A model generated the notes under the pieces. That model saw only the letters and a list, made by a program, of their open reading frames with translations. It had not been told where the DNA came from and made no database searches. The position numbers and the translations under genes were made by a program. Of a DNA stretch of 64,000 nt, positions 1 to 64,000 are shown one piece after another. The stretch covers positions 62,001-126,000 of the forward strand of contig NZ_JABFHG010000005.1 in assembly GCF_013112485.1 (NCBI RefSeq), in the 5' to 3' direction. The DNA is from Roseicella sp. DB1501. GTDB taxonomy: Bacteria; Pseudomonadota; Alphaproteobacteria; Acetobacterales; Acetobacteraceae. Position 1 is the stretch's first letter. The number at the start of each line of letters is the position of its first letter.

Positions 1-262
1 GGTCGGCGGTATCGAGCACGTCCTTCACGCCGAGCGCCAGGCCGTGCAGCGGCCCCACGCCCCGCCCGGCGCGGCGGGCGGCATCGAGCGCCCGCGCCTG
101 CCGCAGGGCCAGGGCCGGGTCGAGCCAGGCGAAGGCCCGCAGGACCGGCTCGCGGGCGGCGATGCGGGCGAGCAACGCCTCCGTCAACGCGACGGCGGAG
201 AGGCTGCCGTCGGTGAGGCGGGGGAGAAGCCGGGTGGCAGGGAGATCGGCAAGGTCGGTCAT
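1..262 (-). CDS. Amidase signature family protein, N-terminal part (runs off the window)
   Basis: This is the first 87 codons of an amidase-signature enzyme; these cytoplasmic hydrolases cleave amide bonds with a Ser-cisSer-Lys triad. The visible end carries GPLHGLALGVKDVLDTAD at about residues 70-87, the hallmark stretch around the triad lysine (K80). The glycine/serine-rich core with the two catalytic serines lies outside the window. The ATG at 262 gives the usual family N-terminus (a helix ending ...LTEALLARI), although no good Shine-Dalgarno is seen. It is divergent from the small exported protein at 409. Substrate cannot be inferred; GatA is possible but less likely without gatC or gatB visible. 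Confidence 0.85.
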   Translation of the reverse strand, partial: MTDLADLPATRLLPRLTDGSLSAVALTEALLARIAAREPVLRAFAWLDPALALRQARALDAARRAGRGVGPLHGLALGVKDVLDTAD

Positions 263-408
263 GGCATGGTCCAGGCAAGCGGCGTGCCGAAGTTGAGCGC
301 GGTTGCCGGGATCCGGAAACCCGCCCTGGCCCCTGGCCCTGGTCCGATAAGAAACCGGTCGGAATTTCGTGTCATGCGTGGCGGCGCGCAGCCTTCGCGG
401 GGAGTCCG

Positions 409-648
409 ATGCAGCGAGCGATCATCCTGCTGACCGCCGGCCTTGGGCTCGGCATCGCCAGCCTGGCCGGCGGCGCGGCCGAGCCGCCGAAGCCCGGGGC
501 GATCGCGTCGCTGGCGCCGCCCAGCCCGAACGCGCCGCCACCGCCGGGCCCCGGCCGCTGCACCTGGGAGCGGCCCTGCCGCAGCGCCCTCAACGAACCC
601 TTCGTCTACACGCCCTCCGGCGACCGGCGCTATCTCGGCGGGCGCTGA
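409..648 (+). CDS. Small exported proline-rich hypothetical protein
   Basis: A 79-residue protein not recognised as a named family. It has a signal-peptide-like start (MQRAIILLTAGLGLGIASLA) followed by a proline-rich stretch (about residues 25-50) and a short tail with two cysteines, C51 and C57 (RCTWERPC), that could form a disulfide. A Shine-Dalgarno (GGGGAG, 6-7 nt upstream of ATG 409) supports the start. It probably acts in the periplasm. The next 127 nt contain no gene I can support. Confidence 0.6.
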   Translation: MQRAIILLTAGLGLGIASLAGGAAEPPKPGAIASLAPPSPNAPPPPGPGRCTWERPCRSALNEPFVYTPSGDRRYLGGR

Positions 649-775
649 CAGGACAGGCTGCCCGGGCGGATCTGCCTGATCGGGCGGCGAAGTCCTGGAA
701 CAGCGGGCGCCGCCGGGCCGGGCGGGATGGGAGGGGATCGCCCTTTCCCCCGGCGATTCCGGTCCCCACTCTCTG

Positions 776-1285
776 ATGATGCCTGGTCCCATCCGCATCC
801 TCCGCACGCCCGCTGGGGCCCTTGCCTATGCCATCCCTGTGCCGCCCGAGCGCCTGCCCGTGGTGGCGCCAGCCGCCCTGCTCTCCGCCTGGTCGCTCGC
901 CCGCCAGGCCGCGACGCGGCATCTCTGGGGCGCGCCGCGGCTGCTGCGCTTCGCCCGGCCCGGCGGCGAGTCGACCGAGATCGCCATCACCGATGCCGAT
1001 GCCGGCTGCTGGGCGGAGGCGATCGACGCGGCTGTCGGGCTCGACACGCTGCCCGGCCTGGCGCTGTGCCTGCGCCTGCTCGCCCTTGTTGAGGTGCTCG
1101 GCCGGGTGCCGGCCCTCGCGCCGCTCTTCGACGTGACGCCGGAAGGCATCGACCTGCATCCGGCGCTGCTCGACGCCGCCGCCTCCATGCCGCTCGATCC
1201 GGGGGCGAGGTTCGACGAGGCGGGACTTCGGCGGCTATTGTCGGACCGTCTGCCGCCAGGCGCCGAGCAGCGCCGCATTGCATGA
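776..1285 (+). CDS. Hypothetical protein, alanine/leucine-rich
   Basis: A 169-residue open frame with no motif I recognise. It has no signal peptide; the sequence is mostly helix-forming (Ala, Leu, Arg) and ends in a charged tail. Coding is supported mainly by GC-rich third positions and by its stop overlapping the start of the lipoprotein gene by 8 nt, which suggests translational coupling. Two adjacent ATGs occur at 776 and 779 and no clear Shine-Dalgarno is visible, so the start is uncertain. Confidence 0.5.
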   Translation: MMPGPIRILRTPAGALAYAIPVPPERLPVVAPAALLSAWSLARQAATRHLWGAPRLLRFARPGGESTEIAITDADAGCWAEAIDAAVGLDTLPGLALCLRLLALVEVLGRVPALAPLFDVTPEGIDLHPALLDAAASMPLDPGARFDEAGLRRLLSDRLPPGAEQRRIA

Positions 1286-1751
1286 GATGATTCGCATGAT
1301 CCGCCCCCTGCCCTGCCCGTCCCGCCGCGCGTCGCCCTTCCTCCGCGGCGTGCTGCCGGGCCTCGCGCTGGCCGGCCTCGCCGCCTGCGCCGGGGGCGGC
1401 CGCGACCCGGCCATCGCCCCCATCAGCTTCGCTCCGCCGCCGCCGCGCGAGGGCCCGCCGCCGGTGATCCCGAGCAATCCGGGCGGGGTCTATGTCGCGC
1501 CGCCGCCGGGCCGGGCGGTGCAGGACCAGGCGGCGGTGGCCGCCGCCTGCCGCCGCGACGCCGACCGCATCATCGTCACCCGCGACCGCGGCCAGCTCAT
1601 GCGCGAGGACGAGCGCGATTCCCGCGTCGGCTCGCAGGCCAGCATCTATTCGCAGCGCACCGAGACCGACCGGCTGGGGCGCCTCTTCGAGCGCGACCGC
1701 CTCGCCGACCAATGCGTCCAGGAGAACACCCGCACCCCGCCGCAGCGCTGA
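1278..1751 (+). CDS. Hypothetical lipoprotein
   Basis: A 157-residue protein with a long basic N-terminus, a hydrophobic stretch and a lipobox (LAGLAAC, Cys at about residue 34), so it is probably lipid-anchored in the cell envelope. After a proline-rich linker (about residues 50-75) the C-terminal half is strongly charged (Arg, Asp, Glu) and predicted helical. In-frame ATGs at 1278, 1287 and 1296 are all possible starts; the later ones give a more typical signal length. It overlaps the upstream hypothetical gene by 8 nt and is followed by a perfect palindrome at 1775-1800. Function unknown. Confidence 0.65.
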   Translation: MHEMIRMIRPLPCPSRRASPFLRGVLPGLALAGLAACAGGGRDPAIAPISFAPPPPREGPPPVIPSNPGGVYVAPPPGRAVQDQAAVAAACRRDADRIIVTRDRGQLMREDERDSRVGSQASIYSQRTETDRLGRLFERDRLADQCVQENTRTPPQR

Positions 1752-1774
1752 GGATGCGGCGCCTCCAGGCTCGC

Positions 1775-1800
1775 GCCCCGCGCCGTCGACGGCGCGGGGC
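1775..1800 (+). terminator. Perfect 26-nt palindrome, terminator-like hairpin
   Basis: GCCCCGCGCCGTC pairs with GACGGCGCGGGGC, 13 bp with no unpaired spacer (in RNA the centre would open as a small loop). It lies 24 nt after the lipoprotein stop and ends 8 nt before the MFS start. It has no U-tract. It could end the lipoprotein transcript, or fold over the translation start region of the MFS gene. Confidence 0.5.
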
Positions 1801-1808
1801 CTAGCGGC

Positions 1809-3065
1809 ATGGCCGGCTTCGGCGCCCTCGGGCGCGCCCTGTCCCATCGCGACGCGCGCCTTTTCTTCGCCGCCTCGCTGGTCTCCTGGACCGGGCTCTG
1901 GGTGCACCGGATCGCCGTCTCCTGGCTCGCCTGGGAGATGACGCGCAGCGCCTTCTGGGTCGGCATGGTCGCCTTCTCCGACCTCGCGCCGGCCGTCATC
2001 TTCAGCCCGATCGCCGGGGCGATCGCCGACCGCATGGACCGGGTGCGGCTGACCATGCTCTCCCAGGCGGTCATCGCCTGCGAGGCGGCGCTGGTCGCCA
2101 CCATGGTGGCGACGGGCGAGATCAGCATCGGCATCCTGCTGGCGCTCGAGGCGCTGAGCGGCACCGCGGCCAGCTTCTCGCAGCCGGCGCGGCAGAGCCT
2201 GATGCCCGGCCTGGTGCCGCGTGCCGACCTGCCGGCGGCGGTCGCCTGCAACTCGCTCTGCTTCAACGTCGCCCGCTTCATCGGCCCCGCCATCGCCGGG
2301 CCCTTGATCGCGACGGGCAGCGTGGTGCCGGCGGTGCTGTTCAACTGCGGCGCCTATGTCATCGCCTGCGCCACCATGCCGCTGCTGCGGGTGGAGCCGG
2401 GACAGCGCCGCGGACATGCACCGGAGGGCAGCGTCTGGGCCGAGACGGCGGCCGGCTTCCGCTATGCCGGGCGGCATCCGGGCATCGGGCCGCTGCTGGT
2501 CTTCGCCGCGATCTGCGCCGTGTTGATGCGCGGCGTGCAGGAGATCCTGCCGCCCTATGTCGAGCGGCTGTTCCATCGCGGGCCGGACGGGCTGGCGATG
2601 CTGACGGCGAGCATCGGCATCGGCGCGCTGATTTCCGGCCTCTGGGTCGCCAACCGGGGCCGCATGCAGGGCACGACGCGCATCGCCATCGGCGCCGTCG
2701 GCGTGCAGGCGCTCTGCACCGTCGGCTTCGTCGCCACCGGCTTCTTCCCCTTCGCCCTGCTCTGCGCGGCGGCCATGGGCGCGGCGGGCTCGGCGCATGG
2801 CATCACCACCCAGACCCTGGTGCAGAACGCCGCCGATGCCGCGATGCGCGGCCGCGTGCTCAGCCTCTGGGGGCTGATCACCCGCGCCTGCCCGGCGCTC
2901 GGCGCGCTGCTGCTCGGCATCCTCGGCGAGCTGTTCGGGCTGCGGCTGCCGACCATCCTGGCGATGCTGCTCGCCCTCGGCGTGCTCGCCTGGGGCTGGC
3001 GGCGCCTGCCCGGCATGGTCGCGGCGCTCGAGGACCGGCAGGAGGCAAGGGTCGCGGCGCGATGA
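1809..3065 (+). CDS. MFS transporter, EntS-like (MFS_3 type)
   Basis: A 418-residue inner-membrane major facilitator with about 12 hydrophobic segments in two halves. The N-terminal pattern (HRDARLFFAASLVSWTGLW) and the loop DRMDRVRL after the second or third helix fit the enterobactin-exporter-like MFS_3 group, proton-driven exporters of small molecules. Substrate unknown; there is no siderophore synthesis gene nearby. A strong hairpin sits just upstream, so initiation may depend on unfolding or on read-through from the lipoprotein gene. It is convergent with the GMC oxidoreductase, with only 13 nt between the stops. Confidence 0.85.
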   Translation: MAGFGALGRALSHRDARLFFAASLVSWTGLWVHRIAVSWLAWEMTRSAFWVGMVAFSDLAPAVIFSPIAGAIADRMDRVRLTMLSQAVIACEAALVATMVATGEISIGILLALEALSGTAASFSQPARQSLMPGLVPRADLPAAVACNSLCFNVARFIGPAIAGPLIATGSVVPAVLFNCGAYVIACATMPLLRVEPGQRRGHAPEGSVWAETAAGFRYAGRHPGIGPLLVFAAICAVLMRGVQEILPPYVERLFHRGPDGLAMLTASIGIGALISGLWVANRGRMQGTTRIAIGAVGVQALCTVGFVATGFFPFALLCAAAMGAAGSAHGITTQTLVQNAADAAMRGRVLSLWGLITRACPALGALLLGILGELFGLRLPTILAMLLALGVLAWGWRRLPGMVAALEDRQEARVAAR

Positions 3066-3078
3066 CGCGAGGCCAGGC

Positions 3079-4650
3079 TCAATGCCCGGCCAGACGCGCC
3101 GCGATATGGTCGCCGACCCGCAGCGCGTTGGCGATGATGGTGAGCGTCGGGTTCACCGCGCCGATCGAGGGGAAGAAGCTCGCATCGGTGACATAGAGGT
3201 TGTCGAGCTCATGCGCCCGGCAATCGAGGTCGAGCACCGCGCTGGCGGGGTCGGGTCCGAAGCGGAGCGTGCCCGCCTGGTGCGCGGTGCCGCCGATCGG
3301 GATGTCGCGGCCGAGATAGAGCCGGCGGTCGAGCAGATGCGGGTGGATGTCGAGCCCGTCGCAGAGCAGGCGCAGCTTCTCCCGCAGCCGGCGATGCGCC
3401 TCCATATTGGTCTCGGTCAGGTCGAGATGCACCTGGCCGTCGCGATAGTGGATGCGGTTCTGCGGCAGCGGCAGATCCTCGGAGGTGATCCAGAAATCCA
3501 CCGAGTGCTGGGCGACCCAGTCGAAGGGCTGGGCGGGCAGCCATTGCAGGAAGCCCGGCAGCCCCTCGGCCTCGATCTGCACCCCGTCCGATTTGCCGAG
3601 CATCTGGATATGGCCGAGCGGGTAGTCCCAGTCCGGCGTCCCCAGGTAAAAGTCGTTCAGCCCGATCGTCTTCTGGAAGCGTGTCGGGTTCGGCCGGCGG
3701 GAGACGGCCATCACCGCCGCATTGTTGTGCCGCATGTAGTTGCGGCCGACGAGGCCGGAACCGTTGGCCAGGCCGTTTGGATGCGCGTCGCTCGCCGAGC
3801 GGAGCATCAGCAGCGCCGAGGAGAGCGCGCCGCAGGCGACGACGACGCAATCCGCGGCGAAGCGCAGCCTCTCCTCGCCGCGGACCGCCTCCACTTCGGT
3901 CACGGTGCGGCCCGCCGGATCGGTGTGCAGCCGCTCGACCAGGGTGCCGGTCATCAGGGTGAGATTGGGATGCGCCCGCAGCGCCGGATCGACGCAGATC
4001 ACCTGCGCATCCGCCTTGCCGTTCACCAGGCAGGGAAAGCCGTCGAAGGTGGAGCAGCGGATGCAGGGCGAATGCGGTACCGGCTCGCCGTCCCGCTCGT
4101 CGAGCAGGATGCCGACCGGCAGGTGGAAGGGATGATGGCCCACGCGCTTCAGATCGTCGAAGAGCTCCTGCATGCGCGGCTCGTGCGAGACGGGAGGATA
4201 GGCATAGGGCTTTACGGCGGGCGGCTCGGTCGGATCCTCCCCGCGCAGCCCGTGCACGTGGTAGAGCTCCTCCGCCGCCTGGTAATAGGGCTCGAAGACG
4301 TCGTAGCCGACCGGCCAGGCGGGCGAGATGCCGTCCGGATGACGGATCTCGCCGAAATCCTCCAGCCGCAGCCGGAACAGCACCGAGCCGTAGACCTTGC
4401 TGTTGCCGCCGACGAAATAGTGCAGGCCGGGATGGAAGGTCTCGCCGGCGGCGTTGGTCCAGGTCTCCGCCGCCTGGTAGCGGCCGTCGAGGAAGACGGC
4501 GCGGCTGTCCCAATTCTCCTTCTCGCGCCGGAGATACTCGCCGCGCTCGAGCAGCAGGATCCGCTTGCCCGTCTGTGCCAGGCGCCAAGCCATGGTCCCG
4601 CCGCCGGGGCCGGAGCCGATGATGATCACGTCGTAGCGTTCTGCAGCCAT
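3079..4650 (-). CDS. GMC-family FAD-dependent oxidoreductase
   Basis: A 523-residue flavoenzyme of the glucose-methanol-choline oxidoreductase family, which oxidises alcohol or sugar hydroxyls. The N-terminus has the dinucleotide-binding motif IIGSGPGGG (residues 10-18) and an acidic strand end (LLLERGEY). The C-terminus has the GMC_oxred_C block (NLYVTDASFFPSIGAVNPT) and a histidine in GGTAHQAG that fits the active-site region. A cysteine-rich patch (SPCIRCSTFDGFPC) occurs mid-protein. ATG 4650 was chosen because it directly precedes the Rossmann strand; the frame extends further upstream without domain content. It is divergent from a DoxX-cupin-lactonase operon, suggesting substrate oxidation to a lactone followed by hydrolysis. 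No signal peptide is seen. Confidence 0.88.
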   Translation of the reverse strand: MAAERYDVIIIGSGPGGGTMAWRLAQTGKRILLLERGEYLRREKENWDSRAVFLDGRYQAAETWTNAAGETFHPGLHYFVGGNSKVYGSVLFRLRLEDFGEIRHPDGISPAWPVGYDVFEPYYQAAEELYHVHGLRGEDPTEPPAVKPYAYPPVSHEPRMQELFDDLKRVGHHPFHLPVGILLDERDGEPVPHSPCIRCSTFDGFPCLVNGKADAQVICVDPALRAHPNLTLMTGTLVERLHTDPAGRTVTEVEAVRGEERLRFAADCVVVACGALSSALLMLRSASDAHPNGLANGSGLVGRNYMRHNNAAVMAVSRRPNPTRFQKTIGLNDFYLGTPDWDYPLGHIQMLGKSDGVQIEAEGLPGFLQWLPAQPFDWVAQHSVDFWITSEDLPLPQNRIHYRDGQVHLDLTETNMEAHRRLREKLRLLCDGLDIHPHLLDRRLYLGRDIPIGGTAHQAGTLRFGPDPASAVLDLDCRAHELDNLYVTDASFFPSIGAVNPTLTIIANALRVGDHIAARLAGH

Positions 4651-4803
4651 GGAAAGCCCCGTTCCTCGGCCCGGTGCGACGGCCAACGCGAGGCGGTCGC
4701 CGGGCGTTCCGCGGCGGGGGGCGGAACCACCGCCATACGCTGGCGATAGGGCAGCGACGGTACGGGCCGGCCCGCCCGATGGCGGCGCCTGGCGGAGGGC
4801 GAC

Positions 4804-5277
4804 ATGGCATCTGACGTCGTGGTGACGCTTGCGGTCCGGCTGTTGCTGGTCATCCTGTTCCTGCCCTTCAGCGCACTCGACAAAATCCTGAATTTCCAGG
4901 GCGCCGTCGGCCAGGCCCGCGAGATCGCGCCAAGCCCTGCGCTCGCGCGGCTGCTGATCCTGTCCGGGCTCGGCGTCGAGATCCTGATGCCGCTTGGCAT
5001 CCTCACCGGCACCGCCGACCGCCTCGCCGCGCTCGTCCTCGCCGGCTACTGCATGGTGACGGCGCTGCTCTGGAAGCGGTTCTGGCAGCCCGGGGATTTC
5101 TGGCAGGCGGGCGAGAGCCGGGGGCGCACCCTGTTCTGGGATTTCCTGAAGAATTTCTCCCTCGCAGGCGGCTTCCTGCTGCTGGCCTTCGGCAGCGGCG
5201 GCAGCGCGCTCGGCGCCTTCCTCGCCGATCCCTTCGCCTCGACGCACCCCTATGCCGCCTGGATGACCGGAGGCTGA
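4804..5277 (+). CDS. DoxX family membrane protein
   Basis: A 157-residue inner-membrane protein with four hydrophobic segments and the DoxX-type start (LLLVILFLPFSALDKILNF). DoxX proteins are small membrane subunits often paired with oxidoreductases and thought to connect them to quinone or redox chemistry. It starts a five-gene plus-strand operon and is divergent from the GMC flavoenzyme, whose electrons it might accept (inference). The next ATG follows one base after its stop and uses a Shine-Dalgarno inside its last codons. Confidence 0.8.
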   Translation: MASDVVVTLAVRLLLVILFLPFSALDKILNFQGAVGQAREIAPSPALARLLILSGLGVEILMPLGILTGTADRLAALVLAGYCMVTALLWKRFWQPGDFWQAGESRGRTLFWDFLKNFSLAGGFLLLAFGSGGSALGAFLADPFASTHPYAAWMTGG

Positions 5278-5278
5278 G

Positions 5279-5725
5279 ATGAGCGACGCATCGCCACGCA
5301 TTCCCTATTGGCATCTCTGGACCGACGCGGAGGGCGTCAGCCGCCAGCGGCGCTGCACCATGACGGAGTTCGCGCTGCATTCGATGAACCCGCCCGCGGC
5401 TCCGCAATGGCAGGGCAGGAAGACGCATGGCGGCATGACGGTGATGGTGACGGTGCAGCCGGTGGGCTGGGTCGGCGACTGGCACGAGAACCCGCAGCCG
5501 CAATGGATCATTCCCCTCTCCGGCCGCTGGTTCGTCGAATCCATGGACGGGCAGCGCGTCGAGATGGGGCCGGGCGAGATCTCCTTCGGCGAGGATCAGG
5601 GCACGCGCGAGCGGGGCGGCCGCAAGGGCCATCTCTCCGGCACGGTCGGCGAGGAACCGGCGGTGCTGATGGTGGTGCAGATGGACGACCCGCCGCAGCC
5701 CGACGCGCCCTGCCGGTTCCGGTAG
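5279..5725 (+). CDS. Cupin-domain protein
   Basis: A 148-residue single-domain beta-barrel protein. The region WIIPLSGRWFVESMDG followed by GPGEISFGEDQGTRE has the spacing of cupin motifs, although the canonical histidine set is incomplete (H and E in DWHENPQ; the others are not obvious), so metal binding is uncertain. Tight spacing in the operon (1 nt after DoxX, 5 nt before the SMP-30 gene) suggests a role in the same pathway, for example a sugar-binding or isomerase-like cupin. A GGAGG lies 5 nt upstream of the ATG. Confidence 0.75.
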   Translation: MSDASPRIPYWHLWTDAEGVSRQRRCTMTEFALHSMNPPAAPQWQGRKTHGGMTVMVTVQPVGWVGDWHENPQPQWIIPLSGRWFVESMDGQRVEMGPGEISFGEDQGTRERGGRKGHLSGTVGEEPAVLMVVQMDDPPQPDAPCRFR

Positions 5726-5730
5726 CGGCC

Positions 5731-6636
5731 ATGGAGGGCTTCGAGGTCCATGACCGGCGCTTCGCGCATTACGTGCTCGGCAATGCGCCGCTCGAGCTAC
5801 TGGCCTCCGGCTTCCGCTGGGTCGAGGGGCCGGTCTGGATGGGCGATGCGGATTGCCTGCTCTTTCAGGACCTGCCGCGCAACCGCACCATGCGCTGGAC
5901 CGAGGAGGCGGGTGTCAGCATCTACCGCGCCCCCTCGGATTACGCGAACGGACAGACGCGCGACCGGCAGGGACGGCTGATCGCCTGCTCGCATCGCGGC
6001 CGCTGCCTCTACCGCACGGAGCTCGACGGCAGGGTGACGCGGCTGGTCGCGCAGCATGCCGGCAAGCGACTCAACGCGCCGAACGACGTGGTGGTGCGGT
6101 CGGACGGGACGATCTGGTTCACCGATCCGCTCTACGGCATCCAGAACGACTACGAGGGCGGGCGGCAGGAATCGGAGCAGCCGCCGGCGCTCTATCGCTT
6201 CGCGCCGGAGAGCGGCGAGATCCGCGTCATGGCCGGGGATTTCGACGGGCCGAACGGGTTGGCCTTCTCCCCCGACGAGCGCCGTCTCTACGTCGCCGAG
6301 ACCGGCGACCAGACTGGCGACGCGCCGCGGCAGTTCATCCGCGTCTTCGATGTCTCGCCCGATGGCGAGCGGCTGTCCGGCGGCGGCTTCTTCCACGCCG
6401 TCTCGCCGGGCTACTGCGACGGCATGCGGGTAGACGAGGACGGCAACATCTGGTCCAGCGCCGCGGATGGCGTGCATTGCATCAGCCCCGAAGGCCAGCT
6501 GCTCGGCAAGGTGCTGGTGCCGCATCGGGTGTCCAACCTCGCCTTCGGCGGGGTGATGAAGAACCGGCTGTTCATCGCTGCCTCGCACAGCCTCTACGCC
6601 ATCTTCCTCAACCGCCGCGGCGCGCACTGGCCGTGA
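5731..6636 (+). CDS. SMP-30/gluconolactonase family lactonase
   Basis: A 301-residue six-bladed beta-propeller of the SMP-30/gluconolactonase/LRE family, metal-dependent enzymes that hydrolyse aldonolactones. The expected ligand positions are visible: Glu in RWVEGPVW near the N-terminus, Asn in LNAPNDVVV, Asn/Asp in DGPNGLAFSPDE, and a DG-M-VDEDGNIW block near the C-terminus. No signal peptide, so it is cytoplasmic. ATG 5731 is 5 nt after the cupin stop; its TGA overlaps the GTG of the next gene. With the divergent GMC oxidoreductase it suggests an oxidise-then-hydrolyse sugar or lactone pathway. Confidence 0.88.
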   Translation: MEGFEVHDRRFAHYVLGNAPLELLASGFRWVEGPVWMGDADCLLFQDLPRNRTMRWTEEAGVSIYRAPSDYANGQTRDRQGRLIACSHRGRCLYRTELDGRVTRLVAQHAGKRLNAPNDVVVRSDGTIWFTDPLYGIQNDYEGGRQESEQPPALYRFAPESGEIRVMAGDFDGPNGLAFSPDERRLYVAETGDQTGDAPRQFIRVFDVSPDGERLSGGGFFHAVSPGYCDGMRVDEDGNIWSSAADGVHCISPEGQLLGKVLVPHRVSNLAFGGVMKNRLFIAASHSLYAIFLNRRGAHWP

Positions 6637-7520
6637 CGGCGGGCTGGCGCATCGCGGCGGTCAGCCTCAGCACCGCCGATACCGGGCGGCTCGCCGCCTT
6701 CTACGAGGCGGCTTTCGGCTTCCGGGCGGTGGGGCCGGCGCTGGCCGGCGCGGCGGTCGCGTGCCTCATCGGCCAGGACGGCGCCGGCGGCGAGGTGCTG
6801 CGGCTGCAACTCGGCGCGCAGGCGATCGAGCTCTGGGCCGCCGATCCGCCCGGCCGCCCCTATCCGGCGGACAGCCGCAGCTGCGACCTCTGGTTCCAGC
6901 ACATGGCGATCGTCACCGCCGATATGCGCGCCGCCTATGCACATCTCCTGTTGCAGCCGGGCTGGACGCCGATCACGACCGATGGGCCGCAGCGCCTGCC
7001 CGAACGGTCGGGCGGCGTCACCGCCTTCAAATTCCGCGATCCCGAAGGACATCCGCTGGAGCTGCTGGAATTCCCGCCCGGGCGCCGCCCCCCGGCCTGG
7101 CAGGCGGCGCCGGGCGGGCCCTGTCTCGGCATCGACCATTCGGCCATCGCCGTCGCGGACAGCGCGGCGAGCATCGCCTTCTATGCCGGGCTCGGCTTCG
7201 CGCCGGCCGGCGGCAGCGACAATGAAGGACCGGAGCAGGCGCGGCTCGACGGGCTTCCCGGCGCCCGGGTGCAGGTGACCGCCCTGCGTCCGGCCGCGGC
7301 GCCGCCGCATCTCGAACTGCTCGGCTATGCCGCGGCCCTGCAGTCGCGACCACGGCCGGCGGGGCTGCGCGAGGCGGATCTGGCGGCGACGCGGTTGCGG
7401 CTCATTCCCGTCGCGTCGCCGGACGGAGCCGACGAAACGCGCCTGCTGCACGACCCGGACGGGCATGGGCTGGTCCTGGACGGCCGCCCCCTGGCTGACG
7501 GGCCGAAGTTTCCGGTCTAG
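6633..7520 (+). CDS. VOC-superfamily protein with two glyoxalase-type domains
   Basis: A 295-residue protein with two vicinal-oxygen-chelate domains: residues about 3-155 (ending FRDPEGHPLELLEF) and about 165-290 (starting GIDHSAIAVAD, ending LLHDPDGHGLVLDG). Each has a recurring D-P-[ED]-G-H metal-site motif. The family includes glyoxalases, ring-cleavage dioxygenases and isomerases; the substrate is not evident. The GTG start at 6633 overlaps the lactonase stop as GTGA, a strong sign of coupled translation. It is probably a cytoplasmic metalloenzyme of the same pathway. Confidence 0.8.
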   Translation: MTAGWRIAAVSLSTADTGRLAAFYEAAFGFRAVGPALAGAAVACLIGQDGAGGEVLRLQLGAQAIELWAADPPGRPYPADSRSCDLWFQHMAIVTADMRAAYAHLLLQPGWTPITTDGPQRLPERSGGVTAFKFRDPEGHPLELLEFPPGRRPPAWQAAPGGPCLGIDHSAIAVADSAASIAFYAGLGFAPAGGSDNEGPEQARLDGLPGARVQVTALRPAAAPPHLELLGYAAALQSRPRPAGLREADLAATRLRLIPVASPDGADETRLLHDPDGHGLVLDGRPLADGPKFPV

Positions 7521-7524
7521 AACC

Positions 7525-7546
7525 GCCTCTCCTGCAACGGAGAGGC
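7525..7546 (+). promoter_or_regulatory. Hairpin sequestering the ridA ribosome-binding site
   Basis: GCCTCTCC (7525-7532) pairs with GGAGAGGC (7539-7546) around a 6-nt loop. The 3' arm is itself the Shine-Dalgarno of the ridA-like gene, 6-7 nt before its ATG at 7553. When folded the ribosome site would be closed. It is the only untranslated spacer in the operon. Confidence 0.5.
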
Positions 7547-7552
7547 CCGTCG

Positions 7553-7903
7553 ATGTCCAAGATCACCCGCCAGGGCAGCAACGCCATCCTGTCGACCTCG
7601 GTCGAGTACCACAACTTCGTCTTCCTCGCCGGCATCACTGCCGATGACCTGTCGAAGGACATTACCGGCCAGACCCAGGAAGTCGTCGCCAAGATCGACC
7701 AGGCGCTGGAGAATAACGGCACTGACAAGACGCGGCTGCTGACGGCGCAGATCTGGGTGAAGAAGATCAGCGACCGCGACGCCATGAACAAGGTCTGGGT
7801 GTCCTGGCTGGGTGAGGCCGGCCGGCCGGCGCGGGCCTGCGTGGAGGCCAACATGGCGGACCCGCGGCACCTGGTGGAGATCATGGTCACCGCCTGCCGC
7901 TGA
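7553..7903 (+). CDS. ridA: RidA/YjgF/UK114 family protein
   Basis: A 116-residue protein of the RidA (reactive intermediate deaminase) family, small trimeric cytoplasmic proteins that hydrolyse enamines/imines released by PLP enzymes. The family arginine is visible in GRPARACVEANMADPRHLVEI (R about 94), in place of the canonical R-[ST]-x-V/C. The N-terminal part (GNAILSTSVEYHNFVFLAG) fits the first beta strands. It closes the DoxX-to-VOC operon and its Shine-Dalgarno lies in a hairpin. It may act as a pathway-specific imine deaminase or simply as a housekeeping member. Confidence 0.85.
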   Translation: MSKITRQGSNAILSTSVEYHNFVFLAGITADDLSKDITGQTQEVVAKIDQALENNGTDKTRLLTAQIWVKKISDRDAMNKVWVSWLGEAGRPARACVEANMADPRHLVEIMVTACR

Positions 7904-8067
7904 CCCTGCCCGCGGCGTTCGCGGGCACGTCGCGTGAGCGCCGCGCACTGGCCCCTGCCCGCCCCGACAAGCATTGCTGCGACGCGGTAGGCGGCGAGGT
8001 GACGGAAGCATCGTATTGCGACGCGGCATGGCCGGGCTGCATGCAATCATTGGCCCGTCCGGCTTCA

Positions 8068-8093
8068 CCTTCCAGGCAGGATTGCCTGGAAGG
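8068..8093. terminator. Perfect 11-bp hairpin
   Basis: CCTTCCAGGCA and TGCCTGGAAGG are exact reverse complements around the loop GGAT. It lies 165 nt after the ridA stop. No U-tract follows on either strand, so it may be a factor-assisted terminator, an RNA-processing element or part of a small RNA. Confidence 0.4.
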
Positions 8094-8163
8094 ACTCTGA
8101 GTCGGCTGGATATTCTTCATCCGATCCAGTCGCCGGAACTGTGGCAATCCTGCTGCCACACTG

Positions 8164-8201
8164 TTGTGTCAGCTTTGATTATTCGCATTTTTAGGACACA
8201 A
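8164..8201. promoter_or_regulatory. Inverted repeat around AT-rich island, candidate operator/promoter
   Basis: TTGTGTC (8164-8170) and GACACAA (8195-8201) form a 7-bp inverted repeat separated by 24 nt of unusually AT-rich sequence that includes TTTGATTATT and CATTTTT. It is about 205 nt upstream of the CHAP start. It could be an operator or promoter for that gene; the -35/-10 assignment is unclear. Confidence 0.3.
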
Positions 8202-8406
8202 GTCCGTTCACGCGCCCGCTAGCGGTGTCCGATCCAACAAATCAAACGCCGTTGCGATGTGTTTCGCCGCCGCGGATTGCCCCCGCTGTAACGGCTTGTT
8301 AGCCAAATCGCGACGATGGCTCCGTGAGGCGTGAAGCAAGGCCTTGCCGCGGCGCTCCGCTCTTCGTGGCGCCATCGCAACAGGGGCAATAACGGGGGCA
8401 GGCAAT

Positions 8407-9138
8407 ATGCGCGTCGCGGGTACGACCCTGGCATTGTGCGTGGCATTTAATTATGGTTTCGTAACAAATAACGCTGAGGCCGCAAATCCGGGCCAGCCGG
8501 CCGGCCATGCCGCGAAACGCCAGACGGGTGCCCACGCCTCCTCCACCGCGCGCCGGCATGTCCGCACGGCCTATCGCGCGGCCGGCCGGACCGCCGGCAT
8601 CTCCTGCGTTCCCTATGCGCGCGACGTCACCGGCATGCAGATCCGTGGCAATGGCGGCGACTGGTGGGCGAATGCGGCCGGCCGCTACGACCGCGGCGAG
8701 CGTCCGGAGCCGGGCTCGATCATGGCCTTCCGCGCCACCGCCGGCATGCGCCTCGGCCATGTCGCCGTGGTGAGCCGCGTGCTCGGCCCGCGCCATGTGC
8801 TGATCGACCATGCCAACTGGGGCGGGACCGGCATCCGCAAGGGCACGATCATGCACAACATCAACGTGGTCGATGTCTCCGAGGCGAATGACTGGTCGGA
8901 GGTCCGGGTGCAGCTCGCCTACGACACGACCAGCTTCGGCAAGGTCTATCCGACCTACGGCTTCATCTACAACCGCCCGGACGACGTGCCGGCGACGCGC
9001 TTCGCCGCCGACACCTCGATGCAGCGCAGCATGCGCTTCGAGCAGCTGGCCGAGATGCCGGTCGGCGCCCGCTCCGCCTCCTTCGAGACGCTGGCCGCCA
9101 TGACGGTCGGCCAGGCGAAGGCGACGCCGCAGCGCTGA
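8407..9138 (+). CDS. Secreted CHAP-domain peptidase/amidase
   Basis: A 243-residue exported protein with an N-terminal signal sequence (about residues 1-26, ending AEA) and a CHAP domain at about 60-165. CHAP enzymes are cysteine peptidases or amidases that usually cut peptidoglycan crosslinks. The catalytic Cys is C67 (ISCVPYARDVTG), the His is H118 (LGHVAVVS), and N137 or D134 (LIDHANWG) is the likely third residue. The linker 30-55 is basic and the last ~75 residues are low in motifs. ATG 8407 is chosen because it starts the signal peptide. It is preceded by a long structured leader and is convergent with a serine hydrolase (16-nt gap). Likely role: cell-wall remodelling. Confidence 0.8.
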   Translation: MRVAGTTLALCVAFNYGFVTNNAEAANPGQPAGHAAKRQTGAHASSTARRHVRTAYRAAGRTAGISCVPYARDVTGMQIRGNGGDWWANAAGRYDRGERPEPGSIMAFRATAGMRLGHVAVVSRVLGPRHVLIDHANWGGTGIRKGTIMHNINVVDVSEANDWSEVRVQLAYDTTSFGKVYPTYGFIYNRPDDVPATRFAADTSMQRSMRFEQLAEMPVGARSASFETLAAMTVGQAKATPQR

Positions 9139-9154
9139 GACGGCACACCGCGCC

Positions 9155-10315
9155 TCAGCCGGCGTAGACCGCCCGCTCCATCGCCGCGAAGGCTTCCAGC
9201 ACCGCGGCATCGGCGAAGGGCAGGATCTGGGTGGCGATCACCCCGGCCCGGTCACGCCGCGGGTCGATCCAGTAATAGGTGTTGGCCAGCCCCGCCCAGG
9301 CGAGGCTGCCGGCGGCGCGGCCTTGCGGCACGTCCTCGATGTTGATCAGGAAGGACAGCCCCCACCCCTTCCGCATGCCGGGGAAGAGCTCGAGGTCGTT
9401 GGTCGAGGCGGGGATCGCCGAGCGCAGCGGCGGCACCTCGAGCGGCGCGATCTGGTCGCGCATCGCCTCCCGCACCGTCTCGGGCGCCAGGATGCGGGCG
9501 CCGTCGAGCGTGCCGCCGTTCAGCCACATGCGGCAGAAGCGCAGATAGTCGAGCACCGTGCCGTAGAGGCCGCCGCCGCCCATGTGGAATTCCGGCTCCT
9601 GCGGCACCTCGAAGGGGATGACCGAGAGTGTCCCGTCCGGCGCCTTGGCATGCATCGAGGCGAGCCGCGCCCGCTGCGTCGCGCCCAGCCGGAAGCCGGT
9701 ATCCCGCATGCCGAGCGGGTCGAGCACCCGTTCGCGCAGCACCGCATCCAGCCGCTGCCCGGTGACCGCCTCGACCGCCAGCCCCGCATAATCGATGCCG
9801 ATGCCGTATTCCCAGCGCTCCCCCGGCTCGGCGAGCAGCGGCGTGGCGAGGGCGGCGCGCTCGCAGCTGATGACGCCCGGCACGCCGCGCGCCGCCATGA
9901 AGGCGCCGATCTCGGCATTGAAGAAGTCGTAGCCGAAGCCCGCCGTGTGGCTCAGCAGGTGGCGCAGGGTGAGCGGCCGGCGGGCGGGCCGCAGCATCGG
10001 CTCGCCGCCCTCGGGTGCGAAGCCGGTCAGCACCTGCGGCTGCGCCAGATCCGGCAGCACCTCGGCGATCGGCCCGTCCAGGGAGAGGCGCCCCGCCTCC
10101 ACCTGCTGCAGCGCCGCCACCGTGGTGATCGCCTTGGTCATGGAGGCGATCCAGACCACCGTATCCGGCGTCATCGCCGCCTCCTGGTCGAGGCCGCGGC
10201 GGCCGAAGCCGCCCTCGTAGAGCAGCCCCCCGGCATGGCCGGCGGCGGCGGCGATGCCGGGCACCGCGCCGCTCTCCACGGCGCGGCGCAGCGCGGCGTC
10301 GATCTCGTTTTTCAT
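9155..10315 (-). CDS. Serine hydrolase of the beta-lactamase/EstB class
   Basis: A 386-residue penicillin-binding-like serine hydrolase (Beta-lactamase Pfam family, class C-like). The S-x-x-K motif is S58-M-T-K61 and a Tyr-containing motif follows in RWEYGIGIDYAG. Members include esterases such as EstB, D-aminopeptidases and transesterases; there is no signal peptide, which argues against a periplasmic beta-lactamase. The next gene upstream on the same strand is the hydroxyacyl-CoA dehydrogenase-like gene, 86 nt away. The substrate cannot be read from sequence. Confidence 0.85.
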   Translation of the reverse strand: MKNEIDAALRRAVESGAVPGIAAAAGHAGGLLYEGGFGRRGLDQEAAMTPDTVVWIASMTKAITTVAALQQVEAGRLSLDGPIAEVLPDLAQPQVLTGFAPEGGEPMLRPARRPLTLRHLLSHTAGFGYDFFNAEIGAFMAARGVPGVISCERAALATPLLAEPGERWEYGIGIDYAGLAVEAVTGQRLDAVLRERVLDPLGMRDTGFRLGATQRARLASMHAKAPDGTLSVIPFEVPQEPEFHMGGGGLYGTVLDYLRFCRMWLNGGTLDGARILAPETVREAMRDQIAPLEVPPLRSAIPASTNDLELFPGMRKGWGLSFLINIEDVPQGRAAGSLAWAGLANTYYWIDPRRDRAGVIATQILPFADAAVLEAFAAMERAVYAG

Positions 10316-10401
10316 GGGCGTCCCCTCCTGTCAGGCAGGGAAGCCTAGGCGCGTTGCCGCCGCTCCGTGCAGCCGGAATCGGCGATCGCCCCAGCCTCGC
10401 C

Positions 10402-11331
10402 TCAGCCGGGCTGGCCGAGCTTATGCGTCATGAGGGCCATCAACCGCCGGTCACGCCAGGCGCTCCGTGCCTCGATCTCCTCGAGCGGCAGCGCGGCGCG
10501 CCGCTCGGCCGCGACGCGCCCGACCGTCGCGGCGTCGTAGTCATAGGGCGTCTGCTCCTCGGTGATGCCGCCCATCAACGGCCCGAAGCGGGCGACGTAA
10601 TCCGCGACGCCACCGGGCGCATTCAGGTCGATCGTCTCGAAGGGCCCCATGAAGGACCAGCGCAGGCCCAGCCCGTCCTTCACGCAGGCATCGACATCCT
10701 CGGCCGACATCACCCCGTCCCGCACCATGCGGAAGGCCTCGGCCATCAGCGCCGCCTGCAAACGGTTCAGGACGAAGCCGCGCGTCTCCTTCAAGGCGGT
10801 GACCGGCACCTGCCCGACCCGCTGCATCAGCGCCCGGCACCGCGCCACCGCAGCCGGATCGGTCCAGGGCGCGCCGACCAGCTCGACCAGCGGGATGAGA
10901 TAGGGCGGGTTCACCGGATGCGCGACCAGGCAGCGGCCGCGCCCGGGCAGGTTGCCGGTGAACTCGCTGGCCGGGATGCCGGAGGTCGAGCTTGCCAGCA
11001 CCACATCGGGCGGGCAGAGCCGGTCGAGCTCGGTGAAGAGCTCCTGCTTCGGGCCGAGCCGCTCCGGCCCGTTCTCCTGCACATGCACCGCGCCGGCGAC
11101 GCATTCGGCGAGCGTCGCGGCGGGGGCGATGCGGGCGATGATCGCCGTCGGCGCCTCCTGCACCAGCCCGGCGGCATGGAGATCGGCGAGGCTCGTGGCG
11201 ATCAGCCCCATCGCCCGGCCGGCGACGCCGTCCATCTTGTCCCAGAGCGAGACGGAGAGCCCGGCGCGCGCGAAGACCATCGCCCAGGCGCGGCCGATGA
11301 GCCCCGCCCCCACCACGGCCACCTTGTCCAT
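10402..11331 (-). CDS. 3-hydroxyacyl-CoA dehydrogenase-like (lambda-crystallin/carnitine dehydrogenase type)
   Basis: A 309-residue NAD-dependent dehydrogenase. The N-terminus has the Rossmann motif VAVVGAGLIGRAWA (G8, G10, G13). The signature region VVLASSTSGIPASEF and HPVNPPYLIPLVELV match the 3HCDH family, and the short length and HPVNPP block resemble L-carnitine dehydrogenase or lambda-crystallin (L-gulonate dehydrogenase) rather than long FadB. ATG 11331 directly precedes the Rossmann strand; upstream codons add nothing. It oxidises a beta-hydroxy acid or its CoA ester in the cytoplasm. It is divergent from the TelA operon across an 80-nt spacer with inverted repeats. Confidence 0.82.
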   Translation of the reverse strand: MDKVAVVGAGLIGRAWAMVFARAGLSVSLWDKMDGVAGRAMGLIATSLADLHAAGLVQEAPTAIIARIAPAATLAECVAGAVHVQENGPERLGPKQELFTELDRLCPPDVVLASSTSGIPASEFTGNLPGRGRCLVAHPVNPPYLIPLVELVGAPWTDPAAVARCRALMQRVGQVPVTALKETRGFVLNRLQAALMAEAFRMVRDGVMSAEDVDACVKDGLGLRWSFMGPFETIDLNAPGGVADYVARFGPLMGGITEEQTPYDYDAATVGRVAAERRAALPLEEIEARSAWRDRRLMALMTHKLGQPG

Positions 11332-11350
11332 GCTGCGCTCCCGCCTGTCA

Positions 11351-11404
11351 TGTATCGTTACAGGGGCGCCGCTTGATACGCCGCCCTCCCGGCGCGATGT
11401 AACG
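11351..11404. promoter_or_regulatory. Inverted repeats in a divergent promoter region
   Basis: TGTATCGTTACA (11351-11362) has 4-bp inverted arms around TCGT. CGTTACA (11356-11362) is also repeated in inverted form as TGTAACG (11398-11404). The TGTA/TACA pattern is common in GntR/TetR-type operators. The site lies between the dehydrogenase (minus) and the TM-XpaC-TelA operon (plus) and could control either; no regulator gene is adjacent. Confidence 0.3.
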
Positions 11405-11411
11405 CCGCGCA

Positions 11412-11621
11412 ATGGACACGCGCAACGCGCCTCCGCCGACCATGCCCACCCCCCAGGCTGCGCCTGGCGCCGGGCCGTGGCGGCAGCCCGTGGAGGCTTC
11501 CCCGCCGCCGGCGCTGCACACCCCGCTCGTCTGGGCCTGGGGCGGTGCGCTGCTGACCGTCACGCTCTGGCTGACCGGCATGATCGCGCTGTTCCGCGGC
11601 ATCGGCAGCCTGTTCGACTGA
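11412..11621 (+). CDS. Small single-pass membrane protein upstream of xpaC-telA
   Basis: A 69-residue protein with a proline-rich N-terminus (about 1-40) and one hydrophobic helix (about 42-66, WAWGGALLTVTLWLTGMIALF), ending in a short tail. No family is recognised. Its TGA shares one base with the ATG of the XpaC-like gene, so the three genes form one translationally coupled operon. It probably assists the XpaC/TelA membrane system; the product is inferred only from topology and context. Confidence 0.7.
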   Translation: MDTRNAPPPTMPTPQAAPGAGPWRQPVEASPPPALHTPLVWAWGGALLTVTLWLTGMIALFRGIGSLFD

Positions 11622-12391
11622 TGCTGCGCGACCTGCTCGGCGGCTGGATCGGGCTGCGCACCCGCTTCCGCGGCTACGCCCTGCCGATCTTCGCCTCCCC
11701 CCTGCTGGCCGCGGCGCTGTTCGCGGCGCTGGGCGGCGACAACCGGATCGTCACCGGCTCGCTGCTCGGCTTCGGCGCCAGCCTGCTGGCGACGCGAGTG
11801 CTGCGGCGCGGCCGGCTTGGCGATGCCAACCGCGCCGCCTGGCTCATGGCGGTCGGCACCGGCCTGGCGGCGCATATGGCGGCCGACATGGGCTCGATCT
11901 TTCCCTTCGTCATGGCTGCCGGCGCGCTCTACGGCACGCGACTCACCTACACCGCCCTACCCGAGACCGCGCCGCCCCCGCCGCCGCCCGAGCCGGTGCC
12001 GGAGCCCGAGCCGCCCGCCGCGCCGCCGGCGCTGGTGGAGGAGAGCCGCGGCCGCCTCGCCCGCATCGAGACGGTGGCGCAGCGCCGCGGCGACTGGCGG
12101 CTGCAGGGGGTGGCGGCGGCGATGGGCGGGGTGCTGGACGACCTGACGGCGCGGCCGGACCGGCTGCCCATGGCGCGCCGCTTCCTCACCGTGCAGCTCG
12201 ACGGGCTCGACCGCATCGTGCAGCGTCTGGAGGCCGGGGCGGCGCCGCCCGAGACCCTGCCGGGCCTGCTCGACGAGCTGACCCGGACGGCGGGCGAGCT
12301 GCGGCAGCGCCTCTCGCGCGAGGAGAGCGAGGCGCTGGAGATCCAGGTGAAGGTCCTGTCGGACCGCTTGCGCGAGGAAGGCTATCGATGA
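11621..12391 (+). CDS. XpaC-like membrane protein (5-bromo-4-chloroindolyl phosphate hydrolysis family)
   Basis: A 256-residue protein with two or three N-terminal membrane helices (about 18-58 and 74-105), a proline-rich linker (about 114-137) and a helical cytoplasmic C-terminal domain rich in Leu/Arg/Glu (140-256) that looks coiled-coil-forming. This architecture and its coupling to telA match XpaC-family proteins, which are named after a Bacillus phenotype and whose biochemical role is unknown. Overlaps: 1 nt with the upstream TM gene and 4 nt (ATGA) with telA. Confidence 0.7.
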   Translation: MLRDLLGGWIGLRTRFRGYALPIFASPLLAAALFAALGGDNRIVTGSLLGFGASLLATRVLRRGRLGDANRAAWLMAVGTGLAAHMAADMGSIFPFVMAAGALYGTRLTYTALPETAPPPPPPEPVPEPEPPAAPPALVEESRGRLARIETVAQRRGDWRLQGVAAAMGGVLDDLTARPDRLPMARRFLTVQLDGLDRIVQRLEAGAAPPETLPGLLDELTRTAGELRQRLSREESEALEIQVKVLSDRLREEGYR

Positions 12392-13548
12392 GCGGCAGCA
12401 AGACGAGGACGGCGCAATCGCAGTTGCGCGACATCACGCCCGAGGCGCTGGAGGCTGCGCTCGAGAAGGTGCCCGAGGCGGTGCCCGAGATGGCGCGGGA
12501 CGGGCGCGAGGCGGAGGTGCAGGCGCTCGCCGCACGCATCGACATCGCCGATCCCGGTAGCATCCTGCGCTTCGGCCAGGATGCGCAGAACCGCGCGACC
12601 TTGGCCGCCGATGCCATGCTGGAGGGCGCCCGCAACCGCGAGGCCGGCGAGGCCGGCGTCACCCTCTCCACCCTGCTCGGCACGCTGCGCGGCTTCGACA
12701 TGCGCGGCCTCGCCGAGAAGCCCGGCTTCTTCGCGCGCATCTTCAACAAGGCCGGCGCCGAGACAGCGAAGGTCGTGCAGCGCTACGAGACCATCAAGGG
12801 CCAGGTGGAGGAGGTCGGGGACCGGCTCGACAGCCATCGCACCCGGCTGCTCGAGGATGTGGAGAAGCTGGAGCGGCTCTACCGCGCGACGCTCGACTGG
12901 TTCCACGCGCTTGGCGACCACATCGCCGCCGGCGAGTCGGTATTGCGGCGCGTCGACGAGGAGGCGGTGCCCGCCATGGCGCGGGAGGTGGAGAACGGCG
13001 ACAGCGTCGCGGCGCAGCGGCTGCGCGACCTGCGCAGCGCCCGCGACGAGCTGGAGCGCCGGGTGCACGACCTGCGGCTGACGCGGCAGGTGGCGATGCA
13101 GGCCCTGCCCTCCATCCGGCTGATCCAGGAGAACGACAAGGCGCTCGCCGCCAAGATCCAGAGCGTCATCGCCAATACCGTGCCGCTCTGGCGGCAGCAG
13201 CTTGCCCAGGCGCTCGCCATCCAGACCATGCGCGAGGCCGGCCGGACGCTGAAGGAGGCAACCGACCTCACCAATGACCTGCTGGTCGGCAATGCCGAGC
13301 GGCTGCGCCAGGGCAATGCAGAGGCGCGGGTGCAGCTCGAGCGCGGTGTCTTCGACATCGAGGCGGTGAAGAAGGCGAATGCCTCGCTGGTCGCCACCAT
13401 CGAGGACAGCCTGCGCATTGCCCAGGACGCCCAGGCGCAGCGCGCCAGCGCGACCAAGGAGCTGGAGAAGGCCGAGGCGGAGATCCGCCGCGCCCTTCTG
13501 GCGGCGCGCGCCTCGGGCGGCAGCGGATCGGGCGCCCGCGCCGGCTGA
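12388..13548 (+). CDS. telA: TelA-family toxic-anion-resistance protein
   Basis: A 386-residue cytoplasmic, almost entirely helical protein of the TelA family (Pfam TelA, also called KlaA/YceH). The conserved block DIADPGSILRFGQDAQ (about residues 50-66) and the following long heptad-like helices match the family. TelA homologues are linked to tellurite and other toxic-anion resistance and to envelope stress; the mechanism is not established. It starts by ATGA overlap with the XpaC-like gene, so the two proteins are probably made in fixed ratio and act together at the membrane. Confidence 0.85.
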   Translation: MSGSKTRTAQSQLRDITPEALEAALEKVPEAVPEMARDGREAEVQALAARIDIADPGSILRFGQDAQNRATLAADAMLEGARNREAGEAGVTLSTLLGTLRGFDMRGLAEKPGFFARIFNKAGAETAKVVQRYETIKGQVEEVGDRLDSHRTRLLEDVEKLERLYRATLDWFHALGDHIAAGESVLRRVDEEAVPAMAREVENGDSVAAQRLRDLRSARDELERRVHDLRLTRQVAMQALPSIRLIQENDKALAAKIQSVIANTVPLWRQQLAQALAIQTMREAGRTLKEATDLTNDLLVGNAERLRQGNAEARVQLERGVFDIEAVKKANASLVATIEDSLRIAQDAQAQRASATKELEKAEAEIRRALLAARASGGSGSGARAG

Positions 13549-13632
13549 GGCGCGCCGCCATTTCGCATCGGCAGGCGGCGAACTAGGATGGCGGGCCCGG
13601 CGAGGGGTCTCGGCCGGGTCCGGGATTCCCGC

Positions 13633-14604
13633 ATGCAGCGTCGCAGCCTCCTCCTCGCAGCCCCGGCCTTCGCCGCCGCGCCGGCCCGGGCGCCGGCTTG
13701 GGCGCAGGCCTGGCCCGCCGGCCCGATCCGGCTGATCGCCCCCTTCCCGCCCGGCGGCAGCGTCGACACCATCCTGCGGCTGCTCGCGCCCTCGCTGCAG
13801 GCGGGCCTCGGCGTGCCGGTGGTGGTCGAGAACCGCTCGGGCGCCGCGGGGGCGCTCGGCACCGCGGCGGCGGCGCGCGCCGCGCCGGATGGCCAGAGCT
13901 GGGTCCTGGTCTTCGACAGCCACGCCACCGCAAATGCGCTGAACCCGCAGCTCGGCTTCGATGCGCGGCGCGACTTCGTGCCGGTGATGCTGGTGGCCAC
14001 CGCGCCGATGCTGCTGACGACACCGCTCGGCCGGCCCTGGACCAGCCTCGCCGCGGTCGCCGCGGCGGCGCGCGCGAAGCCCGACAGCGTCACCTACGGC
14101 ACCGTCGGCGCCGGCAGCCTGGCGCATCTCACCATGGAGGTCTGGCAGCAGAATACCGGGCTGCGGCTGGTGCACGTGCCCTATCGCGGCGGCGGCCCGC
14201 TGGCCGCGGCCGCAGCGGCGGGGGAGGTCGATCTCGCCATCGCCTCGCGCGTCGGGCTCGGCGGGCAGGTCGGCACGCGGCTGCGGGCGCTGGTGCAGAG
14301 CGGGCCGCGTCGCTCGGCCGCCCTGCCGGATCTGCCGACCTTCGCGGAAGCCGGCTTCCCGGGTGTCGTGGCGGAGGCCTTCTGGGGCATGCTCGGCCCG
14401 GCAGGCATCCCGGCGCCCGTCACCGCCCGCTTCCATGCGGCGCTGGCCGCCGCCCTCGCCGAGCCGGAGCTGCGGCGCAAGCTCGAGGAGGGCCAGGGCG
14501 TGGACGTCGTCGCCTCGACGCCGAAGGCCTTCGCCGCCTTCCTCGACCAGCAGATCGCCGAATGGGGGAAGGTGGTGCGGGACCGTGGCATCACCGTGGA
14601 TTAG
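13633..14604 (+). CDS. Bug-family (TctC-like) solute-binding receptor 1
   Basis: A 323-residue periplasmic receptor of the Bug family (tripartite tricarboxylate transporter receptors). A Tat-like signal (MQRRSLLLAAPAF, cleavage near AWAQA) is followed by the Bug start PIRLIAPFPPGGSVDTILR, the ENRSGAAGALG strand and the THGSxG-like segment GTVGAGSLAHLTME. The family binds carboxylates and other small anions. ATG 13633 was chosen as the start of the signal peptide over an upstream in-frame ATG at 13588. No tctA or tctB permease gene is nearby, so it is an orphan receptor. Confidence 0.88.
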   Translation: MQRRSLLLAAPAFAAAPARAPAWAQAWPAGPIRLIAPFPPGGSVDTILRLLAPSLQAGLGVPVVVENRSGAAGALGTAAAARAAPDGQSWVLVFDSHATANALNPQLGFDARRDFVPVMLVATAPMLLTTPLGRPWTSLAAVAAAARAKPDSVTYGTVGAGSLAHLTMEVWQQNTGLRLVHVPYRGGGPLAAAAAAGEVDLAIASRVGLGGQVGTRLRALVQSGPRRSAALPDLPTFAEAGFPGVVAEAFWGMLGPAGIPAPVTARFHAALAAALAEPELRRKLEEGQGVDVVASTPKAFAAFLDQQIAEWGKVVRDRGITVD

Positions 14605-14620
14605 CGCACCCCTTGGAAGC

Positions 14621-14633
14621 GCCCCTTTGGGGC
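14621..14633 (+). terminator. Short GC hairpin after the Bug receptor
   Basis: GCCCC, loop TTT, GGGGC, beginning 16 nt after the stop codon. It is repeated imperfectly just downstream (GCCCCCTTTGGC). A weak factor-assisted terminator is possible. Confidence 0.3.
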
Positions 14634-14714
14634 AACGCCCCCTTTGGCGCACGCCTTGACCGCGCGGGCGCGCAGTTGTCCCATGCGCCACCATTCCTTT
14701 CGGGAGAGAACGCC

Positions 14715-15782
14715 ATGCGTGCCTGGGCTGTCGTCGAAACCGGCAAGCCGCTGCAGGAGATCGAGATGCCGACGCCGGAGCCGAAGGGCGCCGAGGTCCT
14801 GCTCGAGGTCACCCATGCCGGCGTCTGCCATTCCGACCTGCATATCTGGGAGGGCGAGTACGATCTCGGCTCGCGCGGCAAGATGCGCCTGACCGATCGC
14901 GGCGTGGTGCTGCCGCTGGCGATGGGCCACGAGATCGTTGGGCGCGTGGTCAAGCTCGGGCCGGAGGCGGAGGGCCAGGGCACCAAGGTCGGCGATCTCC
15001 GCGTCGTCTATCCCTGGGTCGGCTGCGGCAAATGCGCCGTCTGCCAGAAGGACGAGGAGAATATGTGCCTGACGCCGCGCAGCCTCGGCGTCTACCAGAA
15101 TGGCGGCTATGCGACGCATGTGCTGGCGACGCATGTGAAGCACCTGGTCGATATCGAGGGCGTGGATCCGGCGCTGGCCGCGACCTATGCCTGCTCCGGC
15201 ATCACCGTCTATTCGGCGATCAACAAGCTGATGCCGATCGACCCGAACGAGCCGATCGTGCTGGTCGGCGCCGGCGGCCTCGGCCTGAACGCCATCGCCA
15301 TCCTGAAGGCGCTCGGCCACAAGCGCATCTGCGCCGTGGATGTCGACCAGAAGAAGCTGGATGCGGCGAAGGAGCAGGGCGCGACCGAGACCGTGCTGGC
15401 GAGCAACGAGGGCACGACGCAGCGGATCGTCGAGGCCTGCGGCGGGCCGGTCGCCGGCGTCATCGACCTGGTGAACGGCACCCAGACGTCGCGCTTCGCC
15501 TTCGACGCGTTGCGCAAGGGCGGCAAGCTGGTGCAGGTGGGCCTCTTCGGCGGCGAGATGCAGATCCCGCTGCCGCTGATGCCGATCCGCGCCATCACCA
15601 TCCAGGGCAGCTATGTAGGCAACGTGAAGGAGCTGCGGGCGCTGATCGACATCGCCAAGAAGGGCCAGATCCCGGCGATCCCGGTCGAGACGCAGCCGCA
15701 GAAGAATGCCGATGCGGTGCTCAACCGGCTGAAGAACGGCCAGATCACCGGCCGCGTCGTGCTGGTCGGCGCGGCGGCCTGA
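14715..15782 (+). CDS. Zinc-dependent alcohol dehydrogenase (MDR family)
   Basis: A 355-residue medium-chain dehydrogenase/reductase. Catalytic zinc ligands are C38 (AGVCHSD), H71-E72 (GHE) and probably C160. The structural zinc cluster is C104, C107, C110 and C118 (GCGKCAVC...C). The NAD(P) site is GAGGLG at 185-190. Such enzymes interconvert alcohols and aldehydes in the cytoplasm. The ATG at 14715 has GGGAGAG about 5-10 nt upstream. It is separate from the Bug receptor (110-nt gap) and ends at a bidirectional hairpin. The specific substrate is unknown. Confidence 0.9.
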   Translation: MRAWAVVETGKPLQEIEMPTPEPKGAEVLLEVTHAGVCHSDLHIWEGEYDLGSRGKMRLTDRGVVLPLAMGHEIVGRVVKLGPEAEGQGTKVGDLRVVYPWVGCGKCAVCQKDEENMCLTPRSLGVYQNGGYATHVLATHVKHLVDIEGVDPALAATYACSGITVYSAINKLMPIDPNEPIVLVGAGGLGLNAIAILKALGHKRICAVDVDQKKLDAAKEQGATETVLASNEGTTQRIVEACGGPVAGVIDLVNGTQTSRFAFDALRKGGKLVQVGLFGGEMQIPLPLMPIRAITIQGSYVGNVKELRALIDIAKKGQIPAIPVETQPQKNADAVLNRLKNGQITGRVVLVGAAA

Positions 15783-15789
15783 CCGGGCG

Positions 15790-15810
15790 GGCCGGGGCCC
15801 TGCCCCGGCC
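15790..15810. terminator. Bidirectional 9-bp hairpin between convergent genes
   Basis: GGCCGGGGC and GCCCCGGCC pair around the loop CCT, starting 7 nt after the alcohol dehydrogenase stop and reaching the last base of the nitroreductase stop codon. It probably serves both strands. Confidence 0.55.
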
Positions 15811-16445
15811 TACTCGCCTTTGGCGGCCTCCCAGGGCCTGCCCCAGTCGTCGAGATAGGTGATCTCGGCGAGGGGCCCGCGGCCGACTGGGCCGAATCTC
15901 CCCATCGGCCAGCCGATCGGCAGGATGGCGTAGCTATGCGCGCCGGGCGGCAGGCCGAGCGCCGCCTCCGCTTCCGCCTCGAAGAGCAGATGGCGCGTCG
16001 TGAGCGTCGAGCCGAGGCCGAGGGCGCGCGCCGCGAGCAGCATGTTCTGCACCGCCGGATAGATCGAGGCGCCGGACCAGCGCGTCGGCTTGTCCTCCAG
16101 CAAGCAGGCGACGATCCAGACCGGCGCCTCGTGGAAATGCTCGGTCAGGTATTCGACGGCGGCGTGCTGGCGCGCGTATTTCGCCGCATCCGCCCCCGGC
16201 GGCGGCGGGCTGCTCGCATAGCGGGGGCCGATCACCTCGTCATAGGCCTTCTTGTACCAGGCCTGCACGGCGCGCTTGCGAGCCGGGTCCTTCAGCACCA
16301 GGAAGCGCCAACGCTGGGTGTTGCCGCCATTCGCCGCCGCCGTGCCGGCGCGGAGGATCCGCAGGATGAGCGCGTCCGGCACCGGATCGGGCTTCAGCCG
16401 CCGCATCGCCCGGGTGCCGTGCAGGATCTCGAAGAGATCGGTCAT
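15810..16445 (-). CDS. Nitroreductase family protein
   Basis: A 211-residue FMN-binding nitroreductase-fold enzyme. The start has RAMRRLKPDPVPDALILRIL, the family's FMN-phosphate-binding Arg region, followed by NGGNTQRWRFLVL, the usual N-x-Q-x-W block, and a C-terminal glycine/proline-rich PIGWPMGRFGP segment. Members reduce nitro groups, quinones or flavins with NAD(P)H, or dehalogenate. ATG 16445 is preceded by GGAGGC with ideal spacing. It is monocistronic and cytoplasmic; substrate unknown. Confidence 0.85.
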   Translation of the reverse strand: MTDLFEILHGTRAMRRLKPDPVPDALILRILRAGTAAANGGNTQRWRFLVLKDPARKRAVQAWYKKAYDEVIGPRYASSPPPPGADAAKYARQHAAVEYLTEHFHEAPVWIVACLLEDKPTRWSGASIYPAVQNMLLAARALGLGSTLTTRHLLFEAEAEAALGLPPGAHSYAILPIGWPMGRFGPVGRGPLAEITYLDDWGRPWEAAKGE

Positions 16446-16519
16446 GGCGCTGCCTCCTTCGCCCTCCAGCCTCCCATAGCGGGCCCCATCCAACCAGAGG
16501 GGAGACCGGGCAGCCTCCC

Positions 16520-17284
16520 CTATCGGGCTTCCAGCGCCCGAAGCGCGGTCTGCAGCGAGGCGCTCGAGAGATGCATCAGCCCGTCGAAGGGCCGGTCGAG
16601 CTCGATGATGAGGAACAGCGCGCTGGCCACCGCGAGCGCGCCGAGCAGCATCGCCACGACAACGGTGGCATTGGGCCGGGTCATCAGGCCGAAGCCGAGG
16701 AACAGCACCGCCAGCCAGAACATGAGGACACCGAGGAAGGGGATCGGCAGCGTGCTCTCCTGCTGCGCCGCCATCAGCATCCGGGTGCGCGTGATGCCCT
16801 CGGCCAGGTCCAGGGCGAGGTCGAGGTCGTGGCGCTGCGCCTCCGTCCCGGGGCGCAGCCGCTGCAGCGCCTCGTTCAGGGGCTCGAGCAGGTTCAGCCG
16901 CGCTTCCGGCAGCATCCTCCGCGCCATGACGCCCTCCTCCGTCATGACGGTGGCGAACTCGGCGCGGACGTCCCGGCGGAGCACCAGGCGCACCTCCTCC
17001 GCCGGCGAGCCGTAGCGGAGCAGCACCCGGTCGAGGCTGACGACGTCGGCGGCGAGGGAGAGGAGGTTCTCGCCCTGGCTGCGATAGACGGTCTGCGCCG
17101 TGCTGACGAGCAGGCCGAGCACCAGCGCCGCCATGCTGGCGACCAACGCCAGGACAAGCTGCATGGCGTCGCGCGAGTCGGGCTCGAGATGGTGCGCCGG
17201 CAGGATGGAGCGCAGCCAGAGCCCGAGGGAGGCGGCGGCGACGCCGAGCGCGAAGGCGAGGAGGGCGATGCCGAGCGCGCTCAT
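16520..17284 (-). CDS. DUF4239-type membrane protein
   Basis: A 254-residue protein with two N-terminal hydrophobic helices (about 3-22 and 42-62), a long amphipathic cytoplasmic or periplasmic section with many Arg/Glu (70-175), and two C-terminal helices (about 178-225). This hairpin-loop-hairpin arrangement matches the bestrophin-like DUF4239 family, whose role is unknown. ATG 17284 is the start that gives the first helix. The 160 nt between it and the cupin gene show no feature I can name. Confidence 0.7.
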   Translation of the reverse strand: MSALGIALLAFALGVAAASLGLWLRSILPAHHLEPDSRDAMQLVLALVASMAALVLGLLVSTAQTVYRSQGENLLSLAADVVSLDRVLLRYGSPAEEVRLVLRRDVRAEFATVMTEEGVMARRMLPEARLNLLEPLNEALQRLRPGTEAQRHDLDLALDLAEGITRTRMLMAAQQESTLPIPFLGVLMFWLAVLFLGFGLMTRPNATVVVAMLLGALAVASALFLIIELDRPFDGLMHLSSASLQTALRALEAR

Positions 17285-17444
17285 CCCGCGCCGTGCCCTG
17301 CCCACTGGTGACCGACGGCGACGCGCGGCATCCCTCTCCCCTGCCGCGCCTCCCTGCCGGGCAGGCCGGCGCCCCCGTTGCTCGTTGTTTCTAAGGCAGA
17401 TCGGGCCGGTCGCCCAGCCATGGATGGCGGGGCCTGCAGTCCCG

Positions 17445-17930
17445 CTACAGAGGCCAGGCGCCGCCGCGCACCGGCTCGCAGGCCGGATCGGGAAGCTGGG
17501 TGATCTGCGGCACCGCCTTCGCATGCTCCCCGGGCCGGCCGCGATACTCGGTCGGCGACTGTCCCGGCGGATAGGCGCCGACCACCAGGAGGTCGGGGCT
17601 GGCGCCCAGGTTGCGGTGGCCCGTCCCGGCCGGCAGCACCACGACATCGCCGGCCGTCAGGTCGAGTGCCTGCCCCGCCTCGCCCCCAAGCATCACCCGG
17701 ACGTCGCCGCGGACGATCGCCAGCGCCTCATGCGCATCCGGGTGGTAGTGGTGGTAATCGTAGATGCCGTTCCGCCAGGCGGGTGGCCAGCCATGCCGGG
17801 CGAACAGGGCTTCCGCCGCCTCCGGCTCCCCGGGCGGCAGCGCGGCGCGGAACAGCAGCGCCGGCAGCCGCGGGTTGTTCGGGATCGTGCCATCATCGGC
17901 CAGGAAAAGACGTTCGGGATCTTCGCTCAT
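17445..17930 (-). CDS. Cupin-domain protein
   Basis: A 161-residue single-cupin protein. Motif 1 is visible as YDYHHYHPDAHEALAIVRG (several His plus Glu, typical metal ligands), and motif 2 as LTAGDVVVLPAGTGHRNLG with its closing His. It therefore probably binds a metal; the function could be an isomerase, a dioxygenase or sugar binding. It is divergent from the thiol dioxygenase gene (107-nt spacer), another cupin-fold enzyme. Cytoplasmic. Confidence 0.8.
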   Translation of the reverse strand: MSEDPERLFLADDGTIPNNPRLPALLFRAALPPGEPEAAEALFARHGWPPAWRNGIYDYHHYHPDAHEALAIVRGDVRVMLGGEAGQALDLTAGDVVVLPAGTGHRNLGASPDLLVVGAYPPGQSPTEYRGRPGEHAKAVPQITQLPDPACEPVRGGAWPL

Positions 17931-18037
17931 CTTGCGCCTCCGCAGGCAGGGCAACACCCTGGGTGGGCCGGGGTTCGCCGTGGCAAGGGAGCATCACGAT
18001 GGTGGGGAACGTCCGACTGCGCAGCTTCATCTAGGAC

Positions 18038-18586
18038 ATGACCCGGCTGTTGGAGGCCGGCGGTGGCGAGGCGGCCTGCCTGACGGAGGGGGCCGCCCTG
18101 CTCCGCCGCCTGGTGGCGACGGATGACTGGTTGCCGGCGACCTGCGCCGAGGCGGGGCCGCGCTACCGGCAATACCTGCTGCATTGCGATCCGCTGGAGC
18201 GCTTCAGCCTGGTCAGCTTCGTCTGGGGGCCGGGGCAACGGACGCCGATCCATGACCATCTGGTATGGGGCTTGGTCGGCCAGCTCCGCGGCTCGGAACT
18301 CTCCACCGAATATAGGCTGGGGCCGGCCGGCACGCCGCCGCAGCCCGGCTTGCGGGAAAGGCTGCAGCCGGGCGAGGTGGCGGCCGTCGGCCAGGCCACC
18401 TACGACATCCACGCGGTCGAGAACGCGACGCCGGAGGTCAGCATCAGCATCCACTGCTACGGCGGCAATATCGGGGCGGTGCGGCGACACAGCTTCGATC
18501 CCGTGACCGGCGCGGCGCAGGAATTCGTGTCCGGCTATGCGAACACCTCCCTGCCGAATATCTGGGAGGGCTGCCCGGCCGCGTGA
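18038..18586 (+). CDS. Cysteine dioxygenase-type thiol dioxygenase
   Basis: A 182-residue non-haem iron enzyme of the bacterial cysteine dioxygenase/3-mercaptopropionate dioxygenase group, which adds O2 to a thiol to give a sulfinate. The three iron-binding histidines are H72 and H74 (PIHDHLVWG) and H125 (YDIHAVEN). A Ser-x-His-x-Tyr triad characteristic of the group is seen as S137-I-H139-C-Y141. Whether the substrate is cysteine or 3-mercaptopropionate cannot be decided here. The Shine-Dalgarno is weak (AGGA just before the ATG). A 49-nt gap separates it from the downstream epoxide-hydrolase-like gene. Confidence 0.88.
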   Translation: MTRLLEAGGGEAACLTEGAALLRRLVATDDWLPATCAEAGPRYRQYLLHCDPLERFSLVSFVWGPGQRTPIHDHLVWGLVGQLRGSELSTEYRLGPAGTPPQPGLRERLQPGEVAAVGQATYDIHAVENATPEVSISIHCYGGNIGAVRRHSFDPVTGAAQEFVSGYANTSLPNIWEGCPAA

Positions 18587-18635
18587 CGGGCGCGGCCGGG
18601 CCGACCGGCCGGAACCAATCGATCAGGAGGAGACA

Positions 18636-19763
18636 ATGTCCACGCTTCCGCCCCTCGAGGAGGGCGTGCTGCCGCCCGGTATCCGTGCCCGGATCATCCC
18701 GGGCATCAACGGGCTGTCCATGCACCTGCTGGAGGCCGGGACTCCCGGCCAGCCCTGCCTGCTGCTGCTGCACGGCTTCCCGGAACTCGCCTGGTCCTGG
18801 CGGCGGGTCATGCCGGCGCTGGCCGCGGCCGGATATCATGTCGTCGCGCCGGATCAGCGCGGCTATGGCCGCACCACGGGATGCGACACCCGCTACGAGG
18901 CCGATCTGGCGCCCTTCCGCATGCTGAACCTCGTCCGCGACCAACTCGGCCTCGTCGCGGCGCTCGGCTACGGACATGTGGAGGCGGTCATCGGCCATGA
19001 CTTCGGCTCGCCGGTGGCCGCCTGGTGCGCGCTGATCCGGCCGGACATCTTCCGTCGCGTGGCGCTGATGAGCGCCCCTTTCGCGGGGCCGCCGGCGCTG
19101 CCGGAGGAGACGCCGCAGCGCGGCCCGGCGCCCGACATCCATGCCGCGCTGGCGGCCCTGCCGCGGCCGCGCCGCCACTACCAGTGGTACTATTCGGAGC
19201 CCGGCGCCAATGACGAGATGTGGCATTGCCCGGAGGGGGTGCATGCCTTCCTGCGCACCTATTACCACATGAAGAGCGCCGACTGGCCGGGCAACCGGCC
19301 CTTCCCCCTCGCCGGCTGGAGCGCCGAGGCGCTGGCGCAGATGCCGACCTATTACATCATGGATCTCGGCCGCGGCATGGCCGAGACGGTGCGGCCGGAA
19401 CGCCCCGATGCCGCGGCGATCGCCGCCTGCCGCTGGCTGCCCGAAAGCGATCTCGCCGTCTATGCCGGGGAGTATGGGCGCACCGGCTTCCAGGGCGGGC
19501 TGAACTGGTATCGCTGCCGCACCACGGGGCGTTTCGAGGCGGAGGCCCAGGTCTTCGCCGGGCGGACCATCGACATCCCCTCGATCTTCATCGCCGGCGC
19601 CAGCGACTGGGGGATCGAGCAGGTACCGGGCGCGCTGCGGCGGATGCGCGAGATCGCCTGCACGCGGATGAGCGGGGTGCATCTGGTCGAAGGCGCCGGG
19701 CATTGGGTGCAGCAGGAGCAGCCCCGGCAGGTGGTCGAGCTGCTGCTGCGCTGGCTGGGCTGA
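18636..19763 (+). CDS. Alpha/beta hydrolase, epoxide-hydrolase-like
   Basis: A 375-residue alpha/beta-hydrolase. The oxyanion motif HGFPE (H46-E50) and a nucleophile elbow with aspartate (IGHDFGS, D122) point to the epoxide hydrolase/dehalogenase branch rather than a serine esterase. A catalytic His is in EGAGHWVQQEQP near the C-terminus and an acid in GASDWGIEQ. Two tyrosines (YYHMK...; TYYIMD) in the cap region could polarise the epoxide. The start has an excellent Shine-Dalgarno (AGGAGGAG). It is cytoplasmic and ends at a strong hairpin shared with livM. Confidence 0.85.
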   Translation: MSTLPPLEEGVLPPGIRARIIPGINGLSMHLLEAGTPGQPCLLLLHGFPELAWSWRRVMPALAAAGYHVVAPDQRGYGRTTGCDTRYEADLAPFRMLNLVRDQLGLVAALGYGHVEAVIGHDFGSPVAAWCALIRPDIFRRVALMSAPFAGPPALPEETPQRGPAPDIHAALAALPRPRRHYQWYYSEPGANDEMWHCPEGVHAFLRTYYHMKSADWPGNRPFPLAGWSAEALAQMPTYYIMDLGRGMAETVRPERPDAAAIAACRWLPESDLAVYAGEYGRTGFQGGLNWYRCRTTGRFEAEAQVFAGRTIDIPSIFIAGASDWGIEQVPGALRRMREIACTRMSGVHLVEGAGHWVQQEQPRQVVELLLRWLG

Positions 19764-19775
19764 GGATGGGATTGC

Positions 19776-19801
19776 CCTCCCGAGGCCCCTGCCTCGGGAG
19801 G
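19776..19801. terminator. Bidirectional 11-bp hairpin
   Basis: CCTCCCGAGGC pairs perfectly with GCCTCGGGAGG around the loop CCCT, between the convergent hydrolase and livM genes. A second imperfect hairpin (CCGCAAGGCC...GGCCTCGCGG) follows. There is no U-tract on the plus strand. Confidence 0.6.
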
Positions 19802-19838
19802 ATGCCGCAAGGCCGCAGGACGGCCTCGCGGAGGGTGT

Positions 19839-20840
19839 TTAAAGCTTCACCTTGAGCAGCGCCGCCAGCTCGCCGATCAGGCCGCGGCGGAAGGCGAGCA
19901 CGCAGGCCACGAAGATGACGCCCTGGATCACCGTGACCCAGGCGCCCATCTCGGCCAGGTAGTTCTGCATCGTCACGATCACCGCCGCGCCGACGACCGG
20001 CCCGAAGATCGTGCCGAGGCCACCGACCAGCGTCATCAGCACCACCTCTCCCGACATGGACCAGTGGACGTCGGTCAGGGTGGCGATGCCGAAGACGATC
20101 GACTTCGTCGCCCCGGCGACGCCGGCGAGCGTGGCCGAGAGGATGAAGGCCAGCAGCTTGTAGTCATCCGTGCGGTAGCCGAGCGAGGTCGCCCGCGGCT
20201 CGTTCTCGCGGATCGACTTCAGCACCTGGCCATAGGGCGAATGGATGATGCGGTGGACGAGCAGGAAGCCGGCGAGGAAGACCGCCGCGACCACCCAGTA
20301 CATCGACAGGTCGCGGTCGAGCGGGATCACCCCGAACAGGTTGCCGCGCGGGATGGCCTGGATGCCGTCCTCGCCGCCGGTGAAGGGCGCCTGCACGCAG
20401 AAGAAATAAACCATCTGCGCCAGGGCCAAGGTGATCATGGCGAAGTAGATGCCCTGCCGGCGGATGGCGATCCATCCTGCCAACACGCCGAGCAGGCCGG
20501 CGGTCACGCCGCCGATGATGATGGAGAGCTCCGGCGTCAGCCCCCAGACCTTCGCCGCATGGCCGGCGAGATAGCCGCCCATGCCGAAATAGGCGGCATG
20601 GCCGAAGCTGAGCAGGCCGACATAGCCGATCAGCAGGTTGAAGGCGCAGGCGAAGAGGGCGAAGCAGTAGAGCTTCATCAGGAAGACGGGGTAGAGCACG
20701 AAGGGCGCCACCACGAGGAAGACGAGCAGGATCCCGAGCCCGACGAGCTGCGCCCGGGAGAAGCCCCAGACGCCGCCCGCTTCCTGCGCGACATCCGGGA
20801 TCGCCGCGGCGGTGATGGAGGTGGTGTCGGCCATGCTCAT
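19839..20840 (-). CDS. livM: Branched-chain amino-acid-type ABC permease LivM
   Basis: A 333-residue inner-membrane permease with about nine hydrophobic segments and the LivM-type blocks NLLIGYVGLLSFGHAAYFGMG and EVVLMTLVGGLGTIFGP. It pairs with LivH to form the channel of a Liv/HAAT ABC importer for amino acids, amides or similar solutes. The start at 20840 overlaps the livH stop (ATGA), so the two permeases are co-translated. It is the last gene of the operon livG-livF-(four receptors)-livH-livM. Confidence 0.92.
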   Translation of the reverse strand: MSMADTTSITAAAIPDVAQEAGGVWGFSRAQLVGLGILLVFLVVAPFVLYPVFLMKLYCFALFACAFNLLIGYVGLLSFGHAAYFGMGGYLAGHAAKVWGLTPELSIIIGGVTAGLLGVLAGWIAIRRQGIYFAMITLALAQMVYFFCVQAPFTGGEDGIQAIPRGNLFGVIPLDRDLSMYWVVAAVFLAGFLLVHRIIHSPYGQVLKSIRENEPRATSLGYRTDDYKLLAFILSATLAGVAGATKSIVFGIATLTDVHWSMSGEVVLMTLVGGLGTIFGPVVGAAVIVTMQNYLAEMGAWVTVIQGVIFVACVLAFRRGLIGELAALLKVKL

Positions 20841-21721
20841 TTCCTCCCGAAGAGGCCGGCAGGACGTGCGAGCAGCACGATTGCCATGATGACGAAGATG
20901 ACGGTGGCGGAGGCCTCGGGCCAGAAGACCTTCGTCAGGCCCTCGACGATGCCGAGCGCGAAGCCGGTGAGGATGGAGCCGAGGATGGAGCCCATGCCGC
21001 CGATCACCACCACCGCGAAGACGACGATGATCAGGTTGGAGCCCATCTGCGGGTTCACCGAGTAGATCGGGGCCGCGAGCACGCCGCCGACCGCCGCCAG
21101 CGCGACGCCCGCGCCATAGGTCAGCGTGACCATCCGCGGCACGTTCACGCCGAAGGCCTGCACCAGTGCGGCATTCTCCGTCGCCGCCCGGAGATAGGCG
21201 CCGAGGCGCGTCTTCTCGATCAGCAGCCAGGTGGTGATGCAGAGGACCAGCGCCGCCACCACGACCCAGCCGCGGTAGACCGGCATGAACATGAAGCCGA
21301 GGTCCCAGGCGCCGCTGAGCTCGGGCGGGATGCGGTAGGGCAGGCCCGAGGAGCCGAACTCGTTGCGAAACACGCCTTCGATGATCAGCGCCAGGCCGAA
21401 GGTCAGCAGCAGCCCGTAGAGGTGGTCCAGCTTGTAGAGTCGACTGATGAACAGTTTTTCGAGGATCACGCCGGTGATGCCGACGATGATCGGCGCCAGC
21501 AGCAGCGCCCACCAATAGCCGATGCCGCCCCAGGCGAGCAGCATCCAGGCGGCGAAGGCGCCCATCATGAACTGCGCGCCATGCGCCATGTTGACGATGT
21601 TGAGCAGGCCGAAGATCACCGCCAGGCCCAGCGACAGCATCGCGTAGAAGGCGCCGTTGATCAGGCCAAGCAATAGCTGCCCGAACAGCAGCGGCGCGGG
21701 AATGCCGAATATCTCGTCCAT
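20837..21721 (-). CDS. livH: Branched-chain amino-acid-type ABC permease LivH
   Basis: A 294-residue inner-membrane permease. LivH blocks are clear: GLINGAFYAMLSLGLAVIFG near the N-terminus, NIVNMAHGAQFMMGAF, and VVIGGMGSILGSILTGF, which contacts the ATPase. About eight helices. It overlaps livM by 4 nt; the 181-nt gap to the receptor gene upstream contains a stable hairpin (21821-21841), which may lower permease expression relative to the receptors. Confidence 0.92.
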   Translation of the reverse strand: MDEIFGIPAPLLFGQLLLGLINGAFYAMLSLGLAVIFGLLNIVNMAHGAQFMMGAFAAWMLLAWGGIGYWWALLLAPIIVGITGVILEKLFISRLYKLDHLYGLLLTFGLALIIEGVFRNEFGSSGLPYRIPPELSGAWDLGFMFMPVYRGWVVVAALVLCITTWLLIEKTRLGAYLRAATENAALVQAFGVNVPRMVTLTYGAGVALAAVGGVLAAPIYSVNPQMGSNLIIVVFAVVVIGGMGSILGSILTGFALGIVEGLTKVFWPEASATVIFVIMAIVLLARPAGLFGRK

Positions 21722-21820
21722 GGCGGGTCGTCTCGGTCCTCAGCTCGTGATGATTGCACCCTCTCCCGCGGCGGCGCGGCCCGATGCGGGCGCGGCCAGG
21801 GGGGAGGCCAGCCGGATCCG

Positions 21821-21841
21821 CCGGGCGGCGGCTCCGCCCGG
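21821..21841 (-). terminator. Intra-operon hairpin between receptor array and livHM
   Basis: CCGGGCGG and CCGCCCGG form an 8-bp stem around CGGCT in the spacer between the last receptor stop (21903) and the livH start (21721). It has no U-tract. It may act as an attenuator or 3'-end stabiliser for receptor mRNA. Confidence 0.4.
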
Positions 21842-21902
21842 TCGGCAAGAAGGACGGGATGCCATCCTCCGGCGGGTCGTCAGGGCCGGCACGGGCGCGC
21901 GC

Positions 21903-23123
21903 TCAGCTCCGCACCAGCGGGCAGCCGCCCTCGGCGAGGGGACGGAAGGCCTCCTCCGCCGCGGTGGTGGCCCCCAGCGTGTAGAGATCCCACGGACCGC
22001 GGGATTCGGCGGGCGTCTTGACCTGGAACAGGTAGCTCGGATGGATCTTGCGGCCATCGGCCCGGATGCTGCCGGGGCCGAAGGCGTCGTCGTCCGTCGG
22101 CATGGCCTTCATCCGCGCCACCGCCTCGGCGCCGCTGGCCTTGGCCGCCGCCACGCCCATATCGGCCACCGCCTTCAGGTAGTGCAGCACCATGCCGTAG
22201 CAGCCGGCCGGCTCCATGGCCGGCGGGCGGTTCTGGTTCTTCGCCTGCACCCGCTGGGTCAGCGCCCGGGTCCGGTCGTTCAGGTCCCAGTAGAAGGGTT
22301 CGGTCAGCAGCAGCCCCTGCCCGCTCTCGAGGCCGAGCGACTTCACATCCGGGAGGCCCATCAGCAGGGCGGCGATCTTCATGCGGCGCTGCAGGCCGAA
22401 TTCCCGCGCCCCCTTGATGGCGTTGACCGTGTCGGTCGAGGCGCTGGCGAGACCGAGCACCTTGGCCCCGCTCGCCTGCGCCTGCAGCAGGAAGGCGGAG
22501 AAATCCGTCGTCGCCGGGAAGGGATAGCGGGCGCCACCGACCACGCTGCCGCCCTGCGCCCGAACGAAATTGCCGGTGTCACGCTCGAGCGCATGGCCGA
22601 AGGCGTAATCGGCAGTGATGAAGAACCAGGAGGTCCCGCCGGACTTGACGATGGCGGCGCCGGTCGACTTCGCCAGCATGTAAGTGTCGTAGGTCCAGTG
22701 CACCGTGTTCGGGCTGCATTGCGGGCCGGTCAGGTCGCTGGTGGCGGCGCCGGAATTCAGATGAACCTTGTTCTTCTCGCGCGCGATCTGGTTCACCGCC
22801 AGGGCCACGGAGGAGGTCGGCAGGTCCGCCACGACATCCACGCCCTGGTCGAACCATTGCCGCGCGATGCTGGCACCGAGATCGGGCTTGTTCTGGTGGT
22901 CGGCCTGCAGCACCTCGACGGCGAAGCCGCGGCTGCCGAAATCCTGCACCGCCTGCTGGGTCAGCGCCACGCTGCCCGGCCCCGCAGCATCCCGGTAGGG
23001 ACCGGACATGTCGTTCATGACGCCGATGCGGATCGTCTGGCTGCCCTGGGCGCGCGCCGCCGGCAGGCCGCCCATCGTCATGGCGGCGCCGGCCGCCAGC
23101 ACTCCGCGTCGGTTCATCGACAT
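21903..23123 (-). CDS. Liv-type ABC solute-binding protein, paralogue 4 in operon order
   Basis: A 406-residue periplasmic binding protein (Peripla_BP_6 fold). The signal peptide carries twin arginines (MNRRGVLAAGAAM, cleavage near AARAQG). The mature start QTIRIGVMNDMSGPYRD is the family's first strand. It shares FFITADYAFGHALERDTGNF and the SDLTGPQC block with the three other receptors of the array. The C-terminus ends EGGCPLVRS. Shine-Dalgarno GGGAGGAA precedes ATG 23123. It probably delivers one of several related solutes to the LivHM permease. Confidence 0.9.
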   Translation of the reverse strand: MSMNRRGVLAAGAAMTMGGLPAARAQGSQTIRIGVMNDMSGPYRDAAGPGSVALTQQAVQDFGSRGFAVEVLQADHQNKPDLGASIARQWFDQGVDVVADLPTSSVALAVNQIAREKNKVHLNSGAATSDLTGPQCSPNTVHWTYDTYMLAKSTGAAIVKSGGTSWFFITADYAFGHALERDTGNFVRAQGGSVVGGARYPFPATTDFSAFLLQAQASGAKVLGLASASTDTVNAIKGAREFGLQRRMKIAALLMGLPDVKSLGLESGQGLLLTEPFYWDLNDRTRALTQRVQAKNQNRPPAMEPAGCYGMVLHYLKAVADMGVAAAKASGAEAVARMKAMPTDDDAFGPGSIRADGRKIHPSYLFQVKTPAESRGPWDLYTLGATTAAEEAFRPLAEGGCPLVRS

Positions 23124-23147
23124 GCCCGGTTCCTCCCTTCTCGTTGC

Positions 23148-24377
23148 CTATGCCTTGACGAGGCTGCAGCCACCCTCCTTCAGCGGCCGGAAAGCTTCAT
23201 CGGCCGGCGTCGTCTGCAGCAGCTTGTAGTAATCCCAGGGCGCCTTGCTCTCGGCCGGCGTCTTCACCTCGAACAGGTAGGAGGGGCAGAGCTTGCGCCC
23301 GTCCTCGCGGATCTTGCCGGGGCCGAAGGCATCGTCGTCGGTCGGCATCGCCTTCATGCGGTTGACGACATCGACGCCGGAGCCCTTGGCCGCCACCACG
23401 CCCATATCCGCGACGGCCTTGAGGTAGTGCAGCGTGCAGGAGTAGTTGGCGATGGAGGCCATGTTCGGCTTCACATCCTTCAGCCGCGGCTTCAGGCGCT
23501 CGGTCACGGCACGGGTGCGGTCGTTCAGGTCCCAGTAGAAGCTTTCCGTCAGGACCAGCCCCTGCGCCGTCTCGAGTCCGAGCGCGTGCACGTCGGGGAG
23601 GAACATGAGCAGCGCGGCGAGCTTTGTGCCGCTCTTCATGAGGCCGAACTCGGCCGCCTGCTTGATGCTGTTGATGGTGTCGGCGCCCGCATTGGCCAGA
23701 CCGATCACCTTCGGCCGCGAGGAGCGCGCCTGGAGCAGGAAGGAGGAGAAATCGGTGGTGGAGGGGAAGGGGTACTTGACGCTGCCCAGCACCTTGCCGC
23801 CGGCCGCCTTGACGAAATTGGTGGTGTCCCGCTCCAGCGCATGGCCGAAGGCGTAATCGGCGGTGATGAAGAACCAGCTATCCCCGCCCGCCTTCACCAT
23901 CGCGCCGCCGGTGGACTTCGCCAGCATGTAGGTGTCGTACATCCAATGGACGGTCACCGGCGTGCATTGCGCGCCGGTGAGGTCAGAGGTGGCGGAGCCG
24001 GTGTTGATGTAGGGCTTGTTCTTCTCCTTCGCCACGTTGTTCACGGCGAGGCCGACCGAGCTGGTGGGAACGTCGATGATCAGGTCAACGCCCTGGTCGT
24101 ACCACTGCCGGGCAATGTTGGCGCCGACATCCGGCTTGTTCTGGTGGTCCGCGGTGACGACCTCGACATTGAAGCCTTTGTTGCCGAACTCCTGCACCGC
24201 CTGCTGCGTGCACTGAATGCCGTAGGGGCCGCTGATGTCGCGATAGGAACCGGACTGGTCGTTCAGCACGCCGATCCGGATGGTATTGGCCGCCTGCGCG
24301 CGCGAGAGTCGCGGCAGGGCGGGCATCAGGGTGGTACCGACCGAAGCGGCGACGAAGCCGCGGCGGGTAAGCGTCAT
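23148..24377 (-). CDS. Liv-type ABC solute-binding protein, paralogue 3 in operon order
   Basis: A 409-residue paralogue with Tat-like signal TRRGFVAASVG and mature start NTIRIGVLNDQSGSYRD. It shares long identical stretches with its upstream neighbour at 24441 (for example NIARQWYDQGVD, the KAGGDSWFFITADYAFGHAL block and the WDYYKLLQTTPA tail). The C-terminus is EGGCSLVKA. GGGAGAGG lies 5 nt before its ATG. Periplasmic; ligand unknown, and likely overlapping with but not identical to that of the other paralogues because the first-domain loop (ISGPYGIQCTQQ) differs. Confidence 0.9.
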   Translation of the reverse strand: MTLTRRGFVAASVGTTLMPALPRLSRAQAANTIRIGVLNDQSGSYRDISGPYGIQCTQQAVQEFGNKGFNVEVVTADHQNKPDVGANIARQWYDQGVDLIIDVPTSSVGLAVNNVAKEKNKPYINTGSATSDLTGAQCTPVTVHWMYDTYMLAKSTGGAMVKAGGDSWFFITADYAFGHALERDTTNFVKAAGGKVLGSVKYPFPSTTDFSSFLLQARSSRPKVIGLANAGADTINSIKQAAEFGLMKSGTKLAALLMFLPDVHALGLETAQGLVLTESFYWDLNDRTRAVTERLKPRLKDVKPNMASIANYSCTLHYLKAVADMGVVAAKGSGVDVVNRMKAMPTDDDAFGPGKIREDGRKLCPSYLFEVKTPAESKAPWDYYKLLQTTPADEAFRPLKEGGCSLVKA

Positions 24378-24397
24378 GCGAACCTCTCCCTACCATG

Positions 24398-24427
24398 CCG
24401 CATCTGGGCGCGCTTGCCCGGCTGCGG
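24398..24427 (-). other. Imperfect hairpin between receptor genes
   Basis: CCGCA...TGCGG flank GGGC...GCCC in the 63-nt spacer between paralogues 2 and 3. Probably an mRNA stability or spacer element rather than a terminator. Confidence 0.3.
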
Positions 24428-24440
24428 CCATCTCCCGAAG

Positions 24441-25670
24441 CTAGCTCCTGACGAGCGGGCACTTTCCCTCGTTCAGCGGCCGGAAGGCCTCCTCGGCCGG
24501 CGTCGTCTGCAGCAGCTTGTAGTAGTCCCAGGGACCCTTGCTCTCGCCGGGCGCCTTCACCTCGAACAGGTAGGAGGGGCAGAGCTTGCGCCCGTCCTCG
24601 CGGACCTTGCCGGGGCCGAAGGCGTCGTCCTCGGTCGGCATCGCCTTCATGCGCGCGACGATATCGGCGCCGGACGCCTTGGCCGCCGGCACGCCCATCT
24701 CGGCGACGGCCTTCAGGAAGTGCAGCGTCGCCGAATAGCAGCCGGCATGGATGGTGTTGGGATGGAGGTTCGGCATCTTCGGCAGCACGCGCCTAGTGAA
24801 GGCGCGCGTGCGCTCGTTGAGATCCCAGTAGAAGGTCTCGGAGCAGACGAGCCCCTCGCCCGTCTGCAGGCCAATGCTGTGCACATCGGTGATAAAGAGC
24901 AGCAGGGAGGCGAGCTTGATCCCGCGCCGCGTGAGGCCGAACTCCGCCGCCTGCTTCACGCAGTTGATCGTATCCAGCCCGGCATTGGCGAGGCCGATCA
25001 CCTTCGGCTTGGTCGATTGCGCCTGGACCAGGAAGGAGGAGAAGTCGGTCGTCGCCGGGAAAGGCGTGCGCACCGTGCCGAGCACCTTGCCGCCGGCGGC
25101 CTTGACGAAATTGGTCGCGTCACGCTCCAGGGCATGGCCGAAGGCGTAGTCGGCGGTGATGAAGAACCAGCTATCGCCGCCCGCCTTCACCGTCGCGCCG
25201 CCGGTCGAGCGGGCGAGCTGATAGGTGTCGTAGGCCCAGTGGATGCCGGTCGGGCTGCATTGCGCCCCGGTGAGGTCGGAGGTCGCCGAGCCGACATTGA
25301 GCGCGATCTTGTTCTTCTCGCGCGCCACGTTCTGCACGGCGAGGCCGACCGAACTGGTCGGGATGTCGAGGATCATGTCGACACCCTGGTCGTACCACTG
25401 CCGCGCCAGGTTGACGCCGATATCGGGCTTGTTCTGGTGGTCGGCGACGAGCACCTCCACCGCGAAGCCCCGGCTGCCAAACTCCGCGACCGCCTGCTGC
25501 GCGCAGGCGACCGAGCCCGGACCGGTGTTGTCGCGGTAGGTGCCGGACATGTCGGTCATGACGCCGATGCGAATCGTGTTCGCCGCCTGCGCCCGCGACA
25601 GCCGCGGCAGCGCGGTCACGGCGCCGGCGGCAGCCCCGGTCGCAAGCAGCCTTCTGCGTCCCAGTTCCAT
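24441..25670 (-). CDS. Liv-type ABC solute-binding protein, paralogue 2 in operon order
   Basis: A 409-residue periplasmic receptor with signal MELGRRRLLATGAAAG and mature start NTIRIGVMTDMSGTYRD. The two-lobed Peripla_BP_6 architecture is clear, with the SDLTGAQC and KAGGDSWFFITADYAFGHAL blocks shared in the array and the C-terminus EGKCPLVRS. It is closest by eye to the receptor at 23148. GGAGGGAG is placed 8 nt before ATG 25670. A structured 94-nt spacer precedes it. Confidence 0.9.
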   Translation of the reverse strand: MELGRRRLLATGAAAGAVTALPRLSRAQAANTIRIGVMTDMSGTYRDNTGPGSVACAQQAVAEFGSRGFAVEVLVADHQNKPDIGVNLARQWYDQGVDMILDIPTSSVGLAVQNVAREKNKIALNVGSATSDLTGAQCSPTGIHWAYDTYQLARSTGGATVKAGGDSWFFITADYAFGHALERDATNFVKAAGGKVLGTVRTPFPATTDFSSFLVQAQSTKPKVIGLANAGLDTINCVKQAAEFGLTRRGIKLASLLLFITDVHSIGLQTGEGLVCSETFYWDLNERTRAFTRRVLPKMPNLHPNTIHAGCYSATLHFLKAVAEMGVPAAKASGADIVARMKAMPTEDDAFGPGKVREDGRKLCPSYLFEVKAPGESKGPWDYYKLLQTTPAEEAFRPLNEGKCPLVRS

Positions 25671-25699
25671 CCCGTCGTCTCCCTCCGTCCCTGATGTGC

Positions 25700-25746
25700 C
25701 GCCGGGTTCGTCCCGGCGTGCCCTCTTCCGCGGATGCGCCCCGCGG
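25700..25746 (-). other. Two small hairpins between receptor genes
   Basis: CGCCGGG/CCCGGCG around TTCGT (25700-25718) and CCGCGG/CCGCGG around ATGCGCC (25728-25746), in the spacer between paralogues 1 and 2. Candidate mRNA-stability elements. Confidence 0.3.
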
Positions 25747-25764
25747 CCGGCGTGGTCGCTTCGC

Positions 25765-26994
25765 TCAGCTCTTGACCAGCGGGCAGCCGCCCTCGGCGAG
25801 CGGCCGGAAGGCCTCCTCCGCCGGCGTCGTCTGCAGCAGCTTGTAGTAGTCCCAGGGGGCTTTGCTCTCGGTCGGGGTCTTCACCTCGAAGAGGTAGGAG
25901 GGATGGATCTTGCGCCCATCCGCGCGGATGCTGCCGGCGCCGAAGCAGTCGTCATCGGTCGGCATCGCCTTCATGCGCGCCACCGCCTCGGCGCCGGAGG
26001 CCTTGGCCTGCGCCACCCCCATATCGCCGGCAGCCTTCAGGTAGTGCAGGACCGCGGCGTAGCAGCCGGCATGCGACATGGCCGGCATGTTGCCGGCCAG
26101 ATGCGGCTTCACCTTGGCCGTGAAGGCGCGCGTGTGGTCGTTGAGATCCCAGTAGAAGGTCTCGGTGCAGACCAGGCCCTGCGCCGCCTGCAGCCCGAGC
26201 CCATGCACGTCGTTGATGAACATCAGCAGCACGGCGAGCTTCGTCCCGCGCCGGGTGAGGCCGAATTCCGCCGCCTGCTTGACCGCGTTCACCGTGTCGG
26301 TACCGGCATTGGCGAGGCCGATGACCTTGGCGCGGGAGGCCTGGGCCTGCACGAGGAAGGAAGAGAAATCCGTGCTGCTCAGCGGATGCCGCACCGCCCC
26401 CACCACGCGGCCGTTCTGCGCCTTGATGAAGGCGGTGGTGTCGCGCTCCAGCGCATGGCCGAAGGCGTAGTCGGCGGTGAGGAAGAACCAGCTGTCGCCG
26501 CCCGCCTTCACCATGGCGCCGCCGGTCGAGCGCGCCAGCATCCAGGTGTCGTAGGTCCAGTGCACCGTGTTCGGCGAGCATTGCGGGCCGGTGAGGTCGG
26601 CGGTCGCCGCCGTGCTGTTCAGGTAGACCTTGTTCTTCTCGCGCACCACGCCGTTCACGGCGAGCGCCACCGCGCTGTTCGGCACGTCGACGATCACGTC
26701 GACGCCGTCGCGGTCGATCCATTGCCGCGCGATGTTCGAGCCGACATCCGGCTTGTTCTGGTGATCGGCGCTGAGCACCTCCACCTGGAAGCCGCGGCTA
26801 CCGGCATCCTGCACCGCCTGCCGGACGCAGGCGACGGAGGTGGGCCCGGAGATGTCGCGATACACCCCCGACTGGTCGTTCAGCACGCCGATCTTCAATG
26901 TGGCGCCCTGCTGCGCCCTGGCCCCGCGGCCGAGCAGCGGCGAGACACCCAGGGCAGCGGCACCGGCCAGCAGGCCACGGCGGTCAGTCAGCAT
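25765..26994 (-). CDS. Liv-type ABC solute-binding protein, paralogue 1 in operon order
   Basis: A 409-residue periplasmic receptor. The signal MLTDRRGLLAGAAALG has twin arginines; the mature start is TLKIGVLNDQSGVYRD. It keeps the array signatures ADLTGPQC, KAGGDSWFFLTADYAFGHAL and the C-terminal EGGCPLVKS, and differs from the others by an extra residue in RQWIDRDGVDVIVDVP. ATG 26994 is preceded by GGAGAAG (9 nt). It is the first receptor after livF in the transcript. Confidence 0.9.
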   Translation of the reverse strand: MLTDRRGLLAGAAALGVSPLLGRGARAQQGATLKIGVLNDQSGVYRDISGPTSVACVRQAVQDAGSRGFQVEVLSADHQNKPDVGSNIARQWIDRDGVDVIVDVPNSAVALAVNGVVREKNKVYLNSTAATADLTGPQCSPNTVHWTYDTWMLARSTGGAMVKAGGDSWFFLTADYAFGHALERDTTAFIKAQNGRVVGAVRHPLSSTDFSSFLVQAQASRAKVIGLANAGTDTVNAVKQAAEFGLTRRGTKLAVLLMFINDVHGLGLQAAQGLVCTETFYWDLNDHTRAFTAKVKPHLAGNMPAMSHAGCYAAVLHYLKAAGDMGVAQAKASGAEAVARMKAMPTDDDCFGAGSIRADGRKIHPSYLFEVKTPTESKAPWDYYKLLQTTPAEEAFRPLAEGGCPLVKS

Positions 26995-27041
26995 CGTCCG
27001 GTCTTCTCCATGCGGCTGGCGAGCGCCGCCGCCTCCTGTCG

Positions 27042-27785
27042 TCAGACGCCCAGATACTCGTGCAGCCGGTCCATCGAGGCGGCGAGATCGGCATTCGCCA
27101 CCGTGTCGACGACACGGCCATGCTCCATGACGTAGTGGCGGTCGGCCACGGTCTGGGCGAAGCGGAAATTCTGCTCGACCAGCAGCACCGTGAAACCGCG
27201 CTGCTTCAGCTCGCGGATGGTGCGGCCGATCTGCTGCACGATGACCGGCGCCAGCCCCTCCGAGGGCTCGTCGAGCAGCAGCAGCTTGGCGCCGGTGCGC
27301 AGGATGCGCGCGATCGCCAGCATCTGCTGCTCGCCACCCGACAGCTTGGTGCCGGGGCTGTTCGCCCGCTCCTTGAGGTTGGGGAAGAGCGCGTAGATCG
27401 TGTCCAGCTCGAGCCCGCCCGGCTGCACGACCGGCGGCAGCAGCAAATTCTCGGTGACCGTCAGGCTGGCGAAGATCCCGCGTTCCTCCGGGCAGTAGCC
27501 GATGCCGGCGCGCGCGATGCGGTCGGAGCGGTCGTTGATCGTCTCCCGGCCGTTGAAGCGGATGCTGCCCGAGCGTCGGCCGACCAGCCCCATGATGGCG
27601 CGGAGCGTGGTCGTCTTGCCCGCGCCATTGCGGCCGAGCAGCGTCACCACCTCGCCCGCGCGGATCTCGAGTCCGACGCCGTGCAGGATGTGGCTCTCGC
27701 CATACCAAGCCTCGAGCCCCTTCACCTCGAGCATCGCCTGGCCCGCGGCGGCGCCGGAACGGGCGGCTTCCAGGGTCGCCGACAT
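27042..27785 (-). CDS. livF: Branched-chain amino-acid-type ABC ATPase LivF
   Basis: A 247-residue cytoplasmic ATPase of the LivF type. Walker A is GRNGAGKT, the signature motif KLSGGEQQML, Walker B LLLLDEPSEGL, the latter typical of LivF. An extended N-terminus (about 17 residues, MSATLEAARSGAAAGQA) precedes the usual start MLEVKGLEAWYG, so translation might instead begin there. The ATG at 27785 overlaps the livG stop by one base. Confidence 0.92.
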   Translation of the reverse strand: MSATLEAARSGAAAGQAMLEVKGLEAWYGESHILHGVGLEIRAGEVVTLLGRNGAGKTTTLRAIMGLVGRRSGSIRFNGRETINDRSDRIARAGIGYCPEERGIFASLTVTENLLLPPVVQPGGLELDTIYALFPNLKERANSPGTKLSGGEQQMLAIARILRTGAKLLLLDEPSEGLAPVIVQQIGRTIRELKQRGFTVLLVEQNFRFAQTVADRHYVMEHGRVVDTVANADLAASMDRLHEYLGV

Positions 27786-28561
27786 CAGACGGGCACTCCT
27801 TCGGTCACGGTATGCGCCTCGGTGCCAAGATAGGCAGCGATGACCTCCGGGTTCTTGGCAACGCTCTGGTAGTCGCCCTCGGCGAGGACCCGGCCGCGCG
27901 TCAGCACGGTGATGCGGTCGCAGAGGCCGGAGACCACCTTCAGATTGTGCTCGACCAGCAGCACCGTGCGGCCGGCGGCAACGCGCTTCACCAGCGCCAC
28001 AGTGCGGTCCACATCCTCATGCGTCATGCCGGCCGTTGGCTCGTCGAGCAGCATCATCTGCGGCTCCATCGCCAAGGTCGTGGCGATCTCGAGCGCCCGC
28101 TTGCGCCCGTAGGGCAGCTCGCCCGCCGGCAGGGTCTCGTAGCCGGTGAGGCCGACATCGGCGAGCAGCGCCCGGGCGCGGTCGTCATACCGCTTCAGCA
28201 GGCCGTCGGAGCGCCAGAAGTCGAAGCTGCCGCCACGCTCCCGCTGCAGGGCGACGCGGACATTCTCGAGCACCGTCAGATGCGGGAAGACCGCCGAGAT
28301 CTGGAAGCTGCGCACCAGGCCGAGCCGCGCCACCTCGGCCGGCTTCATGCCGGTGATGTCGCGCCCGTCATACTGGATGCGGCCGCGCGTCGGCTGCAGG
28401 AACTTGGTTAGAAGGTTGAAGCAAGTCGTCTTGCCGGCACCGTTCGGGCCGATCAGGCCATGGATGCCGCCGCGCCGGACCTTCAGGGACACATCGCCCA
28501 CGGCGACGAATCCCATGAATTCCTTGGTCAGCCCCTCGGTTTCCAGGATGGTGTCGGACAC
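27785..28561 (-). CDS. livG: Branched-chain amino-acid-type ABC ATPase LivG
   Basis: A 258-residue cytoplasmic ATPase of the LivG type: Walker A GPNGAGKT, family insert VARLGLVRSFQISAVFPHLTVLENV, Walker B MMLLDEPTAGM, and a C-terminal EVIAAYLGTEA helix. The GTG at 28561 is chosen as start because it gives the normal LivG N-terminus (SDTILETEGLTKEF) and has GGGGAGA 10-11 nt upstream. A longer frame back to an ATG at 28753 would add a low-complexity tail and run through a candidate promoter. It is the first gene of the liv-receptor operon. Confidence 0.9.
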   Translation of the reverse strand: MSDTILETEGLTKEFMGFVAVGDVSLKVRRGGIHGLIGPNGAGKTTCFNLLTKFLQPTRGRIQYDGRDITGMKPAEVARLGLVRSFQISAVFPHLTVLENVRVALQRERGGSFDFWRSDGLLKRYDDRARALLADVGLTGYETLPAGELPYGRKRALEIATTLAMEPQMMLLDEPTAGMTHEDVDRTVALVKRVAAGRTVLLVEHNLKVVSGLCDRITVLTRGRVLAEGDYQSVAKNPEVIAAYLGTEAHTVTEGVPV

Positions 28562-28724
28562 CCGGATCGTTCTCCCCGTTTCGGCAGGTCTGGACAGTCC
28601 GGGGCTGCGGCGCCGTTCGGTGCAGAGCTCCGGAATGCGGTTGGGCGGTTTCTGGCGCGTCCCGTCACCCCGGCACCATTCCGGCGCGGCAGCAGGTTCG
28701 GGACACCGTCCGTCGTTGCGGCAA

Positions 28725-28753
28725 GGTATGGCTGTCCGGTGCCGGAAATGCAA
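28725..28753 (-). promoter_or_regulatory. Candidate sigma-70 promoter of the liv/receptor operon
   Basis: On the minus strand TTGCAT (28753-28748), a 17-nt spacer and CATACC (28730-28725). Both hexamers are partial matches. It lies in the 299-nt gap between the DUF1185 gene and livG and is the only plausible promoter I found there. Confidence 0.3.
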
Positions 28754-28860
28754 GGGAGTGCAGGGGCTTCAGCCCGGTCCACGGCCCCCCCGCCTCGACG
28801 CAACCCTGCGAGCGGCGCGGCGCTCGCGCCTGGTTCGCGCGACCCGCGTGGGAGTGCCGG

Positions 28861-29445
28861 TCAGCGCAACCCGTCGCGCCCCTCGATTTCGGTCTTGGCT
28901 AGGCCGCCGATCCGCGGCCAGGGCCGCCCGCCATCGGTCAGCGCCAGGCAGAGCAGGATCTCCGCCGCCCGCGGCGCATCCGGCACCCGCGCCTCGATGG
29001 CGTCGAAATGGCTGCGGACGAAGGCGGCGTCCTTGTGCCCGAGCGGCACGTCGATCGCGGTGCCTGGTCCGCCCGACTTCTTGGCCGAGGGGATGAGCGC
29101 CGGCCCCTTGCCGAGCGCCGCCCGGACCGGCGCGCCCATCTTCGGATGCAGCAAGGCCGCGGCATGCTCGAGCTCGCCCGCCTCGCCGACGATCGCGGCC
29201 TTGCCGAAGCTCTCCACCTGCTCGCCCGGTATGCCGAGGGCGGCGATGGCCCGCGCCGCGAGCAACGCCCCGAGCTCCGCCCCCTGCTCGACCAGCACCG
29301 AGAGGTCCTCCTCGTAGCGGCCGGCGAAGGGGTTCTCGATCACCGCGCAGGCGACGGCGCGGCGCACCGGCCGCGCGAGGTCGCGCCGCATCTCCCGCCG
29401 CGTCTCATCGAGGATGGTGACCAGCTTGCGGATGATGGCGGGCAT
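28861..29445 (-). CDS. DUF1185 / amino-acid-synthesis (AA_synth) family protein
   Basis: A 194-residue protein of Pfam AA_synth (DUF1185). Recognisable blocks: IRKLVTILDETRREM at the start, VIENPFAGRYEEDLSVLVEQ, KAAIVGEAGELEHAAALLHPK, and SGGPGTAIDVPLGHKDAAFV. Members are short cytoplasmic proteins with a chorismate-mutase-like fold and no established reaction. ATG 29445 was chosen because it begins the conserved region; the frame extends 19 codons further. It lies 19 nt downstream of the radical SAM gene on the same strand, so it is probably the last gene of the enamidase-flippase-radical SAM transcript. Confidence 0.82.
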   Translation of the reverse strand: MPAIIRKLVTILDETRREMRRDLARPVRRAVACAVIENPFAGRYEEDLSVLVEQGAELGALLAARAIAALGIPGEQVESFGKAAIVGEAGELEHAAALLHPKMGAPVRAALGKGPALIPSAKKSGGPGTAIDVPLGHKDAAFVRSHFDAIEARVPDAPRAAEILLCLALTDGGRPWPRIGGLAKTEIEGRDGLR

Positions 29446-29464
29446 CCCGGGCGTCTCCGATCGC

Positions 29465-30574
29465 TCAGCCCGCGCCGGCCAGCCGCGCCAGTCGGCTGCC
29501 ATGGCCGATCACGGCGCCGACCGAACCGGCATTGCGCCGGTCGGCGAGCGCTACGAGGGCCTTGAAGGGCCGCCCCTCGCGCATCCGCGCGAAGGCGTCA
29601 CCGATCGCCACCGGGAAGTGCAGCATGATGCTGGCATCGCGGTAGCAGTCGGTGGTGCAGGCCTGGCAGCCATCCCGCACCATCTTCTCCGGCGTGAAGT
29701 CCCAGACCGAGGAGAGCGGCGTCGCCCAGTCCTCGCAGCGCCAGAGGTCGTAATTCCAGTCCATGTAGAAATATTTGTAGCCGGCATGGCAGACGAAGCG
29801 CTCGCCCTGCCCCGAGAGCCGCCGCCGCATGTCGGCGATGCCGGCGCGCGGGTTGTGCACCGGAATGATGGCGCGCGCCGCCTCGGCGCCGTCGAAGGCG
29901 GCCAGCAGCTCCTCCTTCGACATGTCGACGAGGTCGCTGTCCTCCGACCAGACCAGCGAGTTGGAGCCGAGCGCCGCCTTGCGCGGATAGGAAAAGGTGA
30001 TGGCCGAGAAGCCGAGCGACTTCACGAAGCGCGCCAGCGCGTCGTAATCGGTGACCAGCCGCGTCATGGCGACCGAGGCGATCACCGTCACACCGCGCGC
30101 CTGTAGCGTGCCGGTCGCCTCCCGGATGCGCTTGCAGACGCCCTTCAGGCCGCGATTCTTCTCGTGCACCTCGGCCTCCGCCGCGTCGATCGAGATGAAC
30201 AGCGTGGTGATGCCGGCATCGGCCAGTGCCTCCGCCTTCGGCGGCAGCAGCCAGCCATTGGTCACCAGCGTCGGCTGCACCCCCATGGCCGTCGCCGTGC
30301 GGGCCATGTCGAGGATCTTCGGATGCAGCAGCGGCTCGCCGCCCATGAAGGTGACGAAGCGCACCCCGGCCTGCTCGCGCAGCCGTCCCAGCGCTTCCTC
30401 GAAGCGGGCGGCGTCGAGGAAGCGGCGATGCGTCACGAAGCCCTTGTCATGGGCGAAATTGCAGAAGTCGCAGGTGGCGTTGCACAGATTCGTCACGGAA
30501 ACGTTACAGATCGCCGGCCCCCCGCGCGGCGCGAGCCGCAGCAGGTCCATGAAACCAGAGCGCGCGCTCCCCAT
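29465..30574 (-). CDS. Radical SAM protein with SPASM-like C-terminal cysteines
   Basis: A 369-residue radical S-adenosylmethionine enzyme. The [4Fe-4S]-SAM motif is C31-x3-C35-x2-C38 (CNATCDFC), followed by the GGEP motif at 78-81 and SIDA at 128-131. A second cysteine set, C262, C280, C303, C306 and C310, resembles a SPASM/twitch auxiliary-cluster domain. Such proteins modify peptides or small molecules by radical chemistry. No precursor peptide is visible next to it. ATG 30574 has GAGGGA 8 nt upstream; M9 is an alternative. It is co-directional with a flippase-like membrane protein (12-nt gap), suggesting a lipid or envelope substrate, but this is only inference. Confidence 0.85.
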   Translation of the reverse strand: MGSARSGFMDLLRLAPRGGPAICNVSVTNLCNATCDFCNFAHDKGFVTHRRFLDAARFEEALGRLREQAGVRFVTFMGGEPLLHPKILDMARTATAMGVQPTLVTNGWLLPPKAEALADAGITTLFISIDAAEAEVHEKNRGLKGVCKRIREATGTLQARGVTVIASVAMTRLVTDYDALARFVKSLGFSAITFSYPRKAALGSNSLVWSEDSDLVDMSKEELLAAFDGAEAARAIIPVHNPRAGIADMRRRLSGQGERFVCHAGYKYFYMDWNYDLWRCEDWATPLSSVWDFTPEKMVRDGCQACTTDCYRDASIMLHFPVAIGDAFARMREGRPFKALVALADRRNAGSVGAVIGHGSRLARLAGAG

Positions 30575-30586
30575 ACTTGCAATCCC

Positions 30587-31549
30587 TCAATCGGGGGCCC
30601 CGCCCCCGGATGTCCGCATCGGTTGCGCCCGCACTGGCACGCTCTCCGCCCGCTGCCAAGCAAGAAGTCCCGGCAGGCTGAGCATCACCTCCCGGGCGCG
30701 GCGGGTAAGCGCCACCGCCAGCGCCAGCGCCGGTGGCACCCCGACCAGGGCGGCGGCGCCGATGATCGCCCCTTCCTGCACCGCCAGGGCGCCGGGCAGC
30801 ATGAAGCCGGCATTGCGCAGCGCCTGGGCCAGGCTCTCGATCACCAGCGCCTCGGCCAGCGTCACCGGATGGCCGAGCAGCCAGAGCACGCCGGCGATCT
30901 CCACCGCCCCCAGCAGCCAGGCGCCGCTGTGCCAGAGCGTGGCGACGACGAGCCGCGGCCAGTCGGCATGCAAGGCGAGGATCGCCGCCTGCAGCTCGCG
31001 GATCCATTCCGGGCGCAGCGCCGGCCAGCGGCGGGAAAGCCGCGCCAGCCCGCGCTCGAGCAGCCGCAGCGGTAGGCGGCGCTGCACCAGGATCATCGCC
31101 GCCGCGCCGCCGAGGGCGATGCCAAAGCCGGCCGCGGCGAAGCGGAACAGCCCGTCGCCATCCCCGCCCGCCAGCAGCAGGAAGACGCCGGCCAGGGTGA
31201 AGAAGAGCTGCGAGACCGCCTCCAGCGTCAGGTCGACCGTCGCCGTGGCGCCGGCCATCTCGCCGGGGATGCCGCGCCGGGCGAGCAGCCGCGCCGCCGC
31301 CGCCTGGCCGACCAGCGCGCCGGCCGGCAGCAGGGCATTGGCCGATTCGCGGTACCAGCGGAGCAGCGCCATGGCCGGGACCGGCGGCCGCCGGGCCGGC
31401 GGCAGCAGCGCCCGCCAGGCGAGCGAGGTCAGCAGGATCTGCGGCAGATGCACCGCGACCGAGATCGCCACTGCGAAGGGGGCGTCGGCGAGGCTGCGGC
31501 GCAGCGCCGGCAGGTCGTCGTAATTGAGGGCCACCGCGGCGACCAGCAC
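30587..31549 (-). CDS. HpnL-like / lysylphosphatidylglycerol synthase TM-region protein
   Basis: A 320-residue (or longer) inner-membrane protein with eight or nine hydrophobic segments, of the LPG_synthase_TM / UPF0104 / HpnL-like superfamily. These are flippase-like membrane proteins often coupled to lipid-modifying enzymes. The conserved RNAGFMLPGALAVQEGAIIGA block near the C-terminal third is the family signature. The GTG at 31549 falls inside the first hydrophobic segment. Upstream, in frame, NGLLLGALVL completes the helix, and a CTG at 31636 overlapping the enamidase stop, with GAGGTG 8 nt before it, is a possible true start. Confidence 0.75.
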   Translation of the reverse strand: MLVAAVALNYDDLPALRRSLADAPFAVAISVAVHLPQILLTSLAWRALLPPARRPPVPAMALLRWYRESANALLPAGALVGQAAAARLLARRGIPGEMAGATATVDLTLEAVSQLFFTLAGVFLLLAGGDGDGLFRFAAAGFGIALGGAAAMILVQRRLPLRLLERGLARLSRRWPALRPEWIRELQAAILALHADWPRLVVATLWHSGAWLLGAVEIAGVLWLLGHPVTLAEALVIESLAQALRNAGFMLPGALAVQEGAIIGAAALVGVPPALALAVALTRRAREVMLSLPGLLAWQRAESVPVRAQPMRTSGGGAPD

Positions 31550-31632
31550 CAGCGCGCCGAGCAGCAGCCCGTTGCGGATGCCGCGCCGCCAGCCGGGCGA
31601 GCGCCCGGGCGCGGCGACCTCCTCGGTCGCGC

Positions 31633-32832
31633 TCAGTGGCCGAGCACCTCGGGCAGGCGCTCGGCCGGCGGCGTGTTGCGGCTGCGGCCGCAGCGCATGG
31701 CGCCGTCGATCATCACGCCGCCGATCCCCGGGATGTCCCCGAGCTCGATGCTGTGCAGCAGGTCCCGGCCGGCGCTGTGCTGCGCCCGGTCGAGGAAGAC
31801 CAGGTCGGCGGCCCGACCCGGCTCCAGCAGCCCGGCATCGAGGGCCCGGATGCGCGCGGTGTTGCCGGTGGCCAGCGCGATGGCCGCACCCGCCGGGATG
31901 CCGCCGAGCGAGGAGAGCAGCGAGACCAGCCGCAGGATGCCGAGCGGCTGCACGCCCGAGCCGGCCGGGCTGTCGGTGCCGAGGATGACCCGGTGCAGCT
32001 GCCCCAGGTCGCGCGCCGCCTGCACCGCCGCGATCGCCACGCGCTCGTTGCCGTTGTGGACGATCTCGATGGCGCGGCTCGAGCGTTCGCAGAGCTCGCA
32101 GACATGCGCCTCGGGCAGGCTGGTATGGCCGCCATTGATATGGCCGATGATGTCGGCATCGGCCTCCAGCACCGTGTCCCGGTCGATCAGCCCGCTGCCG
32201 GGGATCGAGGGCCCGCCGGTATGGATGGTGCTCTGGATGCCGTGGCGGCGGGCCCAGGCGACCATCTCGCGCGCCTCGTAGCCGGCCTTGACCGAGCCCA
32301 GCCCGACCTCGCCGAGCAGGGTGACGCCGGCCGCCGCCAGCTCGGCGAAATCGCTCTCGACCATGCCCTTCTCGAGCACCGGGGCCCCGGCGAGCACCTT
32401 CACCCCGGCCGGCCGGGCATTCTCGAAGGCCCGCTGCGCGGTGATCGCCAGCGCCTTGAGGCCGAGGATGTCCTTCGGGCGGCCCGGCAGATGCACCTCG
32501 CCGGCCGAGATCATGGTGGTCACGCCGCCGTTCAGGCAGCTCTCCACCCAGCCGATCTGGTTCTGCCGCGGCGTCCAGTCGCCGATCACCGGATGCACAT
32601 GGCTGTCAACCAGGCCGGGACAGACGGCGCAGCCATGCGCATCGATCGTGGCATCAACCGGGCCGCGGGCGGCGAGTTCGCCCTGCCGGCCGACCGCCGC
32701 GATGCGCCCGTCCTCGATCAGGATGGCATCCGCCTCCAGCAGCGGCCGGGCAAGGTCGCCGGAGAGCAGCAGGCCGATATTCCGCACCAGGCTCCGCCCC
32801 TTCGCCGGTCCTCCCGCCTGCTCGACCGCCAT
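31633..32832 (-). CDS. Amidohydrolase, enamidase-like
   Basis: A 399-residue metal-dependent amidohydrolase. Metal-site residues visible: H78-x-H80 (LVDSHVHP), E175 (GEVGLG), H204 (TIHTGG), H231 (IGHINGG) and D287 (GTDSPAG). The IGHINGG and TGGPSIPG blocks resemble enamidase, the Fe/Zn enzyme that opens 1,4,5,6-tetrahydro-6-oxonicotinate to 2-formylglutarate and ammonia. This specific call is strengthened by the hydroxynicotinate-reductase-like gene 6.5 kb away. A tandem GGAGGCGGAGG precedes ATG 32832. A dihydroorotase-like or other amidohydrolase role is the alternative. Confidence 0.75.
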   Translation of the reverse strand: MAVEQAGGPAKGRSLVRNIGLLLSGDLARPLLEADAILIEDGRIAAVGRQGELAARGPVDATIDAHGCAVCPGLVDSHVHPVIGDWTPRQNQIGWVESCLNGGVTTMISAGEVHLPGRPKDILGLKALAITAQRAFENARPAGVKVLAGAPVLEKGMVESDFAELAAAGVTLLGEVGLGSVKAGYEAREMVAWARRHGIQSTIHTGGPSIPGSGLIDRDTVLEADADIIGHINGGHTSLPEAHVCELCERSSRAIEIVHNGNERVAIAAVQAARDLGQLHRVILGTDSPAGSGVQPLGILRLVSLLSSLGGIPAGAAIALATGNTARIRALDAGLLEPGRAADLVFLDRAQHSAGRDLLHSIELGDIPGIGGVMIDGAMRCGRSRNTPPAERLPEVLGH

Positions 32833-32861
32833 CGCCTCCGCCTCCTGCGCCGGGCCGGAGC

Positions 32862-32916
32862 CTAGAGCAGATCGCGGACGGGCGCGAAGGCCCGGAGGGA
32901 TGATTCCGCCCGGCGC
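32862..32916. repeat. Degenerate copy of a REP-like palindromic repeat
   Basis: Begins CTAGAGCAGATCGCGG and includes a GGGC...GCCC hairpin with outer GCGG...CCGC arms. About 34 of 45 bases match the element starting at 59395. It sits in the divergent spacer between the enamidase and iron-receptor genes. Confidence 0.5.
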
Positions 32917-32934
32917 ATGGCACGGCCCTGGAGG

Positions 32935-32953
32935 ATTGCGATTGACTCGCAAT
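32935..32953. promoter_or_regulatory. Fur-type iron box (19-bp inverted repeat)
   Basis: ATTGCGA and TCGCAAT are perfect 7-bp arms around TTGAC. Length, spacing and AT/GC pattern fit alphaproteobacterial Fur-family boxes. It overlaps the -35 of the iron-receptor promoter and lies 53 nt upstream of that gene, so iron-replete repression is expected. Confidence 0.6.
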
Positions 32954-32969
32954 TCGCACCGGCTAGGTT
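32942..32969 (+). promoter_or_regulatory. Sigma-70-like promoter of the iron ABC genes
   Basis: TTGACT (32942-32947), 16-nt spacer, TAGGTT (32964-32969). The -35 hexamer is contained in the inverted repeat 32935-32953. Confidence 0.45.
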
Positions 32970-33005
32970 ACGAACCGTCCATCTGAACGGGAGAAGCAAG
33001 GTCGC

Positions 33006-34025
33006 ATGCCCAAGCAAGCTGGCGCCGCCATCGCGGCCCTTCTCCTGCTGCTCGGCGCCGCAGCCGCGCGCGCCGCCGAGGTCAATCTCTACACGACCCG
33101 CGAGCCGGCGCTGATCCGGCCCTTGCTCGACCGCTTCACGCAGCAGACCGGCGTCACGGTGAACACCGTCTTCGTCCAGGGCGGCCTGGCCGAGCGCATC
33201 GCGGCCGAGGGAATCCGCTCCGCCGCCGATATCGCCATGGTCGTCGATATCGGCAACCTGATGGAGCTGGTGGACCGGGACCTCGCCCAGCCCGTGCAGT
33301 CGGCCGCGCTCGAGGCCGCGATCCCGCCGGCCCTGCGAGGGGCCGATGGCCGCTGGTTCGCCCTCTCCCTCCGGGCCCGCGCCATCTATGCCTCGCGCGA
33401 GCGCGTCGCCGAGCCCGATGCCGCCCGCCTCACCTACGAGGCGCTGGCCGAGCCGCGCTTCCGCGGCCGCGTCTGCATCCGCTCCGGCCAGCATCCCTAC
33501 AACACCGCCCTGTTCTCCACCCTGCTCGTGCAGCATGGCGAGTCCTGGTTGCGGGACTACCTGACCCGGCTGAAGGCGAACCTCGCCCGCCGCGCCGCCG
33601 GCGGCGACCGCGAGGTGGCGCGCGACATCATGGCCGGGCTCTGCGATGTCGGCCTGGCCAACACCTATTATGTCGGCCTCATGCTGTCGGGCCGCGGCGG
33701 CGAGGAGCAGCGCCGCTGGGGCGAGGCGGTGCGCGTCGTCCTGCCGGCGCAGGGCACGGCGGTGAACGTCTCCGGCGCCGTCCTGGCGCGCCATGCCCCG
33801 AACCGCGCGGAGGCGGTCAGGCTGCTGGAATTCCTCGCCTCCGAGGAGGCGCAATCCCTCTATGCGAAGCTGAATTTCGAGATGCCGGTGCGGCTCGACG
33901 CGCCGCTCGACCCGATCGTCGCGAGCTTCGGCCAGATGCGGATCGGCGCCGTGCCGCTGCCCGAGATCGCCGCCCAGCGCAGCCGCGCCAGCCGCATCGT
34001 CGACGAGGTCGGCTTCGACCGCTGA
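33006..34025 (+). CDS. Iron(III) ABC transporter substrate-binding protein (FbpA/FutA type)
   Basis: A 339-residue periplasmic receptor. The signal peptide (about 1-24, AARAA) is followed by EVNLYTTREPALIRPLLDRF, the start typical of ferric-iron-binding proteins. The tandem tyrosines Y221-Y222 in LANTYYVGLM are the family iron ligands and Y29 may be a third. It binds ferric iron or a ferric complex for the fused permease downstream (54-nt gap containing three tandem repeats). A Fur-like box and promoter lie upstream. No ATPase gene is present in the cluster. Confidence 0.9.
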   Translation: MPKQAGAAIAALLLLLGAAAARAAEVNLYTTREPALIRPLLDRFTQQTGVTVNTVFVQGGLAERIAAEGIRSAADIAMVVDIGNLMELVDRDLAQPVQSAALEAAIPPALRGADGRWFALSLRARAIYASRERVAEPDAARLTYEALAEPRFRGRVCIRSGQHPYNTALFSTLLVQHGESWLRDYLTRLKANLARRAAGGDREVARDIMAGLCDVGLANTYYVGLMLSGRGGEEQRRWGEAVRVVLPAQGTAVNVSGAVLARHAPNRAEAVRLLEFLASEEAQSLYAKLNFEMPVRLDAPLDPIVASFGQMRIGAVPLPEIAAQRSRASRIVDEVGFDR

Positions 34026-34030
34026 CTGCC

Positions 34031-34075
34031 CAAGGCGCGTGATGCCAGGGCGCGTGATGCCAGGGCGCGTGATGC
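34031..34075 (+). repeat. Three tandem 15-bp repeats upstream of the iron permease
   Basis: Units CAAGGCGCGTGATGC (34031-34045), CAGGGCGCGTGATGC (34046-34060) and CAGGGCGCGTGATGC (34061-34075). They fill almost the whole spacer between receptor stop and permease ATG (34080). Each carries a GTGATG, none in frame with the permease. Confidence 0.7.
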
Positions 34076-34079
34076 GGCG

Positions 34080-35690
34080 ATGTGGCTGCGGCTGATCGCC
34101 GGCGCCGCGGTGGCGCTCGTGATGCTGCCGGTCCTGGCGCTCGCCGGCGCCGCGGCGGCCGGTTCGGACGGGTTGTGGCCGCATCTGCTGCGCCATGTCC
34201 TGCCGGCGGCGCTGCGCGAGACCGTGCTGCTGCTGGCAGGCGTCGGCCTGGTGGTGGTGGCGGTCGGCACCGGCACGGCCTGGCTGGTCACCTGCTACCG
34301 CTTTCCCGGCCACCGTCTGCTGGCCGGCGCCCTGGTGCTGCCCATGGCGCTACCCGGCTATGTCGCCGCCTATGCCTGGCTGGATGTGCTGCATCCGGCC
34401 GGCCCGGTGCAGATGGCGCTGCGGCGGAGCATGGGGCTGACGGACCCGCGCGCGATCCCCCTGCCGGAGATCCGCTCCCTCGGCGGCTGCGTGCTGGTGC
34501 TGGGGATGGTGCTCTTCCCCTATGTCTATCTCGCCGCCCACGCCGCCTTCCGCAGCCAGGGCCCCGGCCTGCTGCGCGCCGGCCGCGCCGCCGGGGCAAC
34601 GGGCTGGCTGCTGTTCCGCCGCATCGGCCTGCCAATGGCGCGCCCGGCCATCGCCGCCGGCGCGGCGCTGGCGCTGCTGGAGACCCTGAACGATGTCGGC
34701 GCCGCCGATATCCTCGGCGTGCGCAGCCTGACGGTCGCGGTCTACGTCACCTGGATCACCCGCTCCTCGCTGCCGGGCGCGGCGCAGGTCGCCCTGGCGC
34801 TGCTGCTGCTGGTGGCGGCCGTGATGACGCTGGAGCGCTGGGGGCGCCGGCAGGCGCCCGGCGGCGCCGACCAGTCGGTCCCGCTCGAGCCGCGCCCCCT
34901 CGCCGGCGCCGCCGGGCTGCTCGCCATGCTGGCCTGCGCGCTGCCGGTGCTGCTCGGCTTCCTCCTGCCCGTCGCCTATCTCGCCTGGGCGGCTGGCCAG
35001 CGCGTCGCCGGCTTCGGGCTGCCGCCGGACCTCGCCCGCTGGCTCGCCCATAGCGGGATGTTCAGCGGCCTGGCGACACTGCTGGCCCTGCTGCTGGCGC
35101 TGCCCCTGGCCTTTGGCGCGCGGCGCGAGCTGCGGCCCGATGCCCGAGTCGGAGCCAGGGCCGGTATCGGGGCGCTGCTGCTGCGGGCGGGCATGCTCGG
35201 CTATGCCCTGCCGGGCGGCGTGGCGGCGGTCGGCCTGACCATCGCCTTCGGCCGGCTGGACGATCTCGCCGCGGCCTGGGCGCCGATGGCGCTGTCCGGC
35301 AGCATGGCCGCCGTGGTCGCGGCCTACGTCATCCGCTTCCTCGCCATCCCGGCCGGCGGGCTGGATGCCGGCTATGCCCGCCTCCGCAGGGAGATGGACT
35401 GGTCCGCCCGCTCCATGGGGGCGTCGGAGACGCAGCTGCTGCGGCGCGTCCACCTGCCGCTGCTGACGCCGGCCCTCTCGGCCGCCGCGCTGCTGACCTT
35501 CCTCGACGCCATGAAGGAACTGCCGGCGACCCTGCTGCTGCGGCCCCTGAACCGCGAGACCCTGGCGACCGCGCTCTATGCCGAGGCCGCGCGGGGCACC
35601 TATGAGGAAGGCGCCGTCGCCGCCCTCGCTTTGGTCGCGGTCGGCCTCGTCTCGGTCGCCCTGTTCATGGCCCGCCGGCCCGGCGGGTAG
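34080..35690 (+). CDS. Iron ABC transporter permease, two fused permease domains (FbpB type)
   Basis: A 536-residue inner-membrane permease with about 12 helices in two homologous halves (about 1-260 and 275-536). The ATPase-contact (EAA) loops are visible as RAGRAAGATGWLLFRRIGLPMARPAI in the first half and RSMGASETQLLRRVHLPLLTPAL in the second. This double arrangement is typical of FbpB/SfuB iron importers. No good Shine-Dalgarno is seen because the spacer consists of 15-bp repeats. The partner ATPase must be encoded elsewhere. Confidence 0.9.
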   Translation: MWLRLIAGAAVALVMLPVLALAGAAAAGSDGLWPHLLRHVLPAALRETVLLLAGVGLVVVAVGTGTAWLVTCYRFPGHRLLAGALVLPMALPGYVAAYAWLDVLHPAGPVQMALRRSMGLTDPRAIPLPEIRSLGGCVLVLGMVLFPYVYLAAHAAFRSQGPGLLRAGRAAGATGWLLFRRIGLPMARPAIAAGAALALLETLNDVGAADILGVRSLTVAVYVTWITRSSLPGAAQVALALLLLVAAVMTLERWGRRQAPGGADQSVPLEPRPLAGAAGLLAMLACALPVLLGFLLPVAYLAWAAGQRVAGFGLPPDLARWLAHSGMFSGLATLLALLLALPLAFGARRELRPDARVGARAGIGALLLRAGMLGYALPGGVAAVGLTIAFGRLDDLAAAWAPMALSGSMAAVVAAYVIRFLAIPAGGLDAGYARLRREMDWSARSMGASETQLLRRVHLPLLTPALSAAALLTFLDAMKELPATLLLRPLNRETLATALYAEAARGTYEEGAVAALALVAVGLVSVALFMARRPGG

Positions 35691-35766
35691 CGGCCGCACC
35701 CTCCTTTTGCTTGCGCCCACGGCGGCGCCGGGTTGGGATTGGCCCGATCAGGCCATCCGGAGGGGC

Positions 35767-36627
35767 ATGCCCGCCTATCATCGACCGACCTGCCTGCGGG
35801 AGGCGCTCGACCTGCTGGCGGCGGCGCCCGCGATGCAGCCGCTCGCGGGCGGCACCGACATCTACCCCGCCCGCGCCGCCGCCGAGGCCTGGCTGCAGCC
35901 GCGGGACCAGCCGCTGCTCGATCTCTCGGCGCTCCCCGACATGGCCGGCATCGCCGAGCACCCCGACCACCACCGCATCGGCGCCGGCACGCGCTGGGCG
36001 GCGATCCGCGATGCCGGATTGCCGCCCTGGTTCGACGGGCTGCGCGGGGCGGCGGCGCGGATCGGCGGCCGGCAGGTGCAGAGCCGGGCGACGCTCGGCG
36101 GCAATCTCTGCAACGCCTCGCCCGCCGCCGATGGCGCGCCGCCCCTGCTGGCCCTGGATGCCGCGCTGGAGCTGGCGCATCGGGAGGGCCGGCGGCGCCT
36201 GCCGCTGCGGGACTTCCTCCTGGGCAACCGCCGGACCGCCCTCGCCCCCGGCGAGATCGTCACGGCGGTGATCGTGCCGAAGCCGCGCCACGCCGCCACG
36301 GCCCGCTTCGACAAGCTCGGCAGCCGCGCCTTCCTGGTGATCTCCCTGGTCTCGGTGGCCGTGACGATCGAGGCCGAGGTCGGCCGCATCGCCCGCGCCC
36401 GCATCGCCATCGGTGCCTGCTCGGCGGTGCCGCAGCGCCTGCCGGGGCTGGAAGCGGCGCTCGCCGGCCAGCCCCTGGCCATGGCCGCCGCGGTGCCGGA
36501 GCCGGCGCATCTGGCCCCCCTCGCTCCGATCGACGATGTCCGGGCAAGCGCCGACTATCGCCGCCATGCCGCGCTGGTGCTGCTGCGGCGCGCCCTCGCC
36601 CCGCCGATGGCGAGCGCGGCGACATGA
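35767..36627 (+). CDS. Molybdenum hydroxylase FAD-binding subunit (CoxM/NdhF-like)
   Basis: A 286-residue medium subunit of the xanthine dehydrogenase family. The FAD motifs are PLAGGTDIYP (residues 27-36) and TLGGNLCNASPAAD (about 113-126), and a CO_deh_flav_C domain follows. It passes electrons from the FeS clusters to the acceptor. GGAGGGG precedes ATG 35767. It overlaps the next gene by ATGA. The gene starts 76 nt after the iron permease, so it could share the iron-regulated transcript, fitting the iron demand of the FeS enzymes that follow. Confidence 0.88.
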   Translation: MPAYHRPTCLREALDLLAAAPAMQPLAGGTDIYPARAAAEAWLQPRDQPLLDLSALPDMAGIAEHPDHHRIGAGTRWAAIRDAGLPPWFDGLRGAAARIGGRQVQSRATLGGNLCNASPAADGAPPLLALDAALELAHREGRRRLPLRDFLLGNRRTALAPGEIVTAVIVPKPRHAATARFDKLGSRAFLVISLVSVAVTIEAEVGRIARARIAIGACSAVPQRLPGLEAALAGQPLAMAAAVPEPAHLAPLAPIDDVRASADYRRHAALVLLRRALAPPMASAAT

Positions 36628-39326
36628 CCAGCCCGGCCCTGCTGCTGCTGGTCAATGGCGAGACCCGCCGCGTCCTGGCGCCCGGCCAGACCCGGCTCAG
36701 CACCATCCTGCGCGACGAGCTCGGCCTGACCGGGACCAAGATTGGCTGCGATGCCGGAGATTGCGGCGCCTGCACGGTGCGAATCGATGGCGCCCAGGCC
36801 TGCGCCTGCCTCGTGCCGGTGGCGCAGGCGGCGGGCCATGCCGTCGCCACGGTCGAGGGGCTGGCCGCGTCGCCCATGGGCGACGCGCTGCAACGTGCCT
36901 TCCTGCATCACGGCGCGGCGCAATGCGGCATCTGCACGCCCGGGATGCTGATGGCGGCGAGCGAGCTGCTCGCGGGCGAGGCCCGGCCGGACGAGGCGGC
37001 GGTGGCGGCGGCGCTCGGCGGCGTGCTCTGCCGCTGCACCGGCTACCGCAAGATCGTCGAGGCGGTCCGCGACGCGCATCGCTTCCTCGCCGGCGGGCCG
37101 GCACCGGTCGCGCCCGCGGCCGGCTGCGCCGTGGGCGAACGCCTGGCGCGCGCCGACGGCCTCGCCAAGGTCGGCGGCACGGACCGCTTCGGCGCCGATG
37201 CGGCGCCCGACGGCGCCCTCTGGCTGCGGGCGGTGCGCAGCCCCCATCCCCGCGCCCGCTTCGCCTTCGGCGACTGGGCGCCGCTGCTGGCGCGCCATCC
37301 CGGCCTGGTGCGGGTGCTGACCGCCGCCGACGTGCCGGGCCGCAACGGCTTCGGCATCTATCCCGACATCAAGGACCAGCCGGTCTTCGCCCCGGGCGAG
37401 GTGCGCTATCGCGGCGACTGCCTCTGCGCCCTGGTCGGCGACCGCGCCGCGCTGGAGGCGATTCGGACCGAGGAGCTGCCCATCGCCTGGACGCCGCTCG
37501 CCCCGGTCACGCTTGACGACGCACTCGGCGGCGAGCCGGTGCAGGCGCGCTGGCCCGACAACGTGCTGACCACCGGCCGCGTGGTCTCAGGCGATGCCGA
37601 GGCGGCGCTGCGGGCGAGCCGGCACAGCGCCGCGATCGAGATCGAGACCGGCTTCGTCGAGCATGCCTATATCGAGCCCGAGGCGGGCTGGGCGCAGCGG
37701 GTGGGCGACCGGATCGAGGTCTTCGCCTGCACCCAGGCCCCCTATATGGATCTGGAGGAAGTGGCCGGCGTGCTCGGCCTGCCACAGGCGGCGGTGCGCA
37801 TCATCCCCTCGGCCTGCGGCGGCGGCTTCGGCGGCAAGCTCGACGTCTCCATCCAGCCCATGCTCGCCATCGCCGCCTGGCTGCTGCGCCGTCCGGTGCG
37901 GGCCGTGCTGCCGCGCGGCGAGAGCATGGCGAGCAGCACCAAGCGGCATCCGGCGCGCATCGCGGCGCGGGCGGGCTGCGACGCCGCCGGGCGCCTCACC
38001 GGCTTCGCCTTCGAGGGGCGCTACGAGACCGGCGCCTATGCGAGCTGGGGCCCGACCGTCGCCGGCCGGGTGCCGGTGCATGCCATGGGCCCCTACCGCG
38101 TGCCGGCGGTCGCCGCCCGGGCGCGCGCCATCTTCACCAACAACCCGCCGGCCGGCGCCTTCCGCGGCTTCGGCGTGCCGCAGGCGGCCATCGCCCAGGA
38201 GGCGCTCTGGGACCGGCTGGCCGATGCGGCGGGACTCGACCGGCTGGAATTCCGCGCTTTGAACGCGCTGCGGGCGGGCGACGTGACGGCGACCGGGCAG
38301 CGGCTCGCGCATTCCGTCGGGCTGATGGCGTGCCTCGACGCGCTGCGGCCGCGCTGGCGTGCGCTGCGCGCCACGGCGGCGGCGGCCAACGCCCTGGCCG
38401 ATGCGGGGGGCGGCCGGCAGCGCCACGGCGTCGGCATCGGCTGCATGTGGTACGGCATCGGCAATACCGGCATGTCGAACCCCTCGACCATGCGCATCAC
38501 CCTCGGGCCGGAGGGGCTCGTCTTCCACAACGGCGCCGTCGATATCGGCCAGGGCAGCACCACGGCGCTGCTGCAGATCGCCGCCGACGCGCTGGGCCTG
38601 CCCACGGATGCCTTCCGCCTCGTGCTCGGCGATACCGACCTCACCGAGGATGCCGGCAAGACCAGCGCCTCCCGCCAGACCTTCGTCAGCGGCCGTGCCG
38701 CCGCCGAGGCCGGCCGAGCGCTGCGCGAGGCCATCCTGCTGCGGGCCAATGCCGGGCCGGAGGCGCGACTGGCCTTGCGGGACGGCGCACTGCTGGTCGA
38801 TGGGCGGCCCGTCGGGCTGGAGTCCACGCTCGAGGGCATCGGCCGCTTCGACCCGCCGACCCGGCCGCTCGATGCCGATGGTCAGGGCATTCCCTATGCG
38901 ACCTATGGCTTCGCGGCGCAGCTCGCCGCCCTCTCGGTGGATCTCGATCTCGGCACCGTGCATCTGCAACGCATCGTCGCGGCGCATGATGTCGGCCGGG
39001 CGATCAACCCGACCCTGGTCGAGGGGCAGATCCATGGCGGCATCGCCCAGGGCATCGGCCTCGCCCTGATGGAGGAATACCTGCCCGGCCACACCGAGAA
39101 CCTGCACGACTACCTGATCCCGACCATCGGCGACGTGCCGGAGATCGAGTGCCTGCTGATCGAGGCGCCGGAGCCGCTCGGCCCCTATGGCGCCAAGGGC
39201 ATCGGCGAGCCGGCGCTGGTGGCGACCGCGCCGGCGATCCTCTCGGCGATCCGCGACGCGACGGGGGCGACCCTGACCCGCATCCCCGCCCTGCCCCACC
39301 GTATCCTGGAGGCGCTCCGCCGATGA
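36624..39326 (+). CDS. Molybdenum hydroxylase, fused 2Fe-2S and molybdopterin subunits
   Basis: A 900-residue fusion. Residues 1-155 hold two [2Fe-2S] domains (C42, C47, C50, C62; then C101, C104, C136, C138). From about 165 follows the large molybdopterin subunit with CGGGFGGK, AFRGFGVPQ, a GQGSTT block and GPYGAKGIGEP, whose Glu is the catalytic base of the family. It hydroxylates an N-heterocycle or aldehyde using water. Within this cluster a nicotinate-like substrate is plausible. No Cys/Se-Cys peculiarity is visible. ATGA overlaps join it to the genes on both sides. It lacks a Tat signal, so it is cytoplasmic. Confidence 0.88.
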   Translation: MTSPALLLLVNGETRRVLAPGQTRLSTILRDELGLTGTKIGCDAGDCGACTVRIDGAQACACLVPVAQAAGHAVATVEGLAASPMGDALQRAFLHHGAAQCGICTPGMLMAASELLAGEARPDEAAVAAALGGVLCRCTGYRKIVEAVRDAHRFLAGGPAPVAPAAGCAVGERLARADGLAKVGGTDRFGADAAPDGALWLRAVRSPHPRARFAFGDWAPLLARHPGLVRVLTAADVPGRNGFGIYPDIKDQPVFAPGEVRYRGDCLCALVGDRAALEAIRTEELPIAWTPLAPVTLDDALGGEPVQARWPDNVLTTGRVVSGDAEAALRASRHSAAIEIETGFVEHAYIEPEAGWAQRVGDRIEVFACTQAPYMDLEEVAGVLGLPQAAVRIIPSACGGGFGGKLDVSIQPMLAIAAWLLRRPVRAVLPRGESMASSTKRHPARIAARAGCDAAGRLTGFAFEGRYETGAYASWGPTVAGRVPVHAMGPYRVPAVAARARAIFTNNPPAGAFRGFGVPQAAIAQEALWDRLADAAGLDRLEFRALNALRAGDVTATGQRLAHSVGLMACLDALRPRWRALRATAAAANALADAGGGRQRHGVGIGCMWYGIGNTGMSNPSTMRITLGPEGLVFHNGAVDIGQGSTTALLQIAADALGLPTDAFRLVLGDTDLTEDAGKTSASRQTFVSGRAAAEAGRALREAILLRANAGPEARLALRDGALLVDGRPVGLESTLEGIGRFDPPTRPLDADGQGIPYATYGFAAQLAALSVDLDLGTVHLQRIVAAHDVGRAINPTLVEGQIHGGIAQGIGLALMEEYLPGHTENLHDYLIPTIGDVPEIECLLIEAPEPLGPYGAKGIGEPALVATAPAILSAIRDATGATLTRIPALPHRILEALRR

Positions 39327-40822
39327 GCCAGGACCGCACCGCCCTGTTCGGCGCGCGCGAGGGCAATGAGGGCATCGTCCGCTGCGATGCCTGCCCGGTG
39401 CTCTGCCGCATCCGCCCCGGCCGGGCCGGCGCCTGCAGCCGCTACGCCAACCGGGATGGCGCGCTGGTCCGCACCGACCCGCTGGTGCTGATGACCCGGA
39501 CCCGCGAGGCGGGCGGCGAGACCGTGCCCTTCCTCGACGCCGCCGAGGACTGGGATGGCGGCATCGCGCCGGCGCCCGGGACCTTTGTCAGCTCGACCTT
39601 CGTCACCGCCATCGGCGCCGGCACCACCTATCCGGATTACAAGCCGGCGCCCTTCATCGTCGCCTCGGCGCATGCGGGCGTCGACACCGTCACCGTGGTG
39701 ACCGAGGGAATCTTCAGCTATTGCGGGTTGAAGGTGAAGATCGACACCGACCGGCATCTCGGCCCGGAGACGGCGGCGGTGCGGGTCGATGGCGAGCCGA
39801 TCGGCCATGTCACCACGGCCGAATATGGCAGCCAGATGCTCAGCCTCGGCGGCGTCCGCCACCTGACCGGCGGCAGCAAGAAGGAGGGCACCGTCACCTG
39901 CGCCGCCATGCTCGCCCTCTGCGGCAAGCAGCCGGTCGAGGTCAGCATCGATGGCGGCGCCCGGCTGGTGCTGCAGGCGGGCCAGGCGCCGATCGTGAAC
40001 GGCGTGCCGGAGCGGCGCATGCGCGTCGGCTGCGGCAGCGCCGCCATCGGCATCTTCGCCCAGCAATGGCACGGCCATGTCGATGAGGTGATCGTGGTGG
40101 ACGACCACATCACCGGCCTGCTGTCCGAGCACCAGGCCGGCAAATGCCTCGGCATCCCGCCGAGCGGCATCCGCCTGCGCGGCCGCCGCTCGACGCCGGG
40201 CCGCTACTTCCAGGTGGCGCATCCCGGCACCGGCTGGGGCGGCACCGACATCACTGACCCGCTCGCCGTCATCGAGCGGATCGACCCGAAACAGGCCTGG
40301 CCCGGGCTGCGGCTGCTGCTGACCAGCACCACCGGCGAGGATCATCTCTATGTCGAGCTCGACGAGACGCTGCGACCGGTGCCGGCGCGGACGCCGCCCG
40401 CGGTGCTGCAGACGGTCGAGCGCATCGGCGAGAATTGCGAGCAGGCCCTCACCTCCATCCTCTTCATGGCCGGCGCCGGCGGCAGCCTGCGCGCCGGGGT
40501 GACGGAGAATCCGGTGCGGCTGACGCGCGAGGTGCAGAACAGCCTGGTACGGGTGACGATCGGCGGCGCACCCTGCACGCTCTGGCCCGGCGGCGGCATC
40601 ACCATCATGGCGGACGTCCTGCGGGTGCCGGACGGCGCCTTCGGCGCGGTTCCGACGCCCGCCCTGGTGGCGCCGATCGAGTTCACCCTGCGCGCCGATC
40701 TCTATGCCCGGCTCGGCGGCCATGTTGGGCATGCGATCCCGCTGGAGCGGCTGCTCGCCGAGCATGGCGAGGCGGCGCGGCACGAGGCCTGGATGGCGCG
40801 GAACCCATGGCCGGCGCCGTGA
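39323..40822 (+). CDS. hnr: 6-hydroxynicotinate reductase-like iron-sulfur flavoprotein
   Basis: A 499-residue protein with an N-terminal four-cysteine cluster motif (C21, C24, C28, C38; CDACPVLCRIRPGRAGAC) and further cysteines (SYCGLK, TCAAMLALC, RVGCGS). Length and the SSTFVTAIGAGTTYPDYKPAP and GGSKKEGTVTCAAMLAL blocks resemble 6-hydroxynicotinate reductase, which in the anaerobe Eubacterium barkeri carries a covalent flavin plus FeS clusters and reduces the hydroxylated ring. The call rests on recalled family features, not on an alignment. It overlaps the Mo enzyme by 4 nt and UPF0280 by 16 nt. A low-potential electron donor is needed; none is encoded here. Confidence 0.75.
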   Translation: MSQDRTALFGAREGNEGIVRCDACPVLCRIRPGRAGACSRYANRDGALVRTDPLVLMTRTREAGGETVPFLDAAEDWDGGIAPAPGTFVSSTFVTAIGAGTTYPDYKPAPFIVASAHAGVDTVTVVTEGIFSYCGLKVKIDTDRHLGPETAAVRVDGEPIGHVTTAEYGSQMLSLGGVRHLTGGSKKEGTVTCAAMLALCGKQPVEVSIDGGARLVLQAGQAPIVNGVPERRMRVGCGSAAIGIFAQQWHGHVDEVIVVDDHITGLLSEHQAGKCLGIPPSGIRLRGRRSTPGRYFQVAHPGTGWGGTDITDPLAVIERIDPKQAWPGLRLLLTSTTGEDHLYVELDETLRPVPARTPPAVLQTVERIGENCEQALTSILFMAGAGGSLRAGVTENPVRLTREVQNSLVRVTIGGAPCTLWPGGGITIMADVLRVPDGAFGAVPTPALVAPIEFTLRADLYARLGGHVGHAIPLERLLAEHGEAARHEAWMARNPWPAP

Positions 40823-41661
40823 TCGCCGCGCTGCCGGACGGGCGGCTGCACCTGCAGGAGGGGCCGATCGACCTGGTGATCGGGCTCGACGGCACGCGCG
40901 CCGCCATGGCGGAGGCGGCGCGCCGGGCCGCGGCGACCTTCGAGGGACTGCTCGCCGGGCTGGCCGCGGAGCTGCCGCTGCTGCGCCAGCCGGTCGGGGT
41001 CGATCCGCCGCCGCTGCGGGGCCCGGTGGCGCAGCGCATGGCGGCGGCGGTCTGGCCCTTCCGCCGCGGCTTCGTCACGCCCATGGCCGCGGTCGCCGGC
41101 GCCGTGGCGGACGAGGTGTGCGAGGCCATCGCCGGCACGCCCGGCCTGCTCAGCGCGCATGTCAACAATGGCGGCGACATCGCGCTCTTCCTCGCGCCCG
41201 GCCAGGCGCTCCGGGTCGGCCTGGTACGCAGCCTGCGGGAGACGGCGCCGGAGGGGCTGGTGCGGCTGACCGCCGCCGATCCGGTGCGCGGCGTCGCCAC
41301 CTCCGGCTGGCCGGGCCGCAGCTTCTCCCTCGGCATCGCCGATGCCGTCACCGTGCTGGCCGCGACCGCGGCGGCGGCCGATGCGGCGGCCACGATCATC
41401 GGCAATGCGGTCGATGCCGAGCATCCGGCGATCCGGCGGGCGCCGGCGGAGTCGCTCGATCCGGACAGCGATCTCGGCGGGCGTCTCGTCACCACGGATG
41501 TCGGGCCGCTGCCGGCGACGGCGATCGCCGCGGCGCTCGATGCCGGCGAGGCGGTGGCGGAGGGGCTGCTGCAACGCGGCCTGATCCAGGCGGCCCTGCT
41601 CTCGCTGCAGGAGGGGCTGCGGGTGGTTGGCGATCCGGCGCTGCTGCCGGGCTGCGGCTAA
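40807..41661 (+). CDS. UPF0280 family protein (ApbE superfamily), candidate flavin transferase
   Basis: A 284-residue protein of UPF0280, a family placed in the ApbE superfamily. The conserved blocks FVTPMAAVAGAVADEV (about 89-104), VNNGGDIAL (119-127), GVATSGWPGRSFSLGIADAV (162-181) and ADAAAT (191-196) parallel the FAD- and metal-binding motifs of ApbE, which attaches FMN to Ser/Thr of target proteins. No signal peptide is present, so it acts in the cytoplasm. The start inside the reductase gene (16-nt overlap) implies coupled translation. Role inferred: maturation of the reductase's covalent flavin. Its TAA overlaps the stop of the convergent livF. Confidence 0.85.
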   Translation: MAGAVIAALPDGRLHLQEGPIDLVIGLDGTRAAMAEAARRAAATFEGLLAGLAAELPLLRQPVGVDPPPLRGPVAQRMAAAVWPFRRGFVTPMAAVAGAVADEVCEAIAGTPGLLSAHVNNGGDIALFLAPGQALRVGLVRSLRETAPEGLVRLTAADPVRGVATSGWPGRSFSLGIADAVTVLAATAAAADAAATIIGNAVDAEHPAIRRAPAESLDPDSDLGGRLVTTDVGPLPATAIAAALDAGEAVAEGLLQRGLIQAALLSLQEGLRVVGDPALLPGCG

Positions 41662-42359
41662 ACCGAGAGATACTGCTCCCGCACCGCCGCATCCTGCATC
41701 AGCGCCGCCATGCCGCCCTCCCAGCGGATGCGGCCCTTCTCGATGATGGTCGCGCGGTCGCCGACGGCGCGGGCGAAATGCAGGTTCTGCTCGGAGAGCA
41801 GGATCGACAGCCCCTCGGCCTTGAGAGCCAGGATCGCCTCGGCCATGCGCTCCACCACCACCGGGGCCAGCCCCTCGCTCGGCTCGTCGAGCAGGACCAG
41901 GCGCGGATTTCCCATCAGGGTGCGGGCGATGGTCAGCATCTGCTGCTCGCCGCCGCTCATGCGGCCGCCCGGTCGGCCGCGCATGGCGCCGAGGCTCGGG
42001 AAGAGCGCGAAGAGCCGCTCCGGCGTCCAGGCCCGCAGGCCGGGCGGCGCCGGGCGGCGGCCGACCTCGAGATTCTCCATCACCGTCAGCTCGGAGAAGA
42101 TGCGCCGCTCCTCCGGCACGTAGCCGAGGCCGAGCCGGGCGATCTCGAAGGGCGCGCGGCCGGCGATCTCCTGCCCGCGGAAGCGCACCCGCCCGGCGCA
42201 CGGCGGCACCAGCCCCATGATCGCCTTCATGGTGGTGCTCTTGCCCGCGCCGTTGCGGCCGAGCAGCACCACTACTTCGCCGGCGCCGACCGTGAGGCCG
42301 ACATCCTCCAGGATCCGGGCGCGCCCGTACTGCGCCGCGAGGCCGGAGACCTGCAGCAT
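41658..42359 (-). CDS. livF: Second-cluster LivF-type ABC ATPase
   Basis: A 233-residue cytoplasmic ATPase: Walker A GRNGAGKS, signature RMSGGEQQML, Walker B LVLLDEPSEGL. The ATG at 42359 (start MLQVSGLAAQYG) shares one base with the livG stop; a TTG one codon upstream is an alternative. It terminates at 41658, with its TAG overlapping the UPF0280 TAA on the other strand, and no terminator lies between them. Confidence 0.92.
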   Translation of the reverse strand: MLQVSGLAAQYGRARILEDVGLTVGAGEVVVLLGRNGAGKSTTMKAIMGLVPPCAGRVRFRGQEIAGRAPFEIARLGLGYVPEERRIFSELTVMENLEVGRRPAPPGLRAWTPERLFALFPSLGAMRGRPGGRMSGGEQQMLTIARTLMGNPRLVLLDEPSEGLAPVVVERMAEAILALKAEGLSILLSEQNLHFARAVGDRATIIEKGRIRWEGGMAALMQDAAVREQYLSV

Positions 42360-43117
42360 CAATGCCCGCCCTGCGTCGCGCCGGAGCCGAGATAGACCTC
42401 GCGCACGCGCGGATCGGCCCGCACCGCGGCCGGCGGCCCCTCGGCGATCGGCGCGCCGCGGTCGAGCACCAGGATGCGGTCGGCATGCACGAAGACGACA
42501 TCCATGTCGTGCTCGGTGAAGAGCACGGCGATCCGCCGCTCGCGGGCGATGCCGGCGGTCAGCGCCATCAGCGCGACGCGTTCCTGCGGCGCCATGCCGG
42601 CGGTCGGCTCGTCCATCAGCAGCAGGGCGGGATCGTTGGCCAGGGCGATGGCGAGTTCCACCCGCTTCAGGTCGCCATAGGCGAGGATGCCGCAGGGCCG
42701 CCCAGCCTGCGCCGCGATGCCGAGCCGCTCGAGCAGCGCCAGGGCCGGCGCCCGGTCCATGGCGGCGACCGGCCGCCAGAGCTGACCGAGCCGGCGGTGA
42801 TGCGACAGCAGCGCCATCTGCACGTTCTCGAGCACCGTCATCGAGCCGAAGGTGGCGGTGACCTGGAAAGTGCGGCCGACGCCGAGGCGCCAGACCTTGC
42901 GCGGCGTCAGGCCGGTGATGTCCTGCCCGCGCAGACGGACGCGGCCGGCATCGGGGCGGAGCTGGCCGTTCAGCATGTTGAAGCAGGTGGACTTGCCGGC
43001 CCCGTTGGGCCCGATCAGCGCCAGCATCTCGCCTGGCGCGACGGCGAAGGAGACGTCCCGCACCGCCTGGACGCCGCCGAAGCTCTTGCGCAGCCCCTCG
43101 GCCTCAAGCGTCGCCAT
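42359..43117 (-). CDS. livG: Second-cluster LivG-type ABC ATPase
   Basis: A 252-residue cytoplasmic ATPase with Walker A GPNGAGKS, the LivG insert GVGRTFQVTATFGSMTVLENV, and Walker B LLLMDEPTAGM. The start at 43117 lies 14 nt inside the end of the livHM gene (43104), so the genes are translationally coupled. The signature motif reads LAYGDLKRVE, a common LivG variant of LSYG. Confidence 0.92.
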   Translation of the reverse strand: MATLEAEGLRKSFGGVQAVRDVSFAVAPGEMLALIGPNGAGKSTCFNMLNGQLRPDAGRVRLRGQDITGLTPRKVWRLGVGRTFQVTATFGSMTVLENVQMALLSHHRRLGQLWRPVAAMDRAPALALLERLGIAAQAGRPCGILAYGDLKRVELAIALANDPALLLMDEPTAGMAPQERVALMALTAGIARERRIAVLFTEHDMDVVFVHADRILVLDRGAPIAEGPPAAVRADPRVREVYLGSGATQGGH

Positions 43118-44948
43118 GCCGCCCCTCCCAGCGCGCCCGGGCGGCGCCCGCCAGCCCCTGCGGGAAGAACAGCACCAGCAGGACGATGGTGGTGCCGAGG
43201 AGCAGCCGCCAGACATCGGTCAGGCGCATGAGCTGCTCCTGCAGCCCGGTATAGGCGATGGCGCCGAGGATCGGCCCGCTGAGCGTCTGCACGCCACCGA
43301 GCAGCACCATGAGCAGCGCATCGACGCTGCGCGAGATGCCGAGGAAGGTCGGGAACACGCTGCCCTTGGCATAGGCGAAGAGGCCGCCGGCGAGCCCGGC
43401 CATGGTGGCGGCGAGGGCGAAGGCCCGCCAGCGTATGGCGAAGGCGTCGATGCCGATCGTCTCCGCCCTGAGGGCGCTGTCGCGCTGCGCCCGCACCGCA
43501 TAGCCGAAGGGCGCGCGGATCACCCGCCGCAGGAACAGCGTGGCCAGCAGGCAGAGGGCGAGGGTCAGGTAGTAGTAGACCAGCCGCGGCGCCGCCCAGC
43601 GATCCGGCCAGACGCCGAGGATGCCGTTGTCGCCGCCCGTCAGCTCGACCCATTGGAAGGCCACGGACCAGGCGATCTGGGCGAAGGCGAGCGTCAGCAT
43701 GGCGGCATAGACGCCGGAGAGCCGGACGCAGAACCAGCCGAAGAGCAGGCCGCCGAGCCCCGCCGCGACGGGCGCCAAAGCGAGGCCGATCGCCATCGGC
43801 GCCAGCAGCCATTTGGCGGCGAGCGCCGCGCCATAGGCGCCGAGGCCGAAATAGGCGGCATGGCCGAAGCTCGCCATGCCGCCCGGCCCCATGATGAGGT
43901 GCAGGCTGGCGGCGAAGAGCACCAGGATGGCGATCTCGGTCAGCACCGAGAGGGCGTAGTCCCCGGCGAAGGGCGGCAGCGCGATGGCGGCGAGCAGCGC
44001 CGCGAGGCCGAGCCATATCAGGGGCCGCGGCGTCGGGCCGATGACCGGTTCGGCCGCCTGTCCGGCCGCGGCCGGCGCCTGCGGCCGGCCGAGCAGCCCG
44101 TGCGGCCGCAGGATGAGCACCACGGCCATCACCAGGAAGACCAGCACCAGGGTGATCTTCGGCAGGATGAGGATGCCGAGGGCGTGCAGCTCGCCGATCA
44201 GCAGGGCGGCGAGCGCCGCGCCCGTCAGGCTGCCCAGCCCGCCCACCACCACCACGACGAAGGCCTCGGCGATGATGGTGAGGTCCATGCCGAGATTGAC
44301 GCTCTCCCGAGGCAGTTGCAGCGCGCCGCCGAGCCCGGCGAGGCAGGAGCCGAGGAAGAAGACGGTGGTGAAGAGCATGCGCTGGTTGACGCCGAGCGCG
44401 CCGACCATCTCGCGGTCCTGCGTCGCGGCCCGCACCAGCGTGCCCCAGCGGGTGCGGTGAAACAGCAGGTGCAGCAGGAAGAGGACCACCGGCCCCACCG
44501 CGATCAGGAACAGCTCGTAATCCGGGAAGCGCAGGCCGAGGATCATCGTGCCGCCGCGCAGCCCTGGCGCCCGCGGCCCGAGCAGGTCCTGCGGCCCCCA
44601 GAGGAGCAGCGCGAGGTCCTGGACGATGAGCACGACGCCGAAGGTCGCCAGCAACTGGAACAGCTCCGGCGCCCGGTAGATGCGGCGGAGCAGCAGCATC
44701 TCGACCGCGGCGCCCATCAGCCCGACGCAGAGCGCCGCCGCCAGGATGCCGCCCCAGAAGCCGAGATGGCCGCGCGGCAGGCTGGTGACGAGGCTCCAGG
44801 CGAGATAGGCGCCGAGCATGTAGAAGGAGCCATGCGCGAAGTTGACGATGCGGCTGACGCCGAAGATGACCGTCAGCCCGCTCGCCACCAGGAAGAGCGA
44901 CGAGGCGCTGGCCAGGCCGCTGAGCGCCTGGAGGGCCAGGGTCTCCAA
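43104..44948 (-). CDS. Fused LivH-LivM ABC permease
   Basis: A 614-residue inner-membrane protein joining LivH (about 1-290, with NFAHGSFYMLGAYLAW and VVVVGGLGSLTGA) and LivM (about 325-600, with ASFGHAAYFGLGAYG and LLMVLLGGVQTLSGP) through a Pro/Ala linker (PQAPAAAGQAAEPV). This would supply both channel subunits in one chain. I chose the TTG at 44948, 10 nt after the receptor stop, because it gives a normal LivH N-terminus (ETLALQALSGL); the next ATG upstream (45023) would overlap the receptor and add a basic tail. Confidence 0.88.
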   Translation of the reverse strand: METLALQALSGLASASSLFLVASGLTVIFGVSRIVNFAHGSFYMLGAYLAWSLVTSLPRGHLGFWGGILAAALCVGLMGAAVEMLLLRRIYRAPELFQLLATFGVVLIVQDLALLLWGPQDLLGPRAPGLRGGTMILGLRFPDYELFLIAVGPVVLFLLHLLFHRTRWGTLVRAATQDREMVGALGVNQRMLFTTVFFLGSCLAGLGGALQLPRESVNLGMDLTIIAEAFVVVVVGGLGSLTGAALAALLIGELHALGILILPKITLVLVFLVMAVVLILRPHGLLGRPQAPAAAGQAAEPVIGPTPRPLIWLGLAALLAAIALPPFAGDYALSVLTEIAILVLFAASLHLIMGPGGMASFGHAAYFGLGAYGAALAAKWLLAPMAIGLALAPVAAGLGGLLFGWFCVRLSGVYAAMLTLAFAQIAWSVAFQWVELTGGDNGILGVWPDRWAAPRLVYYYLTLALCLLATLFLRRVIRAPFGYAVRAQRDSALRAETIGIDAFAIRWRAFALAATMAGLAGGLFAYAKGSVFPTFLGISRSVDALLMVLLGGVQTLSGPILGAIAYTGLQEQLMRLTDVWRLLLGTTIVLLVLFFPQGLAGAARARWEGRHGDA

Positions 44949-44958
44949 GGCGCCGGGA

Positions 44959-46173
44959 TCAGCTCTGCGGCCGGAGCGTGCGGACCGTCTCGTCCGGCGG
45001 CAGGAAGTCCTTGCCGTCGGCATAGTGCCAGTCGGCCATGGTGCCCCTGCCGTTCTTCAGCACGGTGCGGCCGACGAAGGCGCCCATGGTCGATTGGTGG
45101 TCGATGGCCCGGAACTCCACCGGCCCGAAGACGGAGCCGAAGCGCAGGCCGGCCATGGCATCCACCATTGCCTCGGATTCCACCGCTGGCGCCTTGCGCA
45201 GCATGGCGGCGATCGCCATGACCGTGTCGTGCCCGACGACGCTGCCGAGGCGCGGATGGTCGTTCCAGCGCTTCCGGTAGGCGTCGCGGAAGGCGGCATG
45301 CTCCGGCGTGTTCACCTGGTCCCAGGGATAGCCGGTGACGATCCAGTTCTCCGGCGCCTCGTCCTGCAGCGGGTCGAGATACTCCGGTTCGCCGGTCAGC
45401 AGCGAAACGACGCGCCGCCCCTCGAACAGCCCGCGGGTCAGGCCCTGGCGGACGAAATTGGTGAGATCGGCGCCGAAGGTGACGTTGAAGATCGCCTCCG
45501 GATTCGCCGCGGCGAGCGCCTGCACGGTCGCGCCGGCATCGATGCGGCCGAGCGCCGGGAACTGCTCGGCGACGAAGGCGACCTCCGGCCGGGCGCGCGT
45601 CAGCAGCTCCTTGAACCAGCGCACCGCCGACTGGCCGTATTCGTAATTCGGCGCGACGCAAGCCCAGCGCTTCGCCGGCAGCTTCGCCGCCTGCTCCACC
45701 AGCATGGCGGACTGCATGTAGGTGCTGGCGCGCAGCCGGAAGGTGTAGCGGTTGCCCCGCGACCAGACGAGCGCATCCGTCAGCGGCTCGGAGGCCAGGT
45801 AGAGCATGCGGTTTTGGTTGGCATAGTCCGAGATGGCGAGGCCGACATTCGACAGGAAGCCGCCGGCGAGCAGCGCGACCTTCTCGGCATTCGCCAGCTC
45901 GCCCGCCAGGCGCACCGCATCCTCCGGCTTGCCGCCATCGTCGCGATGCACCGTCTCCAGCCGTCGGCCGTTGATGCCGCCGGCGGCGTTCACCTGCTCC
46001 AGCGCCAGGGTCCAGCCGTTGCGGTAGGGCAGCAGGAAGGCCGGCTGCGCGGTGTAGCTGTTGATCTCGCCGATCCGGATCGGGCCGGCCTGGGCCCGGC
46101 CGAGCGCCGGCGCCCCCAATGCCATGCCGGCACCTGCCAGGATCTGGCGGCGCCCGAACCACCGAACCGTCAT
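44959..46173 (-). CDS. Liv-type ABC solute-binding protein, second cluster
   Basis: A 404-residue periplasmic receptor of the Peripla_BP_6 fold. The signal includes RRQILAGAGMALGAPALG (Tat-like), and the mature start PIRIGEINSYTAQPAFLLPY is different from the array of four at 22-27 kb. Typical blocks: LAGGFLSNVGLAISDYANQ and VVGHDTVMAIAAMLR. ATG 46173 has GGGGGCG upstream; the frame continues to 46221 without a signal peptide. It heads the operon receptor-livHM-livG-livF next to the nicotinate-type genes, so its ligand may be an N-heterocycle or a carboxylate (inference). Confidence 0.9.
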   Translation of the reverse strand: MTVRWFGRRQILAGAGMALGAPALGRAQAGPIRIGEINSYTAQPAFLLPYRNGWTLALEQVNAAGGINGRRLETVHRDDGGKPEDAVRLAGELANAEKVALLAGGFLSNVGLAISDYANQNRMLYLASEPLTDALVWSRGNRYTFRLRASTYMQSAMLVEQAAKLPAKRWACVAPNYEYGQSAVRWFKELLTRARPEVAFVAEQFPALGRIDAGATVQALAAANPEAIFNVTFGADLTNFVRQGLTRGLFEGRRVVSLLTGEPEYLDPLQDEAPENWIVTGYPWDQVNTPEHAAFRDAYRKRWNDHPRLGSVVGHDTVMAIAAMLRKAPAVESEAMVDAMAGLRFGSVFGPVEFRAIDHQSTMGAFVGRTVLKNGRGTMADWHYADGKDFLPPDETVRTLRPQS

Positions 46174-46198
46174 ATCGCCCCCGGTCGCGTCACATGCT

Positions 46199-46250
46199 GC
46201 GATGCGGGCATGCAACCGCAACGCCCCCGGCGGCGCAAGACCCTGGGGGC
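46199..46250 (-). other. Two hairpins between peroxiredoxin and receptor genes
   Basis: GCGG/CCGC with GCG/CGC flanks (46199-46224), then GCCCCC/GGGGGC (46223-46250) just after the peroxiredoxin stop on the minus strand. The second is the likely peroxiredoxin terminator. Confidence 0.4.
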
Positions 46251-46252
46251 CG

Positions 46253-46879
46253 TTACTTCACCTCAACGTAACGCAAATAGGGCTTCTTCGCCTCCCAACC
46301 CTGGGGGAACAGCGCCTTCGCCTGCTCGTCCGGGATGGAGGGCGGGATGATGCCGCGCTCGCCCGGCCGCCAGTTCACCGGCGTCGCCACCTTGGCGCGG
46401 TCAGTGAGCTGCAGGCTGTCGATGACCCGCAGGATCTCGTCGAAATTCCGCCCGGTGCTCGGCGGATAGACCATGAAGAGCCGCACCTTCTTCTGCGGAT
46501 CGATGACGAAGACAGTGCGCACGGTGATGCTGGGATCGGCCTGCGGATGCACCATGCCGTAGAGGTTCGAGACCGTCCTCTCCGGGTCCGCGATCATCGG
46601 GAAATTCACCGCATGGCCCTGGGTCTCGGCGATATCCGCCTCCCAGCCGGCATGGCTCTCGACCGGATCGACCGAGAGGCCGATGACCTTGACGCCGCGC
46701 CGGTCGAATTCCGGCTTCAGCCGCGCCGTCTCGCCAAGCTCGGTCGTGCAGACCGGCGTGTAGTCCTTCGGGTGGCTGAACAATACGCCCCAGGCGCCGC
46801 CGAGCCAGTCATGGAAGCGGATGCGGCCCTGGGTGGTGTCGGCCTCGAAATCGGGTGCGGTCTGGCCGAGTTGGATCAT
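46253..46879 (-). CDS. 1-Cys peroxiredoxin (Prx6 type)
   Basis: A 208-residue thiol peroxidase. The peroxidatic cysteine is C44 in DYTPVCTTE; there is no other cysteine in the protein, so it works as a 1-Cys enzyme and needs an external reductant. The long C-terminal domain (IDSLQLTDRAKVATPVNW...) is typical of the Prx6 group. Cytoplasmic; reduces H2O2 and organic hydroperoxides. It stands alone between a large hairpin upstream (46909-46976) and a terminator downstream. Confidence 0.93.
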   Translation of the reverse strand: MIQLGQTAPDFEADTTQGRIRFHDWLGGAWGVLFSHPKDYTPVCTTELGETARLKPEFDRRGVKVIGLSVDPVESHAGWEADIAETQGHAVNFPMIADPERTVSNLYGMVHPQADPSITVRTVFVIDPQKKVRLFMVYPPSTGRNFDEILRVIDSLQLTDRAKVATPVNWRPGERGIIPPSIPDEQAKALFPQGWEAKKPYLRYVEVK

Positions 46880-46908
46880 GGATCGGGTTTTCCCTCCTGC
46901 CTGGGCGG

Positions 46909-46976
46909 CCGCCGGCCGCTCCCCGCGTCACCTTGGAAGGCCAGCCGGCCATCGCAAGGTGCCGCGGGGCCGGCGG
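46909..46976 (-). terminator. Long nested hairpin ending the acyl-CoA operon
   Basis: Arms CCGCCGG/CCGGCGG, CCCCGCG/CGCGGGG and CACCTTG/CAAGGTG nest around GGCC/GGCC, 21 bp in total with a 5-nt bulge and one mismatch. It starts 2 nt after the acyl-CoA dehydrogenase stop on the minus strand. No U-tract. Confidence 0.6.
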
Positions 46977-46978
46977 GA

Positions 46979-48124
46979 TCACGCGGCGGCGACCAGCCCG
47001 CCGGTGTCGGAGAGGAAGCGGACCCAGTAATCCGCATCGCCGAAGGTGCCGTCATTCACTGTCAGCCGCTTGAAGTAATGCCCCACGGCATACTCCATCG
47101 TCATGGCGATGCCGCCATGCAACTGGATCGACTGCTGCCCGACGAAGCGCGCCGAGCGGCCGATCTGCACCTTGACCGAGGCCATGTTCTTGCGCCGCTC
47201 GGCCGGGTCCCGCTCCTCCACGCCCATGGCGGCGAAGTAGGACATGCTGCGCGCCTGCTCGAGCTGAACGAGCATGTCGGCGGCGCGGTGCTGCAGCGCC
47301 TGGAAGCTGCCGATCGGGCGGTCGAACTGCTTGCGGGTCTTCATGTAGTCGATCGTCATGTCATGCGCGACCTGCATGCAGCCGACCGCCTCCGCGGCCA
47401 GCGCCACAATGGTCTCGTCCACCACCTGATCGACCAGCGGCAGCCCGTCCTCGGGGTTGCCGAGCACCGCCTCGGCCTGGGCGTTGGAGAGTTCCACTTC
47501 GGCGGCGCGCTGCCCGTCCACGGTGCGATAGGCGCGGCGGGTAACACCTGGCCCCGCGGCATCGACGAGGAAGACGCCGATACCCCGGCGGTCGCGCTGG
47601 CCGCCCGCGGTGCGGGCGGTGACGATCAGCTTCCCGGCGCTGTCGCCATGGACGACCATGCCCTTGCGGCCGTTCAGCACCCAGGACGAGCCGTCCCGCT
47701 TCGCCGTCGTCGCCACGTCGTTCAGGTCGTAGCGGGACTGCCGCTCGGTATGCGCGAAGGCGAGGCGCAGCTCGCCGCCGGCGATCTGCGGCACCAGCGT
47801 GCCGCGCAGCTCGGCCGTCGCGCCGTGGCGGAGGAAGCCGCCGCCGGTGACGACGGTCGGGATCCAGGGCTCGAGCGCGATCGCCTTGCCGAGCTGCTCG
47901 GCCACGAGCATCGTCTCGACATGGCTGCCGCCGAAGCCGCCCTCATCCTCGGCGAAGGGCAGGCCGAGCAGGCCGAGCTCGGCATACTGCGCCCAGATCT
48001 CCTTGCTCCAGCCCTCCGGCGACGCCATGAAGGCCTTGCGCTGCTCGAAGCCGTACCGGTCGGTCAGCAGCCGGGCCACGCTGTCCTGGAGGAGGCGCTG
48101 CTCCTCGGTCAGATCGAAATCCAT
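46979..48124 (-). CDS. Acyl-CoA dehydrogenase 1
   Basis: A 381-residue FAD acyl-CoA dehydrogenase that introduces an alpha-beta double bond. The N-terminal helical domain (MDFDLTEEQRLLQDSV), the middle beta domain (FAHTERQSRYDL, WVLNGRKGMVVHG) and the C-terminal domain are all present. A glutamate in the common catalytic-base position is E344 (GGIAMTMEYAVG). It starts 5 nt after the stop of the second dehydrogenase, and the two may form a heteromeric enzyme. Last gene of the beta-oxidation-like operon. Confidence 0.9.
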   Translation of the reverse strand: MDFDLTEEQRLLQDSVARLLTDRYGFEQRKAFMASPEGWSKEIWAQYAELGLLGLPFAEDEGGFGGSHVETMLVAEQLGKAIALEPWIPTVVTGGGFLRHGATAELRGTLVPQIAGGELRLAFAHTERQSRYDLNDVATTAKRDGSSWVLNGRKGMVVHGDSAGKLIVTARTAGGQRDRRGIGVFLVDAAGPGVTRRAYRTVDGQRAAEVELSNAQAEAVLGNPEDGLPLVDQVVDETIVALAAEAVGCMQVAHDMTIDYMKTRKQFDRPIGSFQALQHRAADMLVQLEQARSMSYFAAMGVEERDPAERRKNMASVKVQIGRSARFVGQQSIQLHGGIAMTMEYAVGHYFKRLTVNDGTFGDADYWVRFLSDTGGLVAAA

Positions 48125-48129
48125 GTGCG

Positions 48130-49332
<1,203 letters not shown>

Positions 49333-49357
49333 GGCTCTCTCCCCGTGACTCTGTCTC

Positions 49358-51021
49358 TCAACCGGCGGCGCCGCGGCGCCGCTCCTCCTCGATCAGCTCA
49401 AGCTTCGCCAGCTTGCCGACCGGCGTGCGCGGCAGCGTCTCCCGGATTTCGAGCGCCGCGGGCAGTTCGTGCCGGCCGAGCCGGTCGGCCAGGAAGAGCC
49501 GGAGCCCCTCCAGCGTGAAGGGCACGGCGCCGGGCCGCAGCGTGACGAAGGCCTTGGCCGCTTGCCCGCGATAGGCATCGGCGATCCCGATCACGGCGCA
49601 TTCGGCCACGTCCGGATGGGCGTGGATCGCTTCCTCGATCAGCCGCGGATAGACGTTGAAGCCGCCGCAGAGGATCATCTCCTTCTTCCGGTCCGTCAGG
49701 ACGAAGACGCCGTCGCGCTCCATATGCCCGATATCGCCGGTGAGGAAGAAGCCGTCACGGAAGGCCTGGGCCGTCGCCTCGGGCTGCCGCCAGTAGCCGG
49801 CGAAGAGGTTGGGGCCTCGGATCGCGATCTCGCCCGTCTCGCCCGGCGGCAGCACCCGCCCCGGATCGTCGAGGGCCACGATGCGCATCTCGATCCCCGG
49901 CAGCGGCACGCCGACCGTGCCGGGGCGGGGCGGCGCGCCCTCCCAGTTCGGCTGGCTCGTGCCGGCCGGCGCCGTCTCGGTCATGCCCCAGCCGGCGCCG
50001 ATGCGCTTGCCGGTGATGCGCTCGAACCGCGCCGCCACCTCCGCCGGCAGGGCGGCGCCGCCCGAGGCCGCGCCCTTCAGCGAGGAAAGGTCGGCCCGGT
50101 CGATCCGCGGATGGTTGGCGAGCGCGATCCACATGGTCGGCACGCCGCACATGTCGCTCGCCCGCCGCTCCTCGATGTCGCGCAGCACGGCATCGGCGTC
50201 GAAGCGGGCATGCAGCAGCATCTCGTCGCCGCGGCGCAGCGAGGTCAGCAGATCGACGGTGAAGGCGTAGATGTGAAACAGCGGCAGCACGCAGATGACG
50301 CGCCGCTGCCGCCGCTCCGCCTCCGGCCCGCGGCCGCCATTCCAGAGCCCGTATTGCGCGCAGGCGGCGGTCAGGTTGCCATGGGTCAGCATGGCGCCCT
50401 TGGGCAGGCCGGTGGTGCCGCCGGTATATTGCAGCAGCATGACGTCGCCGGGCGCGACGGCTGGCAGTGATGCCGGCTCGGGCGCGCGCAGCCAGTCCTC
50501 GAGCCGCAGCGCCCCGGGCGGCACCGGCGCCGAGGCCGGCCCCTCGCCCCAACGGGCGTCGTCGCCGACCGCCAGCGCCTCCACCAGCCCCTCGGCCTGC
50601 AGCAGGCCGGCGAGCCGCAACAGCCCCTCCTGCGCCAGCGTCACCAGCAGCCGCGCGCCGCTGTCCTGCAGCTTGTGGCGGATGGTGCGCGGCGCATCGA
50701 GGGGCGAGAGCTGCGTCACCCGGAGCCCGGCGAGCGCCGCGCCGAAGACCACCGCCGGATGGAAGGCGGTGTTGCCGAGCAGCAGCGCGATGCCGTTGCG
50801 CGCCGCGGGCAGCGCGAGCAGCGCTCCGGCGACGCGCCGCGCCATCGCCTGCAACTCCGCATAGGTGATCGCGGCGTCGCGGTAGCGCAGCGCGACGCGC
50901 GGCCCGTGCTCGGCCGCGCTCCGCGCCAGCAATTGCCCGAGCGTCCCGGTCTCGATGGGGGCGCCCCAATCGAGGCCGGGCGGATAGGCCGCCTCCCAGG
51001 GGAAGGGGCGCCCTTGCGTCA

Positions 51022-51022
<1 letters not shown>
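49358..51022 (-). CDS. AMP-dependent acyl-CoA synthetase/ligase
   Basis: A 554-residue adenylate-forming enzyme that activates a carboxylic acid to its CoA ester. The P-loop-like motif YTGGTTGLPKGAMLTHGN (about 190-210), the GWGMTETAP motif, the TGDIGHMERDG hinge region and the C-terminal catalytic Lys in RTPVGKLAKLE are all present. Substrate (fatty or aromatic acid) unclear. The ATG at 51022 shares one base with the stop of the upstream fusion gene. Confidence 0.9.
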
Positions 51023-53109
<2,087 letters not shown>

Positions 53110-53180
53110 GGCTCCCCTCCGTAAGTTCTTGATTTCGGGTGTGTGCTCGGGCCGCAGTCTCGTGCCCCGTCCCGTCCGCG

Positions 53181-53723
53181 TCAACCGCCGCCGATCGCCC
53201 CGAGCTGTTGCAGCATCGCGTAGAACAGCCCCGCCGCCAGCAACACCCAGTAGGGGCTGACCCCGCGCAGCAGGGCCCAGGCGCTGACGCCGAGCGTCGC
53301 CAGCTCCAGCCAGCCGGCGCCGTCGGCGCGCAGCAGGGTCAGCACCCCGGCGAAGATCAGGCCGACGGCGAGCGGCGCCAGCCCGCGCTCGATCACCCGC
53401 CGCAACGGCCCGTCGCCGCGCCGGTGCCACCAATGCCCGATGGCGAGCAGCAGCAGGGAGGAGGGCAGGTAGAGGGCGAGCGCCGCGACCAGCGCGCCAA
53501 GGAACCCCGCCGCCTGCCAGCCGACCAGCGCGCCGATCAGCGAGCCGGGGCCGGGCGCGGCGCGCGAGATGGCGAAGAGATCGGTGAACATCCCCGCCGG
53601 CATCCAGCGATGCACCTCGACCGCCTGGCGCTGCATCTCGGCGAAGATCGAGGGCCCGCCGCCGAGCGAGACGAGCGAGAGCGGCGCGAAGACCAGGATC
53701 AGCGCGAGCAGGCGCTCAGGCAT
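53181..53723 (-). CDS. chrA: Chromate transporter family protein, half 2
   Basis: A 180-residue inner-membrane protein with about five helices and the CHR-family block SRAAPGPGSLIGALVGWQ after FAPLSLVSLGGGPSIFAEM. Short CHR proteins occur as pairs that together equal full-length ChrA; they export chromate or act in sulfate-like anion exchange. It overlaps its partner by 8 nt. Confidence 0.85.
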   Translation of the reverse strand: MPERLLALILVFAPLSLVSLGGGPSIFAEMQRQAVEVHRWMPAGMFTDLFAISRAAPGPGSLIGALVGWQAAGFLGALVAALALYLPSSLLLLAIGHWWHRRGDGPLRRVIERGLAPLAVGLIFAGVLTLLRADGAGWLELATLGVSAWALLRGVSPYWVLLAAGLFYAMLQQLGAIGGG

Positions 53724-54270
53724 GCCGGCCGAACCGCGCCGCGAGGCCGATGCTGACCGGGCCGAGGACCAGCATCACCGGGACCATCGGCAGGCGCAGC
53801 ACGCCGACCGCGAGGAAGGTCGCCAGCACCACCGCCCAGGACCACAGCCCCCGCATCCGCCGCGCCGTGCGCAGGCCGACGGTGAGCGAGTTGGCAAGCC
53901 CCGCCGCGGCGACGCCGGAGAGCACCACGCCCAGCCCGGCCATGCCGCCGAGCCGGCCGTAGAGCAGGGCGAGGCCGAGGATGAACAGGAAGGGCGGCCC
54001 GAGGATGCCGAGGAAGGCCATGGCGGCGCCGGCCCAGCCGCGCAGCTGCTGGCCGATATAGAGGGCGAGGTTGACGCTGTTCGGCCCCGGCAGCACCTGG
54101 CCGAGCGCGATGCCGGCCAGGAAGCGCTCCTCGGCCATCCAGCCGCGCTTCTCGACGATCTCCCGATGCATCCAGCCTGGCAGCCCGCCGCCGAAGCTGG
54201 CCATGCCGATGGCGCCGAAGACGCGCAGGATCTCGAGGAGCGGCGCCTGCGGGCGCTGGGAGTTCGACAC
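53716..54270 (-). CDS. chrA: Chromate transporter family protein, half 1
   Basis: A 184-residue inner-membrane protein with the CHR signature FGAIGMASFGGGLPGWMHREIVEKRGW and GIALGQVLPGPNSVNLALYIG. It is the N-terminal-type half of a split ChrA pair. I chose the GTG at 54270 (start SNSQRPQAPLLEILRVFG) because the frame upstream lacks a signal or domain. The 143 nt between it and the divergent lipoprotein gene show no motif I can name. Confidence 0.83.
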   Translation of the reverse strand: MSNSQRPQAPLLEILRVFGAIGMASFGGGLPGWMHREIVEKRGWMAEERFLAGIALGQVLPGPNSVNLALYIGQQLRGWAGAAMAFLGILGPPFLFILGLALLYGRLGGMAGLGVVLSGVAAAGLANSLTVGLRTARRMRGLWSWAVVLATFLAVGVLRLPMVPVMLVLGPVSIGLAARFGRHA

Positions 54271-54413
54271 GGCCGGTCCGCCTGGCTGGGGGTCTCCGCT
54301 TCTCCCCCGGCGGCGGCGGGCTGTCGAGCCGACTCGCCTGCCCCGGCCTCTCTGCCTTGGCCTCGCCACCTTCGCGCCGCCGGAAGGCCGCGGGCGGGCG
54401 GCAGGCTGGGCGC

Positions 54414-54797
54414 ATGACCGGCTTCCGCCCCATTGGTGCTGCCCTCCTCGTCCTCACCCTGGGCGGCTGCGTCTATGTCCAGGAGCCCGCCTATCCGCCC
54501 TATGGCTATGCGCCGTCGCTGGGCCCGAATGCCGGGGCGGGCGCCACGGCGGGCGCCCTGGCCGGCGGGCTGATCGGCGGCGTCGCCGCCGGCCCGCATG
54601 ACCGCGGCCTCGGCGTGCTCGGAGGCGCCGCTGCCGGGGCGCTGCTCGGCGGGGTGGTCGGCAACGGGCTCGACCGCGAGCAGGCGGCCGCGGCGGCCTA
54701 TCCCCCAGCGCCCTATGCCGCGCCCGAACCCCCGCCGCCCAACCCCTATACCGACCCCTACCCGGCCTTCGACCCCTACGCGCTGCCCCTCGACTGA
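54414..54797 (+). CDS. Glycine-zipper lipoprotein
   Basis: A 127-residue lipoprotein: lipobox LTLGGC with Cys at about residue 19, then Tyr/Pro-rich sequence, then two glycine-zipper helices (GATAGALAGGLIGGVAAG and GVLGGAAAGALLGGVVGNGL, about 43-85), and a Pro-rich tail. Such proteins (Gly-zipper_2/SlyB-like) sit in the outer membrane. The role is structural and unproven. It starts a short plus-strand run with a Bug receptor 68 nt downstream. Confidence 0.75.
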   Translation: MTGFRPIGAALLVLTLGGCVYVQEPAYPPYGYAPSLGPNAGAGATAGALAGGLIGGVAAGPHDRGLGVLGGAAAGALLGGVVGNGLDREQAAAAAYPPAPYAAPEPPPPNPYTDPYPAFDPYALPLD

Positions 54798-54865
54798 GGC
54801 CGCCGCCCCTGGCCGCATCGCGGCCCGGCGGGCAGCATGCGTCGCGGAACGAGGGGAGGAAGGGA

Positions 54866-55843
54866 ATGCGACGACGTGTGCTGCTCGGCGCCCTGCCGGC
54901 GCTGCCACTGGGCCAGGCCCGGGCCCAGGATGCGGCGGCGACCGGCTGGCTCGCACGCCCCATCCGCGCCATCGTCCCCTACCCGCCCGGCGGGCCGAAC
55001 GACATCATCGCCCGGCTCTACGCCCCGGCGCTGACCGCCGCCCTCGGCCAGACCGTGCTGGTCGAGAACCGCGCCGGCGGCTCCGGCGTGGTCGGGACCG
55101 ACGCGGTCCTGAAGTCGCCGCCGGATGGCAGCCTCTTCGGCATCGTCGATGGCGGCTCGCTGGTGATCGCGCCGCACACCCAGCCCAGCATGCCCTATCG
55201 GGTGCCGGAGGATGTCACGCTGCTCAGCGTGGTGGCGACGGTGCCGGAGGCGCTGGTCGCGCATCCCGGCCTCGGCGTGACCAGCCTGCCGGCGCTGCTG
55301 GAACTGGCGCGGCGCCGCCCCGGCACGCTCAACATCGGCACCGCCGGCGCGGCCGGCATCAGCCACCTGACGGCGCACCGCTTCCGGGCGCAGACCGGCA
55401 TCCAGGCGGAGATCGTGCCCTATCGCGGCGCCGCCCCGGCGGTGACGGATCTAGTGGCCGGGCAGATCCAGCTTCTCTTCGCCGACCTGCCGGTGATCCT
55501 GCCGCACATCAAGGCGCGCGCCATCACCGCCCTCGCCCTCGCCGCGCGGCAGCACAGCCCCTCGCTGCCCGAGCTGCGCACCACCGGCGAGGAGGGCTAT
55601 CCGCAGCTTCTCGCCGAGAACTGGTATTGCGCCGTCGCGCCGCGCGGCCTGCCGGCACCGATCGCCGCCCAGCTCTCCGCCGCGCTGCGGACGGCGAGCG
55701 CCGACGCCACCCTGCGCCAGGGGCTGAGCACGCAGGGCGCCGAGGCGGCCTGGACCTCGCCGCAGGATTTCGCCGCGCTGGTGCGCGCGGACTCCGCGAC
55801 CTGGCGGGAGGCGGTAGCGGCCGCCGGCGTGAAGGCCGAATAG
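54866..55843 (+). CDS. Bug-family (TctC-like) solute-binding receptor 2
   Basis: A 325-residue Bug receptor with signal MRRRVLLGALPALPLGQARA (twin arginine), mature start PIRAIVPYPPGGPNDIIARL and the ENRAGGSGVVGTDAV and GTAGAAGISHLTA blocks. Periplasmic; binds a carboxylate-like ligand. No TctAB partner is encoded nearby; BenE (a symporter) is convergent downstream. Ends at a pair of bidirectional hairpins. Confidence 0.88.
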   Translation: MRRRVLLGALPALPLGQARAQDAAATGWLARPIRAIVPYPPGGPNDIIARLYAPALTAALGQTVLVENRAGGSGVVGTDAVLKSPPDGSLFGIVDGGSLVIAPHTQPSMPYRVPEDVTLLSVVATVPEALVAHPGLGVTSLPALLELARRRPGTLNIGTAGAAGISHLTAHRFRAQTGIQAEIVPYRGAAPAVTDLVAGQIQLLFADLPVILPHIKARAITALALAARQHSPSLPELRTTGEEGYPQLLAENWYCAVAPRGLPAPIAAQLSAALRTASADATLRQGLSTQGAEAAWTSPQDFAALVRADSATWREAVAAAGVKAE

Positions 55844-55862
55844 GTCGCCGGAATAGACCAAC

Positions 55863-55902
55863 GGGCCGGTCCTTTGACCGGTCCGAGGCCCCGAACGGGG
55901 CC
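55863..55902. terminator. Two adjacent hairpins between convergent genes
   Basis: GGGCCGGTC/GACCGGTCC (55863-55884, loop CTTT, one G-U pair) and GGCCCC/GGGGCC (55887-55902, loop GAAC), between the Bug receptor and benE. Likely bidirectional termination. Confidence 0.5.
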
Positions 55903-55967
55903 CGCGACCCATGCCGCGTAGCCAGGCAAGCCGGAGGTTCGCGCCCGGCGCTTGAGGGCCATTGATA

Positions 55968-57128
55968 TCAGCCGCGCCGGCGATGCAGCAGCAGCATCGC
56001 CCCGCCGCCCAGCAACCCCCAGAAGGCGCCGCTGATGCCGAGGATGGTGAGGCCGGAGGCGGTGACGAGGAAGGTGATGACCGCCGCCTCCCGCGTCTCG
56101 GGCACGGCGAGCGCCGTCTGCAGCGCGCCGGCGAAGGCGCCGAGCAGGGCGAGGCCGGCCACGGCCTGGATCAGGATCGGCGGCGCGGCGCCGACGAAGC
56201 GGGTCGCCATGCCGGCGAGCAGGCCGAAGGCGACATAGACCAGCCCCGCCACCACCGCGGCCTGCCAGCGGCGGCGCGGATCGGGATCGGCCTCGGGGCT
56301 GGCGCAGAGCGCGGCGGTGATGGCGGCGAGGTTCACCGCATGGCCGCCGAAGGGCGCGGCGGCGAGGGTGAACAGGCCGGTGGCGGCGAAGAGCGGCCCG
56401 GGCGCCGGCCGGTAGCCGTTCACCGTCAGCACCGCCATGCCGGGAATGTTCTGCGACGCCATGGTGACGAGGAAGAGCGGCAGGGCGATGCCGATCAGGG
56501 CGGCGAGGGAGAAGCGCGGCATCACCAGCACCGGCGCCGGCCCCGCCGCGGCCAGCAGGCCGGAGGGCAGCGTCACCGTCATGGCGATGGCAACGACCGC
56601 GATCAGCACCGCCGCCGGCACGGCGAGCAGCCGGTTGACCCGCGCCACCAGCGCCCAGCCGAGCAGGATGGCGAGGCCCGGCAGCGGCGCCTCCGCCAGC
56701 GCCCGCACCGGCGCCAGGCAGAGGCCGAGCAGCACGCCCGCGAGCATGGCATTGGCCAGCGGCGGCGGGATGGCGGCGACCGCCCGGCCGAGCGGCCGCC
56801 ACAGCCCGGCCAGCAGGATCAGCGCGCCGGCGATGAGGAAGGCGCCGACCGCCTCGGCGAAGCCGCCCGCCGGCAGGGCCGAGGCGGCGAGCAGCGCCCC
56901 GCCCGGCGTCGACCAGGCGACACTGATCGGCATCCGCCGCCACAGGCTGAGCACGATGCCGCACAGCCCCATGGCGATGGAGAGCGCCATCAGGCCGGAC
57001 GCCGCCTGGGCCGGGCTCGCGCCCATGGCCGAGAGCCCCTGCAGCACCACGGCGAAGGAGGAGGCGAAGCCGACGAAGCCGGCGAGCAGCCCCGCGGCGA
57101 GCGCCGGGGCCGAGAGCGATCCGATCAT
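55968..57128 (-). CDS. benE: BenE family benzoate/H+ symporter-like permease
   Basis: A 386-residue inner-membrane protein with about 12 helices and the BenE pattern (VVLQGLSAMGASPAQAASGLMAL near the N-terminus; ISVAWSTPGGALLAAS; FLVTMASQNIPGMAVL). BenE proteins import benzoate and related aromatic acids, but many homologues are untested. It is the downstream neighbour of the enolase-superfamily gene on the same strand (54-nt gap), so the two may be co-transcribed and act on the same solute. Confidence 0.88.
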   Translation of the reverse strand: MIGSLSAPALAAGLLAGFVGFASSFAVVLQGLSAMGASPAQAASGLMALSIAMGLCGIVLSLWRRMPISVAWSTPGGALLAASALPAGGFAEAVGAFLIAGALILLAGLWRPLGRAVAAIPPPLANAMLAGVLLGLCLAPVRALAEAPLPGLAILLGWALVARVNRLLAVPAAVLIAVVAIAMTVTLPSGLLAAAGPAPVLVMPRFSLAALIGIALPLFLVTMASQNIPGMAVLTVNGYRPAPGPLFAATGLFTLAAAPFGGHAVNLAAITAALCASPEADPDPRRRWQAAVVAGLVYVAFGLLAGMATRFVGAAPPILIQAVAGLALLGAFAGALQTALAVPETREAAVITFLVTASGLTILGISGAFWGLLGGGAMLLLHRRRG

Positions 57129-57182
57129 GCGGCGGCGTTTAGAACGGATCGGCCAGCGGTGGAAAACCCGGTGGCGGCGCGC

Positions 57183-58271
57183 TCAGCCCGCGCCGGCGAG
57201 CAGCGCCGGATCAATCTCGAGCCCGAGCCCCGGTCCCTGCGGCACGGCGACATAGCCGTCGCGCGGGATCAGCGCCGGATAGGGCGGCGCGGCGAGGTCA
57301 GCGAAATAGTATTCCAGCGGCTCCTCCACCTCGGCGCAGGCGAGAACATGCAGGCTCGCCAGCAGCCCAGGGCCGTAATAGGGGCAGTGCGGCACCAGCG
57401 CCGCGCCATGCCGGGCCGCGAGGTCGCGCACCGCCAGCATGGCCGAGACGCCGCCGACCTTGGTCACGCTCGGCTGCACCACATCGACGGCGCCGGCCGC
57501 CAGCATGGTGCCGATGCTCTCCGGGCTGCCGAGGCACTCCCCCGCCGCGATACCGGTGCCGCCCGCCCGGCGCACCGCGGCGATGGCGGCGAAATCCTCC
57601 GGCGGCCAGACCGGCTCCTCCACCCAGCGGACATTCATCCCCTGCACCGCCCGGCAGAAGCCGACCGCCTGCTCCACGCTGTCCCAGGCGCAGTTGATGT
57701 CGAGCATCAGCGGCACCTCCGCCGGCGCCGCCTCGCGCGCCGCGCGGATGCAGCCGAGATCGACCTCGTGCAGCTTGATGCGGCGATAGCCGCGGCGGAT
57801 CGCCTCCGCCGTGTTGCGCGCGACATGGCCGGCATCGCCGTAGCGCAGCAGGCTGGCATAGGCCGGCACCCGCTCCCGCCGGGCGCCGCCGAGCAGCGCG
57901 TGCAGCGGCTTGCCGGCCGCCTTGGCGGCGATGTCCCAGAGCGCGATGTCGAGGCCGGAAAGCGCGAAGGTGACGGCACCGTTGCGGCCGAAATTGTGGA
58001 AGCGCCGCTGCAGCCGGCGCATCAGCCCGGCGATGTCGCCCGCCGCCTCGCCCTGGCAGACCGGCGCGATGAGCTCGGTCAGCGCCTGCCGCGTGGTGCG
58101 GACCAGGTTGAAGCCGAAGGCCTCGCCCCAGCCGGTGATGCCGGCATCCGTCTCGACGCGCACCAGCAGCGTGTCGATGTCGCGCAGATGCAGGTTGCCG
58201 CCCGGCCCGGCCGGGCCGCCATAGGTGAAGGGGCTGCTGAGGATATGGCCGGTGACGGCGGTGATGCGCAT
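57183..58271 (-). CDS. Mandelate racemase/muconate lactonising enzyme-family protein
   Basis: A 362-residue enolase-superfamily enzyme. Metal ligands fit D191 (MLDINCAW), E218 (WVEEPVWP) and E245 (AAGECLGSP). H295 (LVPHCPYYG) is the second-half base. The usual second-strand K-x-K is K166-x-H168 (RIKLHEVD), a less common variant. Members dehydrate or epimerise acid sugars and hydroxy acids; this variant may mark an unusual specificity. ATG 58271 begins MRITAVTGHI. Divergent from a Bug receptor across a 12-bp palindrome; a typical uptake-plus-acid-sugar-dehydratase pairing. Confidence 0.87.
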   Translation of the reverse strand: MRITAVTGHILSSPFTYGGPAGPGGNLHLRDIDTLLVRVETDAGITGWGEAFGFNLVRTTRQALTELIAPVCQGEAAGDIAGLMRRLQRRFHNFGRNGAVTFALSGLDIALWDIAAKAAGKPLHALLGGARRERVPAYASLLRYGDAGHVARNTAEAIRRGYRRIKLHEVDLGCIRAAREAAPAEVPLMLDINCAWDSVEQAVGFCRAVQGMNVRWVEEPVWPPEDFAAIAAVRRAGGTGIAAGECLGSPESIGTMLAAGAVDVVQPSVTKVGGVSAMLAVRDLAARHGAALVPHCPYYGPGLLASLHVLACAEVEEPLEYYFADLAAPPYPALIPRDGYVAVPQGPGLGLEIDPALLAGAG

Positions 58272-58297
58272 GGACGCGGTCCTGTTCCCTCTCGCTG

Positions 58298-58327
58298 GGC
58301 CGCCGGCCCTCGCCGGGGCCGGCGGCC
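58298..58327. promoter_or_regulatory. Perfect 12-bp inverted repeat in a divergent promoter region
   Basis: GGCCGCCGGCCC and GGGCCGGCGGCC are exact reverse complements around the 6-nt spacer TCGCCG, between the enolase-family gene and a Bug receptor gene. It may be an operator for both, or a 5'-leader hairpin. Confidence 0.4.
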
Positions 58328-58390
58328 GGGGGCCATACTCGCAGCCCGCCGAGGGCCATGAAAGCCCCGGCCAGGATCTGGGGAGGAACC

Positions 58391-59356
58391 ATGCGCTTCC
58401 ACCGCCGCGCCGTGCTGGCGCTGCCCGCCCTCGCCGCCGCGCCGGCCCTGGCGGCACCCTTCCCCGACCGGCCGGTCCGGCTGATCGTCCCCTTCGCCAC
58501 CGGGGGGCCGAGCGACATCATCGCCCGGCTGCTGGTGCCGCGGATGTCGGCCGAGCTCGGCCAGCCGGTGGTGGTGGAGGCACGGCCGGGCGCCGGCGGC
58601 GTCACCGGCCTCGACGCGGTGGCGAAGGCGCCGCCGGACGGGCATGTCATCGGCATGGGCAGCGCCGGCGGGCTGGTCATCTCGCCCTCGCTGCAGCCGG
58701 CCATGCCCTATGACGCGGCGCGGGACTTCGCGCCGATCAGCCTCGCGGTCATCGTGCACGAGCCGCTGACGGTGCCGGCGGCGCAGCCCTGGCGCAGCGT
58801 CGAGGCGCTGGTCGCGGCGGCGAAGGCGAGGCCGGGCGAGCTGAACTACGGCTCGACCGGGCCGGGCGGCATGCCGCATCTGGCGGGCGAGCTGTTGCAG
58901 CTCGCCGCCGGCATCCGGCTGACGCACGTTCCCTACAAGGGCGGCGCCCCGCTCGCCCTGGCGCTGGTCGCGCGCGAGGTCGAGCTCGGCTTCGCCGACC
59001 TGCCGATCCTGCTGCCGCATGTCCGCGTCGGCGCGCTGCGGGCGCTCGCCATCGGCGGCAAGGCGCGCGACCCGCTGCTGCCGGAGGTGCCGACCATGGC
59101 CGAGATCGGCCTGCCCTCGGTGATGACCGACAATTGGCACGGGTTGCTGGCGCCGGCCGGGACCCCGCCCGAGGCCCTGGCGCGGCTGCACCGGGCCGCG
59201 ACCGCCGCGCTGACCGATGCCGAGGTGCTGCGGCTGCTGCGCGAGCAGGGCGCGGTGCCGGCCGGCAACCAGCCGGCCGACTTCGCCGCCTTTCTCGGCG
59301 AGGAGCGGGCGCGCTGGGCGGCGGTGATCCGGCAGGCGGGGGTGAAGCTGGAATAG
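58391..59356 (+). CDS. Bug-family (TctC-like) solute-binding receptor 3
   Basis: A 321-residue Bug receptor. Signal MRFHRRAVLALPALAAAPALA, mature start PVRLIVPFATGGPSDIIARL, then EARPGAGGVTGLDAVAKAPPDG and GSTGPGGMPHLAGELL. ATG 58391 (GGGGAGGAA upstream) is preferred to 58358. Periplasmic receptor for an acid-type solute, probably the substrate of the divergent mandelate-racemase-like enzyme. No membrane subunit is nearby. Confidence 0.88.
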   Translation: MRFHRRAVLALPALAAAPALAAPFPDRPVRLIVPFATGGPSDIIARLLVPRMSAELGQPVVVEARPGAGGVTGLDAVAKAPPDGHVIGMGSAGGLVISPSLQPAMPYDAARDFAPISLAVIVHEPLTVPAAQPWRSVEALVAAAKARPGELNYGSTGPGGMPHLAGELLQLAAGIRLTHVPYKGGAPLALALVAREVELGFADLPILLPHVRVGALRALAIGGKARDPLLPEVPTMAEIGLPSVMTDNWHGLLAPAGTPPEALARLHRAATAALTDAEVLRLLREQGAVPAGNQPADFAAFLGEERARWAAVIRQAGVKLE

Positions 59357-59394
59357 CGGGTGCCGGGCTTGCCGGGCTCCCTCCTCCCCGCCCG

Positions 59395-59496
59395 GAGCAG
59401 ATCGCCGCAGGGCGGAACCGCCCGGAGGCGTGAATCTGCTCTGCAAGTAACGTGGATGGAGCGCATTCCGTCTTTCCAGTCAGAGTGAATGCGCTC
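59395..59496. repeat. REP-like double palindrome
   Basis: First palindrome: GAGCAGAT (59395-59402) and ATCTGCTC (59434-59441) flank GGGCGG-AA-CCGCCC. Second: GAGCGCATTC (59459-59468) and GAATGCGCTC (59487-59496), a perfect 10-bp pair with an 18-nt loop. The first half has a related copy at 32862-32916. It looks like a dispersed palindromic repeat unit. Confidence 0.55.
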
Positions 59497-59546
59497 TAGC
59501 CTGCCCGCAACGAAGCCGTACCGAACGGCCGAGGGAGGAGATCCGC

Positions 59547-60764
59547 ATGCGTCGCAGAACCCTGCTCGGCACCGCCGCCGCGCTGCCCTTCGTCCACATT
59601 CTGCCCGGGCGCGCCCAAAGCCAAGTCTCCGACGGCGTGGTGAAGATCGGTGTGCTGAACGACATGACCGGCGTCTTCGCTGACCAGCAAGGCATGGGCG
59701 AGGTGGTGGCCGCCCGGCTGGCGATCGAGGATATGGGCGGCAAGGTGCTCGGCGCCCCGATCGAGCTGGTGCACGGCGACCTGCTGAACCGCGCCGATAT
59801 CGGCATGGGCATCGCCCGTCGCTGGTTCGACCAAGAGAAGGTCGACATCATCACCGGCCTCGGCAATTCCGCCGTCGCCCTCGCCGTGCAGACGCTGTCG
59901 AAGGAGAAGCAGCGGATCGTCGTGCCGATGTCGGCCGGCACCACCGACCTCACGGGCAAGGATTGCGGCCCCTGGACGGCGCATTGGGTCTACGACAATT
60001 ACTCGGCGGCCAAGGGGCCGGTCACGGCGCTGGTGCGCGGCGGCAAGACGAAGTGGTTCTTCATCACCTCCGACTACGCCTTCGGCCACTCGCTGGAGGC
60101 GAATGCCGGCGCGATCCTGAAGGGTCTGGGCGGCGAGGTGGTGGGCAGCGTGCGCGCCCCGCTCGGCGAGAGCGACTATTCCTCCTACCTCGTGCGCGCC
60201 GCCGCCTCCGGCGCCCAGGCGGTCGGCATCTGCGCCGGCGGCACGGACATGATCAACATCGCCAAGCAGATGGGCGAGTTCGGCCTGATCCGCCGCGGCA
60301 TCGTCCCCGCGGCGCTGAACTGCTCGCTGACCAATATCCGCTCCATCGGCCTCGAGACCGGCCAGGGGATGGTCTATGCGGCGAGCTACTACTGGGACCA
60401 GACCGACGCCGCCCGCGCCTTCGCCGCGCGCTTCGCCAAGGCGCATGGCAGGCCGCCCACCGCCTTCCAGGCCGGCTCCTACGGCGCCGTCATGCACTAC
60501 CTGAAGGCGGTGCAGGCGGCCGGCACGGATGCGACCGCGCCGGTGATGGCGAAGATGCGCGAGATGCCGATCAACGACTTCATGACCAAGGACGGCGTGC
60601 TGCGCGCCGACGGGCGCGTGGTGCGCGACGTCTACCTGCTGCGGGTGAAGCAGCCGCGGCAGTCGCGCGGCGAATGGGACCTGCTGGAGGTGGCGGAGAC
60701 CATCCGCGGCGAGGAGGCCTTCCGGCCGCTCGCCGAGGGTGGCTGCCCGCTGGTCAAGGCCTGA
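59547..60764 (+). CDS. Liv-type ABC solute-binding protein, orphan homologue of the four-receptor array
   Basis: A 405-residue periplasmic receptor. Signal MRRRTLLGTAAALPFVHILPG; mature start VKIGVLNDMTGVFADQQGMG. It shares FFITSDYAFGHSLE, the TDLTGKDC block and the C-terminal EEAFRPLAEGGCPLVKA with the tandem array at 21.9-27.0 kb, so it belongs to the same subfamily. No permease or ATPase is adjacent; it may use a Liv permease elsewhere. GGGAGGAG precedes the ATG. Confidence 0.88.
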   Translation: MRRRTLLGTAAALPFVHILPGRAQSQVSDGVVKIGVLNDMTGVFADQQGMGEVVAARLAIEDMGGKVLGAPIELVHGDLLNRADIGMGIARRWFDQEKVDIITGLGNSAVALAVQTLSKEKQRIVVPMSAGTTDLTGKDCGPWTAHWVYDNYSAAKGPVTALVRGGKTKWFFITSDYAFGHSLEANAGAILKGLGGEVVGSVRAPLGESDYSSYLVRAAASGAQAVGICAGGTDMINIAKQMGEFGLIRRGIVPAALNCSLTNIRSIGLETGQGMVYAASYYWDQTDAARAFAARFAKAHGRPPTAFQAGSYGAVMHYLKAVQAAGTDATAPVMAKMREMPINDFMTKDGVLRADGRVVRDVYLLRVKQPRQSRGEWDLLEVAETIRGEEAFRPLAEGGCPLVKA

Positions 60765-60823
60765 CCCCGCGGCGCGGCGAAGCCGAGCCACCGGAGGTGG
60801 CGCCGGCGACCGAGGTCACGTCA

Positions 60824-61666
60824 TCAGGACAGCGCCTCGCCCTCCAGGGTGATGCGGTGCATCAGCCGCCGCTCGCCCTGGTAGTCGTTCGCCGCATAGT
60901 GCCAGGTGGCGCGGTTGTCCCAGAAGGCGATCGAGCCTTCCTGCCAGCGGAAGCGACACTGGAATTCCGGCCGTGCCGCATGACGGTAGAGATAGTCGAG
61001 CAGCGGCCGGCTCTCCTCATCGGTCCAGCCCTCGAAGCGCAGGGTGAAGCCGGGATTGACGTAGAGCGCCTGCCGGCCGTTGCCGGGATGGCGGATCACC
61101 ACCGGATGCGCGGCATCCTGCACGGCGAGGTCGGCATTGCGCAGCCGCCCGTCCTGCTGCTGCTCGCGCTGCACCGAGGCGCCGAAGACATGCCGGCTGG
61201 AATGCACGGCGCGCAGCCCCGCGAGCGTCGCCTTCAGCCCGTCCGACAGCGCATCATAGGCCGCGTACATGCTGGCGAAGAGCGTGTCGCCGCCGGTCGG
61301 CGGCAGCTCGCGCGCCAACAGGATGGAGCCCATGGCGGGCACCTGGTCATAGCTGTGGTCGGTGTGCCAGCCGCCGCCAATATTCTTCGTCTGGCCCGGC
61401 TCCTTCCGCACCTCCGCGATCTCGGGATAGCCCTCGGCATGGCGGAAGAAGCGGTTGACGTTGATCGGCGCGAAGCGGGTGGCGAAGGCGATGTGCTGCT
61501 CCGGCGTCAGCGTCTGGTCGCGGAAGAAGACGACGCCGCGGTCGAACAGCGTCTCGCGGATCATCGCCACCTCCGCCTCGCCGATCGGGACGGCGAGGTC
61601 GAGGCCATGGATCTCGGCACCGACTGCGCCGACAACGGGTTCCACGCGAATGGCATTGGCGCGCAT
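60824..61666 (-). CDS. TauD/TfdA-family 2-oxoglutarate/Fe(II) dioxygenase
   Basis: A 280-residue cytoplasmic oxygenase. Iron ligands H101-x-D103 (GGWHTDHSYD) and a distal His (RATWHYAANDY) are visible; the 2-oxoglutarate arginine is in LMHRITLEG. Length and the FFRDQTLTPEQHIAFATRFAP block are typical of the TauD/alpha-ketoglutarate dioxygenase group (sulfonates, phenoxy acids, others). Substrate unknown. GGAGGA lies before ATG 61666; divergent from the SDR gene. Confidence 0.9.
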   Translation of the reverse strand: MRANAIRVEPVVGAVGAEIHGLDLAVPIGEAEVAMIRETLFDRGVVFFRDQTLTPEQHIAFATRFAPINVNRFFRHAEGYPEIAEVRKEPGQTKNIGGGWHTDHSYDQVPAMGSILLARELPPTGGDTLFASMYAAYDALSDGLKATLAGLRAVHSSRHVFGASVQREQQQDGRLRNADLAVQDAAHPVVIRHPGNGRQALYVNPGFTLRFEGWTDEESRPLLDYLYRHAARPEFQCRFRWQEGSIAFWDNRATWHYAANDYQGERRLMHRITLEGEALS

Positions 61667-61789
61667 GGGCGGTCCTCCTACCTGATTTAGGGCCAGCATG
61701 GCGGCGGCCGGCGCCTCGCCGCAAGGGATGGCGCTTGCCGCCTCCCGCGCCTCGGGCCACTCCATCCGGGGGAAGCGAAGGAGGACAGC

Positions 61790-62566
61790 ATGGCGGACGG
61801 GCTGCTCGCGGGCGATGCCGCGCTGGTGACCGGCGCGGCGAACGGCATCGGGCGGGCGATCGCCGCCGCCCTAGCCGCCGAGGGCGCGCGCCTGCTCCTG
61901 GCCGACCGGGATGCCGCCGGCGGCGAGGCCGCGGCTGCGGCGATCCGCGCGGCCGGCGGAGCGGCGGAGGCCGTCGCGGCCGATCTCGCCCGCCCCGACG
62001 GCGCCGCCCTGCTGTTCGAGGCCGCGCGCGAGCGGCTCGGCCGCGTCAGCCTCCTGGTCCACAGCGCCAGCCCGAAGCGGCAGGAAGGCGAGACGGCGCT
62101 TGCCGTGTCGCCGGAGGCCTGGCGGCAGATGGTCGCGGTCAATCTCGAGGCCGGCTTCCAGCTCGGCCAGCTGGCGGGGCGGCACATGCGGGACACGGCG
62201 GCGGGCGGGCCGCGCGGGCGGATGCTCTACGTCACCTCGCTGCATGCCGGCTCGCCGCGCAACCTGCCGCATTACAGCGCCAGCAAGGCCGGGCTGACCA
62301 TGGTGATGCAGGAGCTGGCGCGCGCCCTTGGCCCCCATGGCATCCGGGTGAACGCCATCGCGCCCGGCGCCATCGCCGGCGGCGGCTTCCAGGCCGATCC
62401 GGCGCTCGCCGCGCGGATCGCGCTCGGCCGGCTCGGCCAGGCGGAGGATGTCGCGCGCATGGCCGTCGCCCTGCTCGCCGACCGCTTTTCGGCCTATGTC
62501 ACCGGCACGACGGTGGTGGTGGATGGCGGCCTTGCCCTGTCCAATTGGATCCCGACGCGGGAATGA
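61790..62566 (+). CDS. Short-chain dehydrogenase/reductase
   Basis: A 258-residue NAD(P)-dependent SDR. Cofactor motif TGAANGIG (14-21), catalytic S150 (VTS), Y162 and K166 (HYSASKAGL), and a C-terminal VDGGLAL. The family reduces or oxidises carbonyls/alcohols. GGAGGACAGC lies before the ATG. Its stop overlaps the start of the periplasmic-receptor-like gene (ATGA), an unusual pairing. Confidence 0.9.
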   Translation: MADGLLAGDAALVTGAANGIGRAIAAALAAEGARLLLADRDAAGGEAAAAAIRAAGGAAEAVAADLARPDGAALLFEAARERLGRVSLLVHSASPKRQEGETALAVSPEAWRQMVAVNLEAGFQLGQLAGRHMRDTAAGGPRGRMLYVTSLHAGSPRNLPHYSASKAGLTMVMQELARALGPHGIRVNAIAPGAIAGGGFQADPALAARIALGRLGQAEDVARMAVALLADRFSAYVTGTTVVVDGGLALSNWIPTRE

Positions 62567-63297
62567 GGCGCCTCGTCCCCGGCCGGCGCCTCCTGCTCGG
62601 CCTCTCGCCGCTGCTGCTCGCCGCCGGCGGCGAGCCGGCGATCCGGCTGCTGAGCGCCGGCGCGGTCGAGCCGGGCATCGCCGCGGCCGTCGCCGCCTTC
62701 CGGGCGCAGACCGGCCGGGCGGTGCAGATCGCCTATGCCACGGCGCCGCAGCTGCGGGAGCGGATGCTCGCCGGCGAGCGGCCGGATCTCCTGGTCGCGC
62801 CGGCGGCGCTGCTCGACAGCCTCGGCGACCGCTTGGCGGGGCCCGCCTTGCCGCTCGGGCGGGTCGGGATCGGGGTGGTGGTGCGCCGGGGCGCGCCGGC
62901 CCCGGCGATCCGCGACGCGGCGACCCTGCGCGCAGCCGTCGAGTCGGCCGATGCGGTGGTGTTCAACCGCGCCTCGACCGGCCTGGCGATGGAGCGGCTC
63001 TTCGCGCGGCTCGGCCTCGCCGCGCTGCTGGCGGAAAAGGCACGGCGCTATGCGACCGGGGCGGAGGTGATGCAGCACCTGCTGCAGGGGGACGGCGCCG
63101 AGCTCGGCTTCGGCGCCACGACCGAGATCGCCCAGGTGCCGGCATTGCAGGCGCTCGGCCCGCTGCCTGACGCGTTGCAGAGCTACACCGCCTATGGCGC
63201 GGCGGCGCTGCCGGACGGCGCGGGCGAGGCGCTGCTGCAATTCCTCGCCGGCTCCGAGGCCCGGCGCGCCTTCACGGCGTCCGGCATCGAGCCATGA
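62563..63297 (+). CDS. ModA-like substrate-binding protein
   Basis: A 244-residue exported protein: signal peptide about 1-21 (RRLLLGLSPLLLAAGG), then AIRLLSAGAVEPGIAAAVAAFRAQTG, the start of a type II periplasmic binding fold (PBP-like, molybdate-binding-type). The conserved molybdate-site serines are not obvious, so it is probably not a molybdate receptor. It is coupled to the SDR by a 4-nt overlap. Convergent with an aldehyde dehydrogenase; a long hairpin separates them. Confidence 0.75.
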   Translation: MRRLVPGRRLLLGLSPLLLAAGGEPAIRLLSAGAVEPGIAAAVAAFRAQTGRAVQIAYATAPQLRERMLAGERPDLLVAPAALLDSLGDRLAGPALPLGRVGIGVVVRRGAPAPAIRDAATLRAAVESADAVVFNRASTGLAMERLFARLGLAALLAEKARRYATGAEVMQHLLQGDGAELGFGATTEIAQVPALQALGPLPDALQSYTAYGAAALPDGAGEALLQFLAGSEARRAFTASGIEP

Positions 63298-63354
63298 TGC
63301 ACGGCGCGTCCGGGCCTTGCCGCCCTGCGCCGCAACCATTGCTGCCCGTTGCCG

Positions 63355-63445
63355 TGCCGCGGCGAAGCCGCGGCAGGCTGTGACGTCTCTGGGATCAGAA
63401 GCGCCTCACGGGGCCCCCATGACGCCGCACCGCGGTGTCATGGGG
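63355..63445. terminator. Two hairpins between convergent genes
   Basis: TGCCGCGGC/GCCGCGGCA around GAA (63355-63375) and a 31-nt hairpin CCCCATGAC/GTCATGGGG with inner CCGC/GCGG (63415-63445), just before the aldehyde dehydrogenase stop. Likely terminators for one gene each. Confidence 0.5.
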
Positions 63446-63451
63446 AGATGA

Positions 63452-64000
63452 TCAGAGGCCCGCCTGGCTGACGAACTTCGTGTTCAGATAGGCCTCGATC
63501 GCCTCGAGCCCACCCTCCGAGCCATAGCCGCTGTCCTTGATGCCGCCGAAGGGCACCTCGGGCAGAGCCAGGCCGAGATGGTTGATCGTCATCATCCCGC
63601 TCTCGACCTTGGAGGCGATGGCGTTGGCGGTCTTGGCGCTGCGGGTGAAGGCGTAGCTGGCGAGGCCGTAGGGCAGCCGGTTCGCCTCGGCCACCACCTC
63701 CTCGAACTCCTTGAAGGGCGCGATCATGGCGACCGGCGCGAAGGGCTCCTCGTTCATCATCCGCGCCTCCTTGGAGAGGCCGGTGACGACGGTCGGCTGG
63801 TAGAAATAGCCCTTGTTGCCGATGCGCTCGCCGCCGGTGCGCACCTCGCCGCCCTTCTGCCGCGCATCGGCCATCAGCCCGTCGACCCAGGGGATGCGCC
63901 GCTCATGCACGAGCGGGCCCATCTGGGTGCCCTCCTCGAGCCCGTTGCCGACCTTCACCGCCTTGGCCGCGGCGACGAACTTCTCGACGAAGGGCTCGTA
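63452..64000 (-). CDS. Aldehyde dehydrogenase (succinate-semialdehyde-type), C-terminal part
   Basis: The last 182 residues of an NAD(P)-dependent aldehyde dehydrogenase whose 5' end is outside the window. The blocks EEPFAPVAMI, LPYGLASYAFTR, ESGMMTINHLGLALPEVPFGGIKDSGYGSEGG match the GabD/succinate-semialdehyde and related group (NxFGGxKxSGxG type). The catalytic cysteine would be upstream of the visible part. Function (SSA, glutarate semialdehyde or other) cannot be fixed. Confidence 0.88.
   Translation of the reverse strand, partial: YEPFVEKFVAAAKAVKVGNGLEEGTQMGPLVHERRIPWVDGLMADARQKGGEVRTGGERIGNKGYFYQPTVVTGLSKEARMMNEEPFAPVAMIAPFKEFEEVVAEANRLPYGLASYAFTRSAKTANAIASKVESGMMTINHLGLALPEVPFGGIKDSGYGSEGGLEAIEAYLNTKFVSQAGL

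Follow-up and report, generated by a model that had tools for sequence, protein, structure and literature searches.

A UPF0280 protein with an ApbE-like fold, paired with a 6-hydroxynicotinate reductase-like protein, is a candidate for the enzyme that attaches the reductase's flavin

The window analyzed here is a 64,000-nucleotide stretch of DNA from Roseicella sp. DB1501. It contains a gene for a 6-hydroxynicotinate reductase-like protein (HNR), followed by a gene for a protein of the UPF0280 family, which we take to be the same as COG2122. The locus is organized as follows:

35767..36627, + strand: FAD subunit of a Mo-hydroxylase (FAD_binding_5, CO_deh_flav_C)
36624..39326, + strand: Mo-hydroxylase with fused 2Fe-2S and molybdopterin subunits, nicotinate dehydrogenase-like, upstream of HNR and overlapping its start by 4 nt
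39323..40822, + strand: HNR, 499 aa (ATG at 39323, stop TGA at 40820-40822)
40807..40822, + strand: overlap of the HNR and UPF0280 genes, 16 nt
40807..41661, + strand: UPF0280/COG2122 protein with a predicted ApbE fold, 284 aa (ATG at 40807, stop at 41659-41661), the proposed HNR-maturation enzyme (putative flavin transferase)
41658..46221, - strand: Liv-type ABC transporter genes, convergent to HNR/UPF0280

The Liv-type transporter may possibly serve substrate uptake. The overlap of the HNR and UPF0280 genes has the length given in the original prediction and suggests coupled translation but not a fixed stoichiometry. The stoichiometric production that had been read into it is not implied because the overlap length varies among the 136 unique pairs that we compared. 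With start codons chosen by script, the spacing was -4 nt in 55 of these pairs, the genes overlapped in 75, and the gap exceeded 400 nt in 16. When seven long-gap loci were read by eye, a MarR-like frame was found between HNR and UPF0280 in six and a long frame on the opposite strand in the seventh (L078).

The two genes occur together throughout the sampled genomes. Strong matches (best E of 1.1e-39 or better per genome) to HNR and to UPF0280 defined an identical set of genomes, both in the class sample (44 of 289) and in the phylum sample (32 of 398). Genomes with only weak matches, at E of 4.6e-7 to 6.7e-4 over both samples, were left out of these counts: in the class sample there were two such genomes for HNR and four for UPF0280, and in the phylum sample two for each gene; four weak and divergent UPF0280 matches were present in class genomes without HNR. 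UPF0280 was also encoded downstream of HNR on the same strand in 80 of 80 further loci, which ranked as the best 80 among at least 594 and in which HNR had been located by two patterns, one of them TTYPDYKP. Viewed from the other gene, 55 of 56 UPF0280 loci had HNR upstream, and the remaining one was at a contig edge. Plasmid records with UPF0280 likewise carried HNR in 26 of 27 cases, and the 27th has, by reading, a putative C-terminal remnant of HNR next to a transposase. In a set of 46 loci flanked by 8 kb on each side, the HNR-UPF0280 pair outlasts its neighbor genes: all 46 have UPF0280, 42 have the FAD subunit, 41 the Mo subunit, 30 livF, and 15 an amidohydrolase. Because five of the 46 keep the pair with no Mo subunit nearby, the Mo-hydroxylase is disfavored as the true target of UPF0280. 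The pairing is exclusive within the sampled genomes and not a matter of chance; it shows partnership, not chemistry, and the role of UPF0280 is almost certainly specific to HNR.

HNR itself gave no Pfam or NCBIfam match at E 0.001 and no convincing relative in a sequence search of the PDB; several of its plasmid relatives are annotated as 6-hydroxynicotinate reductase. Eight cysteines are well conserved among 161 relatives, namely an N-terminal four-Cys motif (C21/C24/C28/C38) and C134, C193, C237, and C372, and their patterns would be compatible with Fe-S clusters. Alhapel et al. 2006 are said to have described a covalent flavin in the 6-hydroxynicotinate reductase of Eubacterium barkeri. A covalent flavin in the proteobacterial HNRs is an unproven presumption from that enzyme, a probable homolog of HNR with a clostridial host; the 42% identity to the E. 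barkeri HNR given in the accessible part of PMC3511419 is that of the SG-6C protein. None of the literature matches listed dealt with HNR's flavin.

The UPF0280 protein matched NF003322 with 362.3 bits (cut-off, 290), and the same profile also hits Methanosarcina acetivorans and Methanocaldococcus jannaschii, with scores under that cut-off. Its structure model (pLDDT 95.9) bears out the placement in the ApbE superfamily: VIA aligned it with ApbE/Ftp/FmnB at Z 14.0-16.4 over 201-218 residues, the next fold (uricase) reaching Z 7.9, and with DVU1097 of Desulfovibrio (UPF0280/DUF375, PDB 2o34) at Z 20.2 and 27% identity over 211 residues. Foldseek returned E values of 2.4e-10 to 2o34 and 2.6e-5 to FmnB, with TM-scores to ApbEs of only 0.33-0.49, and a profile comparison of UPF0280 with ten ApbEs gave a probability of 94 and E 1.3e-7 for this one pair. 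PF02424 was not reported for UPF0280 up to a limit of E 10, a search in which the filters drop most matches above 0.1. Judged from the model, UPF0280 adopts the two-domain fold of ApbE and retains a portion of its active site, for which the following segments are relevant:

41077..41100, + strand: T91-P-M-A-A-V-A-G98, counterpart of ApbE LSGIAKGY, lacking the metal-site-2 Glu/Lys
41164..41178, + strand: N120-N-G-G-D124
41296..41334, + strand: A164-T-S166-G...G-R171-S172-F-S174-L-G176, with the ApbE-triad Ser and an Arg at Ser+5, lacking the ApbE His hairpin
41377..41394, + strand: A191-D192-A-A-A-T196, counterpart of the E. coli Ftp metal-site-1 ligands D280 and T284

The three blocks that had been singled out beforehand, N120-N-G-G-D124, V163-A-T-S-G167, and A191-D-A-A-A-T196, are all present and nearly invariant in their cores among 163 relatives (138 distinct), the alignment of which has a mean column identity of 43-44%. 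D192 is found in 163 of 163, and position 196 is Thr in 158 and Ser in five. S166, which corresponds to Ser241 of the V. cholerae enzyme, is likewise found in 163 of 163 within the aligned ATSG block, and R171 (160 of 163) follows at the spacing of Arg262 in FmnB. No counterpart was found for the general base His257 of V. cholerae ApbE: the hairpin is missing in the profile alignment, and the UPF0280 relatives have no invariant His. The H257G substitution in V. cholerae ApbE lowers activity, which according to a review is not abolished. The metal-2 ligand Glu169 (E. coli) or Lys165 (Tp) also has no counterpart, since its position, as assigned from the motif, is occupied by A97 in 138 of 138 distinct sequences. 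In the accessible part of their paper, Price et al. 2018 noted that the homology of COG2122 seemingly stops short of the flavin-binding region of ApbE (PMC5764234). A lipobox was found in none of the 163 UPF0280s and RRx[FLV] close to the start in 15, and hydrophobicity thresholds for export failed to separate ten ApbE controls; the protein is probably cytoplasmic.

Comparison with the closest known systems places UPF0280 beside ApbE/Ftp/FmnB (PF02424), with which it shares the two-T-fold architecture, the GGD/E block, the TSG Ser followed by Arg, and the Asp and Thr of metal site 1. Unlike those proteins, it is shorter and has neither the His257 hairpin nor the second-metal Glu, and its partner lacks D-x-x-[ST]-G-A-[ST]. 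The cytoplasmic ApbE of Klebsiella pneumoniae, which serves a soluble fumarate reductase (PMC12052999), embodies the same idea of a cytosolic transferase for one soluble reductase; however, it is an ApbE acting on the canonical motif, whereas UPF0280 belongs to another branch and accompanies another reductase. DVU1097 shares family and fold with the UPF0280 of the window but has SSA in place of TSG and His in place of Arg171. MA1715 and DvMF_0044 are members of the same orthologous group, COG2122, and their partners are DUF39/HcyBio and NIL-ferredoxin. In Desulfovibrio and Methanosarcina, genetics ties COG2122 to the synthesis of homocysteine or the use of sulfide, according to the accessible parts of the publications, which make no mention of a flavin in connection with COG2122 of this type. 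The original prediction was silent on this published role. HcyBio (PF01837) had no match at E 0.001 in any of the 44 HNR genomes, while M. jannaschii and M. acetivorans, whose genomes served as controls, both matched it, and a homocysteine role for UPF0280 is disfavored here. The literature covered, which included few subscription papers, contained nothing tying COG2122 to HNR. As for ApbE, PF02424 had no match at E 0.001 in the Roseicella genome, which is one of 22 among the 44 HNR/UPF0280 genomes that lack it.

UPF0280 travels with HNR almost without exception and has a flavin-transferase fold, and therefore it is a strong candidate, as yet unproven, for the missing enzyme of flavin attachment to HNR. 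We infer its action on HNR, the flavin-transfer reaction, and the acceptor residue; none of these is an observation. The most likely explanation, to which we give an even chance of being right, is that UPF0280 acts in the cytosol as a maturation enzyme dedicated to the HNR encoded just before it and is probably an FMN transferase; flavin transfer as the reaction is a similarly balanced proposition. The dedicated transferase of the original prediction is favored by the exclusive pair, the ApbE fold with part of its active site, and the 22 of 44 hosts without ApbE, but it is weakened by the two ApbE residues, His and second-metal Glu, that have no counterpart, by the limited COG2122 homology noted by Price et al., by the homocysteine role of COG2122 in anaerobes, and by an HNR in which neither a flavin-binding fold nor the ApbE target motif was recognized. 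As a trimmed ApbE-type transferase, UPF0280 would bind FAD and Mg2+ via D192/T196, S166 and R171 would help to split the FAD pyrophosphate, and FMN would end up joined by a phosphoester bond to a Thr of freshly synthesized HNR. The most promising acceptor would be T101 or T102, both of which lie in the conserved loop G-x-x-T-T-Y-P-D-Y-K-P-A-P-F:

39614..39628, + strand: codons of G98-A-G-T101-T102, the candidate acceptor proposed originally
39623..39661, + strand: codons of TTYPDYKPAPFIV, HNR residues 101-113, the longest HNR run at 97% conservation

The ApbE target motif D-x-x-[ST]-G-A-[ST] is absent from HNR. Even the shorter [ST]GA[ST] is absent from the HNR of the window, which agrees with the earlier claim that the reductase has no canonical acceptor, and it occurs at scattered positions in only five of the 161 relatives. 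GAGTT, named as the nearest substitute, lies exactly at residues 98-102. T101 is Thr in 159 and T102 in 160 of the 161 relatives, and together they open TTYPDYKPAPFIV, which borders residues 75-106, a region with pLDDT <50 in the AlphaFold model. Among these relatives, 79 came from the scan that used TTYPDYKP as one of its two patterns and are biased toward that motif. In the 70 distinct HNRs that were not retrieved through a TTYPDYKP-type pattern, T101 was conserved in 68 and T102 in 69 of the 69 with a letter at the position, and the run 101-113 was still the longest at 97%; at 98% it lost this rank, owing to one protein with Ser101 and to a row (L170) that contains a frameshift artifact. 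T101/T102 thus stand at the start of the longest conserved run, but 17 to 20 other Ser or Thr positions in HNR are about as conserved. We regard the pair as a plausible acceptor, not a unique one, and as a predicted site it is doubtful.

The exclusive pairing and the close, often overlapping genes would fit a subunit equally well. UPF0280 could then be a non-catalytic subunit or folding chaperone of HNR that has retained the fold of ApbE and may present FAD or FMN, with any covalent bond formed autocatalytically (e.g., 8-alpha to His, Cys, or Tyr). The missing His257 and second-metal Glu are consistent with such a role; however, conservation is centered on the ApbE-catalytic blocks N-x-GGD, ATSG, GRS-x-S, and ADAAAT, which is the pattern of an enzyme, and several loci have another gene between HNR and UPF0280, and we consider this explanation unlikely.

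The eight cysteines of HNR could instead point to a sulfur or Fe-S maturation factor that supplies HNR with sulfur or a cluster, as MA1715, also of COG2122, has been proposed to act in sulfide assimilation. This is quite unlikely, given that the HNR-type UPF0280s have no conserved Cys (the best column has Cys in 63 of 163), that the HcyBio partner is missing from all 44 HNR genomes, and that ATSG and Arg of ApbE are kept where 2o34 has SSA and His; a persulfide carrier is disfavored on the first of these grounds. Another phosphoryl chemistry on FAD or ATP, either splitting of FAD with non-covalent handover of FMN or adenylylation of HNR, would suit a protein that retains metal site 1 and the Ser and whose partner lacks the target motif. 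Treponema Ftp, with the same fold, is an FAD pyrophosphatase according to the accessible part of PMC4767422, and the E. coli enzyme shows this activity in its Y60N form. A pyrophosphatase needs no single target, yet the pairing is exclusive in our samples, making this chemistry improbable.

Flavin transfer by UPF0280, if true, would give a role to a family that is widespread but biochemically uncharacterized. The only enzymatic phosphoester attachment of flavin that we know of is the one by ApbE at a short target motif. If a second branch followed a different target rule, it would mean a new class of covalent flavoproteins. We tentatively raise the possibility, on balance unlikely, that UPF0280/COG2122 forms a second cytosolic family of flavin transferases, independent of D-x-x-[ST]-G-A-[ST], each branch serving one dedicated reductase: HNR here and a homocysteine-synthesis enzyme in anaerobes. 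Such a family would account for the covalent flavin of an E. barkeri-type reductase, and it would lead one to expect that the reductive step of the DUF39/NIL-ferredoxin pathway involves a flavin that has so far been overlooked. Two questions would become directly testable with two small proteins, namely how HNR acquires its flavin and what part COG2122 plays when methanogens and sulfate reducers make homocysteine.

Fold searches with the HNR model by Foldseek and VIA gave nothing convincing and no recognizable flavin-binding fold, and such unconvincing matches are not evidence for a new fold. The best VIA match, to the C-terminal barrel of GcvT, covered residues 135-221 with Z = 4.0, and Pfam GCV_T_C matched residues 134-170 with E 0.0031, under its cut-off; these two weak hints fall on the same stretch of HNR.

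The reductase-like gene (HNR, for 6-hydroxynicotinate reductase-like) and the UPF0280 (COG2122) gene lie among the following features of the window:

35767-36627, + strand, Mo-hydroxylase FAD subunit
36624-39326, + strand, Mo-hydroxylase fused 2Fe-2S/Mo subunit
39323-40822, + strand, reductase (HNR), 499 aa
40807-41661, + strand, UPF0280 protein, 284 aa
41658-46221, convergent to HNR and UPF0280, Liv-type ABC transporter

These coordinates bear out the 16-nt overlap of the reductase and UPF0280 genes noted in the original prediction; the hydroxylase and reductase genes overlap by 4 nt. The genome itself is 98% complete (5.99 Mb, 47 contigs), and the top named relative of its reductase among the matches listed is that of Paracraurococcus ruber (90% identity, best segment).

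UPF0280 appears to be dedicated to HNR, about as firmly as comparative genomics within one phylum allows. Strong matches to HNR and to UPF0280 were each found in 44 of the 289 genomes of the class sample, and the two sets are identical; the count includes two UPF0280s under the family cut-off that are cut by contig ends (G064, G087) and leaves out weak matches to HNR (G029, G078) and UPF0280 (G099, G109, G121, G143). Both genes likewise occur in an identical 32 of 398 phylum-sample genomes, with two weak matches per gene left out (G346, G349; G558, G630). Since four of these genomes are common to both samples, 72 distinct genomes carry the pair, and a strong match to one gene alone occurred in none of the genomes of either sample. 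Fisher's test gave 4e-53 for co-occurrence in the class sample, with genomes treated as independent and kinship ignored. UPF0280 was downstream of HNR in 30/30 class-sample loci examined (two cut by contig ends), and it was downstream on the same strand in all 80 named loci, the best 80 of at least 594. Among these 80, the genes were within 400 nt of each other in 67 and 468-636 nt apart in 12, and 1517 nt separated the match ends in one; a MarR-like frame, read by eye, lay in the gap in all six 468-636 nt loci inspected (L044, L046, L055, L056, L057 and L065). Starting from UPF0280, HNR was upstream in 55 of 56 loci, and the remaining locus (L129) starts at a contig end.

Among 46 loci flanked by 8 kb in both directions, the neighbours were UPF0280 (46), the FAD subunit (42), the Mo subunit (41), livF (30), livG (28), livK (20) and an amidohydrolase (15); the HNR-UPF0280 pair is more durable than its surroundings. 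On a plasmid of Neorhizobium sp. NCHU2750 (L143), the pair adjoins hyuA/hyuB and a Liv transporter with no annotated Mo-hydroxylase within 8 kb, plasmid gene tables being incomplete, so that the pair may have a role with other N-heterocycles. HNR was found in 26 plasmid records and UPF0280 in those 26 plus Hydrogenophaga sp. BPS33, which has UPF0280 at four places, two of them adjoining IS1071 within the stretch examined. A short frame just upstream of UPF0280 there (PIEFSMTMADYLDFGGHS; tblastn E 0.48) is an apparent remnant of the HNR C-terminus. The repeated units of this plasmid (pBPS33-1, L141) adjoin IS1071 transposases and run in the order apparent remnant, UPF0280, uracil-DNA-glycosylase-family gene, MarR, Rieske oxygenase and PDR/VanB reductase. 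In the one-contig genome G028 (L194:3282-4753), HNR is split into two pieces that overlap and lie in different frames, beside an intact UPF0280, suggesting either a pseudogene or a sequencing error; two more class HNRs (G080, G187) have an internal stop.

By sequence, UPF0280 matched NF003322 and no Pfam family, even with the limit raised to E 10, and its only solved relative was 2o34, Desulfovibrio UPF0280 DVU1097 (E 6.3e-7 with the single sequence, 1.1e-11 with the profile; five further profile matches to solved structures had E 0.14 or worse). The AlphaFold model (pLDDT 95.9, pTM 0.93) matched 2o34 by VIA with Z 20.2 over 211 residues at 3.3 A, and the flavin transferases ApbE, Ftp and FmnB with Z 14.0-16.4 over 201-218 residues at 3.2-3.6 A; the next fold was that of uricases (Z 7.9). 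Foldseek TM-scores against ApbEs were modest (0.33-0.49), and a UPF0280 profile aligned with ten ApbEs from relatives over residues 98-198 (probability 94, E 1.3e-7 for a single pair).

The ApbE catalytic machinery is partly kept. D192 (163/163) and T196 (Thr in 158, Ser in 5 of 163) match D280 and T284 of E. coli Ftp, two residues described as contributing their side chains to metal site 1 (PMC4767422). Of the Ser241-His257-Asp285 triad described for Vibrio cholerae ApbE (PMC12052999), Ser166 and Asp192 match two members; UPF0280 lacks the His257 hairpin, and hence any equivalent of that residue. R171 (Arg in 160, His in 2, Asn in 1 of 163) lies at Ser+5, the spacing given for Arg262 after Ser257 of FmnB (PMC12052999), and would superpose on it. 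The metal-2 Glu169 corresponds by motif to Ala97. By sequence, 2o34 has SSA where the HNR-type UPF0280 has TSG, and His where it has Arg.

What makes flavin transfer the most likely reading of the chemistry is that this fold otherwise belongs to FMN transferases that use FAD, that the Ser, the Arg and one metal site are retained, and that the related 6-hydroxynicotinate reductase of Eubacterium barkeri carries a covalent flavin. We give it about an even chance, because the ApbE His and second-metal Glu are missing, the COG2122 flavin site has been doubted in print, and relatives act in homocysteine synthesis. COG2122 is described as required for that synthesis in Desulfovibrio in PMC5764234, which also cites MA1715 in Methanosarcina, a protein termed a sulfur trafficking protein in PMC12068725. 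A homocysteine or sulfur role is probably not that of the HNR-linked UPF0280, given that DUF39/HcyBio of the homocysteine pathway was found in 0/44 HNR genomes and no Cys is conserved among 163 UPF0280s. As for ordinary ApbE (PF02424), present in 81/289 class genomes, it was absent from 22/44 HNR genomes, including that of the window, and thus, to the extent that the partly incomplete assemblies tell, cannot be the general flavin attacher there.

HNR matched nothing in Pfam or NCBIfam at E 0.001, and had neither a convincing PDB relative by sequence nor a convincing fold match. Its longest conserved run at 98% among 86 dereplicated sequences was TTYPDYKPAPFI (residues 101-112), which includes T101/T102, the candidate flavin acceptor originally proposed. 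Because the locus scan had used TTYPDYKP as a pattern, the analysis was redone without those loci; among the 70 distinct HNRs, 101-113 was still the longest run at 97%, though not at 98%. Residues 99-102 read AGTT in 79, SGTT in 50 and ATTT in 23 of 161 sequences; SGTT resembles the acceptor SGAT, with T102 at what would be the acceptor place, a resemblance only. Some 17 to 20 other Ser/Thr positions are about as conserved, including S388 (GAGGSLR) and T427 (PGGGIT). In the AlphaFold model (pLDDT 83.7), residues 75-106, 70-72 and the termini fall below 50; for 75-106 this would agree with a loop that becomes ordered when a cofactor is bound or attached, other causes being possible.

C21, C24, C28 and C38 are conserved in 146-157 of 161 HNRs (the rest being gaps), and C134, C193, C237 and C372 in 158-161, so that the eight would be enough for two four-Cys clusters. 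The N-terminal C-x2-CP-x2-C-x9-C (window 39374-39478, residues 18-52) resembles the N-terminus of CDLCPRFCKIRDGQRGLCFVRAN proteins (L195, L196), which we take to be radical-SAM-like; the likeness suggests a common Cys mini-domain.

Two class genomes with no strong HNR match encode divergent UPF0280-like proteins (L191:5982-7453 and L192:2225-3607; NF003322 E 2.3e-7 and 5e-5) with degenerate GGD, ATSG and ADAAAT blocks. Each gene is followed by one for a UbiE-like SAM methyltransferase, that of L191 having the DVU_1556 family as its top NCBIfam match, under the cut-off, and that of L192 being assigned by likeness to it. These proteins possibly form a third UPF0280 branch with a different partner.
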